The notes under the pieces are model-generated. The model was not told the origin of the DNA, did no database searches, and worked only from the letters and a program-made list of their open reading frames with translations. Positions 1 through 64,000 of a stretch of 64,000 bases of DNA are shown here, piece after piece. Every line of letters begins with the position of its first letter. Position 1 is the first letter of the stretch. The DNA is from Thermosediminibacteraceae bacterium (GTDB taxonomy: Bacteria > Bacillota > Thermosediminibacteria > Thermosediminibacterales > Thermosediminibacteraceae): the NCBI GenBank assembly GCA_021890755.1, contig JAKKUQ010000007.1, positions 1-64,000 on the forward strand, given 5' to 3'. The translations under genes and the position numbers were made by a program.

Positions 1-2
1 AA

Positions 3-431
3 GTAAAAGAAATAGAAAAGAAACTCGATGATGATAAATTCGGCCTGAAAGAAATCAAGAAGGAGGTAAAAGACATCGAAGATAAACTTGACAGCAAGGA
101 ATTCGGCTTAGCAGAAATAAAGAAAGAAGTAAAAGAAATAGAAAAGAAACTCGATGATGATAAATTCGGCCTGAAAGAAATTAAGAAGGAGGTAAAAGAT
201 ATCGAAGCTAAACTTGACAGCAATGATTTCGGCTTAAAAGAAATTAAGAAGGAAATCAAAGATATTGAAGATAAACTTGACAACAAGGATTTCGGATTGA
301 AAGAAATTAAGAAGGAAATTAAAGATATTGAAAGTATGCTTGAACACAAAGATTTCGGTTTGAAAGAAATTAAGAAGGAAATTAAAGATATCGAAGATAA
401 ACTTGACCGCAAGGATTACACCTTGCAGAAA
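3..431 (+). repeat. 63-bp tandem repeats, about 6.8 copies in window
   Basis: The F-G-L codons recur exactly 63 bases apart (39, 102, 165, 228, 291, 354, and the degenerate copy at 417). Neighbouring copies are almost identical, and an alternation of two subtypes (DDDKFGL and DSKEFGL) suggests a 126-bp higher-order unit in the first copies. The array runs off the left edge, so copy number is unknown. Homogenised coding repeats like this usually expand and contract by slippage or recombination. Confidence 0.9.
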
Positions 432-434
432 TAA
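3..434 (+). CDS. Heptad-repeat coiled-coil protein, 3' part (5' end outside window)
   Basis: The plus-strand frame is open from the window edge to a TAA at 432-434 and gives 143 residues. It consists almost entirely of a 21-residue unit, approximately KEIKKEVKDIEDKLDSKEFGL, repeated nearly seven times. The I/V/I/L spacing of 4-3-4 is that of a charged coiled coil, broken once per unit by F-G-L. No enzyme motif, membrane segment or signal peptide is visible in this part. A terminator follows 23 bases after the stop. The last unit departs from the pattern (DYTLQK): compared with the unit near 102-125 one base is missing around 421-425. Restoring it would extend the protein by about 14 residues, up to the terminator stem. 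Function unknown; a structural or surface protein is possible. Confidence 0.7.
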   Translation, partial: VKEIEKKLDDDKFGLKEIKKEVKDIEDKLDSKEFGLAEIKKEVKEIEKKLDDDKFGLKEIKKEVKDIEAKLDSNDFGLKEIKKEIKDIEDKLDNKDFGLKEIKKEIKDIESMLEHKDFGLKEIKKEIKDIEDKLDRKDYTLQK

Positions 435-456
435 AGAAAGCCCAACAAATAAATAA

Positions 457-490
457 AAAGAACCCACTTTGAAAAAGTGGGTTCTTTTTT
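457..490. terminator. Bidirectional intrinsic terminator between the repeat gene and uvrA
   Basis: A perfect 12-bp stem (459-470 with 474-485) and a GAA loop are followed by a T tract on the plus strand. On the minus strand the same stem is followed by TTTTTATTTATTT, so it can also end the uvrBA transcript. Confidence 0.9.
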
Positions 491-515
491 ATTCATCACA
501 TCAAGTTTAACCGGC

Positions 516-3356
516 TCAAGATACCTTTTTCATTTCGCACATCCCCAAGACCTTCTTGAGATAATACCCTGTGTAAGACCTCTCGTTGGCTGCTACTTCT
601 TCCGGGGTGCCCTGAGCGATAACCTCTCCTCCTTCGTCTCCCCCTTCGGGTCCGAGGTCTATTATATAATCGGCAGTTTTGATTACGTCCAGGTTGTGTT
701 CTATAACTATTACCGTGCTTCCGCTTTCTACCAACCTGTGGAGCACATCCAGCAGTTTCTTTATATCTGCCGGATGAAGCCCCGTTGTAGGCTCGTCTAA
801 GATGTACACCGTTCCGCCGTTGTTCTTCCTTGAAAGCTCGGCAGCGAGTTTCACTCTTTGGGCTTCTCCTCCCGAAAGCGTCGTGGACGACTGCCCCAGT
901 TTGATATACCCCAGCCCCACATCCCTTAAAGTCTCCAGCTTGCGCTTTATTTTGGGGATATTATTGAAGAATTCAAGTGCTTCATCCACCGTCATGTCCA
1001 GCACATCGGCAATGCTTTTTCCTTTGTATTTTACTTCCAAAGTTTCCCTGTTGTAGCGCTTGCCCTTGCATACTTCGCAGGGCACGTAGACGTCCGCCAG
1101 GAAGTGCATTTCTATCTTTATAATACCGTCGCCCTTACACGCTTCGCAGCGACCTCCTTTGACGTTAAAGCTGAACCTGCCGGGTTTGTAGCCCCTCATT
1201 CTGGCCTCCGGGGTTAGAGAGAAAACTTCCCGGATATCGTTGAACACTCCTGTGTACGTTGCCGGGTTGGACCTAGGAGTCCTTCCTATGGGCGATTGGT
1301 CTATATTTATTACCTTTTCCACATATTCGACGCCTTCTATACCATCAAAATCTCCAGGCTTTGTCTTGACCTTGTACAGCTTTTCCTTCAAAGCCTTATA
1401 GAGGATCTCGTTTACGAGAGTGCTTTTCCCGGAACCGGAAACCCCAGTTACGCATGTGAAAAGACCCACGGGAAATTTCACATCGATATTTTTCAAGTTA
1501 TGCTCCCGGCAGCCCTTAAGCACTATCCACCGGCCGTCGGGCTTCCTTCGCATTTTAGGAACCGGTATCTTCAATCTACCACTCAAATACTGTCCCGTAA
1601 GGGATTCCTCGCATTGTTCTATAATCTCCACCGGCCCAGCTGCAACTACCCTGCCCCCCTGTTCTCCAGCTCCGGGACCTATGTCGATGATGTAATCGGC
1701 AGCTCTCATGGTATCTTCGTCGTGCTCTACCACAATCACTGTATTTCCAAGATCTCTGAGCTCTTTTAGAGTTTTTATGAGGCGTTCATTGTCCCTTTGG
1801 TGCAACCCTATGCTGGGCTCGTCCAGGATATACAAAACCCCTACCAGTCTAGAGCCTATTTGAGTGGCGAGCCTAATTCGCTGGGATTCTCCACCGGATA
1901 GCGTCCCTGCAGGCCTGTCCAGAGTTAAATAATCAAGGCCCACGTCTATTAAAAACTGCAACCTGTTTTTTATTTCCTTTAATACCTGCTCTGCAATAAT
2001 CTTTTCTTTTTCGCTAAGCTGTAGGTTACTGAAAAAGTCCATGGCATCCTTTATAGAAAGAGCAGTCACCTGCGCTATGGAAAGTCCGCCTACCTTGACC
2101 GCCAGGCTTTCCGGTTTAAGTCTTGCTCCTTTGCAGGCAGGGCAGGGCTTCGTGCTCATATACTGCTCAATTTCTTCCCGAGACCACTCTGAGTCTGTTT
2201 CTTCGTAACGCCGCTTTAAATTGTTGATAACACCTTCGAAGTAACCCCGATAGTGCCTCGTGCTGCCGTAGCGGCTTTCGTAGTAAAAATCTATAATTTC
2301 ATCGGAACCATACAGTAAAATATCAATCATGCGTTCGTCCATTTTTTCAATCGGGGTTTCCACATCATAACCATAGTGCTCCAGCACCGCCTGAAGCATC
2401 TGAAAATAGTAACCATCGGGACTACTGCTCCAAGGCACTATGGCTCCTTCGGCCACAGACTTTGACCTATCCGGTATAACAAGATCCGGGTCGATTTCCA
2501 TGTTTACTCCAAGTCCACTGCACGCCGGGCACGCACCGTAGGGACTATTAAAGGAAAACATCCTGGGCGATAGCTCTTCCAAGCTAACGCCACAGTCCGG
2601 GCAGGCAAAATTCTGGGAAAAAAGTATTTCCTTTCCTTCTATTACATCTATAATAACCAAGCCTCCCGCTCTTGAGAGAGCAGTTTCGATAGAGTCGGCA
2701 AGCCTTGACTCCACACCCGGTTTTACAATAAGCCTGTCAACGATGATCTCGATGTTATGCTTTTTATTCTTATCTAGTTTAATTTCCTCCGTAACCTCCC
2801 GAATTTCCCCGTCGACCCGGATTCGCATAAAACCATCTTTTTTTATCTGCTCAATAAGCCTTTGATATTCCCCTTTTCGTCCTCTGACCACAGGTGAAAG
2901 CACCTGAATTTTTGTGCCTTCAGGCAGTTCCATCACCGCATCCACCATCTGGTCTACGGTCTGCTGAGATATTTCCCTTCCGCAACGCGGGCAGTGGGGC
3001 TTTCCTATTCTTGCAAAAAGCAGCCTTAAGTAATCGTAAATTTCTGTAACCGTTCCTACGGTGGAACGCGGATTCTTGCTTGTGGTCTTTTGGTCAATGG
3101 AGATAGCCGGGGATAATCCTTCTATATAATCCACATCGGGTTTATCCATCTGCCCCAAAAACTGTCGGGCGTAGGCCGACAGGGACTCCACGTATCGCCT
3201 TTGTCCCTCGGCGTAAATAGTATCGAAGGCGAGAGTGGATTTGCCCGAACCGGATATACCAGTTATTACCACCAGCTTATCTCTTGGAATTTCTACATCA
3301 ATATTTTTTAAGTTGTGCTGTCTTGCACCTTTAACGATTATTTTATCTTTGGACAT
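516..3356 (-). CDS. uvrA: Excinuclease ABC subunit A (UvrA)
   Basis: DNA damage-recognition ATPase of nucleotide excision repair, working with UvrB in the cytoplasm. It has two ABC modules. The first Walker [10 protein letters not shown] lies at residues 33-41, with signature LSGGESQRI; the second has Walker [10 protein letters not shown] and signature LSGGEAQRV. Zinc-finger CxxC pairs are visible ([32 protein letters not shown]). About 946 residues is normal for the family. I chose the ATG at 3356 ([11 protein letters not shown]), which matches the usual UvrA N-terminus. An in-frame GTG at 3365 overlaps the uvrB stop and sits only 2-4 bases after AAGGG. It is the second gene of a uvrB-uvrA operon. 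Confidence 0.97.
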
Positions 3357-3361
3357 GGCTA

Positions 3362-5389
3362 TCACAACCCTTTTTTGTTGTTTGACGCGCGAATCTCCCT
3401 TACCACGCTGAAAGCTTGGGCTTTAATCTCAAGGATTATATCACGAAGTTGAGCTGCCTTTTCAAACTCTAAATTTCTGGCTGCTTGTTTCATTTCCTTT
3501 TCCAGCTTTTCAACGTAGGCTTTCAGTTCTTTTTTGCTCATTTTAGCCAGGTCTTTCTCAGGTAGATAATCTTCCTCTTTTTTATCCACTTCTTTCGTAG
3601 CCTCAATCAATTCCCTGATGCCTTTTTTGATGGTAGTGGGCACGATACCATGCTTTTTGTTATACTCCATCTGTATCTTGCGGCGGCGGTTAGTCTCGCT
3701 TATCGCCTTTGCCATCGACTCAGTTATGGTATCGGCATACATTATCACCCGGCCCTCAGCATTTCGCGCCGCGCGGCCGATCATCTGAATAAGCGAGGTT
3801 TCCGAACGCAAAAAACCTTCCTTATCGGCATCGAGAATTGCCACCAAGGAAACCTCTGGAAGGTCAAGGCCTTCCCTAAGGAGATTGACACCGACCAAAC
3901 AGTCAAATTTTCCAAGCCTCAGGTCTCGTAGAATCTGCAGCCTCTCCAGAGTATTAATCTCCGAGTGCAGGTATTTCACTCTTATCCCGCATTCTTGTAA
4001 ATAATCGCAAAGGTCCTCAGCCATCTTTTTTGTCAATGTAGTAACCAAGACCCTCTGATCTTTTTCTGCTCTCTTTCTTATTTCTCCTATTAGGTCGTCG
4101 ATCTGCCCTTTTGTGGGCCTTACCTCTACCTCCGGGTCCAAAAGCCCGGTGGGCCTTATTATTTGTTCGACAACCTGAGCACTCTTTTCAAGCTCGTAGG
4201 GCCCGGGAGTTGCAGAAAGAAAGATCACCTGGTTTATCCTTTCCTCGAACTCTTCGAAGGTCAAGGGCCTGTTGTCGAAGGCCGAAGGTAACCTGAACCC
4301 GTGTTCCACCAGCGCTTCCTTTCGTGACCTGTCTCCCGCCCACATGGCACGAAGCTGCGGGATGGTAACGTGGGATTCATCTATTATTATCAGATAATCC
4401 TTTGGAAAATAATCTAGGAGAGTGAAGGGCGGTTCCCCCGGCTTTCGACCGGTAAGATGCCTCGAGTAATTTTCAATCCCCTTACAGTAACCGGTCTCTC
4501 GGAGCATTTCTATATCGTAATTGGTGCGCTGTTCGAGCCTGGCAGCTTCTAGAAGCTTTCCTTGAGCCCTGAGTTCAGCCAGCCTTTCCTCCAGCTCTTC
4601 CTGTATGGATTTTATAGCAGCTTCCAGCTTGTCCCTTGGCGTAACGTAGTGGGAAGCTGGGAAAATTGAAACATGGCTCCTCTCTCCAATTACTTCTCCG
4701 GTGAGGGTATCAAACTCGGTTATCCTCTCGATGACGTCGCCGAAAAACTCAACCCTAATAGCCTTTTCTGTGAAGGATGCCGGATAGATTTCCAAAATGT
4801 CACCGCGAACTCGGAAGGTATTCCGTGTGAAATCATATTCATTCCGTGTATACTGAATTTCCACTAGCCTTCGAATTACCTCATCCCGATCCTTTACCAT
4901 ACCAGGCCTTAAAGATATTACCTGGTTTTCGTAATCCACCGGTGATCCTAAACTGTATATGCATGAAACACTAGCGACTATTATAACATCCCGTCGTTCG
5001 AACAAAGCGGCAGTAGCAGAATGGCGAAGCTTATCTATTTCGTCGTTTATTGAAGCATCTTTTTCAATATAAGTATCGGTCTGGGGGATGTACGCTTCGG
5101 GCTGGTAATAGTCATAATAACTTACGAAATATTCCACAGCATTGTTCGGGAAAAATTCCTTGAGTTCGCTGCAGAGCTGGCCTGCTAGTGTTTTGTTGTG
5201 AGCTATAACAAGTGTTGGCTTTTGCACCCTTTCAATGATATGAGCTATCGTAAAGGTTTTACCTGTACCGGTAGCTCCAAGCAAGGTCTGAAATTTGTAC
5301 CCTTTCTTTATTCCTTCAGATAATTGAGCTATAGCTTTGGGTTGATCTCCTTTTGGGGTAAAATTCGAAACTACCCGAAACTCCCCCAT
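3362..5389 (-). CDS. uvrB: Excinuclease ABC subunit B (UvrB)
   Basis: Damage-verification helicase of nucleotide excision repair that accepts DNA from UvrA and recruits UvrC. Walker A GATGTGKT is at residues 38-45. The damage-binding beta-hairpin region [12 protein letters not shown], the helicase box IIIDESHV and a C-terminal UVR domain ([21 protein letters not shown]) are present. At 675 residues it is of normal length. The ATG at 5389 follows AAGGTGGT at good spacing. It is cotranscribed with uvrA. An extended -10 promoter lies about 30 bases upstream. I saw no clear Gram-positive LexA box, so SOS control is not shown by the sequence. Confidence 0.97.
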
Positions 5390-5422
5390 ATAACCACCTT
5401 CTTCAATGATTTCACCTTTTAA

Positions 5423-5431
5423 ATTATATCA
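5423..5431 (-). promoter_or_regulatory. Extended -10 promoter of uvrBA
   Basis: On the minus strand TGATATAAT (TGn plus a perfect TATAAT) lies 34 bases upstream of the uvrB ATG. The -35 position is poor, as is typical for extended -10 promoters. Confidence 0.6.
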
Positions 5432-5620
5432 TACACAACCCCAATAAGAAAGAAATCTAGGGGGAAGCAATACCGGAAATATAAGAGCGATTCCAAAATC
5501 TGCCGAGAATGCCCTATGCGTTTGCAATGTAATCAGAGTAAAAATTACACAAAAAAAACTCGGCATATATGGGAACATTACGTGGAAATAGCAGAAGATA
5601 TAAAAGAAAAGCATGGCAAC

Positions 5621-5657
5621 AAAAAGCCGCTTTTAGGTTATGCATCCTAAAAGCGGC
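5621..5657 (-). terminator. Intrinsic terminator of the prd operon
   Basis: A 12-bp perfect stem (5626-5637 with 5646-5657) and an 8-base loop are followed on the minus strand by TTTTTG. It lies 30 bases beyond the permease stop codon. The rest of the 5390-5687 gap holds the uvrB promoter and nothing else I recognise. Confidence 0.85.
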
Positions 5658-5687
5658 ATTATCTACAATCCAAAAAGCGGCACTTTG

Positions 5688-6554
5688 TTATTTATCTGTA
5701 GGATTTTTTAAAGCAGATCTCAGCATTGTGATGGCGGTATATATTATTACGAACACTACGAGCCACTTCAGTAAAGTAAGCGGCAGGGACTTCACAATAT
5801 ACGCTGCTATTAAAACACCCAAGGAACCCGCTATAGTAATTGCAATGGAAGCCTTTCTGTCGTAAGCTCCTTCCTGCACAAATTTTATCGAAGCAGCAGG
5901 CATTAAAAATGCGCACGAACCCATCATTATAGGAAAGGCTACCCTCGGGCTCATACCCAGAGCGTACACCAAAGCCATACAAGGAGCATAAAGACCTATA
6001 CCTATAGTCATTAGTGCACCGAGAATGAAGTTGCCAACGACACCTATGATGAGTTTGATGCCGGTCAGGCCTATAGCTTCGCCTCCGACGGGCATAAGGT
6101 TAAGTAAACCTGCAAGGAAAGTCAGAGCAACTACGAGAAGGGCTATGCCCATACCAAGCTGTATTTTCTTTTCAGGTAGTTTTGCGACTATTCCGGCACC
6201 GAGGACAGCGCCTATAGTTGCCGAAGCCAGCATGGAAATAAGCGTTATGGGCTCAACTTTGATTACAGTTATGAAGATTAGGGCTTCAAGAACTACGGGA
6301 ATCGTCATGCTTACATTAAGAGTGCCGGGTATCAGCCTATCTGGAACGAGTTTCATAAGCTTAAAACAAGCGGTAGCTGGCGCGAAGCTGCCTATTCCTA
6401 GAGTATCGAAAAAGTTCACGATAAATCCTACTACTGAAAGCTTTGCCCAACTAGCATCGGAAAAGGTGTGCTTATTTTTCACAGTATCCTTGATATAAAC
6501 GTAGGAAAATCCAAGTGTAAACAGTACTAAGACCGAAAGTATAGCTTGAGTCAT
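5688..6554 (-). CDS. TauE/SafE (DUF81) family membrane permease
   Basis: Predicted eight-segment integral membrane transporter of the TauE/SafE family, whose characterised members export sulfite or sulfoacetate; the substrate here is unknown. The 288 residues are dominated by hydrophobic helices with small-residue-rich turns (for example GSFAPATACFKL near residue 55 and a related repeat in the second half), typical of the duplicated TauE fold. The ATG at 6554 follows AAGGAGGG. It is the last gene of the proline reductase operon, 16 bases after prdF and followed by a terminator. That position suggests a role in amino-acid or sulfur-compound transport linked to Stickland metabolism, but this is inference. 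Confidence 0.8.
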   Translation of the reverse strand: MTQAILSVLVLFTLGFSYVYIKDTVKNKHTFSDASWAKLSVVGFIVNFFDTLGIGSFAPATACFKLMKLVPDRLIPGTLNVSMTIPVVLEALIFITVIKVEPITLISMLASATIGAVLGAGIVAKLPEKKIQLGMGIALLVVALTFLAGLLNLMPVGGEAIGLTGIKLIIGVVGNFILGALMTIGIGLYAPCMALVYALGMSPRVAFPIMMGSCAFLMPAASIKFVQEGAYDRKASIAITIAGSLGVLIAAYIVKSLPLTLLKWLVVFVIIYTAITMLRSALKNPTDK

Positions 6555-6569
6555 GCTTTCCCTCCTTGT

Positions 6570-7610
6570 TTAATTTGTCTTACAACATTCGCCCGATCCT
6601 GTTTTCCCTAGCAGAAAACCGTACTTTACTGGATCTTCAGGATCAATGACGAACGTATTAAAGCCCGTAATATAGGCGCTGCCGGTTATTTCAGGCACCA
6701 CGGCCTTATAAGGTCCTACTTGAGTCTCGCTTACAAGTCTACCTTTGAATATAGTGCCTATAATGCTTTCGTAAAGGAATTCCTGACCGAGAGCTAGTTT
6801 TCCTTTAGCATAAAGGGTCGCCATTTTGGCGCTGGTACCGGTGCCGCAGGGCGAGCGGTCTGCTTGTCCGTCGCCAAAAATAACTACATTTTTGAGATGA
6901 GCATTTGGATTTTCTGTTTCACCGTAAATCTCTACAAGGTCAATAGTTTTTATATGCTCCTTTTCCGGGTGCTGAACTTTTATCTGTTCATTGGCAGCTT
7001 TTCTTATTGCCATTCCGACTTTGATCAGTCGGTCTATATTTGAAGTATCTACTTTTATTCCCAACTGTTTTGCATCGACTATCGCAAAAAAGCTGCCTCC
7101 AAAGGCTATATCGGCAGTAATTTTTCCCAATTCGGGTACATCAATCCTTACATCGGCCTCGTATAAAAATGCCGGAACGTTCCTTATGGTCACAGATTTT
7201 ACTACATTATTCGTAACTTCAGCCCTTGCCTCCACCAAGCCTGCAGGGGTATCCAACTTTACGTGGGTTACCGGCGATTCGGGCTTTACCATTCCCGTTT
7301 CGATGGCAACTGTAACTGCGCCGATCGACCCGTGGCCGCACATATTGAGATATCCGCCACCGTCCATGAAAATTATTCCAAAATCCGCCTCCTGGTTTGC
7401 CGGAGCCGTGATTATTGAACCAAACATATCTTTATGACCACGCGGTTCATGCATCAATGCGGTCCTTATATGGTCCATATTTTGTTCCAAATAAGCCTTT
7501 TTTTCCGCCATTGTTTTCCCCGGGATGTGGGGAATACCTCCAATAACAACCCTTGTAGGCTCACCCATTGTATGGGAATCCACTGCCATTAAAAGCCTGC
7601 TGAATCTCAT
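6570..7610 (-). CDS. prdF: Proline racemase PrdF
   Basis: Interconverts L- and D-proline, supplying the D-isomer that the selenoenzyme reductase uses. Both catalytic cysteines of the cofactor-independent family are present: Cys91 in MCGHGSIG and Cys255 in SPCGTGTS. Two cysteines argue against the trans-3-hydroxyproline dehydratase subgroup, where the first is Thr. The 346-residue length is usual. The gene overlaps prdE by four bases (ATGA), so translation is probably coupled, and AAGGAGAG precedes the ATG. A 4-hydroxyproline epimerase specificity cannot be excluded from motifs alone, but the prd context strongly favours proline. Confidence 0.95.
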   Translation of the reverse strand: MRFSRLLMAVDSHTMGEPTRVVIGGIPHIPGKTMAEKKAYLEQNMDHIRTALMHEPRGHKDMFGSIITAPANQEADFGIIFMDGGGYLNMCGHGSIGAVTVAIETGMVKPESPVTHVKLDTPAGLVEARAEVTNNVVKSVTIRNVPAFLYEADVRIDVPELGKITADIAFGGSFFAIVDAKQLGIKVDTSNIDRLIKVGMAIRKAANEQIKVQHPEKEHIKTIDLVEIYGETENPNAHLKNVVIFGDGQADRSPCGTGTSAKMATLYAKGKLALGQEFLYESIIGTIFKGRLVSETQVGPYKAVVPEITGSAYITGFNTFVIDPEDPVKYGFLLGKTGSGECCKTN

Positions 7611-8080
7611 TTACTATCTCTCCTTTTGGTTTTCATTTTTTTCTTTAAAATTTCAAATGCTTTGATTGCATCCTCCTTGGTTACGCAATTTTGACCGACA
7701 ATTTCAGTCTCCATGCCCTCGCCAGCCTTGTCTAAATCGATTACGTCTTCCATATACTCATTTTCCACTACCAAACCATTGCCGGCAAAAGTAAGGCCCA
7801 CTACCGGAATTCCCCTTTTGCCCATTTCTTCAATGTGGGCGGCAAAATCTATATGCTGGTTTCCAAACCCTTCTGCGTAAATCAGCACGCCGTCGACTCC
7901 TAAGGCCTCTGCCAGCATACCCAATCTTTTTGCCACGTAAAACTTTTCTGAGTTGTCTTGAGGACTTCCAACAATCGCTACTCCTATTAGGTCCACGTTT
8001 TTATCACTTTGAACAACCTCTATCAATGGATCTCTCATGTGATGCAGTGTAGTTTCTTTAGTCGAAGGTCCTATACCCAC
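7607..8080 (-). CDS. prdE: PrdE, PrdA C-terminal-like protein of the proline reductase operon
   Basis: 157 residues, colinear with the last ~180 residues of PrdA in this window (shared blocks VGSPQ, KFYV..RLG, GVDG, EGFGN.HIDFA.HIE and GKRGIPVVG). It corresponds to the small pyruvoyl-bearing fragment of PrdA, but it begins G-I-G-P where PrdA has C-I-G-P, so the cysteine that becomes the pyruvoyl group is absent. The start is GTG at 8080, with GGAGG six bases upstream; that Shine-Dalgarno overlaps the prdD stop codon. Its role is unproven; a structural partner of PrdD is the simplest idea. Confidence 0.9.
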   Translation of the reverse strand: MGIGPSTKETTLHHMRDPLIEVVQSDKNVDLIGVAIVGSPQDNSEKFYVAKRLGMLAEALGVDGVLIYAEGFGNQHIDFAAHIEEMGKRGIPVVGLTFAGNGLVVENEYMEDVIDLDKAGEGMETEIVGQNCVTKEDAIKAFEILKKKMKTKRRDSK

Positions 8081-8091
8081 TTGTCACCCTC

Positions 8092-8970
8092 CTAAGTCAT
8101 AGAATGTATGCCGCCATCCCTCAATTCGTTAGGGGAAAGGATAATCGGCACGTTACCCAGGTCTATTATAGATTTTCCACCCCTCACTCCGCCGGGCTCT
8201 GCCGGCATGAGGATTTTTTCGTGCATGGCCCCTTGGCCCCCCACTTCTTTTACAATTAGAACCTTGGGTCTGCCTTTACGCCTCACATCTTTAAACTCAT
8301 GGGTATATACAGCTTCCTGGGGTGGCATTTTTTTAAGTTCTTGCCTTATATGATCCAGAATCCAGTCACATACTTGATGGGCTGCAAAAGGACCACGCCT
8401 TTCCATTCCAGCACCTTTTTCTATTACTACATCGATGTTTAGTATAATTTCCTCGTTTCCTGGGGTACCGGGCATCCCAAACGCCACTTTTTCTTTTAAA
8501 ATTCCATGAGAAGAACCAAATTCAGCTATCTGCTTACCTTCCTCATCGGTACCAGTCAAAAATACCACTATCCCACGGAGGCAGTGGGTAAAGCCTTCGC
8601 CGATTTTACCATCGACTTTGGTAGCTATTGGCATTATATCCATTATTGTATTTGTGAAAATATCTCGCTCGCCGGGTTTTATTACGTTTATCGTTACTTT
8701 TTTCACGATCGGGTTAACACTAATCGCCTTCTTAGCAAGATCAGCGTCAATATATAGTAGATTGCCCTCAATTTTGGTTTTATTCGAAATTTTTACATCA
8801 TTCACTAAATATTCTCGCCATGTTAATGTGCGCAATACCTCTTCCTTTGGCAAAGAGATTGACGCAGCTGCTTTATCTTTTTTCGATTTTTCCTTCAAAG
8901 CAAGTTCGGCATATTTTTCAGGCATTTCCATGGTTATGCTTTTTGCCTGAGCAATGGATATTTTAACCAT
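8092..8970 (-). CDS. prdD: PrdD, PrdA N-terminal-like protein of the proline reductase operon
   Basis: 292 residues, colinear with PrdA residues ~155-406. Shared blocks include FTNTIMD.[MI]PIATKV.G.IGEG, GAGMERRGP.AAH.VCD, GRP[KR]V.IVKE..GQGAMH and LGN[VI]P..LSPNE.RDGGIH. It ends with GGIHSMT, exactly where PrdA is cut to form its pyruvoyl group. With PrdE it therefore looks like a PrdA copy split at the processing site and lacking the processing cysteine. I chose the ATG at 8970 with AAAGGAGG 12 bases upstream; an in-frame GTG at 8982 lies inside that Shine-Dalgarno. Confidence 0.9.
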   Translation of the reverse strand: MVKISIAQAKSITMEMPEKYAELALKEKSKKDKAAASISLPKEEVLRTLTWREYLVNDVKISNKTKIEGNLLYIDADLAKKAISVNPIVKKVTINVIKPGERDIFTNTIMDIMPIATKVDGKIGEGFTHCLRGIVVFLTGTDEEGKQIAEFGSSHGILKEKVAFGMPGTPGNEEIILNIDVVIEKGAGMERRGPFAAHQVCDWILDHIRQELKKMPPQEAVYTHEFKDVRRKGRPKVLIVKEVGGQGAMHEKILMPAEPGGVRGGKSIIDLGNVPIILSPNELRDGGIHSMT

Positions 8971-9012
8971 ACTTTGCTCCACCTCCTTTCGCCTGGCTAA
9001 AAAGATTCACCC

Positions 9013-9039
9013 GCCGGCAGGCCCATGTAGCCTGCCGGC
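9013..9039 (-). other. Intercistronic GC hairpin between prdB and prdD
   Basis: A perfect 10-bp stem (GCCGGCAGGC with its complement) and a 7-base loop lie 8 bases after the prdB stop. The nearest T run on the minus strand is nine bases further, so it is not a normal terminator. It may protect the upstream mRNA or reduce read-through into prdDEF. Confidence 0.6.
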
Positions 9040-9047
9040 AAAAATCA

Positions 9048-9773
9048 TTATATTTTTGCTTTGTATTCGTACGGCAGGGAGACTACCTTTCCGTAGGTGT
9101 CTATTGTAACAAGGGCATTTAATGCATCCTTCAAAATTGCAGTCTGCATTGCCTTATTGTTGGGTTCGCCGACGTTAGCTCCCATGGGTACCATTGGTGC
9201 GACCATCCTCGGTGAACCCTGCTGCTTGGCCACAGGCGGCAAAGCAGCTATTAAGACCGTCGGAATTCCCGCACTTTCAATTGCTCTCTGCACAATCACG
9301 GCAGAGCGGTGGCAGGTCCCTCACCCAGCGGTCAAAACGGCCGCATCAACTCCTTCTTTTTTGAGTATTTCTGCAATCTGGGGACCCGTTTCTTCTTGGA
9401 ATTTTTTGACATTACCTCCTCCGCCCATAAATCCAATGTGCACGGGTGCAACTGCTTTTATAAAACCTTCTTTGGCGAGTTCCCTGAGTCTATCGATAGG
9501 AAACATGCAGTTTATATCCTTGTTCACGTCGGTGTTATCGTAGCCGCCGTGGGTCACCATTAACTCGGAGGATGGTGTGTCTCCCGGTATTTCTCTGAAA
9601 GTAAAGTCTCCGGCCAGGTTAAATGGTTTTTGAGATTTCATGTGAATACCTGCTGCAGACACTAGAGCCACGGTGCAGTCTTTGAGCTCTTTGGTAAAGG
9701 GCGTATATACTGGTGGCGGAGTAATCGGCACGTAAATTTCCGATTGAAGCCCTTCCACAACGGTAAGCTTCAT
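9048..9773 (-). CDS. prdB: D-proline reductase selenoprotein subunit PrdB (in-frame UGA = Sec151)
   Basis: Catalytic selenoprotein subunit that, with pyruvoyl-bearing PrdA, reductively cleaves D-proline to 5-aminovalerate. The frame continues through a single TGA at 9321-9323: ...DAAVLTAG-U-GTCHRSAVIVQ..., the U-x-x-C redox motif of the family. Total length with Sec is 241 residues, agreeing with known PrdB of about that size with Sec near 151-152. Conventional gene calling would split it into two pieces (9321-9773 and 9048-9299). The ATG follows GGGAGGT. A hairpin 13 bases after the UGA is a candidate SECIS. It lies between a small CBO2463-type ORF and prdD. Confidence 0.96.
9283..9323 (-). 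promoter_or_regulatory. Sec codon and candidate bacterial SECIS of prdB
   Basis: On the mRNA, UGA (9323-9321) is followed after 13 bases by the stem GCTCTGC paired with GCAGAGaGC (one bulged A), closing a 9-base loop at 9292-9300. Distance and size fit bacterial SelB-binding hairpins; clostridial SECIS sequences are poorly conserved, so this is a structural prediction only. Confidence 0.55.
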
Positions 9774-9788
9774 TAATATTACCTCCCA

Positions 9789-9980
9789 TCACTTTTTTAA
9801 TTTGACGTAACTCATCTCCAATTCGACCTCGTCCCCTACCTGCGGTGTCTTATCGCAGATAAGCATCCGCAGGGGGATTCTCAGCATACCCATCCGACCG
9901 TAAAATTCAATTTTCACATCACGTTCAGTGAGCTCGATAATCCTTCCTTTTATAGGCCGGGTACCCGGGTAAATTTCCAT
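9789..9980 (-). CDS. Small CBO2463/CBO2479-type protein of the prd operon
   Basis: 63 residues (MEIYPGTRPIKG...), a compact beta-rich sequence with no membrane segment and no cysteine pair. Proteins of this size and type recur between prdA and prdB in proline reductase operons of clostridia and are named only by locus. Spacing to prdA (12 bases) and prdB (15 bases) shows it is in the operon. Function unknown; assembly or processing of the PrdA/PrdB complex would be a reasonable guess from its position only. Confidence 0.8.
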   Translation of the reverse strand: MEIYPGTRPIKGRIIELTERDVKIEFYGRMGMLRIPLRMLICDKTPQVGDEVELEMSYVKLKK

Positions 9981-9992
9981 TCTGCATCTCCT

Positions 9993-11744
9993 TTAAGCCT
10001 TTTTTACGAGCTTTTGATTTCTTTCGATCACTGATTGATCCCATTTTTTGGGTGCAGGCTTGATTTCTACTCCGGCCATTTTCGCCTTCAGCATAGCGAG
10101 CGCCCTTTCAGCATCTTCTCGGGTCAAAGTATTGTCTCCTAAAATTTCGGATTCCATGCCGTTTGGATCTTTGTTGAGCTCTATCATCGCATCCATATAT
10201 TTATTTCCTACAATTAGCTGTCCTTGATAGGCTGCATAAGTTACTCCTACTACTGGAATTCCTCTCTTGCCAATCTGTTCAATGTGAGATGCAAAATCGA
10301 TGTGGTTGTTTCCAAAACCTTCGGTGGTAACTATAGCTCCATCCACACCCATCGCTTCTATTAGAGCCCCAAGACGTTCCGATACATAGAACTTTTCATC
10401 ATTAACCTGCGGGCTTCCCACAAATACTACACCTACTAAATTGACTTCTTCGTCCTCTGCTACAAGGTTCACAAGCGGCTCTCTGAAGTAGTGGCGCGTG
10501 TTCTCTTTAGAAGCAGGGCCTATGCAGGTAAGGGCATGAATTCCTCCGTCTCTTACTTCGTTGGGAGAAAGCACTACCGGAATGTTTCCTAAATCAACAT
10601 TGGGCCTTCCACCAAATACGCCCGCTGGCTCCTTCGGTAGGATTACATTGTCGTGCATTGCGCCCTGACCCATGATTTCTTTTACTATTACTACCCTCGG
10701 TCTTCCGAGCCTTTCTATATCCTTGTATTCGATTACCCTTGCAGCTTCAGAGGCATCTTTCTTTTTGAGCACTTCGCGGATTTCCTGGATTACCGCATCG
10801 CATACCTTATGCGCTGCATAGGGTCCTCTTCTCTCCATCCCTGTTCCGGCTTGAATCGTAACGTGTATGCGGATCATAATATCGTTTTCATCGGGGCAGC
10901 CGGGTCTGCCGAACCTTACCTTTTCACCTATTATTCCCTCGCAGGAACCAAACTCGTGTACCTGAACGCCGCTTTCATCCACACCAGTGAGTATTACGAC
11001 TGCACCGGATAAAACGTGGGTGATACCTTCGCCAATTGAACCTTCCACTTTCGTAGCGATCGGTATAACGTCCATTATGGTATTGGTGAAAACGTTCTTA
11101 TTGTCGGGCGTAATTATATCTATCTCCATTTTTTTCGCCAAAGGATCGGCCTTTAGAGCATCCTGTGCTAAAGTCTTTCTTATAGTGAGAATTCCATTTT
11201 CAAATGAAGTCTCATCGCCGAGCCTTACTTCCTTAACATCAAATTCCCGCATTAAAAGTGTCCTTTTTACCCTGTCTTCAATCTTGGGTTTTTCAATCTC
11301 TTCTTTCCTTTCTGGTTGCTCTGCTGCCCGTTCGGTGCCGCCTGCTGCCGTCATAATTGCCGGGATTTCCAGATTTATGCCTTTACCCTCTTCGATGTGA
11401 ATCTTTATCACATTACCCGTGCTTGTTACATTAGGAGTAGCCTTAGCTTCTGCGCTGACGTTTTCGCTTATAACCTCGGGTTTTGTCTCCTCAAGCCCTC
11501 CTTCTATCAAGTCAGGAGTAAGAGGAGTTAAAGCATCAACTGTTTTTAATAATTTCTTTCCGAGAACCTGGCCTATTGTGAGAACGTTTTCTGGTATCTT
11601 GAGCAGGCCAGAATCCTCTAGATCCGGAAAGATGGCAGGGTCTTCTAGATCAGCAGGGCTGATTATTGTTCCTTCCTGGGTGAGGCAACAGACTACTGCC
11701 GGATCATTTTTATGCTGATTTGCAGTTTCTGGCGTTATTGACAT
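9993..11744 (-). CDS. prdA: D-proline reductase proprotein PrdA
   Basis: Proprotein of the D-proline reductase. It cleaves itself before a cysteine, which becomes the pyruvoyl group that binds the substrate amino group. The cysteine here is Cys407 in HALT-CIGPASKENT, giving a ~406-residue beta and a ~177-residue alpha chain, as in Clostridium sticklandii PrdA, where the site is Cys421. The region 85-155 is a low-complexity linker. Start: ATG with AAAGGAGG upstream. It follows prdC by 19 bases. The D and E genes downstream resemble its two halves. Confidence 0.96.
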   Translation of the reverse strand: MSITPETANQHKNDPAVVCCLTQEGTIISPADLEDPAIFPDLEDSGLLKIPENVLTIGQVLGKKLLKTVDALTPLTPDLIEGGLEETKPEVISENVSAEAKATPNVTSTGNVIKIHIEEGKGINLEIPAIMTAAGGTERAAEQPERKEEIEKPKIEDRVKRTLLMREFDVKEVRLGDETSFENGILTIRKTLAQDALKADPLAKKMEIDIITPDNKNVFTNTIMDVIPIATKVEGSIGEGITHVLSGAVVILTGVDESGVQVHEFGSCEGIIGEKVRFGRPGCPDENDIMIRIHVTIQAGTGMERRGPYAAHKVCDAVIQEIREVLKKKDASEAARVIEYKDIERLGRPRVVIVKEIMGQGAMHDNVILPKEPAGVFGGRPNVDLGNIPVVLSPNEVRDGGIHALTCIGPASKENTRHYFREPLVNLVAEDEEVNLVGVVFVGSPQVNDEKFYVSERLGALIEAMGVDGAIVTTEGFGNNHIDFASHIEQIGKRGIPVVGVTYAAYQGQLIVGNKYMDAMIELNKDPNGMESEILGDNTLTREDAERALAMLKAKMAGVEIKPAPKKWDQSVIERNQKLVKKA

Positions 11745-11763
11745 AAATTTCTACCTCCTTTTG

Positions 11764-13053
11764 TTATTTTTTCAATCTTCGCACCAGGGGGTGACCCACA
11801 GTGCGGAGAACATGATCGGTATGGTGGTAAACAGGCATTTTCAATTTGGGCGCAACACCCATTACGGTGTTGGTACAGTCGCTGCATGTCCCGACTATGA
11901 GTGCCTCGGCTCCTTTTTTCTTGAGCTTTAGGATTTTTTCAGCCTGACCGGGGCAGTTTCCGGGATTTTCGCACTTGATTCCGCCTCTGACATCTACAAC
12001 TTGTTTGCAGCGTTCAACTCCAGCGACGCAGGCACCCATCTTTTCAGCTACCTCTCGCAGCCTTGCCTCGTTGGCACCACAGCCGCATACAAGAAGTCCA
12101 ACTTTTCTTTTCTCCCGAGGCAACGGATCGGTGATTATTATACCTCCTGTCGTCTTAGTAACTACGCTGTCTAGGTCGACGGCTTTTCCTGTAAAAGGTC
12201 CTCCCATTATTATTTCCCCAAACTCTCCCTCGATGCCGCCCGCCTTGTTTATCAGCTCTGTTATAGGCGTTCCAATAGGCACATCAAAGAATACATGGGC
12301 TTGGCGACCACTCTTTAATCGGCCTATTACCGTTACGTTTTTTGATATGACCGGTTTTCTCTCTTCAACAGCCTCGCATATGCGAGAAAGGGTTTCTACG
12401 TTTGATATCACTGCTTTTGCCGCCGTTGGGAGCTGATCGGGTTTCAAAAGCATGCCCAAAATTTCACGAACCAGAGCCCTTTCTTCCCCCATCGGATAAA
12501 TATCTGGCATTTCCCTTACTTCTATCCGTGGATCATCTATTACCGATTTCATTGCTTCAACAGCTTTTTTGTTTTTGGCCTTTATAGCGATGTAGGCTCG
12601 TGAGGCATTGGTAGCTTCCATGGCATACTTTATACCTTTATATATTTTTTCCGGTTCTTCTTCCATTTGTCGAACATTGTGATTGAGTAATGGTTCGCAT
12701 TCTACACCGTTGGCAATTACTACACCGCCCTGTAAATCCACGTCCATCTTTACATGGGTTGGGAATCCCGCACCACCCATGCCAACTATGCCTGCTTCTT
12801 TTATAGCTTCTATGATGCTGGAGGTTTCCTTTATGGGGACGTAATCTTCAGTTTGCTCCTTGTCGGGCTCTATTTCGATAAACTCATCAGTTATTGCATT
12901 CACCGTGCCGCTGACGCTTGCATGAATGTTGGCTCCTAATTTCTCCGGAGCTGCTATAAGCTGTCCTCTTTTTACCCGATCTCCCACATTTACAACAGGT
13001 TTACATGGTGCCCCTATATGTTGCTGCAGCGGTATCTTAAAAGTGTGGTCCAC
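11764..13053 (-). CDS. prdC: PrdC, RnfC-like electron-transfer protein for proline reductase
   Basis: Thought to pass electrons from NADH to proline reductase. It has an RnfC-like N-terminus (QHIGAPCKPVVNVGD), the glycine-rich flavin/NADH motif GIVGMGGAGFPTHVK, an SLBB-like middle and a cysteine-rich C-terminal part (VCGCGANE, CENPGNCPG, GTCSDC). The frame has no internal TGA, so no selenocysteine is read here. I prefer the GTG at 13053, eight bases after GGGGG, over the ATG at 13080. The sigma-54 promoter would start transcription at about 13081, leaving that ATG essentially leaderless. First gene of the operon; 429 residues. Confidence 0.92.
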   Translation of the reverse strand: MDHTFKIPLQQHIGAPCKPVVNVGDRVKRGQLIAAPEKLGANIHASVSGTVNAITDEFIEIEPDKEQTEDYVPIKETSSIIEAIKEAGIVGMGGAGFPTHVKMDVDLQGGVVIANGVECEPLLNHNVRQMEEEPEKIYKGIKYAMEATNASRAYIAIKAKNKKAVEAMKSVIDDPRIEVREMPDIYPMGEERALVREILGMLLKPDQLPTAAKAVISNVETLSRICEAVEERKPVISKNVTVIGRLKSGRQAHVFFDVPIGTPITELINKAGGIEGEFGEIIMGGPFTGKAVDLDSVVTKTTGGIIITDPLPREKRKVGLLVCGCGANEARLREVAEKMGACVAGVERCKQVVDVRGGIKCENPGNCPGQAEKILKLKKKGAEALIVGTCSDCTNTVMGVAPKLKMPVYHHTDHVLRTVGHPLVRRLKK

Positions 13054-13092
13054 ACATATCACCCCCTTTGTGATTTTCATAACAAACTAATT

Positions 13093-13108
13093 GCAATATG
13101 TGTGCCAA
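13093..13108 (-). promoter_or_regulatory. Sigma-54 promoter of the prd operon
   Basis: On the minus strand TTGGCAC-ACATA-TTGC matches the -24/-12 consensus (TGGCAC, five bases, TTGC) with the invariant GG and GC correctly spaced. The predicted start is about 13081. It lies between prdC and the gene of its likely activator, PrdR. An imperfect palindrome with CTAG ends at 13147-13164 is a weak candidate enhancer site. Confidence 0.88.
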
Positions 13109-13269
13109 GACTCGCCACAATTAGACAAAAATTTTTCAAGGTTACACTAGTTAGTATCAGCTAGCATGTTCGCTATTATTCTCTTTGCTTTTTGGCAAAA
13201 AATAATATAGTCAGTGTACCGACATATCATATTTGTGAAAATTATAATAAACACTTTAAAATCTTTGCT

Positions 13270-13318
13270 CATAAAAATAATGTCCAACTCCCTGACATCT
13301 GTCAGTTAGTTGGACATT
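13270..13318 (-). terminator. Terminator of prdR, overlapping its stop codon
   Basis: A long hairpin: 11-bp outer stem (13279-13289 with 13308-13318), a CC/TT mismatch and a 6-bp inner stem, followed on the minus strand by TTATTTTTATG. The prdR TGA at 13302-13304 lies inside it. It separates prdR transcription from the sigma-54 promoter. Confidence 0.8.
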
Positions 13319-14714
13319 CTATTTGGAGCGCTTGAATTTTATAATAAAGAGTGCTGCGGGGGATTCCTAGTATCTCGGCAGCTTTTGCTTTATTATTCCC
13401 AGTTATTTTCAAAGCATTCTTGATTGCCTGCCTTTCAGCCTCGGCCACCACCTGATCTAATGTTTTTATTTCAGTTTTTTTAATATTCCCGGATATGTCT
13501 TCAAAATATTTTTTGATGGACTGTGGCAAATGCTCTGCCAAAATCTTACTGTCCTCAGCCAGAATTACCAGCCTCTCAACGACATTTTTAAGTTCCCTTA
13601 CATTCCCGGGCCACGGGTAATTTAGCATCATCTCAACAGCGACTGGTTCGATAAAGTCAATCACTTTTTTATTCTTCACAGAATATTTTTTTAGAAAATA
13701 ATCTATTAAAACTGGAATGTCCTCTGGACGCTCTCTCAGGGGAGGTATTTTTAGTGACACAACGTCAAGCCTATAAAAAAGATCTTCTCTAAAACGCCCT
13801 TGTCTTACCATTTCCGCTAAATCCCTGTTGGTAGCCGCTATTATCCTTATATTTACTTTTACCGGCTTTACACCTCCGACACGATAAAATTCTCGACTTT
13901 CCAGCACCCTGAGTAGCTTTGCTTGCATTTCCAAAGGCATTTCCCCAATTTCGTCCAGAAAAATTGTTCCGCCTTCGGCTAGTTCAAATTTTCCAGGTTT
14001 CCCTTTTTTTTGAGCGCCAGTGAAAGCTCCAGGTTCATATCCGAAGAGTTCGCTCTCTAATAGACTTTCCGGTATAGAACTGCAGTCAACCACAATGAAA
14101 GGTTTATCCTTTCGATGACTGCCCTGATGTATAGCGCGGGCAAACAGGTCCTTACCCGTTCCACTTTCACCCTGAATCAAAACTGAAGCATCGCTTTTAG
14201 CAACTTTCATCGCCAAAAGGATAAGGTCGTACATGCTTTTGCTCTTATACACGATATTTTCAAAGCTATAGTCCGAGTGCAGCTTTTTAATCTCTTCTTC
14301 TAGATATTCAAGATATTTAATTCTATCTTTCGCCCTTTGCAGTTCGTTATTTAATTTTCTTATTTCGGTTATGTCCTGATCTATAGACACTACGCCCACC
14401 ACTTCATCGCCTTTTTTTATAGGAATGGAACTGATTACAACCACATTGCCTTCTCTTGGTCTGTGTTCAACGTACTCTATAGGTTTTCCGGTCTTCAGAA
14501 CCTGGAGAGCTAAAGCGTTTGGAAAAAACTGAACTATATCTCTTCTCAGAATCTTCTCTTTTTTTATGCCGTAGAGCTTTTCGGCTTGTCTGTTCCAGTA
14601 GACAACGCGTCTATTACGATCAATCACACAAATACATTCGTTTATATGCTCCAGAATGCTCTCCAATGGAATTTCAAGATCTACCCTTACGTTTTCCGAG
14701 TTATCACCTCTCAT
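13302..14714 (-). CDS. prdR: PrdR, PAS-containing sigma-54-dependent activator of the prd operon
   Basis: Bacterial enhancer-binding protein. A PAS domain spans ~16-118, a coiled linker 120-150, and an AAA+ domain carries Walker A GESGTGKD (182-189), the sigma-54-contacting GAFTGA (229-234) and Walker [12 protein letters not shown] (248-258). A C-terminal Fis-type HTH ([18 protein letters not shown]) binds DNA. At 470 residues the architecture equals PrdR, the proline-responsive activator of Clostridioides difficile. The ATG at 14714 (MRGDNSE) has GGGGG ten bases upstream; a longer frame to 14774 has a poor cysteine-rich start. It lies upstream of prdC on the same strand. Confidence 0.93.
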
Positions 14715-14775
14715 TGTTCTAAAACCCCCATAAGTTCTTTTCCAGCAATAGCATTTAAGCAATAAACATGCCAAT

Positions 14776-14809
14776 TAAATAAAATATGGAGAGGATTGGT
14801 TTCCTCCCC
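14776..14809 (-). terminator. Terminator after the 65-residue gene
   Basis: On the minus strand GGGGAGGA pairs with TCCTCTCC (one G-U) around a 6-base loop and is followed by ATATTTTATTTAATT. Confidence 0.55.
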
Positions 14810-14821
14810 TTTTTTTTCCTT

Positions 14822-15019
14822 TTAGTTAACGTAAATTATTTTATTTCTACGACGGGTAAAAAACCCTCCGGATCTTTGACCGTAAGTATCCTTATCCTCT
14901 TGTAAAGAATCAATGTTCATAATCTTTAACATAATCTGCTTTCTTTCTTCTTCCGAAGCTGTTAAGTATGCTCTTAGAAGCATATCTCTTTCTCTCTCTA
15001 AGTACTGTTGCCGTGTCAT
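14822..15019 (-). CDS. Hypothetical 65-residue protein
   Basis: MTRQQYLERERDMLLRAYLTASEEERKQ...: a charged, helical N-terminal half and a basic C-terminus (FFTRRRNKIIYVN). Translation from the ATG at 15019 is supported by AAGGAGGG five bases upstream; an in-frame ATG seven codons earlier has no such site. No family recognised, no membrane segment. It is followed by its own terminator and then prdR, so it is probably a single-gene unit. The 15020-15288 gap upstream is AT-rich; I see only a weak hairpin near 15256-15270 that may end the next operon. Confidence 0.6.
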   Translation of the reverse strand: MTRQQYLERERDMLLRAYLTASEEERKQIMLKIMNIDSLQEDKDTYGQRSGGFFTRRRNKIIYVN

Positions 15020-15288
15020 TGCTTTCCCTCCTTGATGCATTGTTTTCTTAGTTAAAGGTTTATGACTGTTATTTCTTTCACAATCATTATATCAGACTAT
15101 AAAAAATTTATCAAGTATGTAAGTTATAAATAACATAAAATTTTCTAAATTTTTATTTCCGTTTATAAACTTTCCCCTTTCCCTATCCCTCCTTTCTGGA
15201 AAATATTTTCCCTCATTTTACCGCCCATTATTCATATTTGGAAAAAAAAATAAAAGTTGCAAAGCAGCTTTTTTGTCATTTACTCATC

Positions 15289-16527
15289 TTATTCTTTTTT
15301 TATAAACTTTTTTAATCGATCCAACAGACCTTTTTCCTCCATTACCACAAAGGGCACATCCGGATCTTTCGGAACAATCAATATCCCTAATGTGTTAATT
15401 CCTTCAGGGTATGCGCTCATTTCATAAGTTTTAAATTCACCGCATGATTTTAGCACGTCTATCCAAACATACCATGGCGCGCTTTCTTTTATTTTCCTTA
15501 TGTCTTCAGCTTCATTGATCTGCCGGCCGTTTATAGAAAGCACCACATCCCCCGGCTCTATCCCCATTTTTTCTGCAGGAGAGCCCTTAACTACATCCAG
15601 GACCTTGACACCCCTTTCGGAAGGTGCAAACATCGGTGGTCTTTGCTTCTCATTCTTCTTTCCGAAAATAATTAGAGCTTCATGGGCTAAAGGCGCAAAA
15701 AGTGCCGCTAAAAATTTAAAAGCTTGAATCCTTGAGGCTGCAATAGAAAGCAGTAAAAGGACCGTACTGAAAAGCAAAAGATTTAACGCTGATGCCTTGC
15801 TCCTCGATTTTGGAGTTCTCGTAAGGGCTATATCCCCATATCCTAAGGCGGCAACCACAGGCATCATGAGGTAAACGACATCCTGCCTTTCCAGTATCTC
15901 TGACGGAGGCTTAATTATCGGCCACCAATCAGGCATGTCAACCATATCCTCCAGTGGAAGTTGTCCCACAACAACAGCCAGCATCATTATCGGCACGGGC
16001 CAAAATTCCTGGAGGGAAAACCCGCCTATTATTCCGTATCTTTTGTCCTGGATAAAGATTGGTGCTGAATTTAGGTAGCCCGCCGTATAAATGAGGAGGC
16101 TTTCCACCAAATGAAGAGCGCCCACTAAGGCCATTAGGCCTGCCACATCAACCTTCGGAAAACCAAATATGAGAGAAAAAAGGGAAATGATGCCGCCTGC
16201 GTAAGAAAAACATATAAACCTAGGGTGTACCAGCATTAAAAATATCGCAAGGGGCCAGACATAAGTAAGACCTGCTCCTGTGATGCTTATACCTAAAAAG
16301 ACTATCACTAAGCTCCCTATAATACCGCCTAATGTACCTAATAGCATGGAGTGGAGAACCTTAATTCCTGGACTTATTCTCACAACTCCAAACATTTTTT
16401 CTTCTAGATCAGCAGTTTTTCTGTACTGAAGCCATATAATTAATATCACTATCCAGAAAAAGGGATTGGCCACTGAAAGTGGCAATCCTTCAAGTATAAA
16501 TCTCAATATGCGTAATAACGGAAACAT
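15289..16527 (-). CDS. Polytopic membrane protein with C-terminal PDZ domain (MinJ-like)
   Basis: 412 residues. About eight hydrophobic segments fill residues 1-290, and a PDZ domain follows (VLDVVKGSPAEKMGIEPGDVVLSINGR, about 308-335), with a short basic tail. The layout is that of Bacillus MinJ, the bridge between the polar protein DivIVA and the division inhibitors MinCD, and in Bacillus minJ also lies near ctpB. Here it directly follows a CtpB-type protease gene and the ftsEX-envC group, so a role in placing or regulating division is likely. Sequence similarity to MinJ itself cannot be judged without a search; a membrane chaperone or protease adaptor is the alternative. Confidence 0.65.
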   Translation of the reverse strand: MFPLLRILRFILEGLPLSVANPFFWIVILIIWLQYRKTADLEEKMFGVVRISPGIKVLHSMLLGTLGGIIGSLVIVFLGISITGAGLTYVWPLAIFLMLVHPRFICFSYAGGIISLFSLIFGFPKVDVAGLMALVGALHLVESLLIYTAGYLNSAPIFIQDKRYGIIGGFSLQEFWPVPIMMLAVVVGQLPLEDMVDMPDWWPIIKPPSEILERQDVVYLMMPVVAALGYGDIALTRTPKSRSKASALNLLLFSTVLLLLSIAASRIQAFKFLAALFAPLAHEALIIFGKKNEKQRPPMFAPSERGVKVLDVVKGSPAEKMGIEPGDVVLSINGRQINEAEDIRKIKESAPWYVWIDVLKSCGEFKTYEMSAYPEGINTLGILIVPKDPDVPFVVMEEKGLLDRLKKFIKKE

Positions 16528-16551
16528 GCGCCCTTCTCCCCACCATACACT

Positions 16552-17778
16552 TTAAAAGTGGGCCTTTAATACTTGTATAGCTTTTTTTAACTGTTCATCT
16601 TTTTCTCTCGGAACTTCATACGAGTAATCCACATTTTGCAGAGCCACTTCTACATCAGGTTCAACTCCTTTTCCGTCTATACATCTGCCACTGGGTAAAA
16701 AATACCTGGCTATGGTTAACTTAATACCAGAGCCGTCTCTCAAAGGCAAAAGTTCCTGCACTGTCCCTTTCCCAAAAGTCTTTTTGCCTACAAGGATAGC
16801 CCTGCCTGTATCCTGAAGGGCCCCTGCAACAATTTCTGCAGCACTGGCGCTATTTTCGTTTATCAGCACTGTAAGCGGAAGATCGATTTTTGCTTTGTCG
16901 GAGTAATATTCTTCCAACCGGTGTCCGTATTTATCTTTTGTAAAAACAACAAGCCCTTCGCCCATTAACGCGTCAGCTACCTCTACCGCCGCATCGAGAG
17001 CGCCTCCGGGATTATTCCTGAGATCCAGTACCAGTGCTTTTACGCCTTTCTGTTGCAAAAACAGCAGCGCATTCCTGAATTCTTCTGGCGTGTGGGAGTC
17101 AAAGGAGGATATTCTTACATATCCAATTCCATCCCTTAGTACATCCCATTTTACGGTTTTTAATATAATATTATCCCTCACAAGTTCGTACTTCAAAAGG
17201 TCCTTTACCCCTGGCCTTTCAATATAAATCGTCACCTTCGTCCCCTTTTTGCCGCGAAGGAGCTTTACAGCCTCATCCACCGTCTTTCCTTTGAGCTCCA
17301 CATCGTTCACTTTTACTATTCTGTCTCGCGGTCTAATTCCAGCTTTGTGCGCCGGAGTCCCTTCAATAGGGGCTATTACAATCACTGAACCAGTTTTTTC
17401 GTCTACACCAAGAGAAAGGCCCACTCCTTCGAAACTCCCATTGACAGAGATCATAAAATCCTCATATTCCTTCGCGTCCATAAACACTGAATAAGGATCT
17501 CCTAGAGACTGAACTATTCCCTTAATAGCACCTTTAACCAGGACTTCTACCGGAACATCCTCTATATACCTTTTGCGGATATAATTCAACACATCCAAAG
17601 CCGGTTTTAGCTCATAAAACTCGTCATCTCCCGACGAAACATCGACTGAGGGAGTTTCTTCCTTTAAAGCAGAAAGGGGCCTGACTCCAAAAACAGCCCC
17701 TAATAAAAATGCAATTGTAAATACAAGCAAATATGAAATTGTTGCCTTAACAAATCGTTTGCTTTTATCGGTCAGCAT
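16552..17778 (-). CDS. S41-family C-terminal processing protease (CtpA/CtpB)
   Basis: Secreted or membrane-tethered serine protease that trims proteins from the C-terminus. An N-terminal signal anchor (residues ~10-32) is followed by a PDZ domain (~95-180, with GTPAHKAGIRPRDRIVKVND) and the S41 core. By alignment with CtpB the catalytic residues are Ser312 (ENSASAAE), Lys337 and Gln341 (TFGKGTVQ). At 408 residues it is normal. The gene lies between envC and the minJ-like gene on one transcript. In other bacteria Ctp proteases regulate cell-wall hydrolases or sporulation signalling; either fits here. Confidence 0.93.
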   Translation of the reverse strand: MLTDKSKRFVKATISYLLVFTIAFLLGAVFGVRPLSALKEETPSVDVSSGDDEFYELKPALDVLNYIRKRYIEDVPVEVLVKGAIKGIVQSLGDPYSVFMDAKEYEDFMISVNGSFEGVGLSLGVDEKTGSVIVIAPIEGTPAHKAGIRPRDRIVKVNDVELKGKTVDEAVKLLRGKKGTKVTIYIERPGVKDLLKYELVRDNIILKTVKWDVLRDGIGYVRISSFDSHTPEEFRNALLFLQQKGVKALVLDLRNNPGGALDAAVEVADALMGEGLVVFTKDKYGHRLEEYYSDKAKIDLPLTVLINENSASAAEIVAGALQDTGRAILVGKKTFGKGTVQELLPLRDGSGIKLTIARYFLPSGRCIDGKGVEPDVEVALQNVDYSYEVPREKDEQLKKAIQVLKAHF

Positions 17779-17828
17779 TTATCTTAATCACCCTAGTTGT
17801 TATTTACATATATATATCATTATATCAC

Positions 17829-18977
17829 TCATTTTACCCAATTCCAAGGGCTAACATGCTGACCGTTTTTTCGCACCTCAAAGTGTAGGTGCGGCCCCGT
17901 AGAAATGCCTGTGCTGCCAACAAGGGCGATTTTTTGCCCTCTTTTCACGTTTTCACCCTCACTTACAAGGATCTTTGAAAGGTGCGCATACAAAGTTGAA
18001 ATGCCGCCACCGTGGTCAATAATTACGGTATATCCATAGCCGCCGTAGTACCCTGCATATATCACTTCACCATCATCGGCTGCCACAACGTCGGCGCCCA
18101 TTTGAGCACCTATATCAAGTCCAGTGTGGAATCGCTTAGATCCGTACACGGGATGGATGCGCCAGCCATACTCAGAAGTAATTCGTCTGGAACTGGGAAC
18201 GGGCCATTGAAATTTCCCTGTTCCTACATACCCCTTATTGTTTCGAGCCTGAATCTGCCTTATCATTTCAGCTATTTTCCTGGATTCCGCTTCTAACTGA
18301 TCTTGCTGGCGCTCGTATTCTCTCCTTTGCTGTTCCAAAATTGCCAATAATTTTTGTCGGTCTTGCTGGCGTGAAGCTATTTTTGCCCTATGGCTATTTA
18401 TAATTTGATGCTGCTGTGCTATGGCCTGTCGTTGAGCTTCCAACTCTGCTTTTTTCTTTTCTATCATTTCCTTTTTTGCTCGAAAGTCCGCAAGAAGATC
18501 TTTATCGTAATCCAAAAGGCGTTTTACCATATCCATTCTGGTTAGAAAATCAGCAAAACTTGTAGCCTCCAGCATTACTTCCAAATAATCTACCGGCCCG
18601 GCCTTGTACATTGCCCTCAGGCGTGTTTTTAAATTTTCCTCCTGCTCTTTTACCTCTTTCTCTGCCTTTTCGAGCTCTGCCTGGGTCATGGCAAGTTTTT
18701 GCTGGGTGAGTTTTAATTCAGCTTCTGTAACAGCGAGCTTTTTTTGTGTTTCTTGCAGATCCTTTTCTATTGCTTCAAGCTCTTCCAGTATATTATTTTT
18801 TTGAGCTTTTACCTTCTTTAAGGCATTCTCTAATTCCTGTAACTTCTCCGATATCTTACTTTGCCTGTTTTTCAAGTCCTGCAGGTCATTTGCGCTAGCC
18901 GGGGTCAGCGAAGTTATCAAAAATAAAGTTAGGATCAACCCAAAGACGTTTCTTGCTCTGATTTTGAGATTTTTCAA
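17829..18977 (-). CDS. EnvC/PcsB-like murein hydrolase or activator with M23 domain
   Basis: 382 residues: signal peptide (ending SLTPASA, residue ~29), a long coiled coil (~30-250), then an M23/LytM domain with zinc ligands in HTGLDIG and HLHFEV plus HGGG in between. Because the ligands are intact it could be an active endopeptidase rather than only an activator. The coiled coil is what FtsEX grips to switch such proteins on, and ftsEX lie immediately upstream. The start is TTG at 18977, seven bases after GGAGG. The gene is separated from ftsX by 19 bases. Confidence 0.9.
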   Translation of the reverse strand: MKNLKIRARNVFGLILTLFLITSLTPASANDLQDLKNRQSKISEKLQELENALKKVKAQKNNILEELEAIEKDLQETQKKLAVTEAELKLTQQKLAMTQAELEKAEKEVKEQEENLKTRLRAMYKAGPVDYLEVMLEATSFADFLTRMDMVKRLLDYDKDLLADFRAKKEMIEKKKAELEAQRQAIAQQHQIINSHRAKIASRQQDRQKLLAILEQQRREYERQQDQLEAESRKIAEMIRQIQARNNKGYVGTGKFQWPVPSSRRITSEYGWRIHPVYGSKRFHTGLDIGAQMGADVVAADDGEVIYAGYYGGYGYTVIIDHGGGISTLYAHLSKILVSEGENVKRGQKIALVGSTGISTGPHLHFEVRKNGQHVSPWNWVK

Positions 18978-18996
18978 ATCTATACCTCCCTCCGGC

Positions 18997-19869
18997 TCAC
19001 ACCCTCAAAAACTTTTTAATCGAAAATCCGCTGCCAAAAGCCCCTAGAAAAGTGCCTATAGTCAGCAAACCTAAACTATAATCGTAAAATTCTTCTATAG
19101 GCAATAGCGAAATTATTGGAATATTCAACTTCACCATCTCATATAGGTAGTTATAGCCAACAGTAAGTAAAACTATAGCTATTAAAGAACCGGTAAAACC
19201 TAGAAGCATCCCTTCTATTAGGAAGGGCCAGCGCACAAACCAATCGGTGGCGCCTATGTATTTCATAATGTTTATTTCCCTTCTGCGAGCAAAAACTGTA
19301 ATCCTAATCGTATTTGATATTATAAAGATAGAAATTATGGCGAAGATCACCATTATAGCGAAACCTACCAGTCTCACCCAATGGGTGATCTTAAATAGTT
19401 TTTCCACCACACCCTTTCCGTACTTTACCTCCTCCACGCCGGGTATTTGTTGTATCTTTTCAGCAACAGCCGCTACTTCCTGAGGAGTTTCAACTTTTAT
19501 GCGGAAAGAATGAGGGAGTGGGTTTTCTATGCCTTCCAGCAATTCTTCTCCAACTTGTTTTTTGAATTCCTCTAAAGCCTGTTCTTTCGAAACAAAGACA
19601 ACTTCTTTGACTCCATCTATGCTTTTTATCTTATATTCGACCTGGTTTAGCACCAGCTGATTTACAGAATCTTCAAGGTAAGCGGTGATTTCCACCTGGG
19701 ACTCTACATTTTTTGCTATGTAATCAAAGTTAATCGAAATTATCAAAAAAGAGCCGAATATTATCAGCGCTGAAGCTACGGCTCCAATAGACGCCAAGCT
19801 CATCCATCCATTCCGGAAAAGGTTTACAAATGCTTCTTTGAAGAAATAGCGTATGGTTCTAAGTTTCAC
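18997..19869 (-). CDS. ftsX: Cell-division ABC transporter membrane subunit FtsX
   Basis: Membrane partner of FtsE. It has a TM segment at ~25-48, a large extracellular loop (~50-165, which contacts the EnvC/PcsB coiled coil), and three C-terminal TM segments with the FtsX/MacB-type permease core (IRITVFARRREINIMKYIGA). 290 residues is typical. It starts at a GTG overlapping the last 11 bases of ftsE, so the two are translationally coupled. Role: transmits ATP hydrolysis in FtsE across the membrane to control septal peptidoglycan hydrolysis. Confidence 0.95.
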   Translation of the reverse strand: MKLRTIRYFFKEAFVNLFRNGWMSLASIGAVASALIIFGSFLIISINFDYIAKNVESQVEITAYLEDSVNQLVLNQVEYKIKSIDGVKEVVFVSKEQALEEFKKQVGEELLEGIENPLPHSFRIKVETPQEVAAVAEKIQQIPGVEEVKYGKGVVEKLFKITHWVRLVGFAIMVIFAIISIFIISNTIRITVFARRREINIMKYIGATDWFVRWPFLIEGMLLGFTGSLIAIVLLTVGYNYLYEMVKLNIPIISLLPIEEFYDYSLGLLTIGTFLGAFGSGFSIKKFLRV

Positions 19870-20554
19870 CGCGGTAAACCCCTCTTTCTTCGTCTCTTAC
19901 TAATCTTCCATTTTCCAACTGCAAAACCCGCTTTCTCATGGCATCAACTAGTTCTTTGGCATGAGTAGCCACAATTAGGGTGGTTCCGTTTTTATTTATT
20001 TCGTTAAATAATTCCATTATTTCCCAGGATGTATCCGGATCCAAATTGCCGGTAGGCTCATCCGCTATGACGACATCGGGATTGTTGACAAGGGCCCTCG
20101 CGAGGGCTACTCTCTGCTGCTCTCCTCCCGATAGCTCATGGGGTCTGGCATTCATTTTGTGTGAGAGCCCCACCATTTCCAGTATCTTTGGAACCCTCTT
20201 TTTTATCTCCCTGGGGGAAGCTTCCACTACTTCCATCGCGAAGGCTACATTTTCGTAAACGGTTTTTTGTGGAAGCAGCCTGAAATCCTGAAATACAACG
20301 CCCAACTTTCGCCTCAAATAAGGTACCTCTTTAGGTTTTAAGCGCGTTATGTTTTTGCCGCCTATAAAAATCTGGCCACGGGTGGGCAATTCCTCGCGAA
20401 AAATTAGTTTGAGAAACGTAGACTTTCCTGCTCCGGTGGGCCCCACCAGAAAGACGAACTCGCCTTTTTCGATTTTAACATTTATATCTTTAAGGGCGAT
20501 ACAACCGCCCGGGTATACTTTTGAAACCCCTATCATTTCGATCATGTGTAGCAC
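19859..20554 (-). CDS. ftsE: Cell-division ATP-binding protein FtsE
   Basis: ABC ATPase of the FtsEX complex: Walker A GPTGAGKST, Q-loop VFQDFRLLP, signature LSGGEQQRVALARAL and Walker B VVIADEPTGNLD. The GTG at 20554 has AGGTGG six bases upstream and is preferred over internal ATGs three and six codons later. It is the first gene of the minus-strand operon ftsE-ftsX-envC-ctp-minJ-like. The 214-base gap to the divergent gene at 20769 must contain both promoters; I could not assign either with confidence. Confidence 0.96.
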   Translation of the reverse strand: MLHMIEMIGVSKVYPGGCIALKDINVKIEKGEFVFLVGPTGAGKSTFLKLIFREELPTRGQIFIGGKNITRLKPKEVPYLRRKLGVVFQDFRLLPQKTVYENVAFAMEVVEASPREIKKRVPKILEMVGLSHKMNARPHELSGGEQQRVALARALVNNPDVVIADEPTGNLDPDTSWEIMELFNEINKNGTTLIVATHAKELVDAMRKRVLQLENGRLVRDEERGVYRGET

Positions 20555-20768
20555 CTGAAACCACCTCTCAATGACTATTTCTTTAACTTCGACACAAATC
20601 CAAAAATTCCTTCCCCCTCAAGGCTTATATTTTATGGTAATATATTCCCGAAAAAATTTTTAAAAGCGGCTATTCACTATAAGTCATGGGATCACAATAC
20701 TTTATCTCCATAGCCGGACAAGGTAGAATAATATTAAAAAAGTTTCCGAAACAGGCAGGTGTTGTGAC

Positions 20769-21668
20769 ATGAGCTATCGCGACTTTTCAATTGAAGAATT
20801 ATCCCGCCGTGTGAAAAAAGCCATAGAACTATTATCCGATTGCGCGGTCTGCGCCCAGGAATGCCATGTAAACCGCCTAAAAGGAGAAAGAGGGTTTTGC
20901 CGTACCGGCCGCTATGCTGTCGTGAGCAGTTGGGGACCGCATTTCGGCGAAGAGGATGTGCTGGTCGGTACCCACGGCTCTGGCACTATATTTTTCGCTT
21001 ACTGCAATATGGCCTGCCGATTCTGTCAAAACTGCGAGATAAGCCATTACGGGGAAGGCAGAGAAATGACACCCCGTGAGCTTGCTGATATAATGCTAGA
21101 ATTGCAGCAAATTGGGTGTCATAACGTAAATTTAGTATCCCCTAGTCATTGCGTACCACAGATCCTTGAAGCTTTAGAACTTGCTGTGCTGGACGGCCTA
21201 AAGATTCCCCTCGTTTACAATACGGGAGGGTACGATTCTGTTCAAACCTTAAAATTGCTCGATGGCATAATCGACATATACATGCCGGACATAAAATTCG
21301 GAGAAAACGAGGCAGGAAAACTTTACGCTTCTGCCCCTGGTTATTTTACGGTAGCAAAGCGTGCAGTGAAAGAAATGTATAGGCAGGTAGGGGACCTTAC
21401 AATTGATGAACGAGGATTAGCTATAAAAGGCTTGATAGTGAGGCACCTCGTGCTACCAAATGATCTTGCTCAAACAAAAGAAGTTATGAAATTTCTGGCT
21501 GAAGAAATCTCTCCAAATACTTTTGTCAATATAATGGACCAGTATTATCCTGCCCACAAAGCTTGGCAATATCCGGCCCTTTCAAGACGCATTACATCTA
21601 ATGAGTATAGGAGGGCTCTGGAAATCGCCAAAGCCTCAGGCTTAAAACGCATATACCTAAAAAAATAA
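20769..21668 (+). CDS. PflX-like radical SAM protein
   Basis: 299 residues with the radical SAM cluster motif C-x3-C-x2-C in CNMACRFCQNC (~79-89) and an additional N-terminal cysteine set (CAVCAQEC and GFC, ~24-47). The latter is typical of the COG1313 PflX group, homologues of pyruvate formate-lyase activase whose substrate is not established. SAM-binding glycine region: VYNTGGYDS. A single gene, divergent from ftsE and closed by a strong terminator. The Shine-Dalgarno (CAGGTG) is weak. Confidence 0.88.
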   Translation: MSYRDFSIEELSRRVKKAIELLSDCAVCAQECHVNRLKGERGFCRTGRYAVVSSWGPHFGEEDVLVGTHGSGTIFFAYCNMACRFCQNCEISHYGEGREMTPRELADIMLELQQIGCHNVNLVSPSHCVPQILEALELAVLDGLKIPLVYNTGGYDSVQTLKLLDGIIDIYMPDIKFGENEAGKLYASAPGYFTVAKRAVKEMYRQVGDLTIDERGLAIKGLIVRHLVLPNDLAQTKEVMKFLAEEISPNTFVNIMDQYYPAHKAWQYPALSRRITSNEYRRALEIAKASGLKRIYLKK

Positions 21669-21716
21669 AGCCGCGAGTATCGCCAATAAAACTCATGCGA
21701 TATCTTGCGGCCTTTT
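21669..21716. terminator. Bidirectional terminator between convergent genes
   Basis: GCCGCGAGTATCGC pairs with GCGATATCTTGCGGC around a 13-base loop. CTTTTTAC follows on the plus strand and TTTATTTTTTTAGG on the minus strand, so it serves both convergent genes. Confidence 0.9.
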
Positions 21717-24700
21717 TACTTAGATACCCACTCGCTTCTCCTTTTCAAGCGCTGCCTTACTTTTTCTGGTATAAGATCTCCAACTTTACCAGTAGCCACG
21801 CAAATGTTTGTATCTGCCGCTCCGTAATATACGAGGATTTCATCGTTTTCGTCCAGGATCTCTTTATCTTCAGCAGGTACTGCTCCACAGGTAAACACCA
21901 CATTTGGTACCCAACATTCGCCCTCTTTCCCCAACTCACACTCGGTTTCCGGGGAAAGAATGGGGTTGGGAGAACGGTATAACACTCGCCCCGGGTCGTT
22001 CAAGTCGGTCAAAATCACCCCGAGCCTGTATACCATTTGATGGTCTACTCCGTGGTATATCAAAAGCCATCCAAACCTGGTTTTTAGAGGTTGCGCTCCT
22101 GCCCCAATCTTTAGGGAATCCCACATCATCCCCGAGCGGGGACCAATTATTATCTTATGGCCCTCTTGAGGCCAAGGAAATACCAACTTGTCGGAATAGG
22201 AAACCCAAATACTGGGTTCTATTCTATGGTATATTACGTACTTATTTCCTATCTTTTCTGGGAACAGTATAGCGTCCTTATCCCAGAGTCCAGGGAAGGC
22301 CAGTCCTCTTCTCTTCCACCGGTCGAAGTTGCGGCTCAAGAAATCCTCTACCGAAATTGAAGCGGCTGCGATTTGTGCCACAACACCGTCGTATGCTGTG
22401 TAAAGCATTATGATCTCATCGTCTATAATTACTACTCGCGGATCCTCGCAGCCCTTTATTTCCTCCTTGGTTTCGGGAACAAAAATTGGTTCACTGAGCC
22501 TTTCTAGAACGGTATATCCATCGGTAATAGCAAGGCCAATCCTTGATACCTCGTCCTGTCCGAAAGCCCTATACAGTAGATAAACCTTATCCTTTATCCT
22601 GAGGGCTGCAGCGTTCAGTACGTATTTGTTTTCCCACCAATTTTCTTTTCTCGGATTCAAAATCGGATTTTTTTCGTATCTTTTGAGGACTCCAGCTGGT
22701 GGCCAGTCCTCCACTTCCTGTACCACTACCTCTTCTTTCGGGGGCTTTACTCCTAAAAGCACATCTCTCAGGTCTTGATATTCCCTTCCGAGGCCTATTA
22801 GCTGAAACACTTGATCCATTATATCTTCTGGATTATAACCCATCTCTTTATAAATTTCTTCCAAAAGGTCATGGTTGAACCAATCCCTTTCCACGTGCAG
22901 CGAAAGTGGGGTTGGCACCCCTTTTCCCCCTTTGAAGCTGTAACTGGCCCACGTCCACGCTGAACACGGAAGGAAAGTCCCATCCTGCAAAGTGAGGCTT
23001 AGGCCGTAACCTTCAGCCATAGCCCAAAGCCTTTGAGCTTCTTCTCTTCTACCATTTTCTGAAATATTTCTTGCAAATTTCTTGAGCCTTGCTACAAATT
23101 CTCTCTGATGCCAGTTTTCAAATACCCGGTGGGCTGAAAAAACTTCTTTACCGTAATGCCTTGTTATTGAATTTACAAATTTCTGGCCAACTTCTCTGCG
23201 TTCGCTGGCATAAATTTCCCATATGCGAGAATAATGTTCTGCTTCGATTATGCTTTTTGCTATCCTCGTGAAATAGCGCAGCTTGGGGTACTTGCCTCCC
23301 TTTCCCTTGCTGAGGTTTACCACCGCTATTCTCGCGGTAAGTCTGTTGTACTTCGTAATATCTCCGAGGTCGTTCAGAGCCGGAAATTTACTACTGCTTA
23401 GAACTATAGGAAGAAGCTCCACTTCTTCGAAACTGTCGGGTCTCAGGTTGTCTTTGAGCCACTCGTAAAGGCGTGCATAATATTCCGGGGGCTCAGTAAA
23501 TTGAGCCAGCGTCAGGATATCCCTCACATCCATATTATCCAGCAACTGTCTCATATTGCGGAAATTTAGCCTTACCAGCAAGTTTCTTGGCGGAAACTCA
23601 TAAAGCAGTTTTCGCAGTATTTCCCATTTCACGCAAAGTACCTTTCTGTGTGGAAATAGCCTGAAAAGTTTTTCACATACTTCCAAAACGCCTTCTTCGG
23701 TGGTAAGATCGCCCGGAAAAAAGTTATCAATGGTTTTTTCCAATTCAGTTATGAAACTTTCAAACCCGCTGACGATTTTCCCTGGATCATCTTCTTTTAT
23801 ATTTAGGACATTTCTAATATAGTTTTCAAAAGCCTCACTGTATTTTCTTTGAAGCCTTTTAAATATTTCGCTGGGATAAATTTCCTTACCCCGGTAACCC
23901 CTCAGTTTTTTCGGAAGTACGATCGGAACTGAGGGGATGAATTCCAAGTAATCAAGCGGAGTAATGAGCTGCTTTGTCCTGTTGCCCCTTTCTTTCCACC
24001 GAACCTTGAAAGCATTTTTGTTTTTAATAAATGCCCGTTCTTGGGCTTCAATTAGGCTTTTTGCCTTAAAACAGACAACATTTTTTTCATTAAAACCTAT
24101 TTTACTTAAAGCCGATTCCAGCGCAAGGATTTCTCCTGCATATCCTGCAACTCTGCCGTTGTAAATGCAATAAAGAGCATCCAGAATGTCTTCTCGATGG
24201 ACATTATCTTGGAAGGAATATGCTATCAGGAAATCGTAGACAATTTTTGCCCAAAGTTCAGCAGGGAACTCAAAACCTCCTTTTTCATTAAAAGCGATTT
24301 TCTTTACTGCGTCGTACGAGTCCCTTTCTAATACTATTTCAAAGAGGCTTTCATAACGTTCGAAATTCTTTTTAAAAGACATCACATACATTTCAATGTT
24401 TATATTTTCTAGTGGAGGAGCTTCCCCTTCCTCCAGTGCGATATCGGGCCTTTTTATCATAAACCTATCTTTTAACCAAAAGTCTTCATCTCGCAATGCG
24501 CACTCGAAAGTAGCCCTGCATAAAGCCTTAAAAACTTCATTCTTCTTGTCAAAAAAAGATGGGGACGAAAGTTTGGGACCGAATCGCACCTCACACATTC
24601 TTTTTCCCCATCGGAGCGCTGTTGCAATCAGCCACGCGGTAACACCTTCGCCCCCTGCATGCTCATTGTGCTGGTCGAATTCAATACAAAAATCTTCCAC

Positions 24701-25234
24701 CAGGTCGTGCGAAATGGCATAAACTCCGCTCAATGGGTCGGAGATGCTTACGCCGTACAAAGCGGTAAAAAGTGGCGACACCAGAAGAGAGCCAATTGTG
24801 TCTTCAAGAGGATGGCGCAGAAAGCTTGCAACGGCCATATCATAACCTTCGGTTATGGGTATATAAAGTCTATTTAGACACTGTGGGTTGAAATCAGCTT
24901 CCATCAGTATTACATCCGATTCCAAAAAACGTGCTACTTCAAAAATAGCTCTTACACTAAATCCCTTGCCACTTGCCCCCTCGGGCATAAAAAAGCAAAG
25001 GAGTCCATCTTTTTTATCCACAGACTCCATAATATCTCTACCCGAAGGGTCTCCGACGCACACTATTAGTTTTGTAATCCCCTCAGAAAGCAAACTCTCT
25101 TCCGCAGTTCTAACCACTTGTATTAGGGTTTTTTCGTTGAAAGCGGGAATGCCTATCACTACATCTATCTTTTGTTTATTTTTGACAAGCTTTTTTATGC
25201 TTTCAAGGGTGTCATAGAAAAGTTTCGACTCCAC
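21716..25234 (-). CDS. Giant two-enzyme protein: GT2-like glycosyltransferase fused to GH130 phosphorylase/mannosidase
   Basis: 1172 residues. The N-terminus (~20-260) looks like a nucleotide-sugar GT-A domain (VVIGIPAFNEKTLIQVV, then MEADFNPQ in the place of a DXD, and DPLSGVYAIS). A ~600-residue helical middle has no motif I recognise. The C-terminal ~300 residues are a GH130 beta-propeller: KRYEKNPIL, YRAFG, GCEDPRV (Asp931, the family's proton donor), KIGAGAQPLKT, YHGVD and WVPNVVF.CGAV. GH130 enzymes act on beta-mannosides, many by phosphorolysis. GTG start with GGAGG six bases upstream. The product of the whole protein is unknown; making and recycling a mannose polymer is a fair hypothesis. 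Confidence 0.75.
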   Translation of the reverse strand: MESKLFYDTLESIKKLVKNKQKIDVVIGIPAFNEKTLIQVVRTAEESLLSEGITKLIVCVGDPSGRDIMESVDKKDGLLCFFMPEGASGKGFSVRAIFEVARFLESDVILMEADFNPQCLNRLYIPITEGYDMAVASFLRHPLEDTIGSLLVSPLFTALYGVSISDPLSGVYAISHDLVEDFCIEFDQHNEHAGGEGVTAWLIATALRWGKRMCEVRFGPKLSSPSFFDKKNEVFKALCRATFECALRDEDFWLKDRFMIKRPDIALEEGEAPPLENINIEMYVMSFKKNFERYESLFEIVLERDSYDAVKKIAFNEKGGFEFPAELWAKIVYDFLIAYSFQDNVHREDILDALYCIYNGRVAGYAGEILALESALSKIGFNEKNVVCFKAKSLIEAQERAFIKNKNAFKVRWKERGNRTKQLITPLDYLEFIPSVPIVLPKKLRGYRGKEIYPSEIFKRLQRKYSEAFENYIRNVLNIKEDDPGKIVSGFESFITELEKTIDNFFPGDLTTEEGVLEVCEKLFRLFPHRKVLCVKWEILRKLLYEFPPRNLLVRLNFRNMRQLLDNMDVRDILTLAQFTEPPEYYARLYEWLKDNLRPDSFEEVELLPIVLSSSKFPALNDLGDITKYNRLTARIAVVNLSKGKGGKYPKLRYFTRIAKSIIEAEHYSRIWEIYASERREVGQKFVNSITRHYGKEVFSAHRVFENWHQREFVARLKKFARNISENGRREEAQRLWAMAEGYGLSLTLQDGTFLPCSAWTWASYSFKGGKGVPTPLSLHVERDWFNHDLLEEIYKEMGYNPEDIMDQVFQLIGLGREYQDLRDVLLGVKPPKEEVVVQEVEDWPPAGVLKRYEKNPILNPRKENWWENKYVLNAAALRIKDKVYLLYRAFGQDEVSRIGLAITDGYTVLERLSEPIFVPETKEEIKGCEDPRVVIIDDEIIMLYTAYDGVVAQIAAASISVEDFLSRNFDRWKRRGLAFPGLWDKDAILFPEKIGNKYVIYHRIEPSIWVSYSDKLVFPWPQEGHKIIIGPRSGMMWDSLKIGAGAQPLKTRFGWLLIYHGVDHQMVYRLGVILTDLNDPGRVLYRSPNPILSPETECELGKEGECWVPNVVFTCGAVPAEDKEILDENDEILVYYGAADTNICVATGKVGDLIPEKVRQRLKRRSEWVSK

Positions 25235-25244
25235 TTTTTACCTC

Positions 25245-26270
25245 CTAAACTGCCGGAATAAGCACCATTTCTTTTTTTTCATCTATTTTTTCTAAAATCT
25301 GATGGGCTAAAAGAAAGGACACAATTGCCTCTGCACCCTGATTTTGGTTCACTCCATCGGGAGTTAAAGCGTCATGGCAACCCTGCGTTTCCCGGTTAAT
25401 AAGAGGGATTTCATTTATATTTTTCCCCCAATACCAATCATATGCTACCTTCGCCTTAAAAAAGTACTCTTTTTCTCCTGTCGAAAGGAATGCCTGCAGA
25501 CAGGCAAGTATTATGGAAGCAGCGTCTACGGGCTGTTGGTCGTATAATGGGATCTTCTCTTCCTTCTTCCACCATCCCCTATTTCCTACTATGTTAAGAT
25601 AACCCCTTTTGAAGAGGGCATCTGTAAGAAATCTCAAAGTACTTTGGGCCACCTCTAATACTCTTTTGTCACCACTAATAGCGTAGTAGGAAAAGAGGGA
25701 ATGGGGAAGGAGTGCATTGCAATAAGTTAGTTTATCCTCAAACCAGTGCCAGCTCTTAGTATAATTTTCCTCATATAACTTTACGAGCTTGTAAGCCATC
25801 TTTTTGGCTGCTTGGTACAGTTCAGAATAAACTTTAAAGTTGTCGATAAGGTAAACTAGCCCCAGGAGCACATAAGCTATAGCCCTAGGTGCTTCTACAT
25901 TCAACACCTTTTCCAGGCTTTTTTTAATCATCCTTTCACTTGCTTGCTTTATATCTTCCATGTCACAGCCCATTGCGAAACTTGCTGCCATAAAGGCGCG
26001 ACCGATGCAGTCTTCTGAATTAATTACTGGAACAAATTGATCTTCTATTTTTAGATTATTCCAATAGCCGCTTTCATCCTGAGCCTCTTCTAGGAAGCTT
26101 GTGTATATTTTAGAAAGCCGTTCTCTTACCTTATCCTTCATGTTCATTGCCACTAATAAAGCTCTGGCATTATCGTCGACTGTGTACCCACTGCTTTTTA
26201 GAGGGCGACCCTTCTCGGAGAACTGTATTATTCCAGTGGAATCCGTCATTCTAACAAGATGATTATACAT
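25245..26270 (-). CDS. Predicted alpha/alpha-barrel glycan enzyme
   Basis: 341 residues, soluble, rich in paired helices (SGYTVDDNARALLVAMN, SWHWFEDKLTYCNALLPHSL, YFFKAKVAYDWYWGKN). This resembles the (alpha/alpha)6 toroid of glycoside hydrolases and is often annotated only as glycosidase or glycosyltransferase-associated. Conserved-looking acidic and aromatic residues (DDN, WHWFED) could form an active site, but I cannot assign a reaction. Its ATG overlaps the end of the GT4 gene by eight bases, and it precedes the GT2/GH130 fusion by 10 bases. In other bacteria a GT4, a protein of this kind and a GH130 protein often sit together, which argues for one pathway. Confidence 0.6.
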   Translation of the reverse strand: MYNHLVRMTDSTGIIQFSEKGRPLKSSGYTVDDNARALLVAMNMKDKVRERLSKIYTSFLEEAQDESGYWNNLKIEDQFVPVINSEDCIGRAFMAASFAMGCDMEDIKQASERMIKKSLEKVLNVEAPRAIAYVLLGLVYLIDNFKVYSELYQAAKKMAYKLVKLYEENYTKSWHWFEDKLTYCNALLPHSLFSYYAISGDKRVLEVAQSTLRFLTDALFKRGYLNIVGNRGWWKKEEKIPLYDQQPVDAASIILACLQAFLSTGEKEYFFKAKVAYDWYWGKNINEIPLINRETQGCHDALTPDGVNQNQGAEAIVSFLLAHQILEKIDEKKEMVLIPAV

Positions 26271-27423
26271 CCTTTGCCGCCCTCCTCTTGTAATTGGGCT
26301 GCAGAATTTCTTCTATAATATCTAGGTAGCTTTTCGCAACTTGAGGCCAGGTCATAGTCTTCCCTAACTTTGCAGCTTTCTTTTCTAACTGAGTTTTTAA
26401 AACCGGGTCGCTTAATACCTTTTCTATCAACTGTGCAAGTTCCTCGGGATCTGCATCCGACGCCACAAGTCCCCTTCCGCTTGCCAACATCTCTAAGGAG
26501 TATTCGTAAGGTGTCGAAACAATGGCTCTTCCACATCCTATGGCATACGACAATGTACCACTTACAGCTTGGTGCCTACCTGGATAAGGAGTCAGGTAAA
26601 CGTCGGTCATATAGAGGAAATCTCCAATTTCCTCGAGAGTCAAGAATTTGTTGGCAAAGCGAACGTTATTGTGTAATTTTAGAGAATCAACAAGTTTTTC
26701 TAGGGACTCTCTATACACTTCCCCTTCACGCTTTTTAAGCTTAGGATGGGTTTCGCCCACTATCCAATAGACAATATTTGGATATTTTTCCTTTAAAATT
26801 GCTATAGCTTTTATTCCCAGTTCTATACCTTTGCCGGGCCCCACAAATCCGAAAGTAGTAACCACAGGGCGTCCTGCTATCCCGTAAGTTTCCTTTAGTC
26901 TTTCCCTGTCTTTTTTGGGGAAAACCGGGACACCATGAGGTACTACGTAGATTTTATTAAGCGGTATTTTATAAACCTCATGCAGCAGTTCTGCCGATCG
27001 CCTTGTCATACAGATTACTGCCGCAGCTTTTTGTCCTAATTTCATCAATATGCTCTTTTGGCTTACCGAAGGTTGGGAAAGCACGGTATGAGTATTTAGA
27101 ATGAAGGGTTTCTTCAGGTGGGCTATAAAATCGAGGACATAGCTACCATCGCAACCGCCAAAAATTCCGTATTCATGTTCCAAAATTACGAGATCAATAT
27201 AGGCTGCGTTTACGAATTCCGCTGATGCTATAAAATCTTCTCTATTTTCCTCGTGGAGTTCGAAGGCAACTTCAGGCGGGTAAGAATAGGAGGCATCATT
27301 ATCAGTAATGGCCAGTATCTTTACGTTTTGCCCCCAAAGGGCAAGGTTGTCCCCTAAATCCTTTGCAAATGATGCTATACCGCATTCCCGAGGAGGATAA
27401 GTGGATAATATAGCCAGATTCAT
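26263..27423 (-). CDS. GT4-family glycosyltransferase
   Basis: 386 residues with a GT-B fold. The N-terminal Rossmann motif STYPPRECGIASFAKDL identifies a distinctive GT4 subgroup, and the C-terminal half has VVTTFGFVGPGKG and the donor-binding region near YPGRHQAVSGTLSYAIGCGRAIVST. I chose the ATG at 27423, six bases after GGGGG; the ATG at 27429 abuts it. First gene of a three-gene unit with the alpha/alpha-barrel protein and the GT2/GH130 fusion. Donor and acceptor are unknown; mannose is suggested only by the GH130 partner. Confidence 0.85.
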   Translation of the reverse strand: MNLAILSTYPPRECGIASFAKDLGDNLALWGQNVKILAITDNDASYSYPPEVAFELHEENREDFIASAEFVNAAYIDLVILEHEYGIFGGCDGSYVLDFIAHLKKPFILNTHTVLSQPSVSQKSILMKLGQKAAAVICMTRRSAELLHEVYKIPLNKIYVVPHGVPVFPKKDRERLKETYGIAGRPVVTTFGFVGPGKGIELGIKAIAILKEKYPNIVYWIVGETHPKLKKREGEVYRESLEKLVDSLKLHNNVRFANKFLTLEEIGDFLYMTDVYLTPYPGRHQAVSGTLSYAIGCGRAIVSTPYEYSLEMLASGRGLVASDADPEELAQLIEKVLSDPVLKTQLEKKAAKLGKTMTWPQVAKSYLDIIEEILQPNYKRRAAKDV

Positions 27424-27585
27424 ATACATCCCCCATTTCTTAATTGCAAGAAAAAATTTTTCAAAGTTGGGCTGTGATTTCCAGTAAAACCAGTATCATT
27501 CTTATTATACATTCAAACAAGCTATATTATCCCTTCGCCGAGTATAGCATCATCGCGAGGAATTTTTTAGGACAAAGAAAATTAA

Positions 27586-27607
27586 AACTCTGATGGAAAT
27601 CAGAGTT
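27586..27607 (-). terminator. Terminator-like hairpin in the leader of the GT4 unit
   Basis: AACTCTGAT pairs perfectly with ATCAGAGTT around a 4-base loop and is followed on the minus strand by TTAATTTTCTTTG. It sits ~160 bases upstream of the GT4 start and downstream of a TTGACA (27666-27671), so it could attenuate this operon. The remaining 27430-27824 sequence is AT-rich and shows no gene. Confidence 0.5.
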
Positions 27608-27742
27608 ATCTATGACAAGAAAGGTTATATTTTCTAATTATTTAAATTAAACATTTTTTCCATTTTGTCAAGGGTTTTAAGCTATACATCTAGGGTAACG
27701 TAAGTACGTGCAATTTTATCATGCAACATAATCAAAATATAC

Positions 27743-27785
27743 GGCCGCTTTTATTCCTGTAAAAATTACGGAAATAAAAGCGGCC
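27743..27785 (-). terminator. Terminator after transketolase
   Basis: GGCCGCTTTTATTTCC pairs with GGAATAAAAGCGGCC (one bulge) around a 12-base loop, followed on the minus strand by GTATATTTTG. It lies 40 bases after the transketolase stop codon. Confidence 0.7.
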
Positions 27786-27824
27786 AAAAAGAACAGGCAG
27801 CAGTTATCAAATAAGCGGCAACCT

Positions 27825-28751
27825 CTACCGCTTTAACGACCTTGCAGCCTCTGCTACATCCTCAGCCGTGATGCCATAAGCTTCCATCAGTTCTTCTGGT
27901 TTGCCGGACCTGCCGAAAACGTCGCGGATGCCTATCCTCTTCATAGGAACAGGCTTTTTCTCCATTAGCACTTCGGCCACAGCGCTACCCAAGCCGCCGA
28001 TTATGGAATGTTCTTCGGCGGTGACAATGGCTCCGCATTCAGCTGCTTTGAGGATTACTTCTTCATCTATTGGCTTTATGGTATGGATGTTGATGACCAT
28101 GGCGTCAATGCCGTCTTTGGCAAGGATTTCGGCTGCTTTCAATGCTTCTGCTACCATGACACCCGTGGCTATGAGGGCTACGTCCCTTCCTTCCTTTAAT
28201 ACTAATCCCTTGCCGGGCTGAAATTCGTAGCTTTCATTAAATACGGTCTCCACCGGATGGCGGCCCAACCTCAGATATACGGGGCCTTTTAGCAGTGCTG
28301 CTGCTCTTACAGCTTTCTTAGTCTCTACTGCGTCAGCAGGGCTTATTACCGTCATGTTGGGCAGCGCTCTCATTAGCGCTATGTCTTCTATTGATTGGTG
28401 GGTTGCTCCATCTTCTCCCACAGTGATTCCGGCATGGGTGGCGGCTATCTTTACGTTTAGGTTGGGGTAGCATATGGAGTTTCTTATCTGTTCGAAGGCC
28501 CTGCCGGTGGCAAATATGGCAAAGGTGCTGGCAAAGGGTATCTTGCCGCAGGTGGCAAGTCCCGCTGCCGTTCCAATTAGGTTTTGTTCGGCTATCCCCA
28601 TGTTGAAGAATCTTTCAGGAAATTTTTTGGCAAATATGCTGGTCTTGGTGGATTTGGAAAGGTCCGCATCCAATACTACTATTTCTTTTATTTCTTCTCC
28701 TAGTTCGGCTAGGGCTTCGCCGTAGGCTTCTCTTGTGGCTATTTTGGGCAT
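27825..28751 (-). CDS. Transketolase, C-terminal subunit
   Basis: 308 residues carrying the pyrimidine-binding and C-terminal domains of transketolase. Visible are the catalytic-Glu motif FNMGIAEQNLIGTAAGLA and THAGITVGEDGATHQS. With the gene just upstream it makes the split transketolase common in thermophilic Firmicutes and archaea, moving two-carbon units in the non-oxidative pentose phosphate pathway. ATG with AAGGAGGT upstream; 33 bases after the N-terminal subunit gene, and followed by a terminator. Confidence 0.93.
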   Translation of the reverse strand: MPKIATREAYGEALAELGEEIKEIVVLDADLSKSTKTSIFAKKFPERFFNMGIAEQNLIGTAAGLATCGKIPFASTFAIFATGRAFEQIRNSICYPNLNVKIAATHAGITVGEDGATHQSIEDIALMRALPNMTVISPADAVETKKAVRAAALLKGPVYLRLGRHPVETVFNESYEFQPGKGLVLKEGRDVALIATGVMVAEALKAAEILAKDGIDAMVINIHTIKPIDEEVILKAAECGAIVTAEEHSIIGGLGSAVAEVLMEKKPVPMKRIGIRDVFGRSGKPEELMEAYGITAEDVAEAARSLKR

Positions 28752-28784
28752 TTTTTTACCTCCTTCGTCTGTCGTAGCTTTTTC

Positions 28785-29609
28785 CTAAACAAGCAGTTTT
28801 AGCGCTTCTTCGGCTTGCTCACGGGAGGGTGCTTTTCCGTGCCAATCCACCTGGTTTTCCATAAACGGAACTCCTTTGCCTTTTACGGTCTGGGCCACTA
28901 TTACAGTGGGCCTGCCTTTAGTGGTTTTGGCTTCTTCTATCGCCTGGATTATCCCTTCAAAGTCGTGGCCGTCTACGTCTATTACGTGCCAGCCAAAGGC
29001 CTTGAATTTTTCCTGGATTATTTCCGGCGACATTACTTGGGTTATGGGACCGTCTATTTGCAGACCGTTGTGGTCTACAAATGCTGTGAGGTTGTCCAGT
29101 TTGTAATGGGCTGCGGCCATGGCTGCTTCCCATACCTGGCCTTCTTCAAGTTCCCCATCCCCTAGAAGCGCGTATACCCTGTAGTCTTTGCCGTCTAGTT
29201 TGCCGGCTATTGCCATTCCGTTGGCTACAGAAAGCCCCTGCCCAAGGGATCCTGTGGTCATGTCTACCCCCGGTGTCTTTTTCATGTCGGGGTGCCCCTG
29301 GAGTATAGAATCTATCTTGCGCAGGGTTTTTAGTTCTTCTACAGGAAAATATCCCTTCTCTGCCAGAACCGCGTAAAGAGCGGGGGCCGCGTGTCCTTTC
29401 GAGAGCACAAATCTGTCCCTATCTGGCCAATCGGGGTTTTTAGGGTCAACTTTCATTACGTGAAAATACAAAGTCACTAAGATGTCGGTGCAGGATAGCG
29501 AACCGCCGGGATGGCCGGAACCAGCTTCAGCGGTCATCTCTATGATGTGCCGCCTCACCCTGCGCGCTATGTGTTTTAGTTCTTCCAGTTTTTCCTTCGC
29601 TATTGCCAC
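28785..29609 (-). CDS. Transketolase, N-terminal (TPP-binding) subunit
   Basis: 274 residues: [22 protein letters not shown] and the thiamine-pyrophosphate motif [14 protein letters not shown]...[12 protein letters not shown]. Partner of the downstream C-terminal subunit; both are needed for activity. I chose the GTG at 29609 (MAIAKEKL), six bases after GAGGTG. An in-frame GTG at 29618 is itself part of that Shine-Dalgarno. It starts five bases after the yitT stop, so both transketolase genes may be read through from the surface-polymer operon as well as from a local promoter that I did not find. Confidence 0.93.
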
Positions 29610-29614
29610 TTTTA

Positions 29615-30490
29615 TCACCTCATACCTCTTATTTTATCTTGATGATCATTGTAACTTACATGGGTAAAACCCTCTCCCAGAACTTCATGTACATCGTGCA
29701 CTATTATAAATGCTCGGGGGTCCACATCCCAGATTGTATTTTTTAGTTTTGGAAGCTCCAATCGAGTTATAGCGCACATGACTACTTTTTTTTCTTCTCC
29801 GGTATAGCCACCCTTTGCCTCGAAAAGGGTAATACCCCGACCCAGATCTTCCAAAATTCTTTTTTGAATTTCTTCATTCCTGTCGGAAATAATATAAACA
29901 GCCTTTGCGTAGTTAATACCTTCCTGAACGATGTCGATGACTTTGCTGCTGACATAGAGGGCTATCCAGGAATACATTGCCAGTTCCCAATTGAAGGAAA
30001 TACCATTCAGGGCGATGACAAAGAAATCTATAAGCAATATCCCCTGTCCTATGCTGACCGAGGGCAGAAAATGGTGAATTAGCATAGCGGCCACATCAGA
30101 GCCGCCCGTAGACGCCCTGGTCCTGAACACAAGTCCTAGTCCCAAGCCTAATACTATTCCGCCGTAAACGCTGGAGAGCAATAAATCTCTCGTTAGCACT
30201 GGGAAATTCTTTGTAAGCTCCGTGAAAATCGAAAGCAAGAGCGTCCCCAGTATCGTTTTTGCCCCAAAACCTGAACCAAGGAAAACTACCCCAGCTATGA
30301 AAAGTGGTATATTGAAAGCCAGCATCGTCCAGCCTACAGGCACGCCTAAAAGGTAATGAAGCACTGTGGCAAGTCCGCTTACCCCACCTGCCGCTATTTT
30401 GTTCGGTACTAGGAACATGGTAAGACCTATAGAAGCCACAAAACAACCAATAATTATTTGTCCGTAATCTAGAACAGATTTAAGTTTCAA
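29615..30490 (-). CDS. YitT family membrane protein (DUF161 + DUF2179)
   Basis: 291 residues: five to six TM helices in residues 1-195 ([22 protein letters not shown] is the family's signature area) and a soluble DUF2179 domain at ~205-280 ([14 protein letters not shown]...[12 protein letters not shown]). Function is unknown across the family; some relatives have been linked to amino-acid transport or stress. The start is TTG at 30490, nine bases after GGGGGG, overlapping tagA by 11 bases. Confidence 0.9.
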
Positions 30491-31229
30491 GCTTTTTATC
30501 CCCCCTCATTGCAGCTACTTTTACTAAAAACAGAGGGAGCTTAGCTATCCTTTTAATTCGGGAGGGTTCCTGCAGTAGCCTGTAAAGCCATTCAAAACCT
30601 GTTTTTTGCATCCACTCCGGTGCCCTTTTTACTCTGCCCGCAAGCACATCTAGACTACCGCCCACGCCCATCATTATGCTTCCATGAATTTTATCTTTGT
30701 TTTCCGTCATAAAAAGTTCCTGGCGTGGTGCGCCCATGCCGACAAATACGAAATGGGGTCTTACATCATTAATTTTATCTGCTATTTTCTCCTGTTCTTT
30801 TTCGTCGAAATATCCATGATGGGTACCAACTATTTTGACACCTGGAAACTTCGACTTAATGGCCGCCGCTGCTTTTTCAGCAACACCAGGTTTGCCTCCC
30901 AACAAATAAACCGAAAGTTGATATCTTTCGGCTATTTTAAGCATCTCTACCATCAGGTCAAAACCCGCAATTCTTTCAGGCAGCGGGTTTCCCAAAATCC
31001 GGGAGGCAATAACCACTCCAATGCCATCGGGTAAGCTGAGGTCGGCTTGCGATATTGCTTGCAAAAGCTTTGGATTTTTTTGTGCCGCCATGATAATTTC
31101 AGCATTTGGGGTTACGATGATCCTGGTTTTTCCAGATTCCAGCATTTTTTCAACTTTAGTTACCGCTTGCTTCAACGTTACTTTGTCCAGCGGCACACCA
31201 AGAATTTCAATCCTTAATGTTTCCCTCAT
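30480..31229 (-). CDS. WecG/TagA/CpsF family glycosyltransferase
   Basis: 250 residues. It carries family motifs TPNAEIIMAAQ, LPDGIGVVIASRILG, YLLGGKPGVAEKAA, GTHHGYF and FVGMGAPRQE. TagA adds N-acetylmannosamine to lipid-linked GlcNAc at the start of wall teichoic acid; WecG does a related step for enterobacterial common antigen. It is probably membrane-associated at the cytoplasmic face. I chose the ATG at 31229, six bases after GGAGG; it overlaps csaB. Neighbouring csaB and GT4 genes point to a secondary cell-wall polymer. Confidence 0.92.
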   Translation of the reverse strand: MRETLRIEILGVPLDKVTLKQAVTKVEKMLESGKTRIIVTPNAEIIMAAQKNPKLLQAISQADLSLPDGIGVVIASRILGNPLPERIAGFDLMVEMLKIAERYQLSVYLLGGKPGVAEKAAAAIKSKFPGVKIVGTHHGYFDEKEQEKIADKINDVRPHFVFVGMGAPRQELFMTENKDKIHGSIMMGVGGSLDVLAGRVKRAPEWMQKTGFEWLYRLLQEPSRIKRIAKLPLFLVKVAAMRGDKKLET

Positions 31230-32334
31230 AGTCACCCTCCAGTAGCTTTAAAGCCAACCTTGCGTTTTCGTGTGCTAAATCTTCCAGCTCCTTCTTTTTT
31301 GCAAGGAGTTTACAGCGGCTTTCGTCTCTTTGCTTTATAGCGTCTTCAATAAGGCGACACAGCTCTACTACTTTTAAATCCTGAAATGCCCCTGCAGAAG
31401 GCTGCTGGACACGTTTCAGGAAATTTTCAACTTTTGGATCATAAGGCAATCCTACCAAGGGCACACCCATCATAGCGCCAAATATCAGAGCGTGGAGCCT
31501 CATTCCACAAATGAGGTCCATCTGGCCGCAAATCCAAAGTAGCTCTTTGGGTCCCAGCGGTTCATTAATTATTTGAGCTCTTTCACCCATAAGGCCCATT
31601 ATTTCTAGAGATTCAGTGTAATCTTGCGGAAATTGCATTGGAATAAAGAGTATCTTTGCTGAATAATTTTTTATCAGATAATCGCAAACCTTTGCGATGA
31701 CCTCTCTGCTTTTGCCTACTTTCCAGGGCCTTACGGAAACGCCTATCTTGAGATCGCCACCATCTAAACTTATTCCAATTCGCCGAAGTATATTATAGCC
31801 GGTTTCATCGTCTACAGGTTTTAATGCAAAGGCTGGATCTGCCGTTACATAAATAGGAGGATTTTGCACCCCAAGGCTTTTTAACTGGTCTCGGGAGTTT
31901 TCATCTCTTACCGTAATCAAATCTACACTATTACCCACTACCGCAATCATTCGCTTGTTGATTTTCCGGGTGACCGGGCCTACTCCGTTGGCGTAAAACA
32001 TCACCTTTTTACCCATCTTCTTTGCTAGGTAGACGATAAGAAGGTAATAGGGAATCGACCTGTTGCTGGTCAAATCTTGAAGGAGGCCTCCACCGCCGCT
32101 TAACACTAGGTCAGCCTCGGCAATGGCTTTAACAACATGGAAAGGGTTAATCCTGTTCACAGCCTCGATGTGATGCATGCTTTCTGTTTCTTTGGGATTA
32201 GCCGAAAGAGCTTTTATACATATTTTATTGTCTAATTTTTTAAAGGACTCTACGATAGCCATCAATATCGCTTCATCTCCGGCATTACCAAATCCATAAT
32301 ACCCCGAGACCAGTACCTTTTTCATCTTTTTCAT
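31207..32334 (-). CDS. csaB: Polysaccharide pyruvyl transferase CsaB
   Basis: 375 residues with GYYGFGNAGDEAIL at the N-terminus, GGGGLLQD, and ICGMRLHALIFGAMMGVP in the C-terminal half. CsaB adds ketal-linked pyruvate to the secondary cell-wall polymer, the modification that SLH domains of S-layer proteins bind. This suggests that the organism carries an S-layer, though no SLH protein is in the window. The C-terminus is extended by a short charged helix. Cotranscribed with tagA (overlap) and the GT4 gene upstream. Confidence 0.93.
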   Translation of the reverse strand: MKKMKKVLVSGYYGFGNAGDEAILMAIVESFKKLDNKICIKALSANPKETESMHHIEAVNRINPFHVVKAIAEADLVLSGGGGLLQDLTSNRSIPYYLLIVYLAKKMGKKVMFYANGVGPVTRKINKRMIAVVGNSVDLITVRDENSRDQLKSLGVQNPPIYVTADPAFALKPVDDETGYNILRRIGISLDGGDLKIGVSVRPWKVGKSREVIAKVCDYLIKNYSAKILFIPMQFPQDYTESLEIMGLMGERAQIINEPLGPKELLWICGQMDLICGMRLHALIFGAMMGVPLVGLPYDPKVENFLKRVQQPSAGAFQDLKVVELCRLIEDAIKQRDESRCKLLAKKKELEDLAHENARLALKLLEGDYEGNIKD

Positions 32335-32358
32335 TCCCTTTCCGGCATATTCTAAAAA

Positions 32359-33468
32359 TCAACTAACAGAGCGCTTGAAGTTCATTACCTCATCGTAGAC
32401 TTCTCGGGTACTTTCGGCCATTACCCGAGCTGTAAACTTGCTCAATATAGTGTCTTTTGCCTTTTGCCCTAAGCGATTCCTCAGTTCACTTGAGTTCAGG
32501 AGTTCTATAACTTTTTCTGCAAGCACTTTTATGTCTCCAGGGGGGACCAATATACCGTTATGCCCGTTTTTTATCACTTCCGGAAGCCCCCCCACTGCTG
32601 AGGCTACAACGGGCTTGCCCAACGCCATAACTTCTAAAAGAGCAAGGGCTAATCCTTCACTTACGGATGGCATGAGGATTACGTCAAAGTCTACCGCTAT
32701 CCTTTCCACATCGGTTCTATAACCCAGGAAAATAACCTTGTCCTTAACTCCAATTCTTCCGCATAGGTCTTCGAGGTAACCTCTATATGGGCCATCTCCT
32801 ACTAGAACCAAGCGGGCATCAGGAAATTTTTCCAGAATACTTGGCAAAGCCTTTATGGCGAATTCATGACCTTTTTCCGGTACAAGGCGAGCAATTATAC
32901 CTATTAGAGGAACATTTTCGGGGATATTGAGTTCTCGCCTCAGCTCAGAGCCGTCTCCAGAAAAATTTGGAATCTGAATTCCGTTGTATACCGTTTTTAT
33001 AATTCTCGCAGGCACACCTATTTCTATAAGGCTCACCTTTACAGCCCTTGACACTGCAATAACCCGATCAGTAAGTAGGCTGTAAACTATCCTGTTTAAT
33101 AAACGCCTTAAAAACCCCATTTCGCTTTTTTTTCCCATCCAGTGGCGCGTCATAACCACTTTGCAGCCCATGAGCTTGCCCGCTACCCTGCCTGAAAGGC
33201 TGGCATGAGTATGAATCAAATCCACCTTTTCCCGGGCAATAATTTTCAACAACTCCACCACATGGGAAAACCTAAAAGATTTTTCGCCGCCCTTTAAAGT
33301 AAAGACCTTAATCCCTAGGCTCTTCAAGCGTTTCTCCAATTCTCCTCCAGCAGGACAGGCAACCGCCACAGAGTAACGGTCTTCTTGCCAAGCGGAAAGG
33401 AGGTTCAGCAGGTACCTGCCGGCACCCCCTATATTGGTATCGGTTATGACGTGCAGCACTTTACTCAT
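32359..33468 (-). CDS. GT4-family glycosyltransferase
   Basis: 369 residues with a GT-B fold: N-terminal TDTNIGGAGRYLLNLL, C-terminal VYNGI, IARLVPEKGHEF, LVGDGPYRG and the E-x7-E region PSVSEGLALALLEVMALGKPVVA. Cytoplasmic sugar transfer in synthesis of a surface polymer is the likely role; donor and acceptor are unknown. It overlaps the O-antigen ligase-like gene by four bases (ATGA), so the two are translationally coupled, and it precedes csaB by 24 bases. Confidence 0.9.
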   Translation of the reverse strand: MSKVLHVITDTNIGGAGRYLLNLLSAWQEDRYSVAVACPAGGELEKRLKSLGIKVFTLKGGEKSFRFSHVVELLKIIAREKVDLIHTHASLSGRVAGKLMGCKVVMTRHWMGKKSEMGFLRRLLNRIVYSLLTDRVIAVSRAVKVSLIEIGVPARIIKTVYNGIQIPNFSGDGSELRRELNIPENVPLIGIIARLVPEKGHEFAIKALPSILEKFPDARLVLVGDGPYRGYLEDLCGRIGVKDKVIFLGYRTDVERIAVDFDVILMPSVSEGLALALLEVMALGKPVVASAVGGLPEVIKNGHNGILVPPGDIKVLAEKVIELLNSSELRNRLGQKAKDTILSKFTARVMAESTREVYDEVMNFKRSVS

Positions 33469-35360
33469 AACTTACCGCCTTCTCTACAAACTTCCTCATC
33501 TTTGGCCTCCGTAATAATAGCCGACAAAATTCCCGCCATCTCCCAGAAAACAAGGGCTATCCTCGGGCTAAACCAAACATGGTCAAAGAGTCCATGCAAC
33601 AAGTGACCGAACATTGCACTTACAATTCCTACTGCGAATAAGGCTTTCCAGCTATTTTTTTTCGCCTTCAAGAAACGGTCCGTGCCTTTAAGTTCTTTTA
33701 TGACAAACCAGAGAAAGGAAATAAAACCCAGCATTCCTAACTCAAGGCACATCTGCAAGTAAAAATTATGGGAATGAAGCGCAAAAGTTCCGGCAATCAT
33801 GTAGTCCCTGTAGACTCTGGAGAATGCTTGAAGTCCAAGCCCTAATCCTGTTAACCAGTAATCTTTCAGCATCCTAAGAGTTGCAATCCATATGGTTATG
33901 CGATAAGCATTGGAGCTATCCTGCAAACTTCCTATGCTCGCTATTCGGTCAATTATAACGGAGGGCAAAAACAAGGGCGATATCAGAGCAATTAAAACCA
34001 GCACTATAAACAGCCTGCGTTCAGCAACTGCCGCAAAAATGACTATGGCTAGGGCAAGGCCTAACCAGCCACCTCTTGACATGGTCATGATAAGGCACGT
34101 TAATATAACTCCTAGCAATCCGCTAAATACCGCTTTACGCTCAATTTTCTTCGAAGTCAATATGAAGGCTATTACTATCGGTATAACAAATACCAAGTAT
34201 TCTGCCAGCACATTAGGATTTTCAAGCGTGGCGTAAACCCGCATTGAAATTTTCGGGAAAAGTTTTGTGTCTACCCAAGCTGCTGCAGTAGGTATTCTAA
34301 CAAAGAAAAACTGGTATATGCCATAAAAGGATATTCCGACTGTAGAAATTATTTGAAAAAGCAGAGCGATTTTCATTACCTTTTCATCTTTGGAAAAATA
34401 ATAGAAAACTAGGAAAGTCATCAAATACGCTACATAAATTGGAAATATCTTCAAACTCTCATTCCTCGCGACTGAAAAAAACGCTGCTATGGCAGCCGAA
34501 GCAAGAAAGAAAAAAGCAGGTACCACCCCGTTAGGAATGCCTAGCTTCCCCTTGTCGATTTTAAGCAACATCGCAACGAAAGTAAGTCCCATCAGTAAGA
34601 CACTGTAGAGGGTGTCTACAAGAGGAAGTATAAGAACCACAATATAAATTCCTATATGGGGCTTTTCGTATATTAAAAATCCTAGTGCAATTATACCTAC
34701 TAGCTTTACAACAGTTAAAGCAGACATTGCAAAACAAAGTGCCCCTATTAATGTGCCAAAAAGCGCATATTTAAAACCCGGTTGTCTTTCTTCTGTCCTC
34801 AGCAGCTCTACATCAGAACTTTCAGCCAGCCAGAATGCCGCTTTCAAAAAATAGCTGCCCTTCAGTATCTGGGATAGTGGCAAGCTTACAAAATACAGAG
34901 GAATTGAAATAGCTGTTACCAACAAAACTAGCACTACTTCCTTGTCCAATAAGCCGAAATAAAGGTATTTCAGCGCATAATACGCAAATATTGCTGGTAT
35001 AAAAACTAAAGAAAAAGTTCTAAAAGGCTGAGACGCAAAATCAAGGCATGCTTTTTTGGAAAATCTATAGCTGAAGCTATTTTGTATAACGCTATTTACC
35101 AAATCCCTTAATGCAGCATAAAAATTGGACAGTCTGGAAAGCACTTTGTACAAACGGCTGTATACCCAGGCTTCTTTCTCCCATGGCTCATTTTGAAAAA
35201 AAAGTGCGATAAAACTTCCCTTGAACAGGCTTATCGCTAAGCCGAAAATTCTTTTTAAAATCCGATAAAGGAGGCTATTTTCATAAACCTTTTTCGAAAA
35301 AAGATAACTTATGAATTTTACAATTAAACTTTCAGATATCCATTGATATACGGCTTCCAT
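33465..35360 (-). CDS. O-antigen ligase/polymerase family membrane protein (Wzy/WaaL type)
   Basis: 631 residues. A basic amphipathic N-terminal region (~1-125) is followed by about ten to twelve TM helices and the Wzy_C-type motif region TMSRGGWLGLALAIVIF and YWLTGLGLGLQAFSRVYRDY ... LHSHNFYLQMCLELGMLG. That H-x-H-N loop is typical of the family. It probably polymerises or ligates the surface glycan outside the membrane. The N-terminal soluble extension is longer than usual and unassigned. Confidence 0.88.
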   Translation of the reverse strand: MEAVYQWISESLIVKFISYLFSKKVYENSLLYRILKRIFGLAISLFKGSFIALFFQNEPWEKEAWVYSRLYKVLSRLSNFYAALRDLVNSVIQNSFSYRFSKKACLDFASQPFRTFSLVFIPAIFAYYALKYLYFGLLDKEVVLVLLVTAISIPLYFVSLPLSQILKGSYFLKAAFWLAESSDVELLRTEERQPGFKYALFGTLIGALCFAMSALTVVKLVGIIALGFLIYEKPHIGIYIVVLILPLVDTLYSVLLMGLTFVAMLLKIDKGKLGIPNGVVPAFFFLASAAIAAFFSVARNESLKIFPIYVAYLMTFLVFYYFSKDEKVMKIALLFQIISTVGISFYGIYQFFFVRIPTAAAWVDTKLFPKISMRVYATLENPNVLAEYLVFVIPIVIAFILTSKKIERKAVFSGLLGVILTCLIMTMSRGGWLGLALAIVIFAAVAERRLFIVLVLIALISPLFLPSVIIDRIASIGSLQDSSNAYRITIWIATLRMLKDYWLTGLGLGLQAFSRVYRDYMIAGTFALHSHNFYLQMCLELGMLGFISFLWFVIKELKGTDRFLKAKKNSWKALFAVGIVSAMFGHLLHGLFDHVWFSPRIALVFWEMAGILSAIITEAKDEEVCREGGKL

Positions 35361-35373
35361 AAGCCTTTCTCCT

Positions 35374-35859
35374 TCAATCTTTTACTTTAATTTCCATAAC
35401 CGTTGAAGCAACCGAATAAATGTTAGTTTTTACTTGAAGTGTGGTACCTATTCTTATCTCTGTGCCACCTAAAACAATTGCGTTTTCACCTACTGTTCCG
35501 GTACCTTCTAAGGTAATGTAAACATCCTTCAAGACTGGATGTTGTACTTTTAATATTCTGCCATCAGCGGTATTCACAAGAGTCTCAGCAGGTTTTACCT
35601 CTACTTTTGTCACACTGCCAAGCAGGTTGTTGGTTTTGGTCTCTCGAACAATATCTCCCTCTTTTATCACATTGGCAGTAGCATCTCTTACATCTTTCAC
35701 CAACAACACAACTTCAAGCTTTTTCTCTACATTCGCCAAAGGCTTCTGATTAGCCTTTATTGCAAACCTGGCTACTACTACCATTACTAGAATTATCACC
35801 AACAAATCTATTACGTTTATCAGGCCAAATAACCTGCCCTTTTTATCTATCAACGCCAT
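35374..35859 (-). CDS. DUF4330 family membrane-anchored protein
   Basis: 161 residues: one TM segment (VIDLLVIILVMVVVARFAI, ~12-30) and an extracytoplasmic beta-rich domain (GDIVRETKTNNLLGSV, YITLEGTG, IGTTLQVKT). Members of DUF4330 recur in surface-polysaccharide clusters of Firmicutes and have no established function. I chose the ATG at 35859 (MALIDKKG), nine bases after AAGGTGA; a longer frame exists to 35898 but runs into a strong hairpin. Confidence 0.8.
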   Translation of the reverse strand: MALIDKKGRLFGLINVIDLLVIILVMVVVARFAIKANQKPLANVEKKLEVVLLVKDVRDATANVIKEGDIVRETKTNNLLGSVTKVEVKPAETLVNTADGRILKVQHPVLKDVYITLEGTGTVGENAIVLGGTEIRIGTTLQVKTNIYSVASTVMEIKVKD

Positions 35860-35877
35860 AATTAATTCACCTTGCAT

Positions 35878-35907
35878 CTCAAACTGTGCAAGTTGCACAA
35901 GTTTGAG
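35878..35907 (-). other. Hairpin in the leader of the DUF4330 gene
   Basis: CTCAAAC and TGTGCA pair with their complements to form a 13-bp stem with one bulge and a 3-base loop. It lies 19 bases upstream of the preferred DUF4330 start. The GC-rich stretch to 35986 also contains GGTAT/ATACC and CCGCCT/AGGCGG inverted repeats, so the whole leader may be structured. Confidence 0.5.
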
Positions 35908-35986
35908 GGCTGGGCTATTTGTATTCCGCCTTTTCGGGGAGCACCTACACCCAGCAGGCGGTATTTAGATACCCCCCACTAGCCCC

Positions 35987-37129
35987 CTAATAGGACCCTT
36001 TTTTACTTTCCTCTAGAACTTTTGTATAAACCTCCATGACATTTTTTGTCATGGATTTTATGGAAAAGTATTCTTCTATTTTTTTACGGCCAAATTCCCC
36101 TAATTCCTTTCTCCAGTCCGGAGAGGCTAATAGCTGCTTTATGGCCGCTGCAAGCTTTGATGAATCGGTTTTATCCATCGCCCCTCTACCGCTGAAGTTG
36201 TGCTTTTTTGCATCGTTAAAGTTTTCAGGCGTAAGTATGCCCATAAAACCAGCCTCTCCCGCTATAATCACAGGTTTTTTCATAGCCATAGCTTCTAGTG
36301 CTACCCTTCCCACACCTACCGCTACGTCGGCTAAACCCATTATAGCATAAGTATCTAGTCTTGCCCCTGTCACGATAATCTTTTGACCTTTTAAAGCGGC
36401 ATTATACTTTTCGGCCTGTTCTTTTATGGCTTCTAGTTTGTCACCTTCTCCCACCACAAGAAGTTTTATTTTAGGAAAAGATGAGCAGATTTCTGGCAGG
36501 GCTTCGATCAACTTCAGTGCAATTTCACCCCGAGCCCCCATGAGTCTGCTTATGTACACAATCTTCATTTCATCAGCACCTAAGCCAAACTCTTTTTGAA
36601 TCGACGAAGTATCCACACCTGGGTCAAACAGCTCCAAATCTATACCGTTTGGAATCACATATATTTTCTCTGGCTTTACCTTGAAATTTTTAACGAGGTG
36701 TTCCCTTACATCTTCACTGACGGCAATAATTTTGCTTCCCCATGCCGTTAAAAAGCCCATCCCCCAGCTCGTAGAGTAAATGCCATGAGAAGTTGTGATG
36801 TAAGGACATCCTGTAATATAAGAAACCCATTGGGAAACCCAGGCTGGAATGCGTGCATGGGCATGGATTAAGTCTACTTTATATCGTTTCACAATATTTG
36901 CCAGTCCAAATATTGATGTACACAAGCTCCCCGGCATTTTGCTGTGGAGGGGTAAAGAAAAATGTTCAATGCCGCTTGCACTAAGTTCTTTCACCAGTTC
37001 CCCTCCATGGGAGGCAACCAAAACATTGACACCCTCTTTTTTCAATTGTCTTGCCAAAGATATTACGTGAGTTTCAGCTCCGCCAGTATTAAGAGCCATG
37101 AGAACCAATAACACCGTGAGTTTCTTCAT
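35987..37129 (-). CDS. GT4-family glycosyltransferase
   Basis: 380 residues with a GT-B fold: ALNTGGAETHVISLARQLK, HAHARIPAW, VIPNGIDLELF, YISRLMGARGEIALK and LLVVGEGDKLE. The donor-site region VGVGRVALEAMAMKKPVII carries one Glu. It is the first gene of the surface-polymer cluster. I chose the ATG at 37129, eight bases after AGAGAGG. It shares fold but little visible sequence with the GT4 proteins at 26.3 and 32.4 kb. Confidence 0.88.
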   Translation of the reverse strand: MKKLTVLLVLMALNTGGAETHVISLARQLKKEGVNVLVASHGGELVKELSASGIEHFSLPLHSKMPGSLCTSIFGLANIVKRYKVDLIHAHARIPAWVSQWVSYITGCPYITTSHGIYSTSWGMGFLTAWGSKIIAVSEDVREHLVKNFKVKPEKIYVIPNGIDLELFDPGVDTSSIQKEFGLGADEMKIVYISRLMGARGEIALKLIEALPEICSSFPKIKLLVVGEGDKLEAIKEQAEKYNAALKGQKIIVTGARLDTYAIMGLADVAVGVGRVALEAMAMKKPVIIAGEAGFMGILTPENFNDAKKHNFSGRGAMDKTDSSKLAAAIKQLLASPDWRKELGEFGRKKIEEYFSIKSMTKNVMEVYTKVLEESKKGSY

Positions 37130-37207
37130 CAAAGAGGCCTCTCTCTCGAAAAAAATTAACTAATACAAAAAGAAGTATACCACTTAGCATTAGTGTAGTA
37201 AAGGGTC

Positions 37208-37681
37208 TTACCGAGTAACCTTGAAACTTCCTCGAACAACAAGAACTACATCAGTCTGCGCGATAAGTCCTCTCCCGTCATCTCGTGGCACAATGAGGAG
37301 ATGATTCTGGGGCGCTATTTCATCCTTTTTTAGGTCCTTACCATTGGTTACATCAGCTATGCCGCCTAATTCGCTGTCCACAACGACAGCTTTTCCGCTT
37401 CTTAATATTATTTCAGTCCCCTTTCCGGCTATTAAGCGTTCACCTTTATTCAAATTTACCACTTCAAAGCTTCCGGTTTGTTGCCCAATCGGTGAACTTC
37501 CACCTAAAGAACCTTTTAACTCAGCCACCACTTTATCCACATAACTTTTTGTCACAAGAGGGTCTTCTGCGGAACCAGGTTCTCCAATATTGGCCCTGCT
37601 TATCCCATAACCTAATAATAGTACCAAAGCTAAAGCTATCAGGATAATATTTGTAAACCTTCGCAATGTTTTCACCCCCAT
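37208..37681 (-). CDS. Hypothetical membrane-anchored protein
   Basis: 157 residues: one N-terminal TM segment (NIILIALALVLLLGYGI, ~11-27), then an extracytoplasmic domain starting with DPLVTKSYVDKVVAEL and continuing with beta-strand-like repeats (NLNKGERLIAGKGTEIILRSGKAVVV). The layout resembles small anchored proteins found beside surface-polymer genes, but I recognise no family. The ATG overlaps the end of prfB by a base or so, suggesting translation from the prfB transcript. Confidence 0.7.
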   Translation of the reverse strand: MGVKTLRRFTNIILIALALVLLLGYGISRANIGEPGSAEDPLVTKSYVDKVVAELKGSLGGSSPIGQQTGSFEVVNLNKGERLIAGKGTEIILRSGKAVVVDSELGGIADVTNGKDLKKDEIAPQNHLLIVPRDDGRGLIAQTDVVLVVRGSFKVTR

Positions 37682-37682
37682 C

Positions 37683-38784
37683 TTATCCCTGTGATTTCAT
37701 TTTGAGATATGCATTTATGAATACGTCAATATCCCCATCCATGACCGATTGAACGTTGCCTACTTCCACACCGGTTCTATGATCTTTCACCAAACTGTAC
37801 GGGTGAAATACATAGGACCTTATTTGGTTGCCCCAGGCAATTTCTTTTTGTTCGCCGCGCAGCTCTTTTATCTTCTTTTGTTGTTCTTCCATGTACAAAT
37901 TAAATAACTTCGCCTTTAATATCTTCATGGCGGTATTTTTGTTGCTCTGTTGCGAACGTTCGTTCTGACAAGTCACAACAATGCCTGTGGGCAAATGGGT
38001 AATTCGTACTGCCGATTCAGTCTTATTTACGTGTTGGCCGCCGGCTCCACCAGCTCTAAATGTTTCTATTTTCAAATCTTCGGGCTTTATCTCTATTTCT
38101 ATATCATCGTCTATTTCAGGAATAACGTCTACAGATGCAAAAGAAGTATGTCTTCTGCCGGCTGCGTCAAAGGGGGAAATCCTCACCAGCCTATGCACAC
38201 CCTGTTCTGCCCTAAGATATCCATAAGCATAAGGCCCTTCTATGAGGACGGTAACGCTTTTTATTCCTGCTTCTTCACCCGGCAGCATGTCCATAACCTT
38301 GACCCGGTAGCCCTTATCTTCGGCCCAGCGGGTGTACATTCGAAGTAACATTTGCACCCAGTCCTGAGCCTCGGTTCCCCCGGCACCGGCGTGGAGCGAA
38401 AGTATGGCATTATTTTTATCGTATTTACCATTTAGCAGGGTCTGAATTTTCATCTTTTCAAATTCTTTTTTGAACTTTTCGGCTTCATGGGTTATTTCCT
38501 TAAAAATCTCTTCATCAGCTGACTCAAGGCCTAGTTCTATAAGCGTCATCAAATCTTCCCATTTCTTTTTTATTGTCTCATACTTTTCTACAGTTTCTTT
38601 TAATTCATTTAAATTCTGGAGAACTTTCTGGGCTTCCTGGGGATCATCCCAAAAATTGGGCGCAAAGGTCTTTTCTTCTAGATTTTTGATTTCTTCTTTG
38701 AGCTTATCTATTTCAAAGAGCATCCCTCATCTCTTTTATTTGAACTTCGAAAGCTTCAATCTCACTTTTTAGCTCTTCCAGCAT
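37683..38784 (-). CDS. prfB: Peptide chain release factor 2, with programmed +1 frameshift
   Basis: Releases finished chains at UGA and UAA. The first frame (ATG 38784, eight bases after GGAGG) encodes 23 residues and meets TGA in CTT-TGA. Slipping +1 to CTT-GAA continues into the 343-residue main frame: 366 residues in all, the length of Bacillus RF2. It carries the RF2 tripeptide SPF (RISPFDAAGRRH) and the catalytic GGQ (AGGAGGQHVNKTESA). The frameshift is autoregulatory: low RF2 favours the slip. Reading only the main frame gives a false start at 38723. Confidence 0.95.
38713..38727 (-). promoter_or_regulatory. Programmed +1 frameshift site of prfB
   Basis: On the mRNA AGGGATGCTCTTTGA: an internal Shine-Dalgarno-like AGGG five bases before the slippery CUU, then the in-frame UGA at 38715-38713. 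The base after UGA is A rather than the common C. Confidence 0.92.
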
Positions 38785-38828
38785 CTTCATCGCCTCCGTT
38801 CGCTTTTAGATTAAAATTTAAATACAAA

Positions 38829-41336
38829 TCAGACAGCCCTGCCGCAGCATTTCTTGTATTTTTTGCCGCTGCCACAAGGACACGGATCGTTCCTCCCTAT
38901 CTTTTGACCCTTTCTCACGGGCTGGGGTTTTTCACCATCTCCGTGGGAGTACGAAAGGTTTCGGGCTACTTCCTTTCTTTGCGGTGCAGTTTTCAGCTGG
39001 ACCCTAAAAAGATACCTCAGTGTGTCTTCTTGGATATTCCTTATCATTTCCTGGAACATCTCGTAGCCCTCAATCTTGTATTCCACAAGCGGGTCTCTTT
39101 GGCCATACGCCCGAAGTCCTATGCCCTCCCGAAGCTGGTCCATGGCGTCAATGTGGTCCATCCACTTTTGGTCCACAACCCTGAGCATTATCACTCTTTC
39201 CAATTCTCGCATCGTTTCCTCGCCAATTTCTGCCTCTTTGTGGTCATAAGCTTCTAAAGCCCGCTTCACTAGTATATTCCTTATTTCTTCCCTGCTTATG
39301 TCTTCCTGATTAACCGAATCAATCACATTCTTTATTGTAAATATATCCGCATAATACTCAGCAAGACCTTTAATATCCCAATCTTCAGGATTGAGTTCCT
39401 TACTAACGTATATATCTAGCAAGCGGTCAACCACATCTTCTATCATTTGCTTTATACTGTCCTTCAGGTTTTCCTGTTCTAGAACCTTTCTTCTTTGAGA
39501 ATAAATTATTTCCCTTTGGGCATTCATTACATCGTCAAATTCGAGGACTTGCTTTCTTATTTCGAAGTTCCTTGCTTCCACCTTCTTTTGGGCATTCTCG
39601 ATAGCCTTTGTTATAAGCGGATGTTCAATAGGCTGGTCATCTTCAAGTCCTAAGCGGTCCATCAATCCCTTAATGCTATCGGATCCAAAGAGCCTCATCA
39701 GGTCATCTTCTAAAGAGACGTAGAACCTGGAAGAACCCGGATCTCCCTGTCTACCTGAACGGCCCCGGAGCTGGTTATCAATGCGCCGCGATTCGTGTCG
39801 TTCGGTGCCGATAACGTGCAGGCCTCCAAGTTCAGCTACTCCTTCTCCCAGCACGATATCGGTTCCGCGACCGGCCATATTGGTGGCGATCGTCACAGCT
39901 CCCCGCTGGCCTGCCCTTGCTATGATTTCGGCTTCTTTCTCGTGGTACTTAGCATTCAATACCTGGTGGGGGATGCCCCTCTTTTTCAGCATCTCACTCA
40001 ACATTTCGGATTTTTCTATGGATATGGTACCCACCAACACAGGCTGGCCTCTCCGATAACAGTCTTCGATTTCGCGGACCACTGCTTCGAATTTGGCCTT
40101 TTCTGTTTTAAATACTACATCAGGATAATCTATCCTGATCATCGGCTTATTGGTGGGAATCACCACTACGTCCATGCCGTATATCTTTCTGAACTCCTCT
40201 TCTTCGGTGGCAGCGGTACCCGTCATGCCCGCAAGCTTTTTGTACATGCGAAAGTAATTCTGGAAGGTTATGGTAGCAAGAGTTTTGCTCTCTCGCTCTA
40301 CCTTGACCCCTTCCTTTGCCTCGATAGCCTGATGGAGCCCTTCGCTGTACCTTCTGCCGTACATTAGCCTGCCGGTGAATTCATCGACTATTATAACTTG
40401 GCCATCTTTCACCACATAGTCCCTGTCCCTCTTCATAAGGGCATGAGCTTTAAGTGCTTGGTGGAAGTGGTGCAAAAGCTCGATGTTTTCTTCATCGTAA
40501 AGGTTGTTTACACCTAGGAATTCTTCAGCTTTTTTGATTCCGCTTTCGGTAGGTATTACGCTGTGTGCCTTTTCGTCAACTATATAATCCTCTCCGGCTT
40601 TTAACCTCGGCACAAAACGAGCAAATTTATAATAAATGTCAGTAGATTCTTCAGCCTGTCCTGATATAATTAGGGGTGTACGTGCTTCGTCTATCAGAAT
40701 GCTGTCTACTTCGTCGATGATGGCATAGTTCAGCTCCCTTTGGACAATATGCTCCTTATAAAGTACCATGTTATCCCTTAAATAATCAAATCCGAACTCG
40801 TTATTTGTACCGTAAGTTATATCTGCATTGTATGCTTTTTTTCTTTCTTCAAAATTAAGCCCGTGGACTATAAGGCCTACTTCAAGCCCCAAAAACTTGT
40901 AAATTACTCCCATCCACTCGCTGTCCCGTCGGGCCAGGTAATCGTTTACAGTAACTATGTGCACTCCTTTCCCGGTCAGGGCATTAAGATAGGCCGGCAT
41001 AGTAGCCACGAGCGTCTTTCCTTCTCCAGTTTTCATTTCAGCTATTCGGCCCTGGTGCAGTACTATACCACCCATCACCTGTACATCAAAAGGCCTCATG
41101 CCTAAGGTCCTTTTTGCCGCTTCTCTAACAACCGCAAAAGCCTCAGGCAAAAGGTCATCCAGGGTTTCTCCTGCAGCCAGTCTATTTTTAAACTCATTAG
41201 TTTTCTCTCGAAGCTGGCTATCGGATAGCACTTTTATTTTGGATTCCCAATCGTTAACCTTTTCCACTATAGGAATTAGCTTTTTAATCTCTCTTTCATT
41301 GGGATCGCCGAATATTTTTTTCAAGATCCCCAGCAT
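38829..41336 (-). CDS. secA: Preprotein translocase ATPase SecA
   Basis: Motor of Sec-dependent protein export. Walker A MKTGEGKT (~101-108), DEAD-box [17 protein letters not shown], helicase motif [15 protein letters not shown], and a C-terminal zinc site [14 protein letters not shown]. 835 residues is normal for Firmicutes SecA1. The ATG is preceded by GAGGTGAT. It lies upstream of prfB on the same strand, the classic secA-prfB order. Confidence 0.97.
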
Positions 41337-41372
41337 TTTATCACCTCAAAAAATTTCCGAAAAAATTTATAA

Positions 41373-41392
41373 GGAACCTTTTTATAGGTTCC
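41373..41392 (-). terminator. Intrinsic terminator upstream of secA
   Basis: On the minus strand GGAACCT pairs with AGGTTCC around a 6-base loop and is followed by TTATAAATTTTTTC. It ends the DUF5317/HD-GYP transcript. Confidence 0.8.
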
Positions 41393-41396
41393 CTTC

Positions 41397-41975
41397 CTAA
41401 TTCTTTTTTTCTATTTTATCACTTAAAGACTTCTTTTTCAACATAGCCTCCTGGACTAAGAAAAACACTCCTATTGCCATTAAAAGATCACCGATGCTAA
41501 ACACTTTCGGTCGCGGATAAGGCCTGGGCAGAGGAATGATATCGCCAAAAATCTTCAATCTAGTTGTAGATGTCATCGCCACATGATATGGATAATCAGG
41601 ATTGAAAAGGTCTGATTTGAATTCCTCCAACCCCGCCGCATCGACCGCCCATAGAGATACTGGCATCTTTCCGCCACTTGCAATTATTGCTAAAAAATTG
41701 AGCAAAACTCCAAGTGCGACCAGTCGCATGGGTTTCAGGTGCCAGTTTGAGCAAAGACCATACAACAAAAGCACATACGATGTTACCGATATCAACAACA
41801 TATACTCAGAAAAAAATTCTTTAAATGAGCTTTTCATAAATAAAGGAATATACCGGATGATGAACGAAAGAAATATAATTTCTACTTTCTTTAAAGGGAT
41901 TTCTGCCAGATTTTTAAATTTTCCCCTTCGTAAAATTCCTACTATTATTGAGAGAGCCATGAAATCAAGTAACAT
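41397..41975 (-). CDS. DUF5317 family membrane protein
   Basis: 192 residues, about five to six TM helices, with the family-like stretch SGGKMPVSLWAVDAAGLEEF in the extracytoplasmic part and a short basic tail. Function unknown. It overlaps the HD-GYP gene by 11 bases and is followed by a terminator, so it is the last gene of that unit. Pairing with a membrane-bound HD-GYP protein suggests it may sense or anchor something for the signalling protein. Confidence 0.8.
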   Translation of the reverse strand: MLLDFMALSIIVGILRRGKFKNLAEIPLKKVEIIFLSFIIRYIPLFMKSSFKEFFSEYMLLISVTSYVLLLYGLCSNWHLKPMRLVALGVLLNFLAIIASGGKMPVSLWAVDAAGLEEFKSDLFNPDYPYHVAMTSTTRLKIFGDIIPLPRPYPRPKVFSIGDLLMAIGVFFLVQEAMLKKKSLSDKIEKKN

Positions 41976-43221
41976 ATTCCCGGATTTTCTCCTTTTCCAA
42001 AACTTTTTTTAACGCCCTTACTACATTCGGCTGAAACTGCACCCCCGAACACTTTTCCAATTCCGCCGCTGCATCCTCAACTTTCCACGCCTTTCTGTAT
42101 GGCCTATCCGTAGTGAGGGCATCGAATACGTCTGCCACCGCTATTATCTGCGCACCTATCGGAATTTCTTCACCTTTTAGACCAAATGGGTAACCGCTTC
42201 CATCCATCCTCTCGTGATGGTATCTTATAAAAGAAGAAGCTTGAGCCAAAAAATCCACTTTTTGCACTATACTTGCCCCTACTTCGGGATGGGCTTTTAT
42301 CTTGGCAAACTCATCTTCTGATAATTTGCACGGTTTGTTTAAAATTTCCTCAGGAATACCTATTTTCCCAATGTCATGGAGAAGCGCGGCGTAGTGTAAA
42401 TTGCTTATAAAATCGTTATCCATCTTGAGTTCTTCCGCTATAGCCACCGCTAATCTCGCAACTCTTTCAGAATGCCCCCTCGTATATGGGTCCTTTGCCT
42501 CTATAGCTGTAGCTAGAGCTTGTATTGTTTCTAGATATACCTTTTTCATATCCATATACAATTTAAAAGAATGGCGAGCAATTAAAAGAGGGATTAGGAA
42601 TAGCACAAGCCCCAACGCTCCGTTGTTAATATATATTATCGCTAATAGAATTCCTAAAGGAGCAAGGGCTATATAGCTGGGAAGAGCCCATTTAAAATTC
42701 GTTGTATATATATATTTAATCGGTTTATTATAAAGTATAGCTAAACCGATTGTTAACAATCCTACATTTATCAAAAAATAGGCAATAATTAAAGAAAAAA
42801 AGCCTAAAAAACCGTTTTGAAGATTTATATACCCAGGATGTCCTCCTAATTCTTCGTAAACATAACCAGAACCTCCCACCATTATTATATATAAACTAAC
42901 ATTGAAAACCTTTTTATAAAAAGCATAACTGTCTATTTTTTGCCTTAGCTGAGATAATATTGCTGTAATAAAAGCAATCCATATAGTTGCTTTATACCCA
43001 AGGATCAAAATTGATCCAATAAATACCGCGAATCCTACAGTAACTGCTGCATCATTCATAAGTCTAACTGGTAAAATTTCCGCAAATAATGAGAGGAGAG
43101 TAAAAATAATGAAAGTTTTAACATCTACAGTATACAAAGTTTTATATGAAATTATTAAAAGATAAAGAGCAACTATTCCAATCGCACTAATATATAGAGT
43201 TGGTTTATCTGCTTTTAACAT
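41965..43221 (-). CDS. Membrane-bound HD-GYP domain protein (probable c-di-GMP phosphodiesterase)
   Basis: 418 residues. An eight-helix membrane sensor domain (~1-205) precedes an HD-GYP domain with all key residues: HSERVARLAVAIAEEL, LLHDIGKIGIP and HHERMDGSGYP, ending DVFDALTTDRPYRK. HD-GYP proteins hydrolyse cyclic di-GMP (or related dinucleotides). ATG seven bases after GGGGG. It lies downstream of a structured region with a 28-residue ORF and upstream of DUF5317. No GGDEF protein is in the window. Confidence 0.92.
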   Translation of the reverse strand: MLKADKPTLYISAIGIVALYLLIISYKTLYTVDVKTFIIFTLLSLFAEILPVRLMNDAAVTVGFAVFIGSILILGYKATIWIAFITAILSQLRQKIDSYAFYKKVFNVSLYIIMVGGSGYVYEELGGHPGYINLQNGFLGFFSLIIAYFLINVGLLTIGLAILYNKPIKYIYTTNFKWALPSYIALAPLGILLAIIYINNGALGLVLFLIPLLIARHSFKLYMDMKKVYLETIQALATAIEAKDPYTRGHSERVARLAVAIAEELKMDNDFISNLHYAALLHDIGKIGIPEEILNKPCKLSEDEFAKIKAHPEVGASIVQKVDFLAQASSFIRYHHERMDGSGYPFGLKGEEIPIGAQIIAVADVFDALTTDRPYRKAWKVEDAAAELEKCSGVQFQPNVVRALKKVLEKEKIREYVT

Positions 43222-43261
43222 TCAATTTCCCCCAACAAAAACTACTAAAATTAACATTAGT

Positions 43262-43458
43262 AAAAGGGCCGACACATTCTATTTTAAGCCATTCTAAAAT
43301 TAGCACCGCCGGCAAGGACAAGAGCCATCAATGCCAGCAAAATCTTTACAAGAGTAGCATTGATTTTCATTATTGCAGCCCCCTCCCGTCTACGGTGCTC
43401 TGCCCCACCGCTACTAGAGCAGGCCACAAGAAACCGCTCCGCTTCTGTCGGCCCTTTT
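43262..43458 (-). repeat. 197-bp structured element bounded by 13-bp perfect inverted repeats
   Basis: AAAAGGGCCGACA at 43262-43274 is the exact complement of 43446-43458. Inside, on the minus strand, there are further hairpins (GGCC...GGCC at the 5' end, TGCTCT/AGAGCA, CCG/CGG), then a strong Shine-Dalgarno and a 28-codon ORF. The closing stem ends in UUUU on the minus-strand RNA, like a large terminator. It is more GC-rich than the flanks. It may be an RNA regulator or a small mobile element. Confidence 0.55.
43284..43370 (-). CDS. 28-residue hydrophobic peptide
   Basis: MKINATLVKILLALMALVLAGG followed by ANFRMA. The ATG lies eight bases after AGGGGGG, one of the strongest Shine-Dalgarno sequences in the window. 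The sequence is a signal-peptide-like helix ending in small residues (LAGGA) with a short tail; there is no cysteine as in cyclic AgrD pheromones. It is enclosed in a structured inverted-repeat element between an unknown gene and the HD-GYP gene. Possible roles: leader peptide, secreted peptide signal, or small membrane toxin. It may also be unexpressed. Confidence 0.5.
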   Translation of the reverse strand: MKINATLVKILLALMALVLAGGANFRMA

Positions 43459-43463
43459 TTTAA

Positions 43464-44126
43464 CTACTCATTTTTTTCTTTTATAAGGAAACTTATTCTT
43501 CTATTCACAGCATTTAACACTGCCACAATAACGCTCTCCCCTTTATCATCTCTTAAAAGAGTTGACCCTAAAAAGGATTCCTCACTCCTATCAGTCATTA
43601 TAGATACAAGTACAGCGATAGCTTCTTTTTCTCCAATTCTAAAAGTATTAATATCCTCCAAAGAAATTATAAAATCCTTACCCAAGTACTGCTGAATAGC
43701 ATTAATAGTAGCCTGAGCAACAAGCTTTAAGAAACACTTAAAAGTTCCTGCTCCTGATGCCCTACCTTCATACACCCTATCCTCGGTGTCTTTCAAAGTT
43801 ACTGCAACCTCATAATTATAGTTGTTTTTCTTTACGTTTAAGCTATCAACTTTTAGACGAGATTCTATTCCTAAAATTTCATCCTTATTAAGCTGAGCCA
43901 CACTTATTTTTTTATGATCTATTTCTGAACCGAAAGTTGCTACAAGTGCCGACTCGATATCCCTCACTATTTGTTTCGGATTCCTGTTAGAATTAGCCAA
44001 CACATGGATCTCGGATATTTTACCATCAGGCGTTGTAATAATTTTGGCGGAAACTACATCTTTGATCCTTTTTATGATCTCCTCATAATGCCTAATAATT
44101 TCCTCTCTATTTAAATTTTCCCCCAT
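43464..44126 (-). CDS. Conserved-looking hypothetical protein upstream of the HD-GYP gene
   Basis: 220 residues, soluble, no signal peptide. Two parts can be seen: a small alpha/beta unit at ~1-75 (IKDVVSAKIITTPDGKISEIHVLANSNRNPKQIVRDIESAL) and a second at ~95-215 (YEVAVTLKDTEDRVYEGRASGAGTF, FRIGEKEAIAVLVSIMT). Periodic V/I strands around GAGTFKCFLKLVAQATINAIQQYLG suggest a ligand-binding alpha/beta fold. I do not recognise the family. I chose the ATG at 44126 (MGENLNREE), five bases after GGAGGG. Confidence 0.65.
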   Translation of the reverse strand: MGENLNREEIIRHYEEIIKRIKDVVSAKIITTPDGKISEIHVLANSNRNPKQIVRDIESALVATFGSEIDHKKISVAQLNKDEILGIESRLKVDSLNVKKNNYNYEVAVTLKDTEDRVYEGRASGAGTFKCFLKLVAQATINAIQQYLGKDFIISLEDINTFRIGEKEAIAVLVSIMTDRSEESFLGSTLLRDDKGESVIVAVLNAVNRRISFLIKEKNE

Positions 44127-44299
44127 ACGATCCCTCCGTAACATCCCAATATATACAATTCGACCATAATTTGTAATTTCCTTCTGTAACAATAAAATTT
44201 TAAGAAAAAAATTTATGTTACAACACAACACTATGTTAATAGCCGGAACCGTTGAGGGGTAAAAATCATATTTTATAAAAAGACGAAAGAAGGCTCGGG

Positions 44300-44551
44300 A
44301 TGATAGACATGCGCGTTACAACTCTCGATAAACTTCCCATCGGAAAGACCGGTAAAATAGTCTCAATTTTACACAAAGGACTCACCCGCCGAAGGCTGTT
44401 GGACCTCGGCTTCGTCCCCGGTACGCTCATTACTGCTTATTTTTCAAGCTTCACTGGCGACCCGGTAGCCTATAGGATTCGCGGAACCACCATCGCCCTT
44501 CGTAGAGAGGATGCCTCAAAAATATTAATAAATATAGAAGAAAATTTATAG
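44300..44551 (+). CDS. feoA: Ferrous iron transport protein FeoA
   Basis: 83 residues with the SH3-like FeoA fold: LPIGKTGKIVSI, RRRLLDLGFVPGTLI and RGTTIALRREDASKILI. FeoA supports the FeoB iron channel from the cytoplasm. It is followed after one base by the FeoB GTPase gene. I saw no convincing Fur or IdeR box upstream; a TGTAACA/TGTTACA inverted repeat is present near 44185-44222 but its meaning is unclear. Confidence 0.93.
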   Translation: MIDMRVTTLDKLPIGKTGKIVSILHKGLTRRRLLDLGFVPGTLITAYFSSFTGDPVAYRIRGTTIALRREDASKILINIEENL

Positions 44552-44552
44552 G

Positions 44553-45368
44553 GTGAGGAATATGGACTTTTTTATACCCTATGGCAATTTCCCCAGGCCT
44601 CTTGTGGCCCTCGCAGGAAATCCAAATACCGGGAAGAGTACGATTTTCAACGCTTTAACCGGGTTAAAACAGCACACCGGCAACTGGACTGGTAAGACCG
44701 TAACCCTGGCCCAGGGAAGTTTTTTCTACAACAATATAAAGTTTTGCATCGTCGACCTTCCGGGTACTTACTCCCTCCTTGCCAATTCGCCGGAAGAAGA
44801 GGTAGCTCGCAATTTTATCCTACTCCAAAAGCCCGACGTCATAGTGGTTATAACCGACGCAACCTGCCTTGAGCGAAACCTTAATCTGGTGCTTCAGGTA
44901 ATGGAGATTACCGACCGGATTATAGTGTGTGTGAATTTAATAGACGAGGCAAAGAAAAAAGGAATATTTGTGGATGAAAGCATTCTTTCAAAGGAATTGG
45001 GGGTCCCCGTAATTTTAACTGCTGCCCGCACGGGGTTAGGCTTACAAGAACTAAAAGAAATGATTTTCAAAGTATATTCCGGAAAAATAAAACCCTCACC
45101 ACAAAGAATCAATTACGGCAAAGAGGTTGAAAAGGCAATCGCAGAGCTGATACCTTTCATTGAAAATAAATTTTCAGGCACTATCAATCCAAGGTGGGCT
45201 GCATTGAGTATAATATCAGGCGATTATTCCATCAAAGACCTAGAAGAACTTGTGAAAAAGAGCGAAAACAACCGGGAGGAAAGCACCCATGGATTATTTA
45301 AAAGATATAATTGTGGAGAAAATATACGAAAAAGCCCAGTGCATAGCACAAAAGGCAGTAAGATATGA
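44553..45368 (+). CDS. feoB: FeoB GTPase part (small G domain protein)
   Basis: 271 residues: G1 GNPNTGKST (~23-31), switch HTGNWTGKTV, G3 DLPGTYSL, G4 NLID, G5-like TAARTG, then the helical linker. This is the cytoplasmic half of FeoB, which drives ferrous iron (or related metal) uptake. It lacks the membrane part, which is encoded in the +1 frame by the next gene. The last ~26 residues, read in the overlap, look random. Either the protein is naturally split or one base has been gained near 45254-45290. Confidence 0.88.
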   Translation: MRNMDFFIPYGNFPRPLVALAGNPNTGKSTIFNALTGLKQHTGNWTGKTVTLAQGSFFYNNIKFCIVDLPGTYSLLANSPEEEVARNFILLQKPDVIVVITDATCLERNLNLVLQVMEITDRIIVCVNLIDEAKKKGIFVDESILSKELGVPVILTAARTGLGLQELKEMIFKVYSGKIKPSPQRINYGKEVEKAIAELIPFIENKFSGTINPRWAALSIISGDYSIKDLEELVKKSENNREESTHGLFKRYNCGENIRKSPVHSTKGSKI

Positions 45369-46623
45369 CAAGTTCCAGGAAGACATCGATAAAAAGATAG
45401 ATTTGCTACTTACATCTAAAGCCACAGGAATTTTATCCATGCTATTGCTTTTAAGTGTTATTTTCTGGCTTACGCTCGTTGGAGCAAATTATCCTTCCCA
45501 ACTCCTCGCAAAGATTCTTTTTGTTATCGAGGGTTATCTTGAAAGATTTCTCCATCAAATTGGGTTACCTGGTGTGGTCAACGATTTTTTAGTTGACGGA
45601 ATGTATAGAACCATGGCTTGGGTTGTATCAGTAATGCTACCTCCCCTGGCGATATTTTTCCCTTTATTTACTTTTTTGGAGGAATTAGGGTATTTGCCGC
45701 GTATTGCCTTCAATTTAGACTATTTTTTTAAAAAAGCGGGCACGCAGGGAAAGCAAGCCCTCGCTATGAGCATGGGTTTTGGATGTAATGCCGTCGGGGT
45801 TACATGCTGCCGGATAATAAACTCGCCACGGGAACGCATGATAGCAATACTTACCAACAGCTTTGTGCCCTGTAACGGCCGTTTCCCAACGCTGATGCTT
45901 CTTGCCTACCTTTTTATAGGAGGTATTATGCCAAATCTTGGGCGAATGCTTGCTTCCCTTGCCGTAGCAGGATTAGTTGTCTTTGGAATATTAATAACTC
46001 TCCTTGTATCGAAACTACTTTCTTCTACTTTCCTCAAAGGTCTACCCTCTTCCTTTATCCTTGAACTTCCACCGTATCGCGTACCCCATATAGGTCACAT
46101 AATAATTCGCTCCATATATGAGCGCACTTTATTGGTCCTGGGACGGGCTATTGCAGTAGCAGCTCCTGCCGGAGGAATAATCTGGCTTTTGGCTAACATA
46201 AAATTTGAAAACCAAAATCTTTTAGCTAATGCTGCAGCTTTACTGGACCCTCTCGGCCGACTTGCGGGTCTTGATGGTTACATTCTACTGGCTTTTATCG
46301 CAGGGTCACCAGCTAACGAAATAGTTCTGCCAATACTTCTTATGGGGTATCTTGCTCAAGGAACTATGGTTTCACCCGATGAATTAACAGGCTTAAAGGA
46401 ATTATTGGAAAGCTATGGCTGGACTACCCTAACTGCTATAAATACCATGTTGTTTTCTCTGCTTCACTTTCCCTGTGCTACTACACTTTGGACCATAAAA
46501 AGCGAAACAGGAGGGGCAAGGTGGGCGGTTTTCGCAGCAGTTCTTACGACATCGCTTGCATTTCTTGTTTGTTTTCTAACCTCGTCTCTTTACAGGCTGT
46601 TTTCTTGGATTATTAAATTGTAA
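45289..46623 (+). CDS. feoB: FeoB membrane part (nucleoside-recognition/Gate domains)
   Basis: 444 residues, about nine to ten TM helices with two Gate domains: GFGCNAVGVTCCRIINSPRERMIAILTNSFVPCNGRFP and AGSPANEIVLPILLMGYL. These motifs line the ion path in FeoB. Its ATG has GGGAGG nine bases upstream and lies 80 bases before the end of the GTPase gene. A separate GTPase gene and membrane gene are known for this FeoB subtype in clostridia, which favours a natural split. It ends just before a bidirectional terminator. Confidence 0.87.
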   Translation: MDYLKDIIVEKIYEKAQCIAQKAVRYDKFQEDIDKKIDLLLTSKATGILSMLLLLSVIFWLTLVGANYPSQLLAKILFVIEGYLERFLHQIGLPGVVNDFLVDGMYRTMAWVVSVMLPPLAIFFPLFTFLEELGYLPRIAFNLDYFFKKAGTQGKQALAMSMGFGCNAVGVTCCRIINSPRERMIAILTNSFVPCNGRFPTLMLLAYLFIGGIMPNLGRMLASLAVAGLVVFGILITLLVSKLLSSTFLKGLPSSFILELPPYRVPHIGHIIIRSIYERTLLVLGRAIAVAAPAGGIIWLLANIKFENQNLLANAAALLDPLGRLAGLDGYILLAFIAGSPANEIVLPILLMGYLAQGTMVSPDELTGLKELLESYGWTTLTAINTMLFSLLHFPCATTLWTIKSETGGARWAVFAAVLTTSLAFLVCFLTSSLYRLFSWIIKL

Positions 46624-46629
46624 AAAAGA

Positions 46630-46664
46630 AGGAAGCGGTTTAAAAAACCGCTTCCTTGGTTTTT
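46630..46664. terminator. Bidirectional terminator between feoB and thiT
   Basis: GGAAGCGGTTT pairs with AAACCGCTTCC. TTGGTTTTTAG follows on the plus strand and TTCTTTTTTAC on the minus strand. Confidence 0.9.
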
Positions 46665-46680
46665 AGCCCAGCATTTCAAA

Positions 46681-47208
46681 TTAATTGGAAAAGCTGCGGT
46701 CTCGGTCACGGCAAATAAAGCGGTAAAAAACAAATCTCACTGCAAGAAGACTTATTACCAGCTCAGGGAGTAAATAGCTGCCGTTGTAAGCTGCTGAGTA
46801 AAATAGCACGTTCATCCCCTCGGGAGCGTTAGACTCAAAAAAGATCACGCCAGAAAGAAAGTGCGAGAGAAACCGTCCCAGAATCCCTACGGTTACACCG
46901 GCGACAATCCTTTTACCAAACAATCCGGAAAGGCCAAGCAGTCCGAATGCCAGCGGGTAGTCTAAGATTACCTGAACAGGATGGACTATATAAGGCTCAA
47001 TGACAAGCTGCAAAAGTCCGTATGCTACCCCTGCGAGAATTCCTTTAGCAGCTCCATTCCTCATGGAGTAGAGGAGAATAGGCACCATGCTGCCGAGGGT
47101 AACTGAACCTCCGAAAGGAGCCTGGTAGGGCTTTATGAAACTAAGTATTGTAGCTATTGCTATCATCAGAGCGCCTTCGATTAACGTTGACAAAGCTTTT
47201 CTTTCCAT
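46681..47208 (-). CDS. thiT: Thiamine transporter ThiT (ECF S component)
   Basis: 175 residues, six TM helices, with the ThiT substrate-site areas MVPILLYSMRNGAAKGILAGVAYGLLQ and VQVILDYPLAFGLLG, and GRFLSHFLSGVIFF. It binds thiamine and works with the shared ECF ATPases and EcfT, which are not in the window. It stands alone behind a TPP riboswitch and terminator, which makes the assignment firm. ATG follows AAAGGGG. Confidence 0.95.
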   Translation of the reverse strand: MERKALSTLIEGALMIAIATILSFIKPYQAPFGGSVTLGSMVPILLYSMRNGAAKGILAGVAYGLLQLVIEPYIVHPVQVILDYPLAFGLLGLSGLFGKRIVAGVTVGILGRFLSHFLSGVIFFESNAPEGMNVLFYSAAYNGSYLLPELVISLLAVRFVFYRFICRDRDRSFSN

Positions 47209-47232
47209 AACTTTATCCCCTTTCCTAAAAAA

Positions 47233-47259
47233 TATATAAGCCCACCCGTATAGGTGGGC
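47233..47259 (-). terminator. Expression-platform terminator of the TPP riboswitch
   Basis: On the minus strand GCCCACC-tatac-GGGTGGGC is followed by TTATATATTTTTT, placed between the aptamer and thiT. Ligand binding should favour this terminator. Confidence 0.85.
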
Positions 47260-47277
47260 AAGTAAACCTTAAGGTTC

Positions 47278-47370
47278 ACGTGCTTCCCTACGCGGGCATT
47301 ACCCCGATCAGGTTATGGGGTCGAAGCCCGGTTCACGGGCTTCCTCTCAGCCGAAGCTCCCCCAGCACGT
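47278..47370 (-). ncRNA. TPP riboswitch (thi box)
   Basis: Minus strand: P1 ACGTGCT pairs with AGCACGT; conserved CTGAGAGG, ACC(T)GATC and TAATGCCCGCGTAGGGA cores are in the right order. Controls thiT by transcription termination. Confidence 0.97.
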
Positions 47371-47674
47371 ATTTCACATAATTCATATTAATTGTGATGA
47401 ATAAATAATTCACTAAAAGAGAATTTATTATCTATGGAATATTATACATCAAATTCACACTAAAATAAAGACTACCATAAAGATTGCCGTCAAAATCTAT
47501 CGGTTTTTATTAAAAATGTGAGATATTTTAAGATAGCGGTTGATTTGAAAGGTTAAACTGCTGCTTTCCACCCCAAATAGGTAGAATTTTATATTCTCTT
47601 AAATTTGCTTTTATAGTATTAGAGGAGTATGGTTTGAATAAAGAAACACAGTATTCGAAGTAAGGTGATTTAAC
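47371..47674. other. AT-rich divergent promoter region (thiT / V-ATPase)
   Basis: No gene is seen. On the minus strand a TATAAT at 47446-47441, upstream of the riboswitch, may be the thiT -10 box. For the V-ATPase operon I found no convincing -35/-10 pair; TATAGTATTAG near 47613 is a weak candidate. Confidence 0.45.
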
Positions 47675-48010
47675 TTGGAAGAAAAAATAACAGAACAGGC
47701 AATAGCCCGGTTTTTAGAAATTGACAGTAAAGCCCTGGAAATTAGAGAAAAGAGAGAAAAAAGTCTTGCTGATCTCGAATCTCAATATCGTCAGGAAATC
47801 CGTGAAATGAGAGAAAACTTCGACCGGGAGATTGAAGAAAAAGTAAAAGGCATTTTTTCCAAAGCAATTCAGGAGGGCACACTAGAAGTTGAAAAAATCC
47901 AAAAAGATACAGCAGAAATGATAAAAAATATGGAAAGGATATTTAATGAAAATAAGGAAGAAATTAAGGATCAATTTATTAACATGATATTTGATTTAAA
48001 GAGGTATTGA
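47675..48010 (+). CDS. V/A-type ATPase peripheral stalk subunit G/H
   Basis: 111 residues, almost wholly a charged coiled coil (LEIREKREKSLADLESQYRQ ...). Together with subunit E it forms the peripheral stalk that holds the A3B3 head against the rotating rotor. The start is TTG at 47675, six bases after AAGGTGAT. It is the first gene of a nine-gene ATPase operon; position and coiled-coil nature support the call more than any specific motif. Confidence 0.8.
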   Translation: MEEKITEQAIARFLEIDSKALEIREKREKSLADLESQYRQEIREMRENFDREIEEKVKGIFSKAIQEGTLEVEKIQKDTAEMIKNMERIFNENKEEIKDQFINMIFDLKRY

Positions 48011-48012
48011 TT

Positions 48013-49056
48013 ATGGACAGAGTTACACGGTTTGCAGCCGTCAACACCAAAATAAGGGCGTTGGAAGGAGATTTTTTAAAAAATCAACATTACGTCGAGA
48101 TGCTTCGTCAAAAGTCTATTCAAGAGCTTGCTGGTTATCTGAAAGAGAACACTCCCTACCGCAAGTTGCTTGGAGATATAAATCCAGATGCAGTGAACAG
48201 AGCAACCCTAGAAGAAATTCTAAGGCGCAATATGGTCAATAATTTAGATAAGCTTCTTTATTTTTTTTACGGAACTTACAGGGAATTTTTAAAGGCGCTC
48301 TACCTGAAATACGAAATCGAGGATTTAAAGAATCTTGCAAGAGATATATATAACAACTCCAAGAGCGACCTGGAAAACAGGCCATATTCCTTTATAGGAA
48401 AGTACAGTAAGGTATCATCTGAACATGTGCTTAAAGCGGTTACTTTAAGAGAGTTCATCTTGGCGCTGGAAGGATCAGAATTTTACGATTACGTAGAGCC
48501 CCTCTTGGATGGAAAAAGGGAGAATCTTTTCCGCCTAGAAATGGCCCTGGATATGGCATATTTTAGCATTCTAAAAAAGAGTTCAGAAAAACTAGAAAAA
48601 GGAGATAGAAAAATTGTAGAAGAATATGAAGGCATGGTCTCGGATTTATATAACCTGCAGTGGATATACAGAGGCAAAAAATATTACATGCTATCTCCAG
48701 AGGAACTACTCAATTACACTATAGACATGGGAAATCGCATTAATTTTTTCAAACGCCGGCAACTTTGCTATTCCAGAAATCTCGAAGAACTAAATAATAT
48801 GGCCCGGGAGCTTGGTTACGGCTTTCTTTTCAAAAAGGAAGAAACCGGCGACATATACATGGAAAGGAGGATAAATAGATTTTTATATTATAGACTCAGA
48901 GCATTGTCAAAGCGTTACCCCATGAGCATAATACAAGCTATCGCCTATACGCAGTTTCTGGAATTTGAAATCCGGGATATTATTTCGATAGCAGAATGCA
49001 TAAGGTACAACCTTTCTCCGGAGGAATCCGGGAGGTTCTTGATAAGGGTGTTATGA
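48013..49056 (+). CDS. V/A-type ATPase subunit C (central-stalk socket)
   Basis: 347 residues, all-helical, of the V-ATPase C/AC39 family (N-terminal VTRFAAVNTKIRALEGDFL; repeated helical pairs; C-terminal RYPMSIIQAIAYTQFLEFEIRDI). It links the central stalk to the membrane ring. ATG at 48013 eight bases after GAGG; an upstream TTG at 48007 is inferior. Three bases separate it from the stalk gene. Confidence 0.9.
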   Translation: MDRVTRFAAVNTKIRALEGDFLKNQHYVEMLRQKSIQELAGYLKENTPYRKLLGDINPDAVNRATLEEILRRNMVNNLDKLLYFFYGTYREFLKALYLKYEIEDLKNLARDIYNNSKSDLENRPYSFIGKYSKVSSEHVLKAVTLREFILALEGSEFYDYVEPLLDGKRENLFRLEMALDMAYFSILKKSSEKLEKGDRKIVEEYEGMVSDLYNLQWIYRGKKYYMLSPEELLNYTIDMGNRINFFKRRQLCYSRNLEELNNMARELGYGFLFKKEETGDIYMERRINRFLYYRLRALSKRYPMSIIQAIAYTQFLEFEIRDIISIAECIRYNLSPEESGRFLIRVL

Positions 49057-49074
49057 TTAGGAGGCGAGCTCTTC

Positions 49075-51099
49075 ATGGCAATCGAAAAAATGAAGCTTAT
49101 AGGTATAATAGGCAAAATCACCCAAGTGAATAAAATCTTGCGACTCATCATATTAAGCGGTAGCATGCACGTTATAAACTCGCTTACCAAAGTTAGTTCC
49201 AATGATTTCGTGCTACCTCCCAACGAAGAAAATATAAAAGCTCTCGAAGAGGTGCCTTTTCTTAAACCGTATACATCGCGTCGGGACTTTTCCCGGGAGG
49301 AAGAGGTAGTAAGATCCCTTCTTGATATATTCGATTTAAATCCGGCCATAAAGCCAGAGTATTTTGATCAGGATTATGAATTCGATGATTTCATGAAGCA
49401 AATCTTCGAAATACATTCAGCGGTTCATTCCATAGCCGAGAGTATTGAAGCTAAAAAAAGAACTATCGAACAAAAAAGGGTCTATATAAATAATTTGAGA
49501 TACTTGGAAAATTACAAGTTCAATATCGGCAAGCTTTCCAAAATGCATTTTCTGAGTTTCAAGTTGATAAAACTATCTAAGGAAAATTACATGAAACTAA
49601 AGAAAAACTATGAAAATATCCCTGCGGTGGTTCTGAAAATTGCAGATGAAGGCAAAAACGTGGTGGTAGCGTCGATAACCCCAAAGAGCCTTGATGAAAC
49701 CGTTGAAAGGATTTTCAGTTCCCTGAATTTTACAGAACTTCCACTCCCAGAAGATTTTGATGGAACTTCAAAAGCTGCCATAAAACATCTTGAAGCCAGT
49801 ATAAATGAAGACAATAGCGCTATAGATTCCATGCTAAAGTCAATAGAAGATTTCAGGACAAAGTACTCTCATGAAATCGAAAAGGCTTATGCCCGACTTG
49901 AAATGGAGAAGAAAGTAGAAGAGGTTAAAACCAATCTTGCCATAGGTAAAAACCTGTTTTTTATGTTCGGATTTGTGCCAGCAAGCTATGTGGATAAGTT
50001 GAAATCATCTCTAAAAGGTACTTTTGGAGAGGACATAATAATAATCATTGAAGATGCAGAAAAGAAAACGCCGGGTATAACTCCCCCAACGAAGCTAAAT
50101 AATATAGCTCTAATCAGGCCTTTTGAAGAAATGGTAAAAATGTACGGGGTCCCGTCATACAACGAAAAGGATCCGACTTTATTTTTCGCGCTAAGCTATC
50201 TCCTGCTCTTCGGAGCCATGTTCGGAGACGTAGGTCAAGGCCTTGTGTTATTCCTCTCGGGTCTCCTAATAAAATATCTTACGTCAAAAACCGTCTTTGG
50301 TGGAGTCTTAGCAAGTATCGGTCTTAGCTCCACTATATTCGGTTTTCTTTATGGCAGCGTCTTTGGTTCGGAAGAGGTAATTCCGGCTCTCCTTGTAAGG
50401 CCAATGGCTAATATTAATTTCATGCTTGCAGGTGCTGTTGCCCTGGGTATTGTTCTTACAATTTTTGGATTTATCTATAATATAATAAATTCTTATATCG
50501 ACAGGAACCTCGAGGATGGTATTTTCAGCAGAAACGGCGTCACAGGCCTTGTATTTTATATTCTTCTCATATATGCGGTCTACAGTTACGCCGTTGGAAC
50601 AGGAGTTCTTTCTCCAGCTATACCAATATCACTGGTTGTCTTGATATTGCTTATGGTATTTAAGCAACCACTTGCCGGCAGATTAATGGGAACAGGAATA
50701 CACTTTAAAGAATCACCGGTGGATTATTACGTAGAGGAAGGGTTTGGCGCTCTCGAGACGGTCCTTTCCGCGATGTCTAACACTATTTCCTTTATCCGTG
50801 TAGGTGCCTTTGCTTTGAACCATGTTGGTCTTTATATAGCGTTCGACACTATGGCTGAAATGGCAAGCTCCGGAATCGCAAGCTATTTGCTGTTGGTACT
50901 GGGAAATGTGGTGATAATATGTCTTGAAGGATTGATAGTTTTTATACAAGCTTTGAGGCTGGAATACTATGAATTATTCAGCAAATATTTCAGGGGAGAT
51001 GGTGTAGAATATGAGCCCGTAAAAATAAGACTAACTCATAAACCACTCAGAGGAAAGAATCTGATAAAACGATTCATTGGTTTGGACTATGCAATTTAA
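49075..51099 (+). CDS. V/A-type ATPase membrane subunit I
   Basis: 674 residues. A cytoplasmic coiled-coil arm (~1-355) is followed by a C-terminal half with about eight TM helices (LFFALSYLLLFGAMFGDVGQG, the region with TISFIRVGAFALNHVGL, and LEGLIVFIQALRLEYYEFFS-like end). The arginine in FIRVGAF matches the half-channel arginine of subunit a/I, which deprotonates or strips the ring carboxylate. GGAGG precedes the ATG. Confidence 0.95.
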   Translation: MAIEKMKLIGIIGKITQVNKILRLIILSGSMHVINSLTKVSSNDFVLPPNEENIKALEEVPFLKPYTSRRDFSREEEVVRSLLDIFDLNPAIKPEYFDQDYEFDDFMKQIFEIHSAVHSIAESIEAKKRTIEQKRVYINNLRYLENYKFNIGKLSKMHFLSFKLIKLSKENYMKLKKNYENIPAVVLKIADEGKNVVVASITPKSLDETVERIFSSLNFTELPLPEDFDGTSKAAIKHLEASINEDNSAIDSMLKSIEDFRTKYSHEIEKAYARLEMEKKVEEVKTNLAIGKNLFFMFGFVPASYVDKLKSSLKGTFGEDIIIIIEDAEKKTPGITPPTKLNNIALIRPFEEMVKMYGVPSYNEKDPTLFFALSYLLLFGAMFGDVGQGLVLFLSGLLIKYLTSKTVFGGVLASIGLSSTIFGFLYGSVFGSEEVIPALLVRPMANINFMLAGAVALGIVLTIFGFIYNIINSYIDRNLEDGIFSRNGVTGLVFYILLIYAVYSYAVGTGVLSPAIPISLVVLILLMVFKQPLAGRLMGTGIHFKESPVDYYVEEGFGALETVLSAMSNTISFIRVGAFALNHVGLYIAFDTMAEMASSGIASYLLLVLGNVVIICLEGLIVFIQALRLEYYELFSKYFRGDGVEYEPVKIRLTHKPLRGKNLIKRFIGLDYAI

Positions 51100-51120
51100 G
51101 AAGTGGAGGGAATATTAAAA

Positions 51121-51525
51121 ATGTATACAATTGTCCTTTTTGCGATGATAATTTCAGTTTTAACCGTAGCTGCAGGATTTTATTTGCGTTTAGATGGCAT
51201 AAAAGCTCGAAAGGCACTTAGGTGGAGCATAAGCCTTTACGCGCTCTTAATTGCAGTTTTCCTAATGTTTATAATGCCTGCCCAGGTCAAAGCCCAAGGT
51301 CCGGATAATCCTTCGGCGGGTCTTGCCTTTATGGCAGCAGCAATTTCTACAGGCCTTGCTACAATAGGAGCAGGGTACGCGGTAGGAGCTGTAGGCTCCT
51401 CGGCACTTGGAGCGGTGTCTGAAGATCCAAAAATTCTGGGTAAAACCCTTATTTATGTAGGCCTTGCAGAAGGTATAGCGATCTATGGTCTTATCGTTTC
51501 GATAATGATCCTGGGCAACCTATGA
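51121..51525 (+). CDS. V/A-type ATPase proteolipid subunit K (c-ring)
   Basis: 134 residues. The last two TM helices (AGLAFMAAAISTGLATIGAGYAV and IYVGLAEGIAIYGLIVSIMIL) are a standard c-ring hairpin with the ion-binding Glu117. The first ~60 residues add two further hydrophobic segments without a carboxylate, so this is either a four-helix subunit with one site or a hairpin with a processed N-terminal part. No glutamine typical of sodium-binding NtpK is evident in the outer helix; proton or sodium use cannot be decided. ATG at 51121, ten bases after GGAGGG. Confidence 0.92.
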   Translation: MYTIVLFAMIISVLTVAAGFYLRLDGIKARKALRWSISLYALLIAVFLMFIMPAQVKAQGPDNPSAGLAFMAAAISTGLATIGAGYAVGAVGSSALGAVSEDPKILGKTLIYVGLAEGIAIYGLIVSIMILGNL

Positions 51526-51534
51526 GGGATAGTT

Positions 51535-51843
51535 ATGAAAGCTTTTGTTCTGAGCGATAACATCGATACGTTAACCGGTATGAGATTAGCGGGCATAGAT
51601 GGCAAGATAGTACACGAGAAAGAAGAAATCCTAAGAGAATTAAAAGAGATTTACGAGAAAAAAGATATCGGCCTTGTAATAATAACCGAAGGCCTTGCAG
51701 AAAAGGTAAAGGACGAAATACATCGCTTAAAACTCAAAAAGGGACTTCCCATAATAATTGAAGTTCCCGACAGACATGGCAGTCGACGCCCGCCAGATTT
51801 CCTGACGCGGTATATCAAGGAATCGGTCGGAATTAAGATTTGA
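51535..51843 (+). CDS. V/A-type ATPase subunit F (central stalk)
   Basis: 102 residues with the F-subunit Rossmann-like pattern: VLSDNIDTLTGMRLAGIDG, DIGLVIITEGLAEKVKDEI and LPIIIEVPDRHG. It sits on the rotor with subunit D. ATG after GAGGGAT, ten bases after subunit K. Confidence 0.93.
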   Translation: MKAFVLSDNIDTLTGMRLAGIDGKIVHEKEEILRELKEIYEKKDIGLVIITEGLAEKVKDEIHRLKLKKGLPIIIEVPDRHGSRRPPDFLTRYIKESVGIKI

Positions 51844-51852
51844 GGTGAGAAT

Positions 51853-52479
51853 ATGGCGACAACCATTGACGATAAAATATCACTTTTTACAAAGGTTATT
51901 TTTGAAAAGCTGGAAAATGAATACAGCGAAAAAAAACAAAAGCTTGTGGAATATTATGAGGCAGAAAAAAAGGCTATCGCGGCTGAGTTCAAGAAAAAAA
52001 TGGCGGAAAAAGTTTCAGAAGCAACGCAGGAGGCAAATTTAAAAAGAGATCATATGGTATCGAAAGCCCGAACAGAAGCTCATTTTGAAGTTTTGAGAAA
52101 GAGAGAGGAGCTTCTTCAGAAACTGTTTAATGAAGTAAACGAAAAAATAAAAGAGTTTCTAGATACGCCTAAGTACTGGGAATTTTTAAAGGATGCATTA
52201 ATTCACGTAACCTCACGTTTTCCCCAAGGAGAAAAAGTATTTTACATCTTTACTCCAAACGATCTGGATAAACACAGAGAGGATATCAGGATTTTCCTTC
52301 TTAACCTGAAGCCCCAGGGAGATTTTGAAATAGTTTCGGGAGACAGCATAGTCGGCGGGGTCCTGGCAAGAAGCGAAAGCGGAAGACTAGAGGTGGATTT
52401 ATCTATTAACACTCTTTTAAAAGAAAATCGCAAGGTCCTGGCTCAGCTTTTCTTTTCCCGTATTGGCAGGGAGGTGTGA
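51853..52479 (+). CDS. V/A-type ATPase subunit E (peripheral stalk)
   Basis: 208 residues: a long N-terminal coiled coil (~15-95) and a globular C-terminal head-binding domain (GEKVFYIFTPNDLDKHREDI, IVSGDSIVGGVLARSESGRLEVDLS). It pairs with the G/H subunit encoded at the head of the operon. ATG after GAGGTGAG. Confidence 0.92.
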   Translation: MATTIDDKISLFTKVIFEKLENEYSEKKQKLVEYYEAEKKAIAAEFKKKMAEKVSEATQEANLKRDHMVSKARTEAHFEVLRKREELLQKLFNEVNEKIKEFLDTPKYWEFLKDALIHVTSRFPQGEKVFYIFTPNDLDKHREDIRIFLLNLKPQGDFEIVSGDSIVGGVLARSESGRLEVDLSINTLLKENRKVLAQLFFSRIGREV

Positions 52480-52482
52480 TTG

Positions 52483-54246
52483 ATGGGGGCAGGGAGCATA
52501 ATTCACATTAATGGCCCCGTCGTCAGAGCTTCAGGCATGAAAGGCTTTACTATGAGAGAGATGGTGCTTGTCGGTGAAAAAAAACTTATTGGCGAGATCA
52601 TATCTCTATATAAGGATGTGGCTACAATCCAGGTTTACGAAGAAACTTCGGGCCTTCGCATAGGAGAACCGGTGACAGGTATCGGCAAGCCCTTATCGAT
52701 TAAGCTAGGACCGGGAATAATAGGCAATATATTTGATGGTATAGAAAGGCCTCTTTCGCGCATCTACAAAGAAGGAGCGAGCTTTATACCACCAGGAATA
52801 GGGCTAATATCTCTTGACGAAGATAAACTTTGGGATGTAAAAATTCTTGTCAAAGAAGGTGATTACTTAAAGGAAGGCGATGTATTCGCAGAAGTACAGG
52901 AAACCTCCATGATAGTCCACCGCATAATGGTACCCCCCGGCTTGCAGGGGAGGGTAGTGAGTGTAAAGGAAAGCGGCAGTTACACCATAAATGAGGTCCT
53001 TGCAGTACTTGAAAACGCAGGAAAGGCATTTGAACTTAAAATGTACCAGGAGTGGCCTGTAAGAGAACCAAGGCCAGTAGCTAAGCGGTTGCCTATCGAG
53101 AAACTTCTGGTAACCGGCCAAAGGGTAATAGATACGTTTTTCCCGTTGGCCAAGGGAGGAACTGCAGCCATTCCGGGCGGTTTCGGTACCGGCAAAACCA
53201 TAACCCAACACCAGCTAGCCAAATGGAGTGACGCAGACATTATCGTATATATAGGATGCGGTGAGCGCGGTAACGAAATGACCGAGGTGCTGGAGGACTT
53301 TCCCAAATTACAGGACCCTAGAACAGGTAAACCTCTAATGGATAGGACCGTGCTCATAGCAAACACCTCAAATATGCCCGTTGCTGCAAGAGAGGCATCC
53401 ATATATACTGGAATAACCATCGCGGAGTATTTCAGGGATATGGGATACAACGTAGCACTGATGGCTGACTCTACATCGCGCTGGGCTGAGGCTCTGCGCG
53501 AGATTGCTGGTAGACTGGAAGAAATGCCTGCCGAGGAAGGTTATCCTGCGTATCTTGCATCAAGGCTTGCTCAGTTTTACGAAAGAGCCGGTTATTTTCA
53601 AAATCTAAATGGCACCAAAGGATCAATAACTATTATCGGTGCCGTTTCCCCGGCTGGTGGCGACTTTTCTGAACCCGTAACTCAAGCAACTAAGAGGGTA
53701 GTCGGGGCTTTTCTGGCTTTGGACAGGGAATTGGCCTATGCAAGGCATTTTCCGGCTATAAACTGGCTTTTATCATATAGTGGATACGTAAAGATGTTGG
53801 AGGAATGGTTTAAAGAAAACGTGGCACCTGACCTGCTCCAGCTCAGAGCAAAGATGTTGGGACTTCTTCAAGAAGAAAACAAACTTATGGATATAGTCAA
53901 ACTGGTGGGCGAAGATGTACTTCCCGATGATCAAAGGCTAGTGCTGGAAATTGCAAGAGTAATTAAAATGGCCTATCTACAGCAGAATGCCTATCATAAA
54001 GAAGACTCTTATGTTCCTCTTGAAAGACAGTACAAAATGCTGAAGGTTATCGACAGGCTCTACGAGAGGGCTAAATCTTCAGTCAAAAAAGGCATTCCAA
54101 TAACCAAGGTTAAAAATGAAAAGCTCTTTAACGAAGTCATTATGATGAAGTACACCCTCAATTTCGATGAACTCTTGAATAAGATAGACGAATATTTCAA
54201 CGACCTCGATAGTATGTACAAAGAAGGTGTGATTCATGAAAGTTAA
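52483..54246 (+). CDS. atpA: V/A-type ATPase catalytic subunit A
   Basis: 587 residues. Walker A GGFGTGKT is at 232-239, catalytic-Glu region [26 protein letters not shown], and the A-type-specific non-homologous insert between ~115 and 185. It hydrolyses or makes ATP in the A3B3 head. The ATG at 52483 lies eight bases after GGAGG; the E-subunit stop is just upstream. Confidence 0.97.
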
Positions 54247-55609
54247 GTATATGAAATTGGAAAAGGTCGAGGGCCCGCTTATAATAATGGAAGACGTAAA
54301 AGAAGCCGCCTACGATGAAATCGTAGAAATAGAAGTTCCCGGACGCGGAACTCGCATAGGAAAAGTAGTAGAAATCAGCGGCAACAAGGTGATAATCCAG
54401 GTATTCGAAGGAACCTCCGGAATATCGCTCGACAATGTGAGCGTAAGTTTCACAGGTAGCCCCATGCGTATCCCCCTCTCCAGGGAAATCCTGGGGCGGA
54501 TTTTTAACGGCATCGCAAAACCTATAGATGGGGCCGGAGAGATTTACTCTGAAAAAACTTACGACATAAACGGAAGACCTATAAATCCAGTAGCGAGGCT
54601 CTACCCGAGGAACTTTATAAGAACTGGAATTTCGGCCATTGACGGACTTATCACGCTTATAAGGGGACAAAAACTTCCCATATTTTCCGGTGACGGTTTA
54701 CCACACAATGAGCTGGCAGCTCAGATAGTTCGACAAGCAGGTATATCAGAAGAGGAATCCGGGAAGTTTGCAGTCGTTTTTGCAGCTATGGGGATAAAGC
54801 ACGACGAAGCTGATTTTTTTGTGAGGAGCTTTGAAGAAGCAGGAGTAATGGATCGGGTAGTGATGTTTGTCAACCTTGCCGACGATCCGGTGGTGGAAAG
54901 GATCATAACTCCCCGATGCGCCCTCACCGCTGCAGAATTTTTGGCTTTTGAGTGCGACATGCATGTACTTGTCATTATGACCGATATGACCAGTTATTGT
55001 GATGCCTTGCGGGAGATATCTTCCGCTCGCGAAGAAGTACCCTCGAGAAAGGGCTACCCAGGCTATATGTACTCGGACCTTGCAAGTCTCTACGAAAGGG
55101 CTGGAATTTTAAAGAATTCCGGCGGCAGCATAACCCAGATCCCTATACTTACTATGCCCAACGATGACATAACCCACCCCATCCCGGATCTTACTGGATA
55201 TATAACCGAAGGACAAATAGTGCTTTCCAGGTCTTTATACCAACTGGGTATTTATCCTCCTATCAACGTCCTCCCTTCTCTTTCGCGTCTCATGAAGGAT
55301 GGTATCGGTGCCGACTATACCAGGGAAGATCACCCAGACCTTGCAAACCAGATATTTGCAGCATATTCCCGGGTACAGGAAGTCAGAGCCCTAGCTCAGG
55401 TTATAGGAGAAGAGGAGCTTTCGGAAACCGATAAAGCCTATATGGAATTCGGTCGCAAATTTGAAAGAGTTTTTCTTGCTCAGAAATTCGACGAAAACAG
55501 AAGCATAGAACAGACTCTTGACCTAATGTGGGATATCCTTAAAGTGTTGCCCAGGTCTGAAATTACCAGAATCGATCCAGCTCTTGTAAATAAATACCTT
55601 GGGAAGTGA
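54236..55609 (+). CDS. atpB: V/A-type ATPase non-catalytic subunit B
   Basis: 457 residues. The typical degenerate P-loop ([17 protein letters not shown]), [29 protein letters not shown] and [17 protein letters not shown]. Partner of subunit A; binds but does not turn over nucleotide. The start overlaps subunit A by 11 bases, indicating coupled translation. Confidence 0.97.
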
Positions 55610-55613
55610 ACTT

Positions 55614-56240
55614 ATGAGGGAAAATATAGCTCCCACAAAGGCCAATCTTATAGCTGCAGCCGCTGCCCTGGAGTTTTCACGGAAGGGTTACGAACTCCTG
55701 GACAAAAAAAGGAACGTACTCATAAGAGAAATGATGGGATTGATGAAAAGGGCTGCGGAAATTCAGGATAAAGTAAATAAAATCTTCAGCGAAGCTTACG
55801 AGGCCCTTCAAATGGCCAATATAACCTTGGGTATCTCCCAGGTTTACCAAGTGGCAAGGTCTATTCCGGAGACTGCAGAGTTTACCATACTTACCCGCAG
55901 TGTAATGGGCGTGGAAATCCCAGTCGTCAGATACCAAAAGAACAAACTTGAGCACTATTATAGTTTTTACCATACCAATGCAGCTTTAGATGTAGCCCTT
56001 AAAAAATTTCACGAGGTCAAGTACCTGCTCTTTGAACTTGCAGAAGTGGAAGATTCGGTTTATAAACTCGCAGTTGAGATAAAAAGAACCCAGAAAAGGG
56101 CCAATGCCCTTAAAAACATACAGATACCAAAATTAGAGTCTATTGTAAAAACGATCTCGGAAATGCTTGAGGAAAAGGAAAGAGAGGACTTTTTCAGGCT
56201 GAAAACCCTGAAAAATAAATTAAGCGATGCAGAAAAATAA
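55614..56240 (+). CDS. V/A-type ATPase subunit D (rotor shaft)
   Basis: 208 residues, two long helices flanking a small middle region: N-terminal IAPTKANLIAAAAALEFSRKGYELLDKKRNVLIREM and C-terminal RTQKRANALKNIQIPKLESIVK. It is the central shaft turning inside A3B3. I chose the ATG at 55614 (MRENIAPTK); the Shine-Dalgarno is weak and translation probably follows that of subunit B. Last gene of the operon, followed by a terminator. Confidence 0.94.
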   Translation: MRENIAPTKANLIAAAAALEFSRKGYELLDKKRNVLIREMMGLMKRAAEIQDKVNKIFSEAYEALQMANITLGISQVYQVARSIPETAEFTILTRSVMGVEIPVVRYQKNKLEHYYSFYHTNAALDVALKKFHEVKYLLFELAEVEDSVYKLAVEIKRTQKRANALKNIQIPKLESIVKTISEMLEEKEREDFFRLKTLKNKLSDAEK

Positions 56241-56276
56241 GCTCCTACAATATCGCAGTATTGTAGGAGCTTAATT
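56241..56276. terminator. Bidirectional terminator between V-ATPase operon and P-type ATPase
   Basis: A perfect 12-bp stem GCTCCTACAATA with its complement and a 6-base loop. The 3' sides are TTAATTACTTT (plus strand) and TTATTTTTC (minus strand). Confidence 0.85.
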
Positions 56277-58398
56277 ACTTTACAAAACTTTTCATCCTCA
56301 ACAACCTCATCCCATTGAACGTCACAAGTATAGTCGCTCCCATATCGGCCATAATTGCAAGCCAGAGCGTCAACCACCCCGGGAATGTGGCAATTACCGC
56401 CGCAATTTTAAGAAGCAACGACAGGGTTATATTCTGCCTTATAACCTTCATAGCAGCCCTGCTCAAGCGAACCGTAAAAGCAACTTTGGTCAGATCGTCG
56501 GTCATTAAAACTATGTCAGCTGTCTCAAGAGCCGTATCGGTTCCGGTTCCCCCCATCGCTATTCCCACGGTAGCTGCCGCCAATGCCGGAGCATCATTTA
56601 TGCCATCTCCCACCATGGCTACCTTCTCGTATTTTTTTATTAAATCTTCGAGAGCCCTCACCTTATCCTGCGGAAGCAGTTCGGCGAGAAATTCGTCGAC
56701 TCCTGCACGGTTGGCTATAGCTTCAGCTGTAGCTTTATTGTCGCCGGTGAGCATGACCGTCCGCTCGATGCCGGTATGTTTTAGTAAAGCTATAGCCTTT
56801 TTGCTCGATTCCCTTATCTCGTCGGCAACTGCAATAATTCCTATAATGTCTTTTTCTGTACCCACCAGCATGGCCGTCTTTCCTTCCTCTTGGAGGCGCT
56901 CTACGGTAGATGCTATTCCTTTCGTCTCTATACCCATTTCTTCAAACAACCTTAAATTCCCTATAAGTACTGCTTCACTTTCCACTGTAGCCTTTACCCC
57001 TCGACCAGTCAAAGCTGTGAAATCCTCGGCCGGTATTATTTCTATACCCTGGTCTTTTGCAGCTCTAACTATAGCATTCGCAAGAGGATGTTCCGATAGA
57101 TTTTCTACACTTGCAGCCTTACGCAGAACTTCTCTTTCTGATTCAACACTCACCGGTATTACGTCAGTGACCACTGGCTCCCCTTTCGTAAGAGTGCCAG
57201 TCTTGTCAAAAGCGATAACCTTCAACGTTCCTGCTTCTTCCAGGTAAATTCCGCCTTTTATCAATACCCCGTGCCTTGCCGCATTGCCTATTGCACTTAC
57301 TATAGCGACAGGTGTTGAAACTACTAGAGCACACGGACAAGATACCACCAGCAAAGCCAGGCCGCGGTAAATCCAGGACTGCCATTCATAGCCAAGGAAA
57401 AGCGGCGGGAGTAGCGCTATGGCACCAGCAAGCACAAGTACAATGGGGGTATATACAGCTGCAAATCGATCCACGAAGGCCTGAACTGGAGCTCGCCTTG
57501 TCTGGGCCTCCTCAACCAGGTGTATAATTTTCGCAAGAGTAGTATCCTGGACACGTTTCGTCACTTTAACTTCCAATGAACCCTGAATATTAAGCGTCCC
57601 CGCATATACCTCGTCTCCGGGCCCTTTATCTGCTGGTATGGATTCTCCTGTGATAGCTGCTTCGTTTATAGCAGACTCGCCCTTTATTATGATCCCATCC
57701 ATTGCTATCTTCTCCCCGGGACGAATTACCATTATATCACCTATATTAATTTTATCCACAGGGACATCCACTTCGCCCCATGGTTTTTTTATTCTTGCAG
57801 TCCTGGGTGCTATGTCCATGAGCAATCGTATTGATCGTCTCGTTCTCTCCACTGTCCACGATTCCAGCATTTCTGAAATTGAATAAAGGAAAGCTACAAC
57901 AGCTCCTTCTTCCAGCTCGCCAATTGCCACTGCTCCAATAACAGCTATACTCATTAACACGCTCATATTGAAATTAAGGCATCTTAAAGAATAATAAGCC
58001 TTCCGAAAATTCCCCCAGCCTCCGGTGATCATAGCAAGCAAGTACAGAAGTACATAAATATAAGCTTTTATACCTACCATTTTCCCGATATAAGCCGCAA
58101 AAAGTACAGCTGCAGACATCGCAGCTCGAAGCAATTCTCTGTTTATTCCTATCACCGTTTGAACCTTCTCCTCTTTTTCTTCGACCTGGAATATTTTATA
58201 GTTTTCCTTGAGGCCTTCTCGCCGAATTACCTCAAGGTCTATTTTGCCTTCCACGGTGAGTTTTCCAGTAGTTGGGTTCAAGCAAGCCCTGGTAACTCCA
58301 GGGAGCTTCGCCACGTTTTTTTCAAACTTGGCGGCACAATCGAGTCATGTTATACCCTCAACTCTGTATACTTTAACATCTTTTACTTCCTTCCCCAC
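56275..58398 (-). CDS. Zn/Cd-type P1B-ATPase with probable selenocysteine in its HMA domain
   Basis: Heavy-metal efflux pump, 707 residues if TGA at 58345-58347 is read as Sec18. The N-terminus then is an HMA domain, VYRVEGIT-U-LDCAAKFEKNV, with Sec replacing the first cysteine of the GMTCxxC site. Downstream: TGES (250-253), the transport motif CPC (354-356), phosphorylated Asp398 in DKTGTLT, GDGIND, and MADMGA in the last membrane pair, as in Zn/Cd/Pb pumps. The GTG at 58398 has AAAGGGG seven bases upstream; no good start exists after the TGA. A hairpin lies 11 bases after it. The alternative is a nonsense mutation of TGC/TGT or a sequence error, leaving a pump that lacks the N-terminal half of its HMA domain. 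Confidence 0.75.
58309..58347 (-). promoter_or_regulatory. In-frame UGA and candidate SECIS of the P-type ATPase
   Basis: After UGA (58347-58345) and 11 bases comes CGCCA-a-GTTT-gaaaa-AAAC-g-TGGCG: two stems of 5 and 4 bp with a 1x1 internal loop and a 5-base apical loop (58333-58309). Offset and size resemble the prdB candidate. Confidence 0.5.
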
Positions 58399-58456
58399 CT
58401 TACCACCCCTTTCGTCATTTGAACTATTATTTAAATGTTTATATATCGTCCATTAT

Positions 58457-58485
58457 ATTATATACAAACTATTAACCAATTGCAA
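58457..58485 (-). promoter_or_regulatory. Promoter of the P-type ATPase
   Basis: Minus strand: TTGCAA (58485-58480), a 17-base spacer, then TATAAT (58462-58457), about 60 bases upstream of the GTG. Confidence 0.75.
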
Positions 58486-58496
58486 CATTATCCAAG

Positions 58497-58514
58497 TTGT
58501 CAATATATTGACAA
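58497..58514. promoter_or_regulatory. Perfect 18-bp palindrome, Rex-like operator
   Basis: TTGTCAATATATTGACAA has the half-site pattern TTGTnAA-N4-TTnACAA of the NADH-sensing repressor Rex. It covers the -35 box of the prenyltransferase promoter and lies 12 bases upstream of the ATPase -35 box. A different repressor cannot be excluded. Confidence 0.6.
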
Positions 58515-58536
58515 GATACCGACAGTGCTTTAATAT
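58508..58536 (+). promoter_or_regulatory. Sigma-A promoter of the prenyltransferase gene
   Basis: Exact TTGACA (58508-58513), a 17-base spacer and TAATAT (58531-58536). The -35 box is the right half of the 18-bp palindrome. Confidence 0.75.
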
Positions 58537-58574
58537 TAAACTCGAAAAAAACTATCTTCCAGGGAGAGGAGATC

Positions 58575-59507
58575 ATGTACAAAAATAACTGGTCCCGTTT
58601 CTGGAAGGGATTCTGGCAGTTGGCCGACCCAAAAATATGGATTGCCTCCACAGTTCCTATGGCCGTCGGTGCAGCCTTAGCTTACGGCCTTGAAGGAAAG
58701 TTTAGTTTATACTGGCTTTTGTGGAGCGCGGTGGGGGTATATCTAATAGAAATAGGCAAAAATGCTATAAACGAAGTTGTAGACTACAAATCTGGGGTCG
58801 ATACTTTCGTTACGCCAGACAAAAGAACTCCTTTCAGTGGCGGCAAAAAAACAATAGTGGACGGCATACTTACCTTATCAGAAGCTAAAGCCATTGCGTG
58901 GGTAACAATGACGCTGGCAGGGCTTATTGGAATTTACATTGCACTAACAAGAGAGCCCGCTGTATTTTGGATAGGTGTTGCTGGTTTCATATTATCCGTT
59001 GTCTACAGTTTGCCGCCTATCAAGCTTTGCTACAGAGGGTTTGGCGAAATTACAGTAGGTCTCACTTTCGGACCTCTCGTTACTTGCGGAACCTATCTTG
59101 TTCAAACTCACCGAATTACCATCGAAGCTGTTCTTGCCTCGCTAATTCTTGGGTTTTTAATCGCCAATGTCCTTTGGATCAACCAGTTCCCCGACTACGA
59201 GGCGGACCTTAAGGGCAACAAGAGAAATTGGGTGGTAAGGCTTGGTAAAAAAAGAGCAACTTCTGTGTATTTTGCAATTTTTATAGCAGCGTTCACTGTA
59301 TGTCCTATACTTGTTTTGGTTTCTAAAAATCTCTTGTTCCTTCTCCCATTGTGTGCCTTTCCCATAGCATGGGAGGCCGTTAAAGTTGCAAAACTTTATT
59401 ACAACGACATACCCAATCTTATAAAAGCTAATGTAAAAACCGTGCAGATATACCAGCTCACCGGATTAATGCTAATTATAGGCGCGCTGTTTAGCAAGTT
59501 TTTGTAA
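58575..59507 (+). CDS. UbiA-family prenyltransferase (MenA/DmkA-like)
   Basis: 310 residues, about nine TM helices. First aspartate motif NEVVDYKSGVD (66-76), second DYEADLKGNKRNWVVRLG (~205-222). MenA-type enzymes attach the polyprenyl tail to dihydroxynaphthoate in menaquinone synthesis. The motifs and the neighbours (FMN lipoprotein, polyprenyl synthase, NDH-2) match DmkA of the Listeria extracellular electron transfer locus. ATG after GGGAGAGGAG. Confidence 0.85.
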   Translation: MYKNNWSRFWKGFWQLADPKIWIASTVPMAVGAALAYGLEGKFSLYWLLWSAVGVYLIEIGKNAINEVVDYKSGVDTFVTPDKRTPFSGGKKTIVDGILTLSEAKAIAWVTMTLAGLIGIYIALTREPAVFWIGVAGFILSVVYSLPPIKLCYRGFGEITVGLTFGPLVTCGTYLVQTHRITIEAVLASLILGFLIANVLWINQFPDYEADLKGNKRNWVVRLGKKRATSVYFAIFIAAFTVCPILVLVSKNLLFLLPLCAFPIAWEAVKVAKLYYNDIPNLIKANVKTVQIYQLTGLMLIIGALFSKFL

Positions 59508-59559
59508 AAATTTCTAAAAATTTCTAAATATTCCTTTAGAAGGATTTTAACTTTTTGTG

Positions 59560-59565
59560 TATAAT
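59560..59565 (+). promoter_or_regulatory. -10 box upstream of the FMN lipoprotein gene
   Basis: A perfect TATAAT lies about 70 bases upstream of the ATG; no good -35 is present. A weak hairpin (TTCTAAA/TTTAGAA) just before it may end the prenyltransferase transcript. Confidence 0.4.
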
Positions 59566-59635
59566 ATATATTTAGTGAGGTAAAATTAAATAAATAATCA
59601 ACCAAAAAAACATAAATTTATCAGGGGGGAAGTAT

Positions 59636-60454
59636 ATGAAGAAGTTACTAGTCGTATCGCTAGTACTCCTGATGGTAGTTGCTCTTGTAGCAGGATGCAG
59701 CTCCCAAAATCAACAGCAAGGGCAGCAGCAAGAACAGCAAGAGCAACAGAACCAGCAAAATGAGCAGCAGGGAGCACTGACGGATGGCACCTATTACGCT
59801 GAGGAGCAGGAATTCGATGACCATGGCTGGAAGGGTCTTGTGACTGTAATTGTGAAAGATGGAAAAATAACAAACGTGTTCTACGATGAAATCAACCAGG
59901 AAGGCAAGCTGAAGACCTTCGATCCAGAATACGGTCCCAGGATGAAGGAAAAATCCGGAACCACGCCGTTAGAAGCTATTACAAAACTGGAGCAAGCCCT
60001 GGTTGAAAAGCAGAAACCTGAAGATGTGGATACTGTAACTGGCGCCACTCACACCTCTGACAGGTTTAAGAAACTTGCAGCCGAAGCGCTGAAAGGTTCG
60101 CCAGTTGAAGCAAAAGACGGTCTGAAGGATGGCCTTTACAAAGCCGCGGAAGCCGACTTTGACGATCACGGCTGGAAAGCTATCGCCGCGGTAGTCATCA
60201 AGGACGGCAAGATTCAATCAGCGTTCTTTGATGAAATCAACAAAGACGATGGCCGTTACAAGTCTACCGACCAAGAATATGCGAAGAATATGGAAGCAAA
60301 ATCGGGCACAACTCCTGCTAAAGCTATCGAAGCCCTTTCGAAATCTTTAATAGAAAAGCAAGATGCTGCACAGCTAGACACCGTAACGGGTGCCACCGGA
60401 ACTACCAACAAGTTCAAGAACTTAATGTCTGAAGCCCTTTCGCTGGCAAAATAA
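59636..60454 (+). CDS. Lipoprotein with two FMN-binding domains (PplA-like)
   Basis: 272 residues. Signal peptide with lipobox LVAGC (lipidated Cys21), a Gln/Glu-rich flexible linker (~24-46), then two FMN-binding domains (~48-152 and ~165-270). Each has the ApbE flavinylation motif: D132TVTGAT138 and D248TVTGAT254, with FMN expected on Thr138 and Thr254. Two such domains on one lipoprotein is the layout of Listeria PplA, the extracellular electron shuttle. No ApbE gene is visible in the window. ATG after AGGGGGGAAG. Confidence 0.93.
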   Translation: MKKLLVVSLVLLMVVALVAGCSSQNQQQGQQQEQQEQQNQQNEQQGALTDGTYYAEEQEFDDHGWKGLVTVIVKDGKITNVFYDEINQEGKLKTFDPEYGPRMKEKSGTTPLEAITKLEQALVEKQKPEDVDTVTGATHTSDRFKKLAAEALKGSPVEAKDGLKDGLYKAAEADFDDHGWKAIAAVVIKDGKIQSAFFDEINKDDGRYKSTDQEYAKNMEAKSGTTPAKAIEALSKSLIEKQDAAQLDTVTGATGTTNKFKNLMSEALSLAK

Positions 60455-60472
60455 CAGCTGGCAAAAGGAAGT

Positions 60473-60504
60473 AAAGGGCATACAAAATGTATGCCCTTTC
60501 TTTT
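60473..60504 (+). terminator. Terminator after the FMN lipoprotein gene
   Basis: AAAGGGCATACA pairs perfectly with TGTATGCCCTTT (loop AAA), followed by CTTTTAT. Confidence 0.9.
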
Positions 60505-60556
60505 ATAATTATCGCTTTTTCCAAATATAGAAAATTACGAACGAGTGAAGTAAAAT

Positions 60557-61528
60557 ATGGCATTATTAGAATTTTATCAGCAAATTTTAAAAGAAATGTA
60601 TTGCCTCGAAGAAGAACTCCTGGCATCGGTTAAAACTAAAGAAACACTTTTATGGGAGACATTAGAAAATACTATAAAAGCTGGCGGGAAGAGATTACGA
60701 CCTGCGTTAGTGTATCTTTCAGCACAATTTGGCGACTACAATTATGAGAAAATTAAGCCTTTGGCTGTGGCGGTGGAATTGGTACATACAGCTACATTAA
60801 TTCACGACGATATCATTGACGATTCTCCTTTGAGGCGAGGAATCCCAACGGTACAGGCTTCAATTGGGAAAGATGCAGCAGTGTACGCTGGAGATTACGT
60901 CCTTGCTAAAGCTTTGAAAATTTTGGTCGATCATGGCAACCTTGATATTTTAAAGTCCGTATCAGGCGTCCTGTACCGAGTATGCGAAGGCGAGGTGCGC
61001 CAGAAAACGGAAGCTTTTAATTTAAATATTAGCTTTATCGACTATGCGAGAAGGATACGAAAAAAGACAGCTCTTCTTTTTGCCATTAGCTGCGAACTGG
61101 GTGCAAGAGGTGCAAATGCAGAACCCCAAACTATATCTGCGCTAAAAAAATACGGTATGATGCTTGGAATGGCCTTCCAGGTTATGGACGACATTTTAGA
61201 TTTAACAGAAGAAGAAAGCCGGACTGGCAAACCCCGGGGAAATGATATAAAAGAAGGCGTAATTACTCTACCCCTTTTGTACGCCCTTAACAATGGTTCT
61301 AAATCCCACAAACTGCGCGAGCTTCTTTCTAAGCCTTCTCAATGGGGCCCCAATACTATCGACGAAATCATCGAAATCGTCAAAAAATCAGGTGGAATAG
61401 AATACGCCCGGCATATAGCCGAGCGTTATGTCACAAAATCTAAAAATCAACTATCAGTCCTAAAAGACATTCCCGCCAAGAGCTCTCTCATACTCTTAGC
61501 TGACTACGTTGTTAACAGAACCGGGTAG
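60557..61528 (+). CDS. Polyprenyl diphosphate synthase (DmkB/HepT-like)
   Basis: 323 residues of the trans-prenyltransferase family: first aspartate-rich motif HDDIIDDSPLRRG (D84, D85, D88), second DDILDLTEEE (~213), and GGKRLRP near residue 43. It makes the isoprenoid tail for the quinone. The last 33 bases overlap the convergent NDH-2 gene. In the Listeria locus an equivalent gene, dmkB, supplies the tail for the specific demethylmenaquinone of extracellular electron transfer. Confidence 0.9.
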   Translation: MALLEFYQQILKEMYCLEEELLASVKTKETLLWETLENTIKAGGKRLRPALVYLSAQFGDYNYEKIKPLAVAVELVHTATLIHDDIIDDSPLRRGIPTVQASIGKDAAVYAGDYVLAKALKILVDHGNLDILKSVSGVLYRVCEGEVRQKTEAFNLNISFIDYARRIRKKTALLFAISCELGARGANAEPQTISALKKYGMMLGMAFQVMDDILDLTEEESRTGKPRGNDIKEGVITLPLLYALNNGSKSHKLRELLSKPSQWGPNTIDEIIEIVKKSGGIEYARHIAERYVTKSKNQLSVLKDIPAKSSLILLADYVVNRTG

Positions 61529-63250
61529 TGCTGGTTTCCGGCCCCCTCCTCGTACAACTCTCTTTATTATCCTAGACACCCACGGGATTACCCAGCGGTC
61601 AAGTCCGAAACAATGGCCCGCTCCAGAGAAGCATACGGACAGCGACACCATAAAGAACCACATATCGCCCGAACCGGAAATCATGAAATTAATCAGCATA
61701 AAGAGCGACCCTAGTGATGCAAGCATCGTAAAGAGTCCTAAAATAAGGCAGGTACCAATTGCAAGTTCGCTCAGTGTTATTACAGTCTGGAAAAACAGAG
61801 CGTTGGGGAATATGAATTTTTCTACGAACTGAGCGTACCATTCCGGTGTATTGGGCCCTATCGGACTTGTAGAAGCTCCTGCCACTAACTTGTCACCCGC
61901 TGCCAGCCAGCCAGAATGCACCTTTTCGAGTCCCGACATCAACCATCTATAACCCAGATAAATCCTTAGAATTGCCAGCCAGAAAGCACTGGTGCTCACA
62001 CCGAGATTTTCTAATATGAAAGATTTCTTACGGTTCTTATTGAAGAACTGATGTCCAATATACTCTCTCACGAAACTAATCCCCCCCACTCCGAAAAGAT
62101 AATGGATATCGGCTAAGTGCTTAATAAAAGTAGCTATGAATCCGGTAAGCTTTCGTCCCATAACTTCAGCGACGCAGTATCTTTCACCTATCGATACCAT
62201 ATTTCCGTGGAGGTTAAGCTTCAGGGGCTTTTTTGGCTTACCTAGAATTTCAGCTGCTATATTGTGTGCTGCGCACTCACCGGACTGGATCGCGGATTCC
62301 ACTAACGCTGGCATGACAAAATTTTTTTCGTCAACATAAAAACTTACGTCTCCTATAGCGTATATACCTTTTTCGCTGGTCTCCAAGTATTCATTGACCT
62401 TTATCCTTCCCCGGCCTCCAGTTTCAAGCCCCAGTTTTTCCGCAAGGGCATTTCCCCTTACCCCACCTGTCCATATAAGGGTGTGGGTTTTTATCTTTTC
62501 TCCACTTTTTAGTGTAAACCCATCGGACTCAACACTCACAATAGGTGAATTCAGAATTATTTTTACTCCGTTCCTTTCCAAATAAGAGGTGGCTTTTTGA
62601 ATCAACTCATCGGAAAGGTTTGGTAAGATCTTGGGCAGCGCTTCTACTACCATCAGCGAGACTTCACTGCGGCTGATGCCGTATTCTTTGCATAGGTCCT
62701 CAACCCATTCCACCAGTTCGCCAATCATTTCTATGCCTGTAAAGCCGCCGCCTCCTACTACAAAGGTCAGATACTCACGCCTTTTTTGCGAATCAGCTTC
62801 GTATCTTGCTTTTTCGAACATCTCTTCTACTCTTTGCTTGATCCTTAATGCATCTTCATAAGACCACAATGTAAAGGCGTGCTCTTTCATGCCGGGAATG
62901 CCGAAGTACTCGGGTTGGCTTCCGCATGCAAGGATCAGATAGTCGAAGGGATAATCTGCTTTTTTCCCTTTTAGAGTTCTGGCTTTTATATCAACATCTT
63001 CAACTTCATCTACTACCAGCCTGACCCCTGTCTCTTCAAGGGCTTTTTCCAGCGAATACAATACCCCTTCTGGTTTAACCCTATTGCCGGCTACTAGGTG
63101 AAGTTCCGTCAGGTATACTTGAAAGGGCGATCTGTTTATCAAGTAAATCTCTACGTCGTCCCGTCTTGCCAAAAGTTTGTTAAGCTTTTGAGCAGCCGTT
63201 AATCCTCCGTATCCACCTCCCAGCACTACTATTCGTTTTTTTTCTGCCAT
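61496..63250 (-). CDS. Type II NADH dehydrogenase with C-terminal DoxX-like membrane domain (Ndh2-like)
   Basis: 584 residues. The N-terminal NDH-2 domain has the FAD motif VVLGGGYGGLTAAQ (~9-22), the NAD motif VVGGGFTGIEMIGEL (~165-180), GDVSFYVDEKNFVMPALVESAIQSGE for FAD, and a membrane-binding end. From ~430 a four-helix DoxX-like domain follows (LAILRIYLGYRWLMSGLEKV, ELAIGTCLILGL, GSGDMWFFMVSL). This extra membrane domain marks Ndh2 of the flavin-based extracellular electron transfer system. ATG at 63250 nine bases after GGGAGGG. Convergent overlap with the polyprenyl synthase gene. Confidence 0.88.
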   Translation of the reverse strand: MAEKKRIVVLGGGYGGLTAAQKLNKLLARRDDVEIYLINRSPFQVYLTELHLVAGNRVKPEGVLYSLEKALEETGVRLVVDEVEDVDIKARTLKGKKADYPFDYLILACGSQPEYFGIPGMKEHAFTLWSYEDALRIKQRVEEMFEKARYEADSQKRREYLTFVVGGGGFTGIEMIGELVEWVEDLCKEYGISRSEVSLMVVEALPKILPNLSDELIQKATSYLERNGVKIILNSPIVSVESDGFTLKSGEKIKTHTLIWTGGVRGNALAEKLGLETGGRGRIKVNEYLETSEKGIYAIGDVSFYVDEKNFVMPALVESAIQSGECAAHNIAAEILGKPKKPLKLNLHGNMVSIGERYCVAEVMGRKLTGFIATFIKHLADIHYLFGVGGISFVREYIGHQFFNKNRKKSFILENLGVSTSAFWLAILRIYLGYRWLMSGLEKVHSGWLAAGDKLVAGASTSPIGPNTPEWYAQFVEKFIFPNALFFQTVITLSELAIGTCLILGLFTMLASLGSLFMLINFMISGSGDMWFFMVSLSVCFSGAGHCFGLDRWVIPWVSRIIKRVVRGGGRKPALPGSVNNVVS

Positions 63251-63383
63251 TCCACTTTCCCTCCCCAATCTAAATGAATAATTCCGTAATGAATCAATTG
63301 TAAAAGTATTTTACATCTATTATAATACAATTTTTTTATTGTATTTTGCAAGAGAAAATGATTACTAGTGCTATTAAAAATTT

Positions 63384-64000
63384 TTATTTAAGTCCGGTTG
63401 TGGAAATACCTTTTACAAAGTACCTTTGGAAAACTAAAAAGACTACTATAGTCGGTAGTGTCAGAAGCAATGCACCTGCCATAACTTGGTTCCAAAATTG
63501 GTAGTACTGGCCATAGAAGGAGTTAAGGCCCACAGGCAATGTATACATATCTTCGCTAGAAGCGAGTAGACTCGGCCAAAGGAAGCTATTCCAGTTTCCG
63601 GTAAACATGAAGATAAATTGAGTAGCCAGCGCAGGTTTGGCAAGGGGCAGAGCAATCCTGAAAAATATACCCCAGCGGGACATGCCGTCTATTATGGCCG
63701 CTTCCTCCAGTTCCTTCGGAAGCGACAGGAAAAACTGCCTCATCAGGAATATGCCGAAATTGCTAAAGAGAAACGGAACCGTAAGCCCTATGTAAGTGTT
63801 GACCCACCCAAGCCGGGAAAGAAGGATATAAGTAGGCACCATGACCACTTGTCCGGGGATCATCATCAAGGCTAGAACTAACATGAAAAGAAAATTTCTT
63901 CCGGGGAAGTTTATCCGGGCAAGGGCATACCCAGCCATTGAATTGAAGAGGATGTTACCAGTGGTGACAATAAGCGCCACTAGTAAACTATTGAAAAACC
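63384..64000 (-). CDS. Carbohydrate ABC transporter permease, MalG type (5' end outside window)
   Basis: The frame is open to the right edge; 205 residues are visible. Five or more TM helices and the EAA loop EELEEAAIIDGMSRWGIFFRIALPLAKPA that docks on the ATPase. The end (QRYFVKGISTTGLK) is typical of MalG-type subunits (ending KG...TGA.K). Substrate is unknown; partner genes must lie to the right. The 63251-63383 gap upstream of ndh2 is AT-rich, without a gene. Confidence 0.92.
   Translation of the reverse strand, partial: FFNSLLVALIVTTGNILFNSMAGYALARINFPGRNFLFMLVLALMMIPGQVVMVPTYILLSRLGWVNTYIGLTVPFLFSNFGIFLMRQFFLSLPKELEEAAIIDGMSRWGIFFRIALPLAKPALATQFIFMFTGNWNSFLWPSLLASSEDMYTLPVGLNSFYGQYYQFWNQVMAGALLLTLPTIVVFLVFQRYFVKGISTTGLK

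Follow-up and report, generated by a model that had tools for sequence, protein, structure and literature searches.

A predicted selenocysteine at the first metal ligand of a CadA/ZntA-like P1B-ATPase and its exchange with cysteine among relatives

Introduction

The 64,000-nucleotide stretch of Thermosediminibacteraceae DNA analysed here (hereafter the window) carries a heavy-metal ATPase gene whose frame is interrupted once, by a TGA that falls where the N-terminal metal-binding (HMA) domain should have its first cysteine. Is this codon a stop, an error or a site of selenocysteine (Sec) insertion, and what kind of pump would carry Sec at such a position? In most known selenoproteins Sec serves redox catalysis, and a conserved Sec at the metal-binding site of a transporter raises the question of what selenium is worth as a metal ligand. 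The answer also bears on annotation, as gene calling with UGA as a stop would strip the metal-binding domain from these cadmium-type pumps.

Results

The read-through frame encodes a P1B-2-type ATPase

On the minus strand, 58398→56275 forms a single frame of 708 codons, 707 residues of a P1B-2 (CadA/ZntA-like) ATPase plus the TAA at 56277-56275, which opens with GTG and has the TGA at 58347-58345 as its sole in-frame interruption. Its features are:

56275..58398, minus strand: gene for a P1B-2-type heavy-metal ATPase with a predicted Sec (frame read through the TGA, Pfam, TIGR01525, 4umv)
58345..58347, minus strand: UGA at codon 18 (predicted Sec), where the UxxC motif of the HMA domain has its first ligand (aligned TGA or TGC/TGT in relatives)
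58396..58412, minus strand: Shine-Dalgarno sequence (AAAGGGGTGG) followed by the GTG start, 58398-58396
58457..58485, minus strand: sigma-70-like promoter TTGCAA-17-TATAAT, by consensus match only (10/12)
58201..58371, minus strand: region coding for the HMA domain, residues ~10-66 (Pfam; the closest solved structure is that of the CadA N-terminal domain, 2aj0/2aj1)
57331..57339, minus strand: transmembrane CPC metal-site codons, residues 354-356 (by position in the read-through frame)
56238..56273, no strand assigned: hairpin resembling a bidirectional terminator, between the ATPase gene and the V-ATPase subunit D gene that converges on it (from the sequence)

A first-pass annotation of this DNA had placed a TGA at the first HMA cysteine, and both coordinates and codon are exact; read through, the surrounding motif is GIT-U-LDCAAKFEK. 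The upstream GTG with a Shine-Dalgarno sequence that it had proposed is likewise in place, and the GTG at 58314 is disfavoured as the sole start, since no Shine-Dalgarno sequence precedes it and initiation there would halve the HMA domain.

Pfam recognises HMA, E1-E2_ATPase and Hydrolase domains in the read-through protein, the HMA domain at residues 10-60 with 40.9 bits (cut-off 24.8). TIGR01525 (heavy-metal P-type ATPase) matches over its cut-off with 625.8 bits, ZntA-like models scoring best and copper ATPase models lower. The motifs TGES (residue 250), CPC (354), DKTGT (398), HP (437) and GDGxND (597) are all present, and K664 and D685 (in LLKIAAV and MADMGAT) align with the two ZntA transport-site residues, Lys and Asp, found close to the C-terminus. 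Shigella ZntA (4umv, E 8e-137) is the solved relative of the whole protein, and the HMA domain matches, at full length, the CadA N-terminal domain (2aj0/2aj1), the closest among metal-specific structures; in the GIT-U clade the Glu of ENYK aligns with a Glu of the CadA domain. The ATPase therefore resembles the CadA/ZntA exporters (P1B-2; 2aj0, 4umv) in domain order, CPC, Lys and Asp ligands and HMA domain, as do its relatives in having a CadC-like regulator next door. It differs from them in that its first HMA ligand would be Sec and in the residue before it, which is Thr (Asp in ZntA).

Regulators beside related genes suggest a Cd/Pb/Zn substrate

Of the 44 Sec loci collected below, 37 have an ArsR/SmtB gene no more than 1.2 kb upstream, and the encoded proteins almost always carry ELCVCD together with an N-terminal Cys pair, as CadC does. 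In CadC, the cysteines of ELCVCD and of the N-terminal pair bind Cd/Pb. Because CadC-like regulators are found upstream so often, the likely substrate of these pumps is Cd/Pb/Zn. An adjacent CadC-like ArsR gene is absent beside the window gene and two of its relatives (L003 and L004), so that the cadmium link there runs via homology and via a lone CadC-like gene on contig C91 of the window's genome, which is unlinked to the ATPase and conserved across the family; in the region upstream of the window gene, scanned for an ArsR operator, no inverted repeat passed the threshold. The best reading of these sequences is that the window ATPase is a Cd/Pb/Zn exporter with a putative U-x-x-C HMA site.

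A copper (P1B-1) exporter using Sec as a Cu(I) ligand would be consistent with the GxT-type motif, which is like the GMTCxxC of copper HMAs, and with the lower-scoring copper ATPase matches. We consider it improbable by a wide margin, however, given K664 and D685 as in ZntA, the CadC-like regulators upstream in relatives and an HMA domain that matches CadA over its whole length.

A SECIS-like hairpin is under selection in UGA forms only

Two hairpins follow the UGA:

58309..58333, minus strand: core SECIS-like hairpin CGCCA-A-GUUU-GAAAA-AAAC-G-UGGCG (fold z, synonymous-codon control, covariation)
58287..58303, minus strand: second hairpin CCCUGG-AGUUA-CCAGGG (fold), ~41 nt after the UGA

The first-pass annotation had described a hairpin at SECIS distance; such a hairpin is present, with its position now sharpened, as the best candidate starts ~12 nt 3′ of the UGA and reaches its apical loop at 21 nt. 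The rule for bacterial SECIS elements (bSECIS) calls for an apical loop of 3-9 nt with a G in the first two positions, 16-37 nt from the UGA, an upper stem of at least 4 bp and an MFE of at most -7.5 (PMC13188914). The core hairpin lies within these bounds (loop GAAAA with G first, 21 nt, stem of 4+5 bp, -9.8 kcal/mol); applied strictly, the rule admits 20 of the 41 Sec sequences and 4 of the 49 Cys sequences. The 61-nt stretch of the window folds with z -3.67, and four Sec sequences (window, L003, L004, L009) range from -3.5 to -5.5, compared to ~+1 in two Cys relatives. The second hairpin is kept in L003, L004 and L009 and absent in the Cys form L007.

Since the protein is itself conserved, synonymous-codon shuffles were used as the control. 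Measured against them, 41 Sec sequences have a mean z of -1.55, with 18 at p<0.05, and 49 Cys sequences a mean of +0.33, with none at p<0.05. The difference corresponds to a Mann-Whitney p of about 1e-11 (7e-8 within the T/S-type motif only), values that are too small because related sequences are not independent. In the Sec alignment 81.6% of cells are paired versus 37-60% for slid controls, and the Sec forms covary at columns 15-39 (C-G/G-C exchange) and 24-30 (C-G/U-A); pairing in the Cys alignment is at the level of its own shuffles. The hairpin is thus under selection in the UGA forms only, beyond coding constraint.

RNAalifold returned no consensus structure for the Sec alignment, which is mixed, and the Thermincola-type GxDU group (L011, L013, L061, L072, L073, L092) gave no clear hairpin of the common kind. 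The SECIS of this group may differ from the common kind; bacterial SECIS elements are often unlike one another (PMC13188914).

The UGA exchanges with cysteine codons

The DNA pattern G-x-x-TGA-x-D-C-A, scanned across 84,980 species, gave 48 matches, about two thirds of them in-frame HMA ATPases and about one third chance matches with short frames. The matching lineages include Coriobacteriia and other Actinomycetota, Thermincola, Desulfovirgula, Symbiobacteriaceae, Syntrophomonas, Desulfosporosinus, Dethiobacter and others; the TGA-specific pattern succeeded here, whereas a protein pattern run over genome contigs gave no matches. Searching 399 genomes of the phylum yielded further Sec forms, among them a CadA-like subgroup whose motifs are GFTU/GFSU, and the total stands at 44 Sec loci, from about 41 genomes that belong to Bacillota or Actinomycetota. 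CPC and DKTG are retained in all 41 long Sec proteins.

Homologues with Cys have TGC or TGT at the UGA codon and the non-Cys loci that were read have TGA. The alternation that the first-pass annotation had proposed to look for is seen in relatives, which have TGA or TGC/TGT at this codon and no unrelated stops. On a tree from which the HMA domain was left out, built by a quick method with SH-aLRT support only, parsimony needs 10 changes between Sec and Cys, of which well-supported branches force at least 8.

The exchange can also be followed at a single locus. Two Sec genomes, the window's and G002 (G004 has ubiA too), share the gene arrangement ubiA - ATPase - V-ATPase subunit D (vatD) with a sister genus without Sec (G003, G005, G006, G008). 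At this locus G005 has an intact Cys HMA domain; in G003 and G006 the domain has decayed, leaving just GITCPDCAARFED ahead of the membrane part, and in G008 none can be recognised. Sec, Cys and decay thus all occur at one orthologous locus, with no order of states implied, and the family offers natural Sec/Cys pairs there for testing the role of Sec. In the sister genus, the orthologues L005, L006 and L008 at this locus have a decayed or missing HMA domain.

Some pumps carry more than one HMA domain. L077 (Syntrophomonas sp. STD2_151) has three in tandem, the first with Cys (GITCMDC) and the next two with TGA (GITUMDC), so that two Sec residues are predicted in one protein, and L095 (Dethiobacter) combines a Sec HMA domain with a Cys one. 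The in-frame TGA of L106 (G282) was rejected as a Sec codon: it falls at a Trp codon shortly before CPC, outside the metal motif, in a genome where SelA is absent, SelB gave none over the cut-off and tRNA-Sec no match. This TGA is a mutation or sequencing error.

Sec machinery and alternative readings of the UGA

Of the Sec machinery on which the first-pass annotation depended, selA, selB and tRNA-Sec (selC) are present in the window's genome, in a row on contig C112 (selA-selB at G000:C112:12486-15974). A second selA-selB pair lies on C20 (G000:C20:613-3878), the tRNA-Sec having been found beside the C112 pair; the two pairs may reflect duplication or contamination. The window holds a second selenoprotein gene, prdB, also named in the first-pass annotation:

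9321..9323, minus strand: in-frame UGA of prdB (TIGR04483 on read-through)

Read through this TGA (9323-9321), prdB scores 434 bits against TIGR04483, which bears out its assignment as a Sec gene; its hairpin and that of the ATPase, which the annotation had proposed to compare, are different in detail.

SelA was found in 35 of the 37 Sec-form genomes tested, the other two being a MAG of 1.8 Mb and that of Alicyclobacillus sp. ALC3, which is complete. The latter contains two TGA-form ATPases (L080, L087), one also frameshifted, and in it SelA is absent, SelB gave none over the cut-off and tRNA-Sec no match; there the TGA form was probably acquired by transfer and left stranded. The same result for SelA, SelB and tRNA-Sec came from four Cys-form genomes.

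If the UGA were a real stop, a shortened ATPase would be made from a downstream start (e.g. GTG 58314) and the HMA remnant would be dead. Such a model can draw on ALC3, as a genome with the UGA form in which Sec machinery was not detected, and on the dispensability of the HMA domain, seen in its decay or loss in G003, G006 and G008. Yet the Sec-form HMA domain is intact and conserved on either side of the UGA, GTG 58314 is without a Shine-Dalgarno sequence, the codon is TGA in the loci read whenever it is not Cys, and the hairpin is selected only in UGA forms, all of which makes termination very unlikely. Near-cognate Trp or Cys readthrough is a slimmer prospect again, considering how widely SelA accompanies the Sec forms, that the UGA substitutes for Cys and not Trp, and that a hairpin sits at SECIS distance. 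Finally, although the window comes from a 158-contig assembly, a sequencing or assembly error hiding TGC, TGT or TGG, a concern of the first-pass annotation, is refuted in practice by TGA at the same codon in independent genomes, among them two from within the family (81-82% identity), one a single contig and the other that of the isolate Thermosediminibacter litoriperuensis DSM 16647. We infer that Sec is inserted at this codon.

Discussion

Relation to known selenoproteins

A Sec-containing P1B ATPase family already stands on published lists of predicted selenoproteins, which give one reference accession, ABB15669.1, an ocean survey contributing one sequence (PMC13188914, PMC9312934, PMC2398784). 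The window gene therefore joins a known predicted selenoprotein family; judged by the published descriptions, both are P1B ATPases with Sec in UxxC that were found by UGA/Cys pairing. The family was reportedly first listed in a 2007 paper. The first-pass annotation noted that Sec for Cys in HMA-type UxxC motifs had been reported; its view that Sec in a P-type ATPase is rare holds in part, as the Sec forms extend to about 41 genomes and the family had been listed. The window gene is a well-supported member in which Sec insertion is predicted, and the present analysis extends the lists by its larger sample, by testing the SECIS hairpin against codon constraint, by tracing Sec/Cys exchange both along a tree and within a single locus, and by the association with CadC. 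Sec at a predicted soft-metal site is also described for a mercuric transport protein and for SaoL/SaoB/SaoC (PMC13188914), which belong to other families and are not P-type ATPases.

A possible role for Sec in the pump

We hold with high confidence that the gene encodes a Cd/Pb/Zn-exporting P1B-2 pump in which UGA 18 is decoded as Sec via SelB and the hairpin, placing a U-x-x-C soft-metal site in the HMA domain. Such a CadA/ZntA-type ATPase would move Cd2+, Pb2+ and Zn2+ out of the cell. The UGA would be translated through SelB, Sec-tRNA and the hairpin directly downstream, and the resulting Sec, with the Cys three residues later, would form the soft-metal site of the N-terminal domain. This domain may sample or sense metal and regulate the pump, and the transport site proper would be the ordinary CPC (354-356) with K664 and D685.

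The first-pass annotation had suggested that Sec at this ligand could alter soft-metal affinity or redox sensitivity. Along these lines, Sec might allow tighter or faster binding of soft metals when metal is low, or it might gate the pump by redox in anaerobes. A broader proposal, which we put forward tentatively and rate somewhat short of probable, is that Sec truly acts as a soft-metal ligand, not as a catalyst, within the regulatory domain of a cadmium-type efflux pump, repeatedly exchanged with Cys and in some pumps present in two tandem HMA domains, where it would tune metal selectivity or redox-gate the pump.

Elsewhere in the window, a TPP riboswitch lies at 47268-47373 on the minus strand (RF00059, 66.4 bits).
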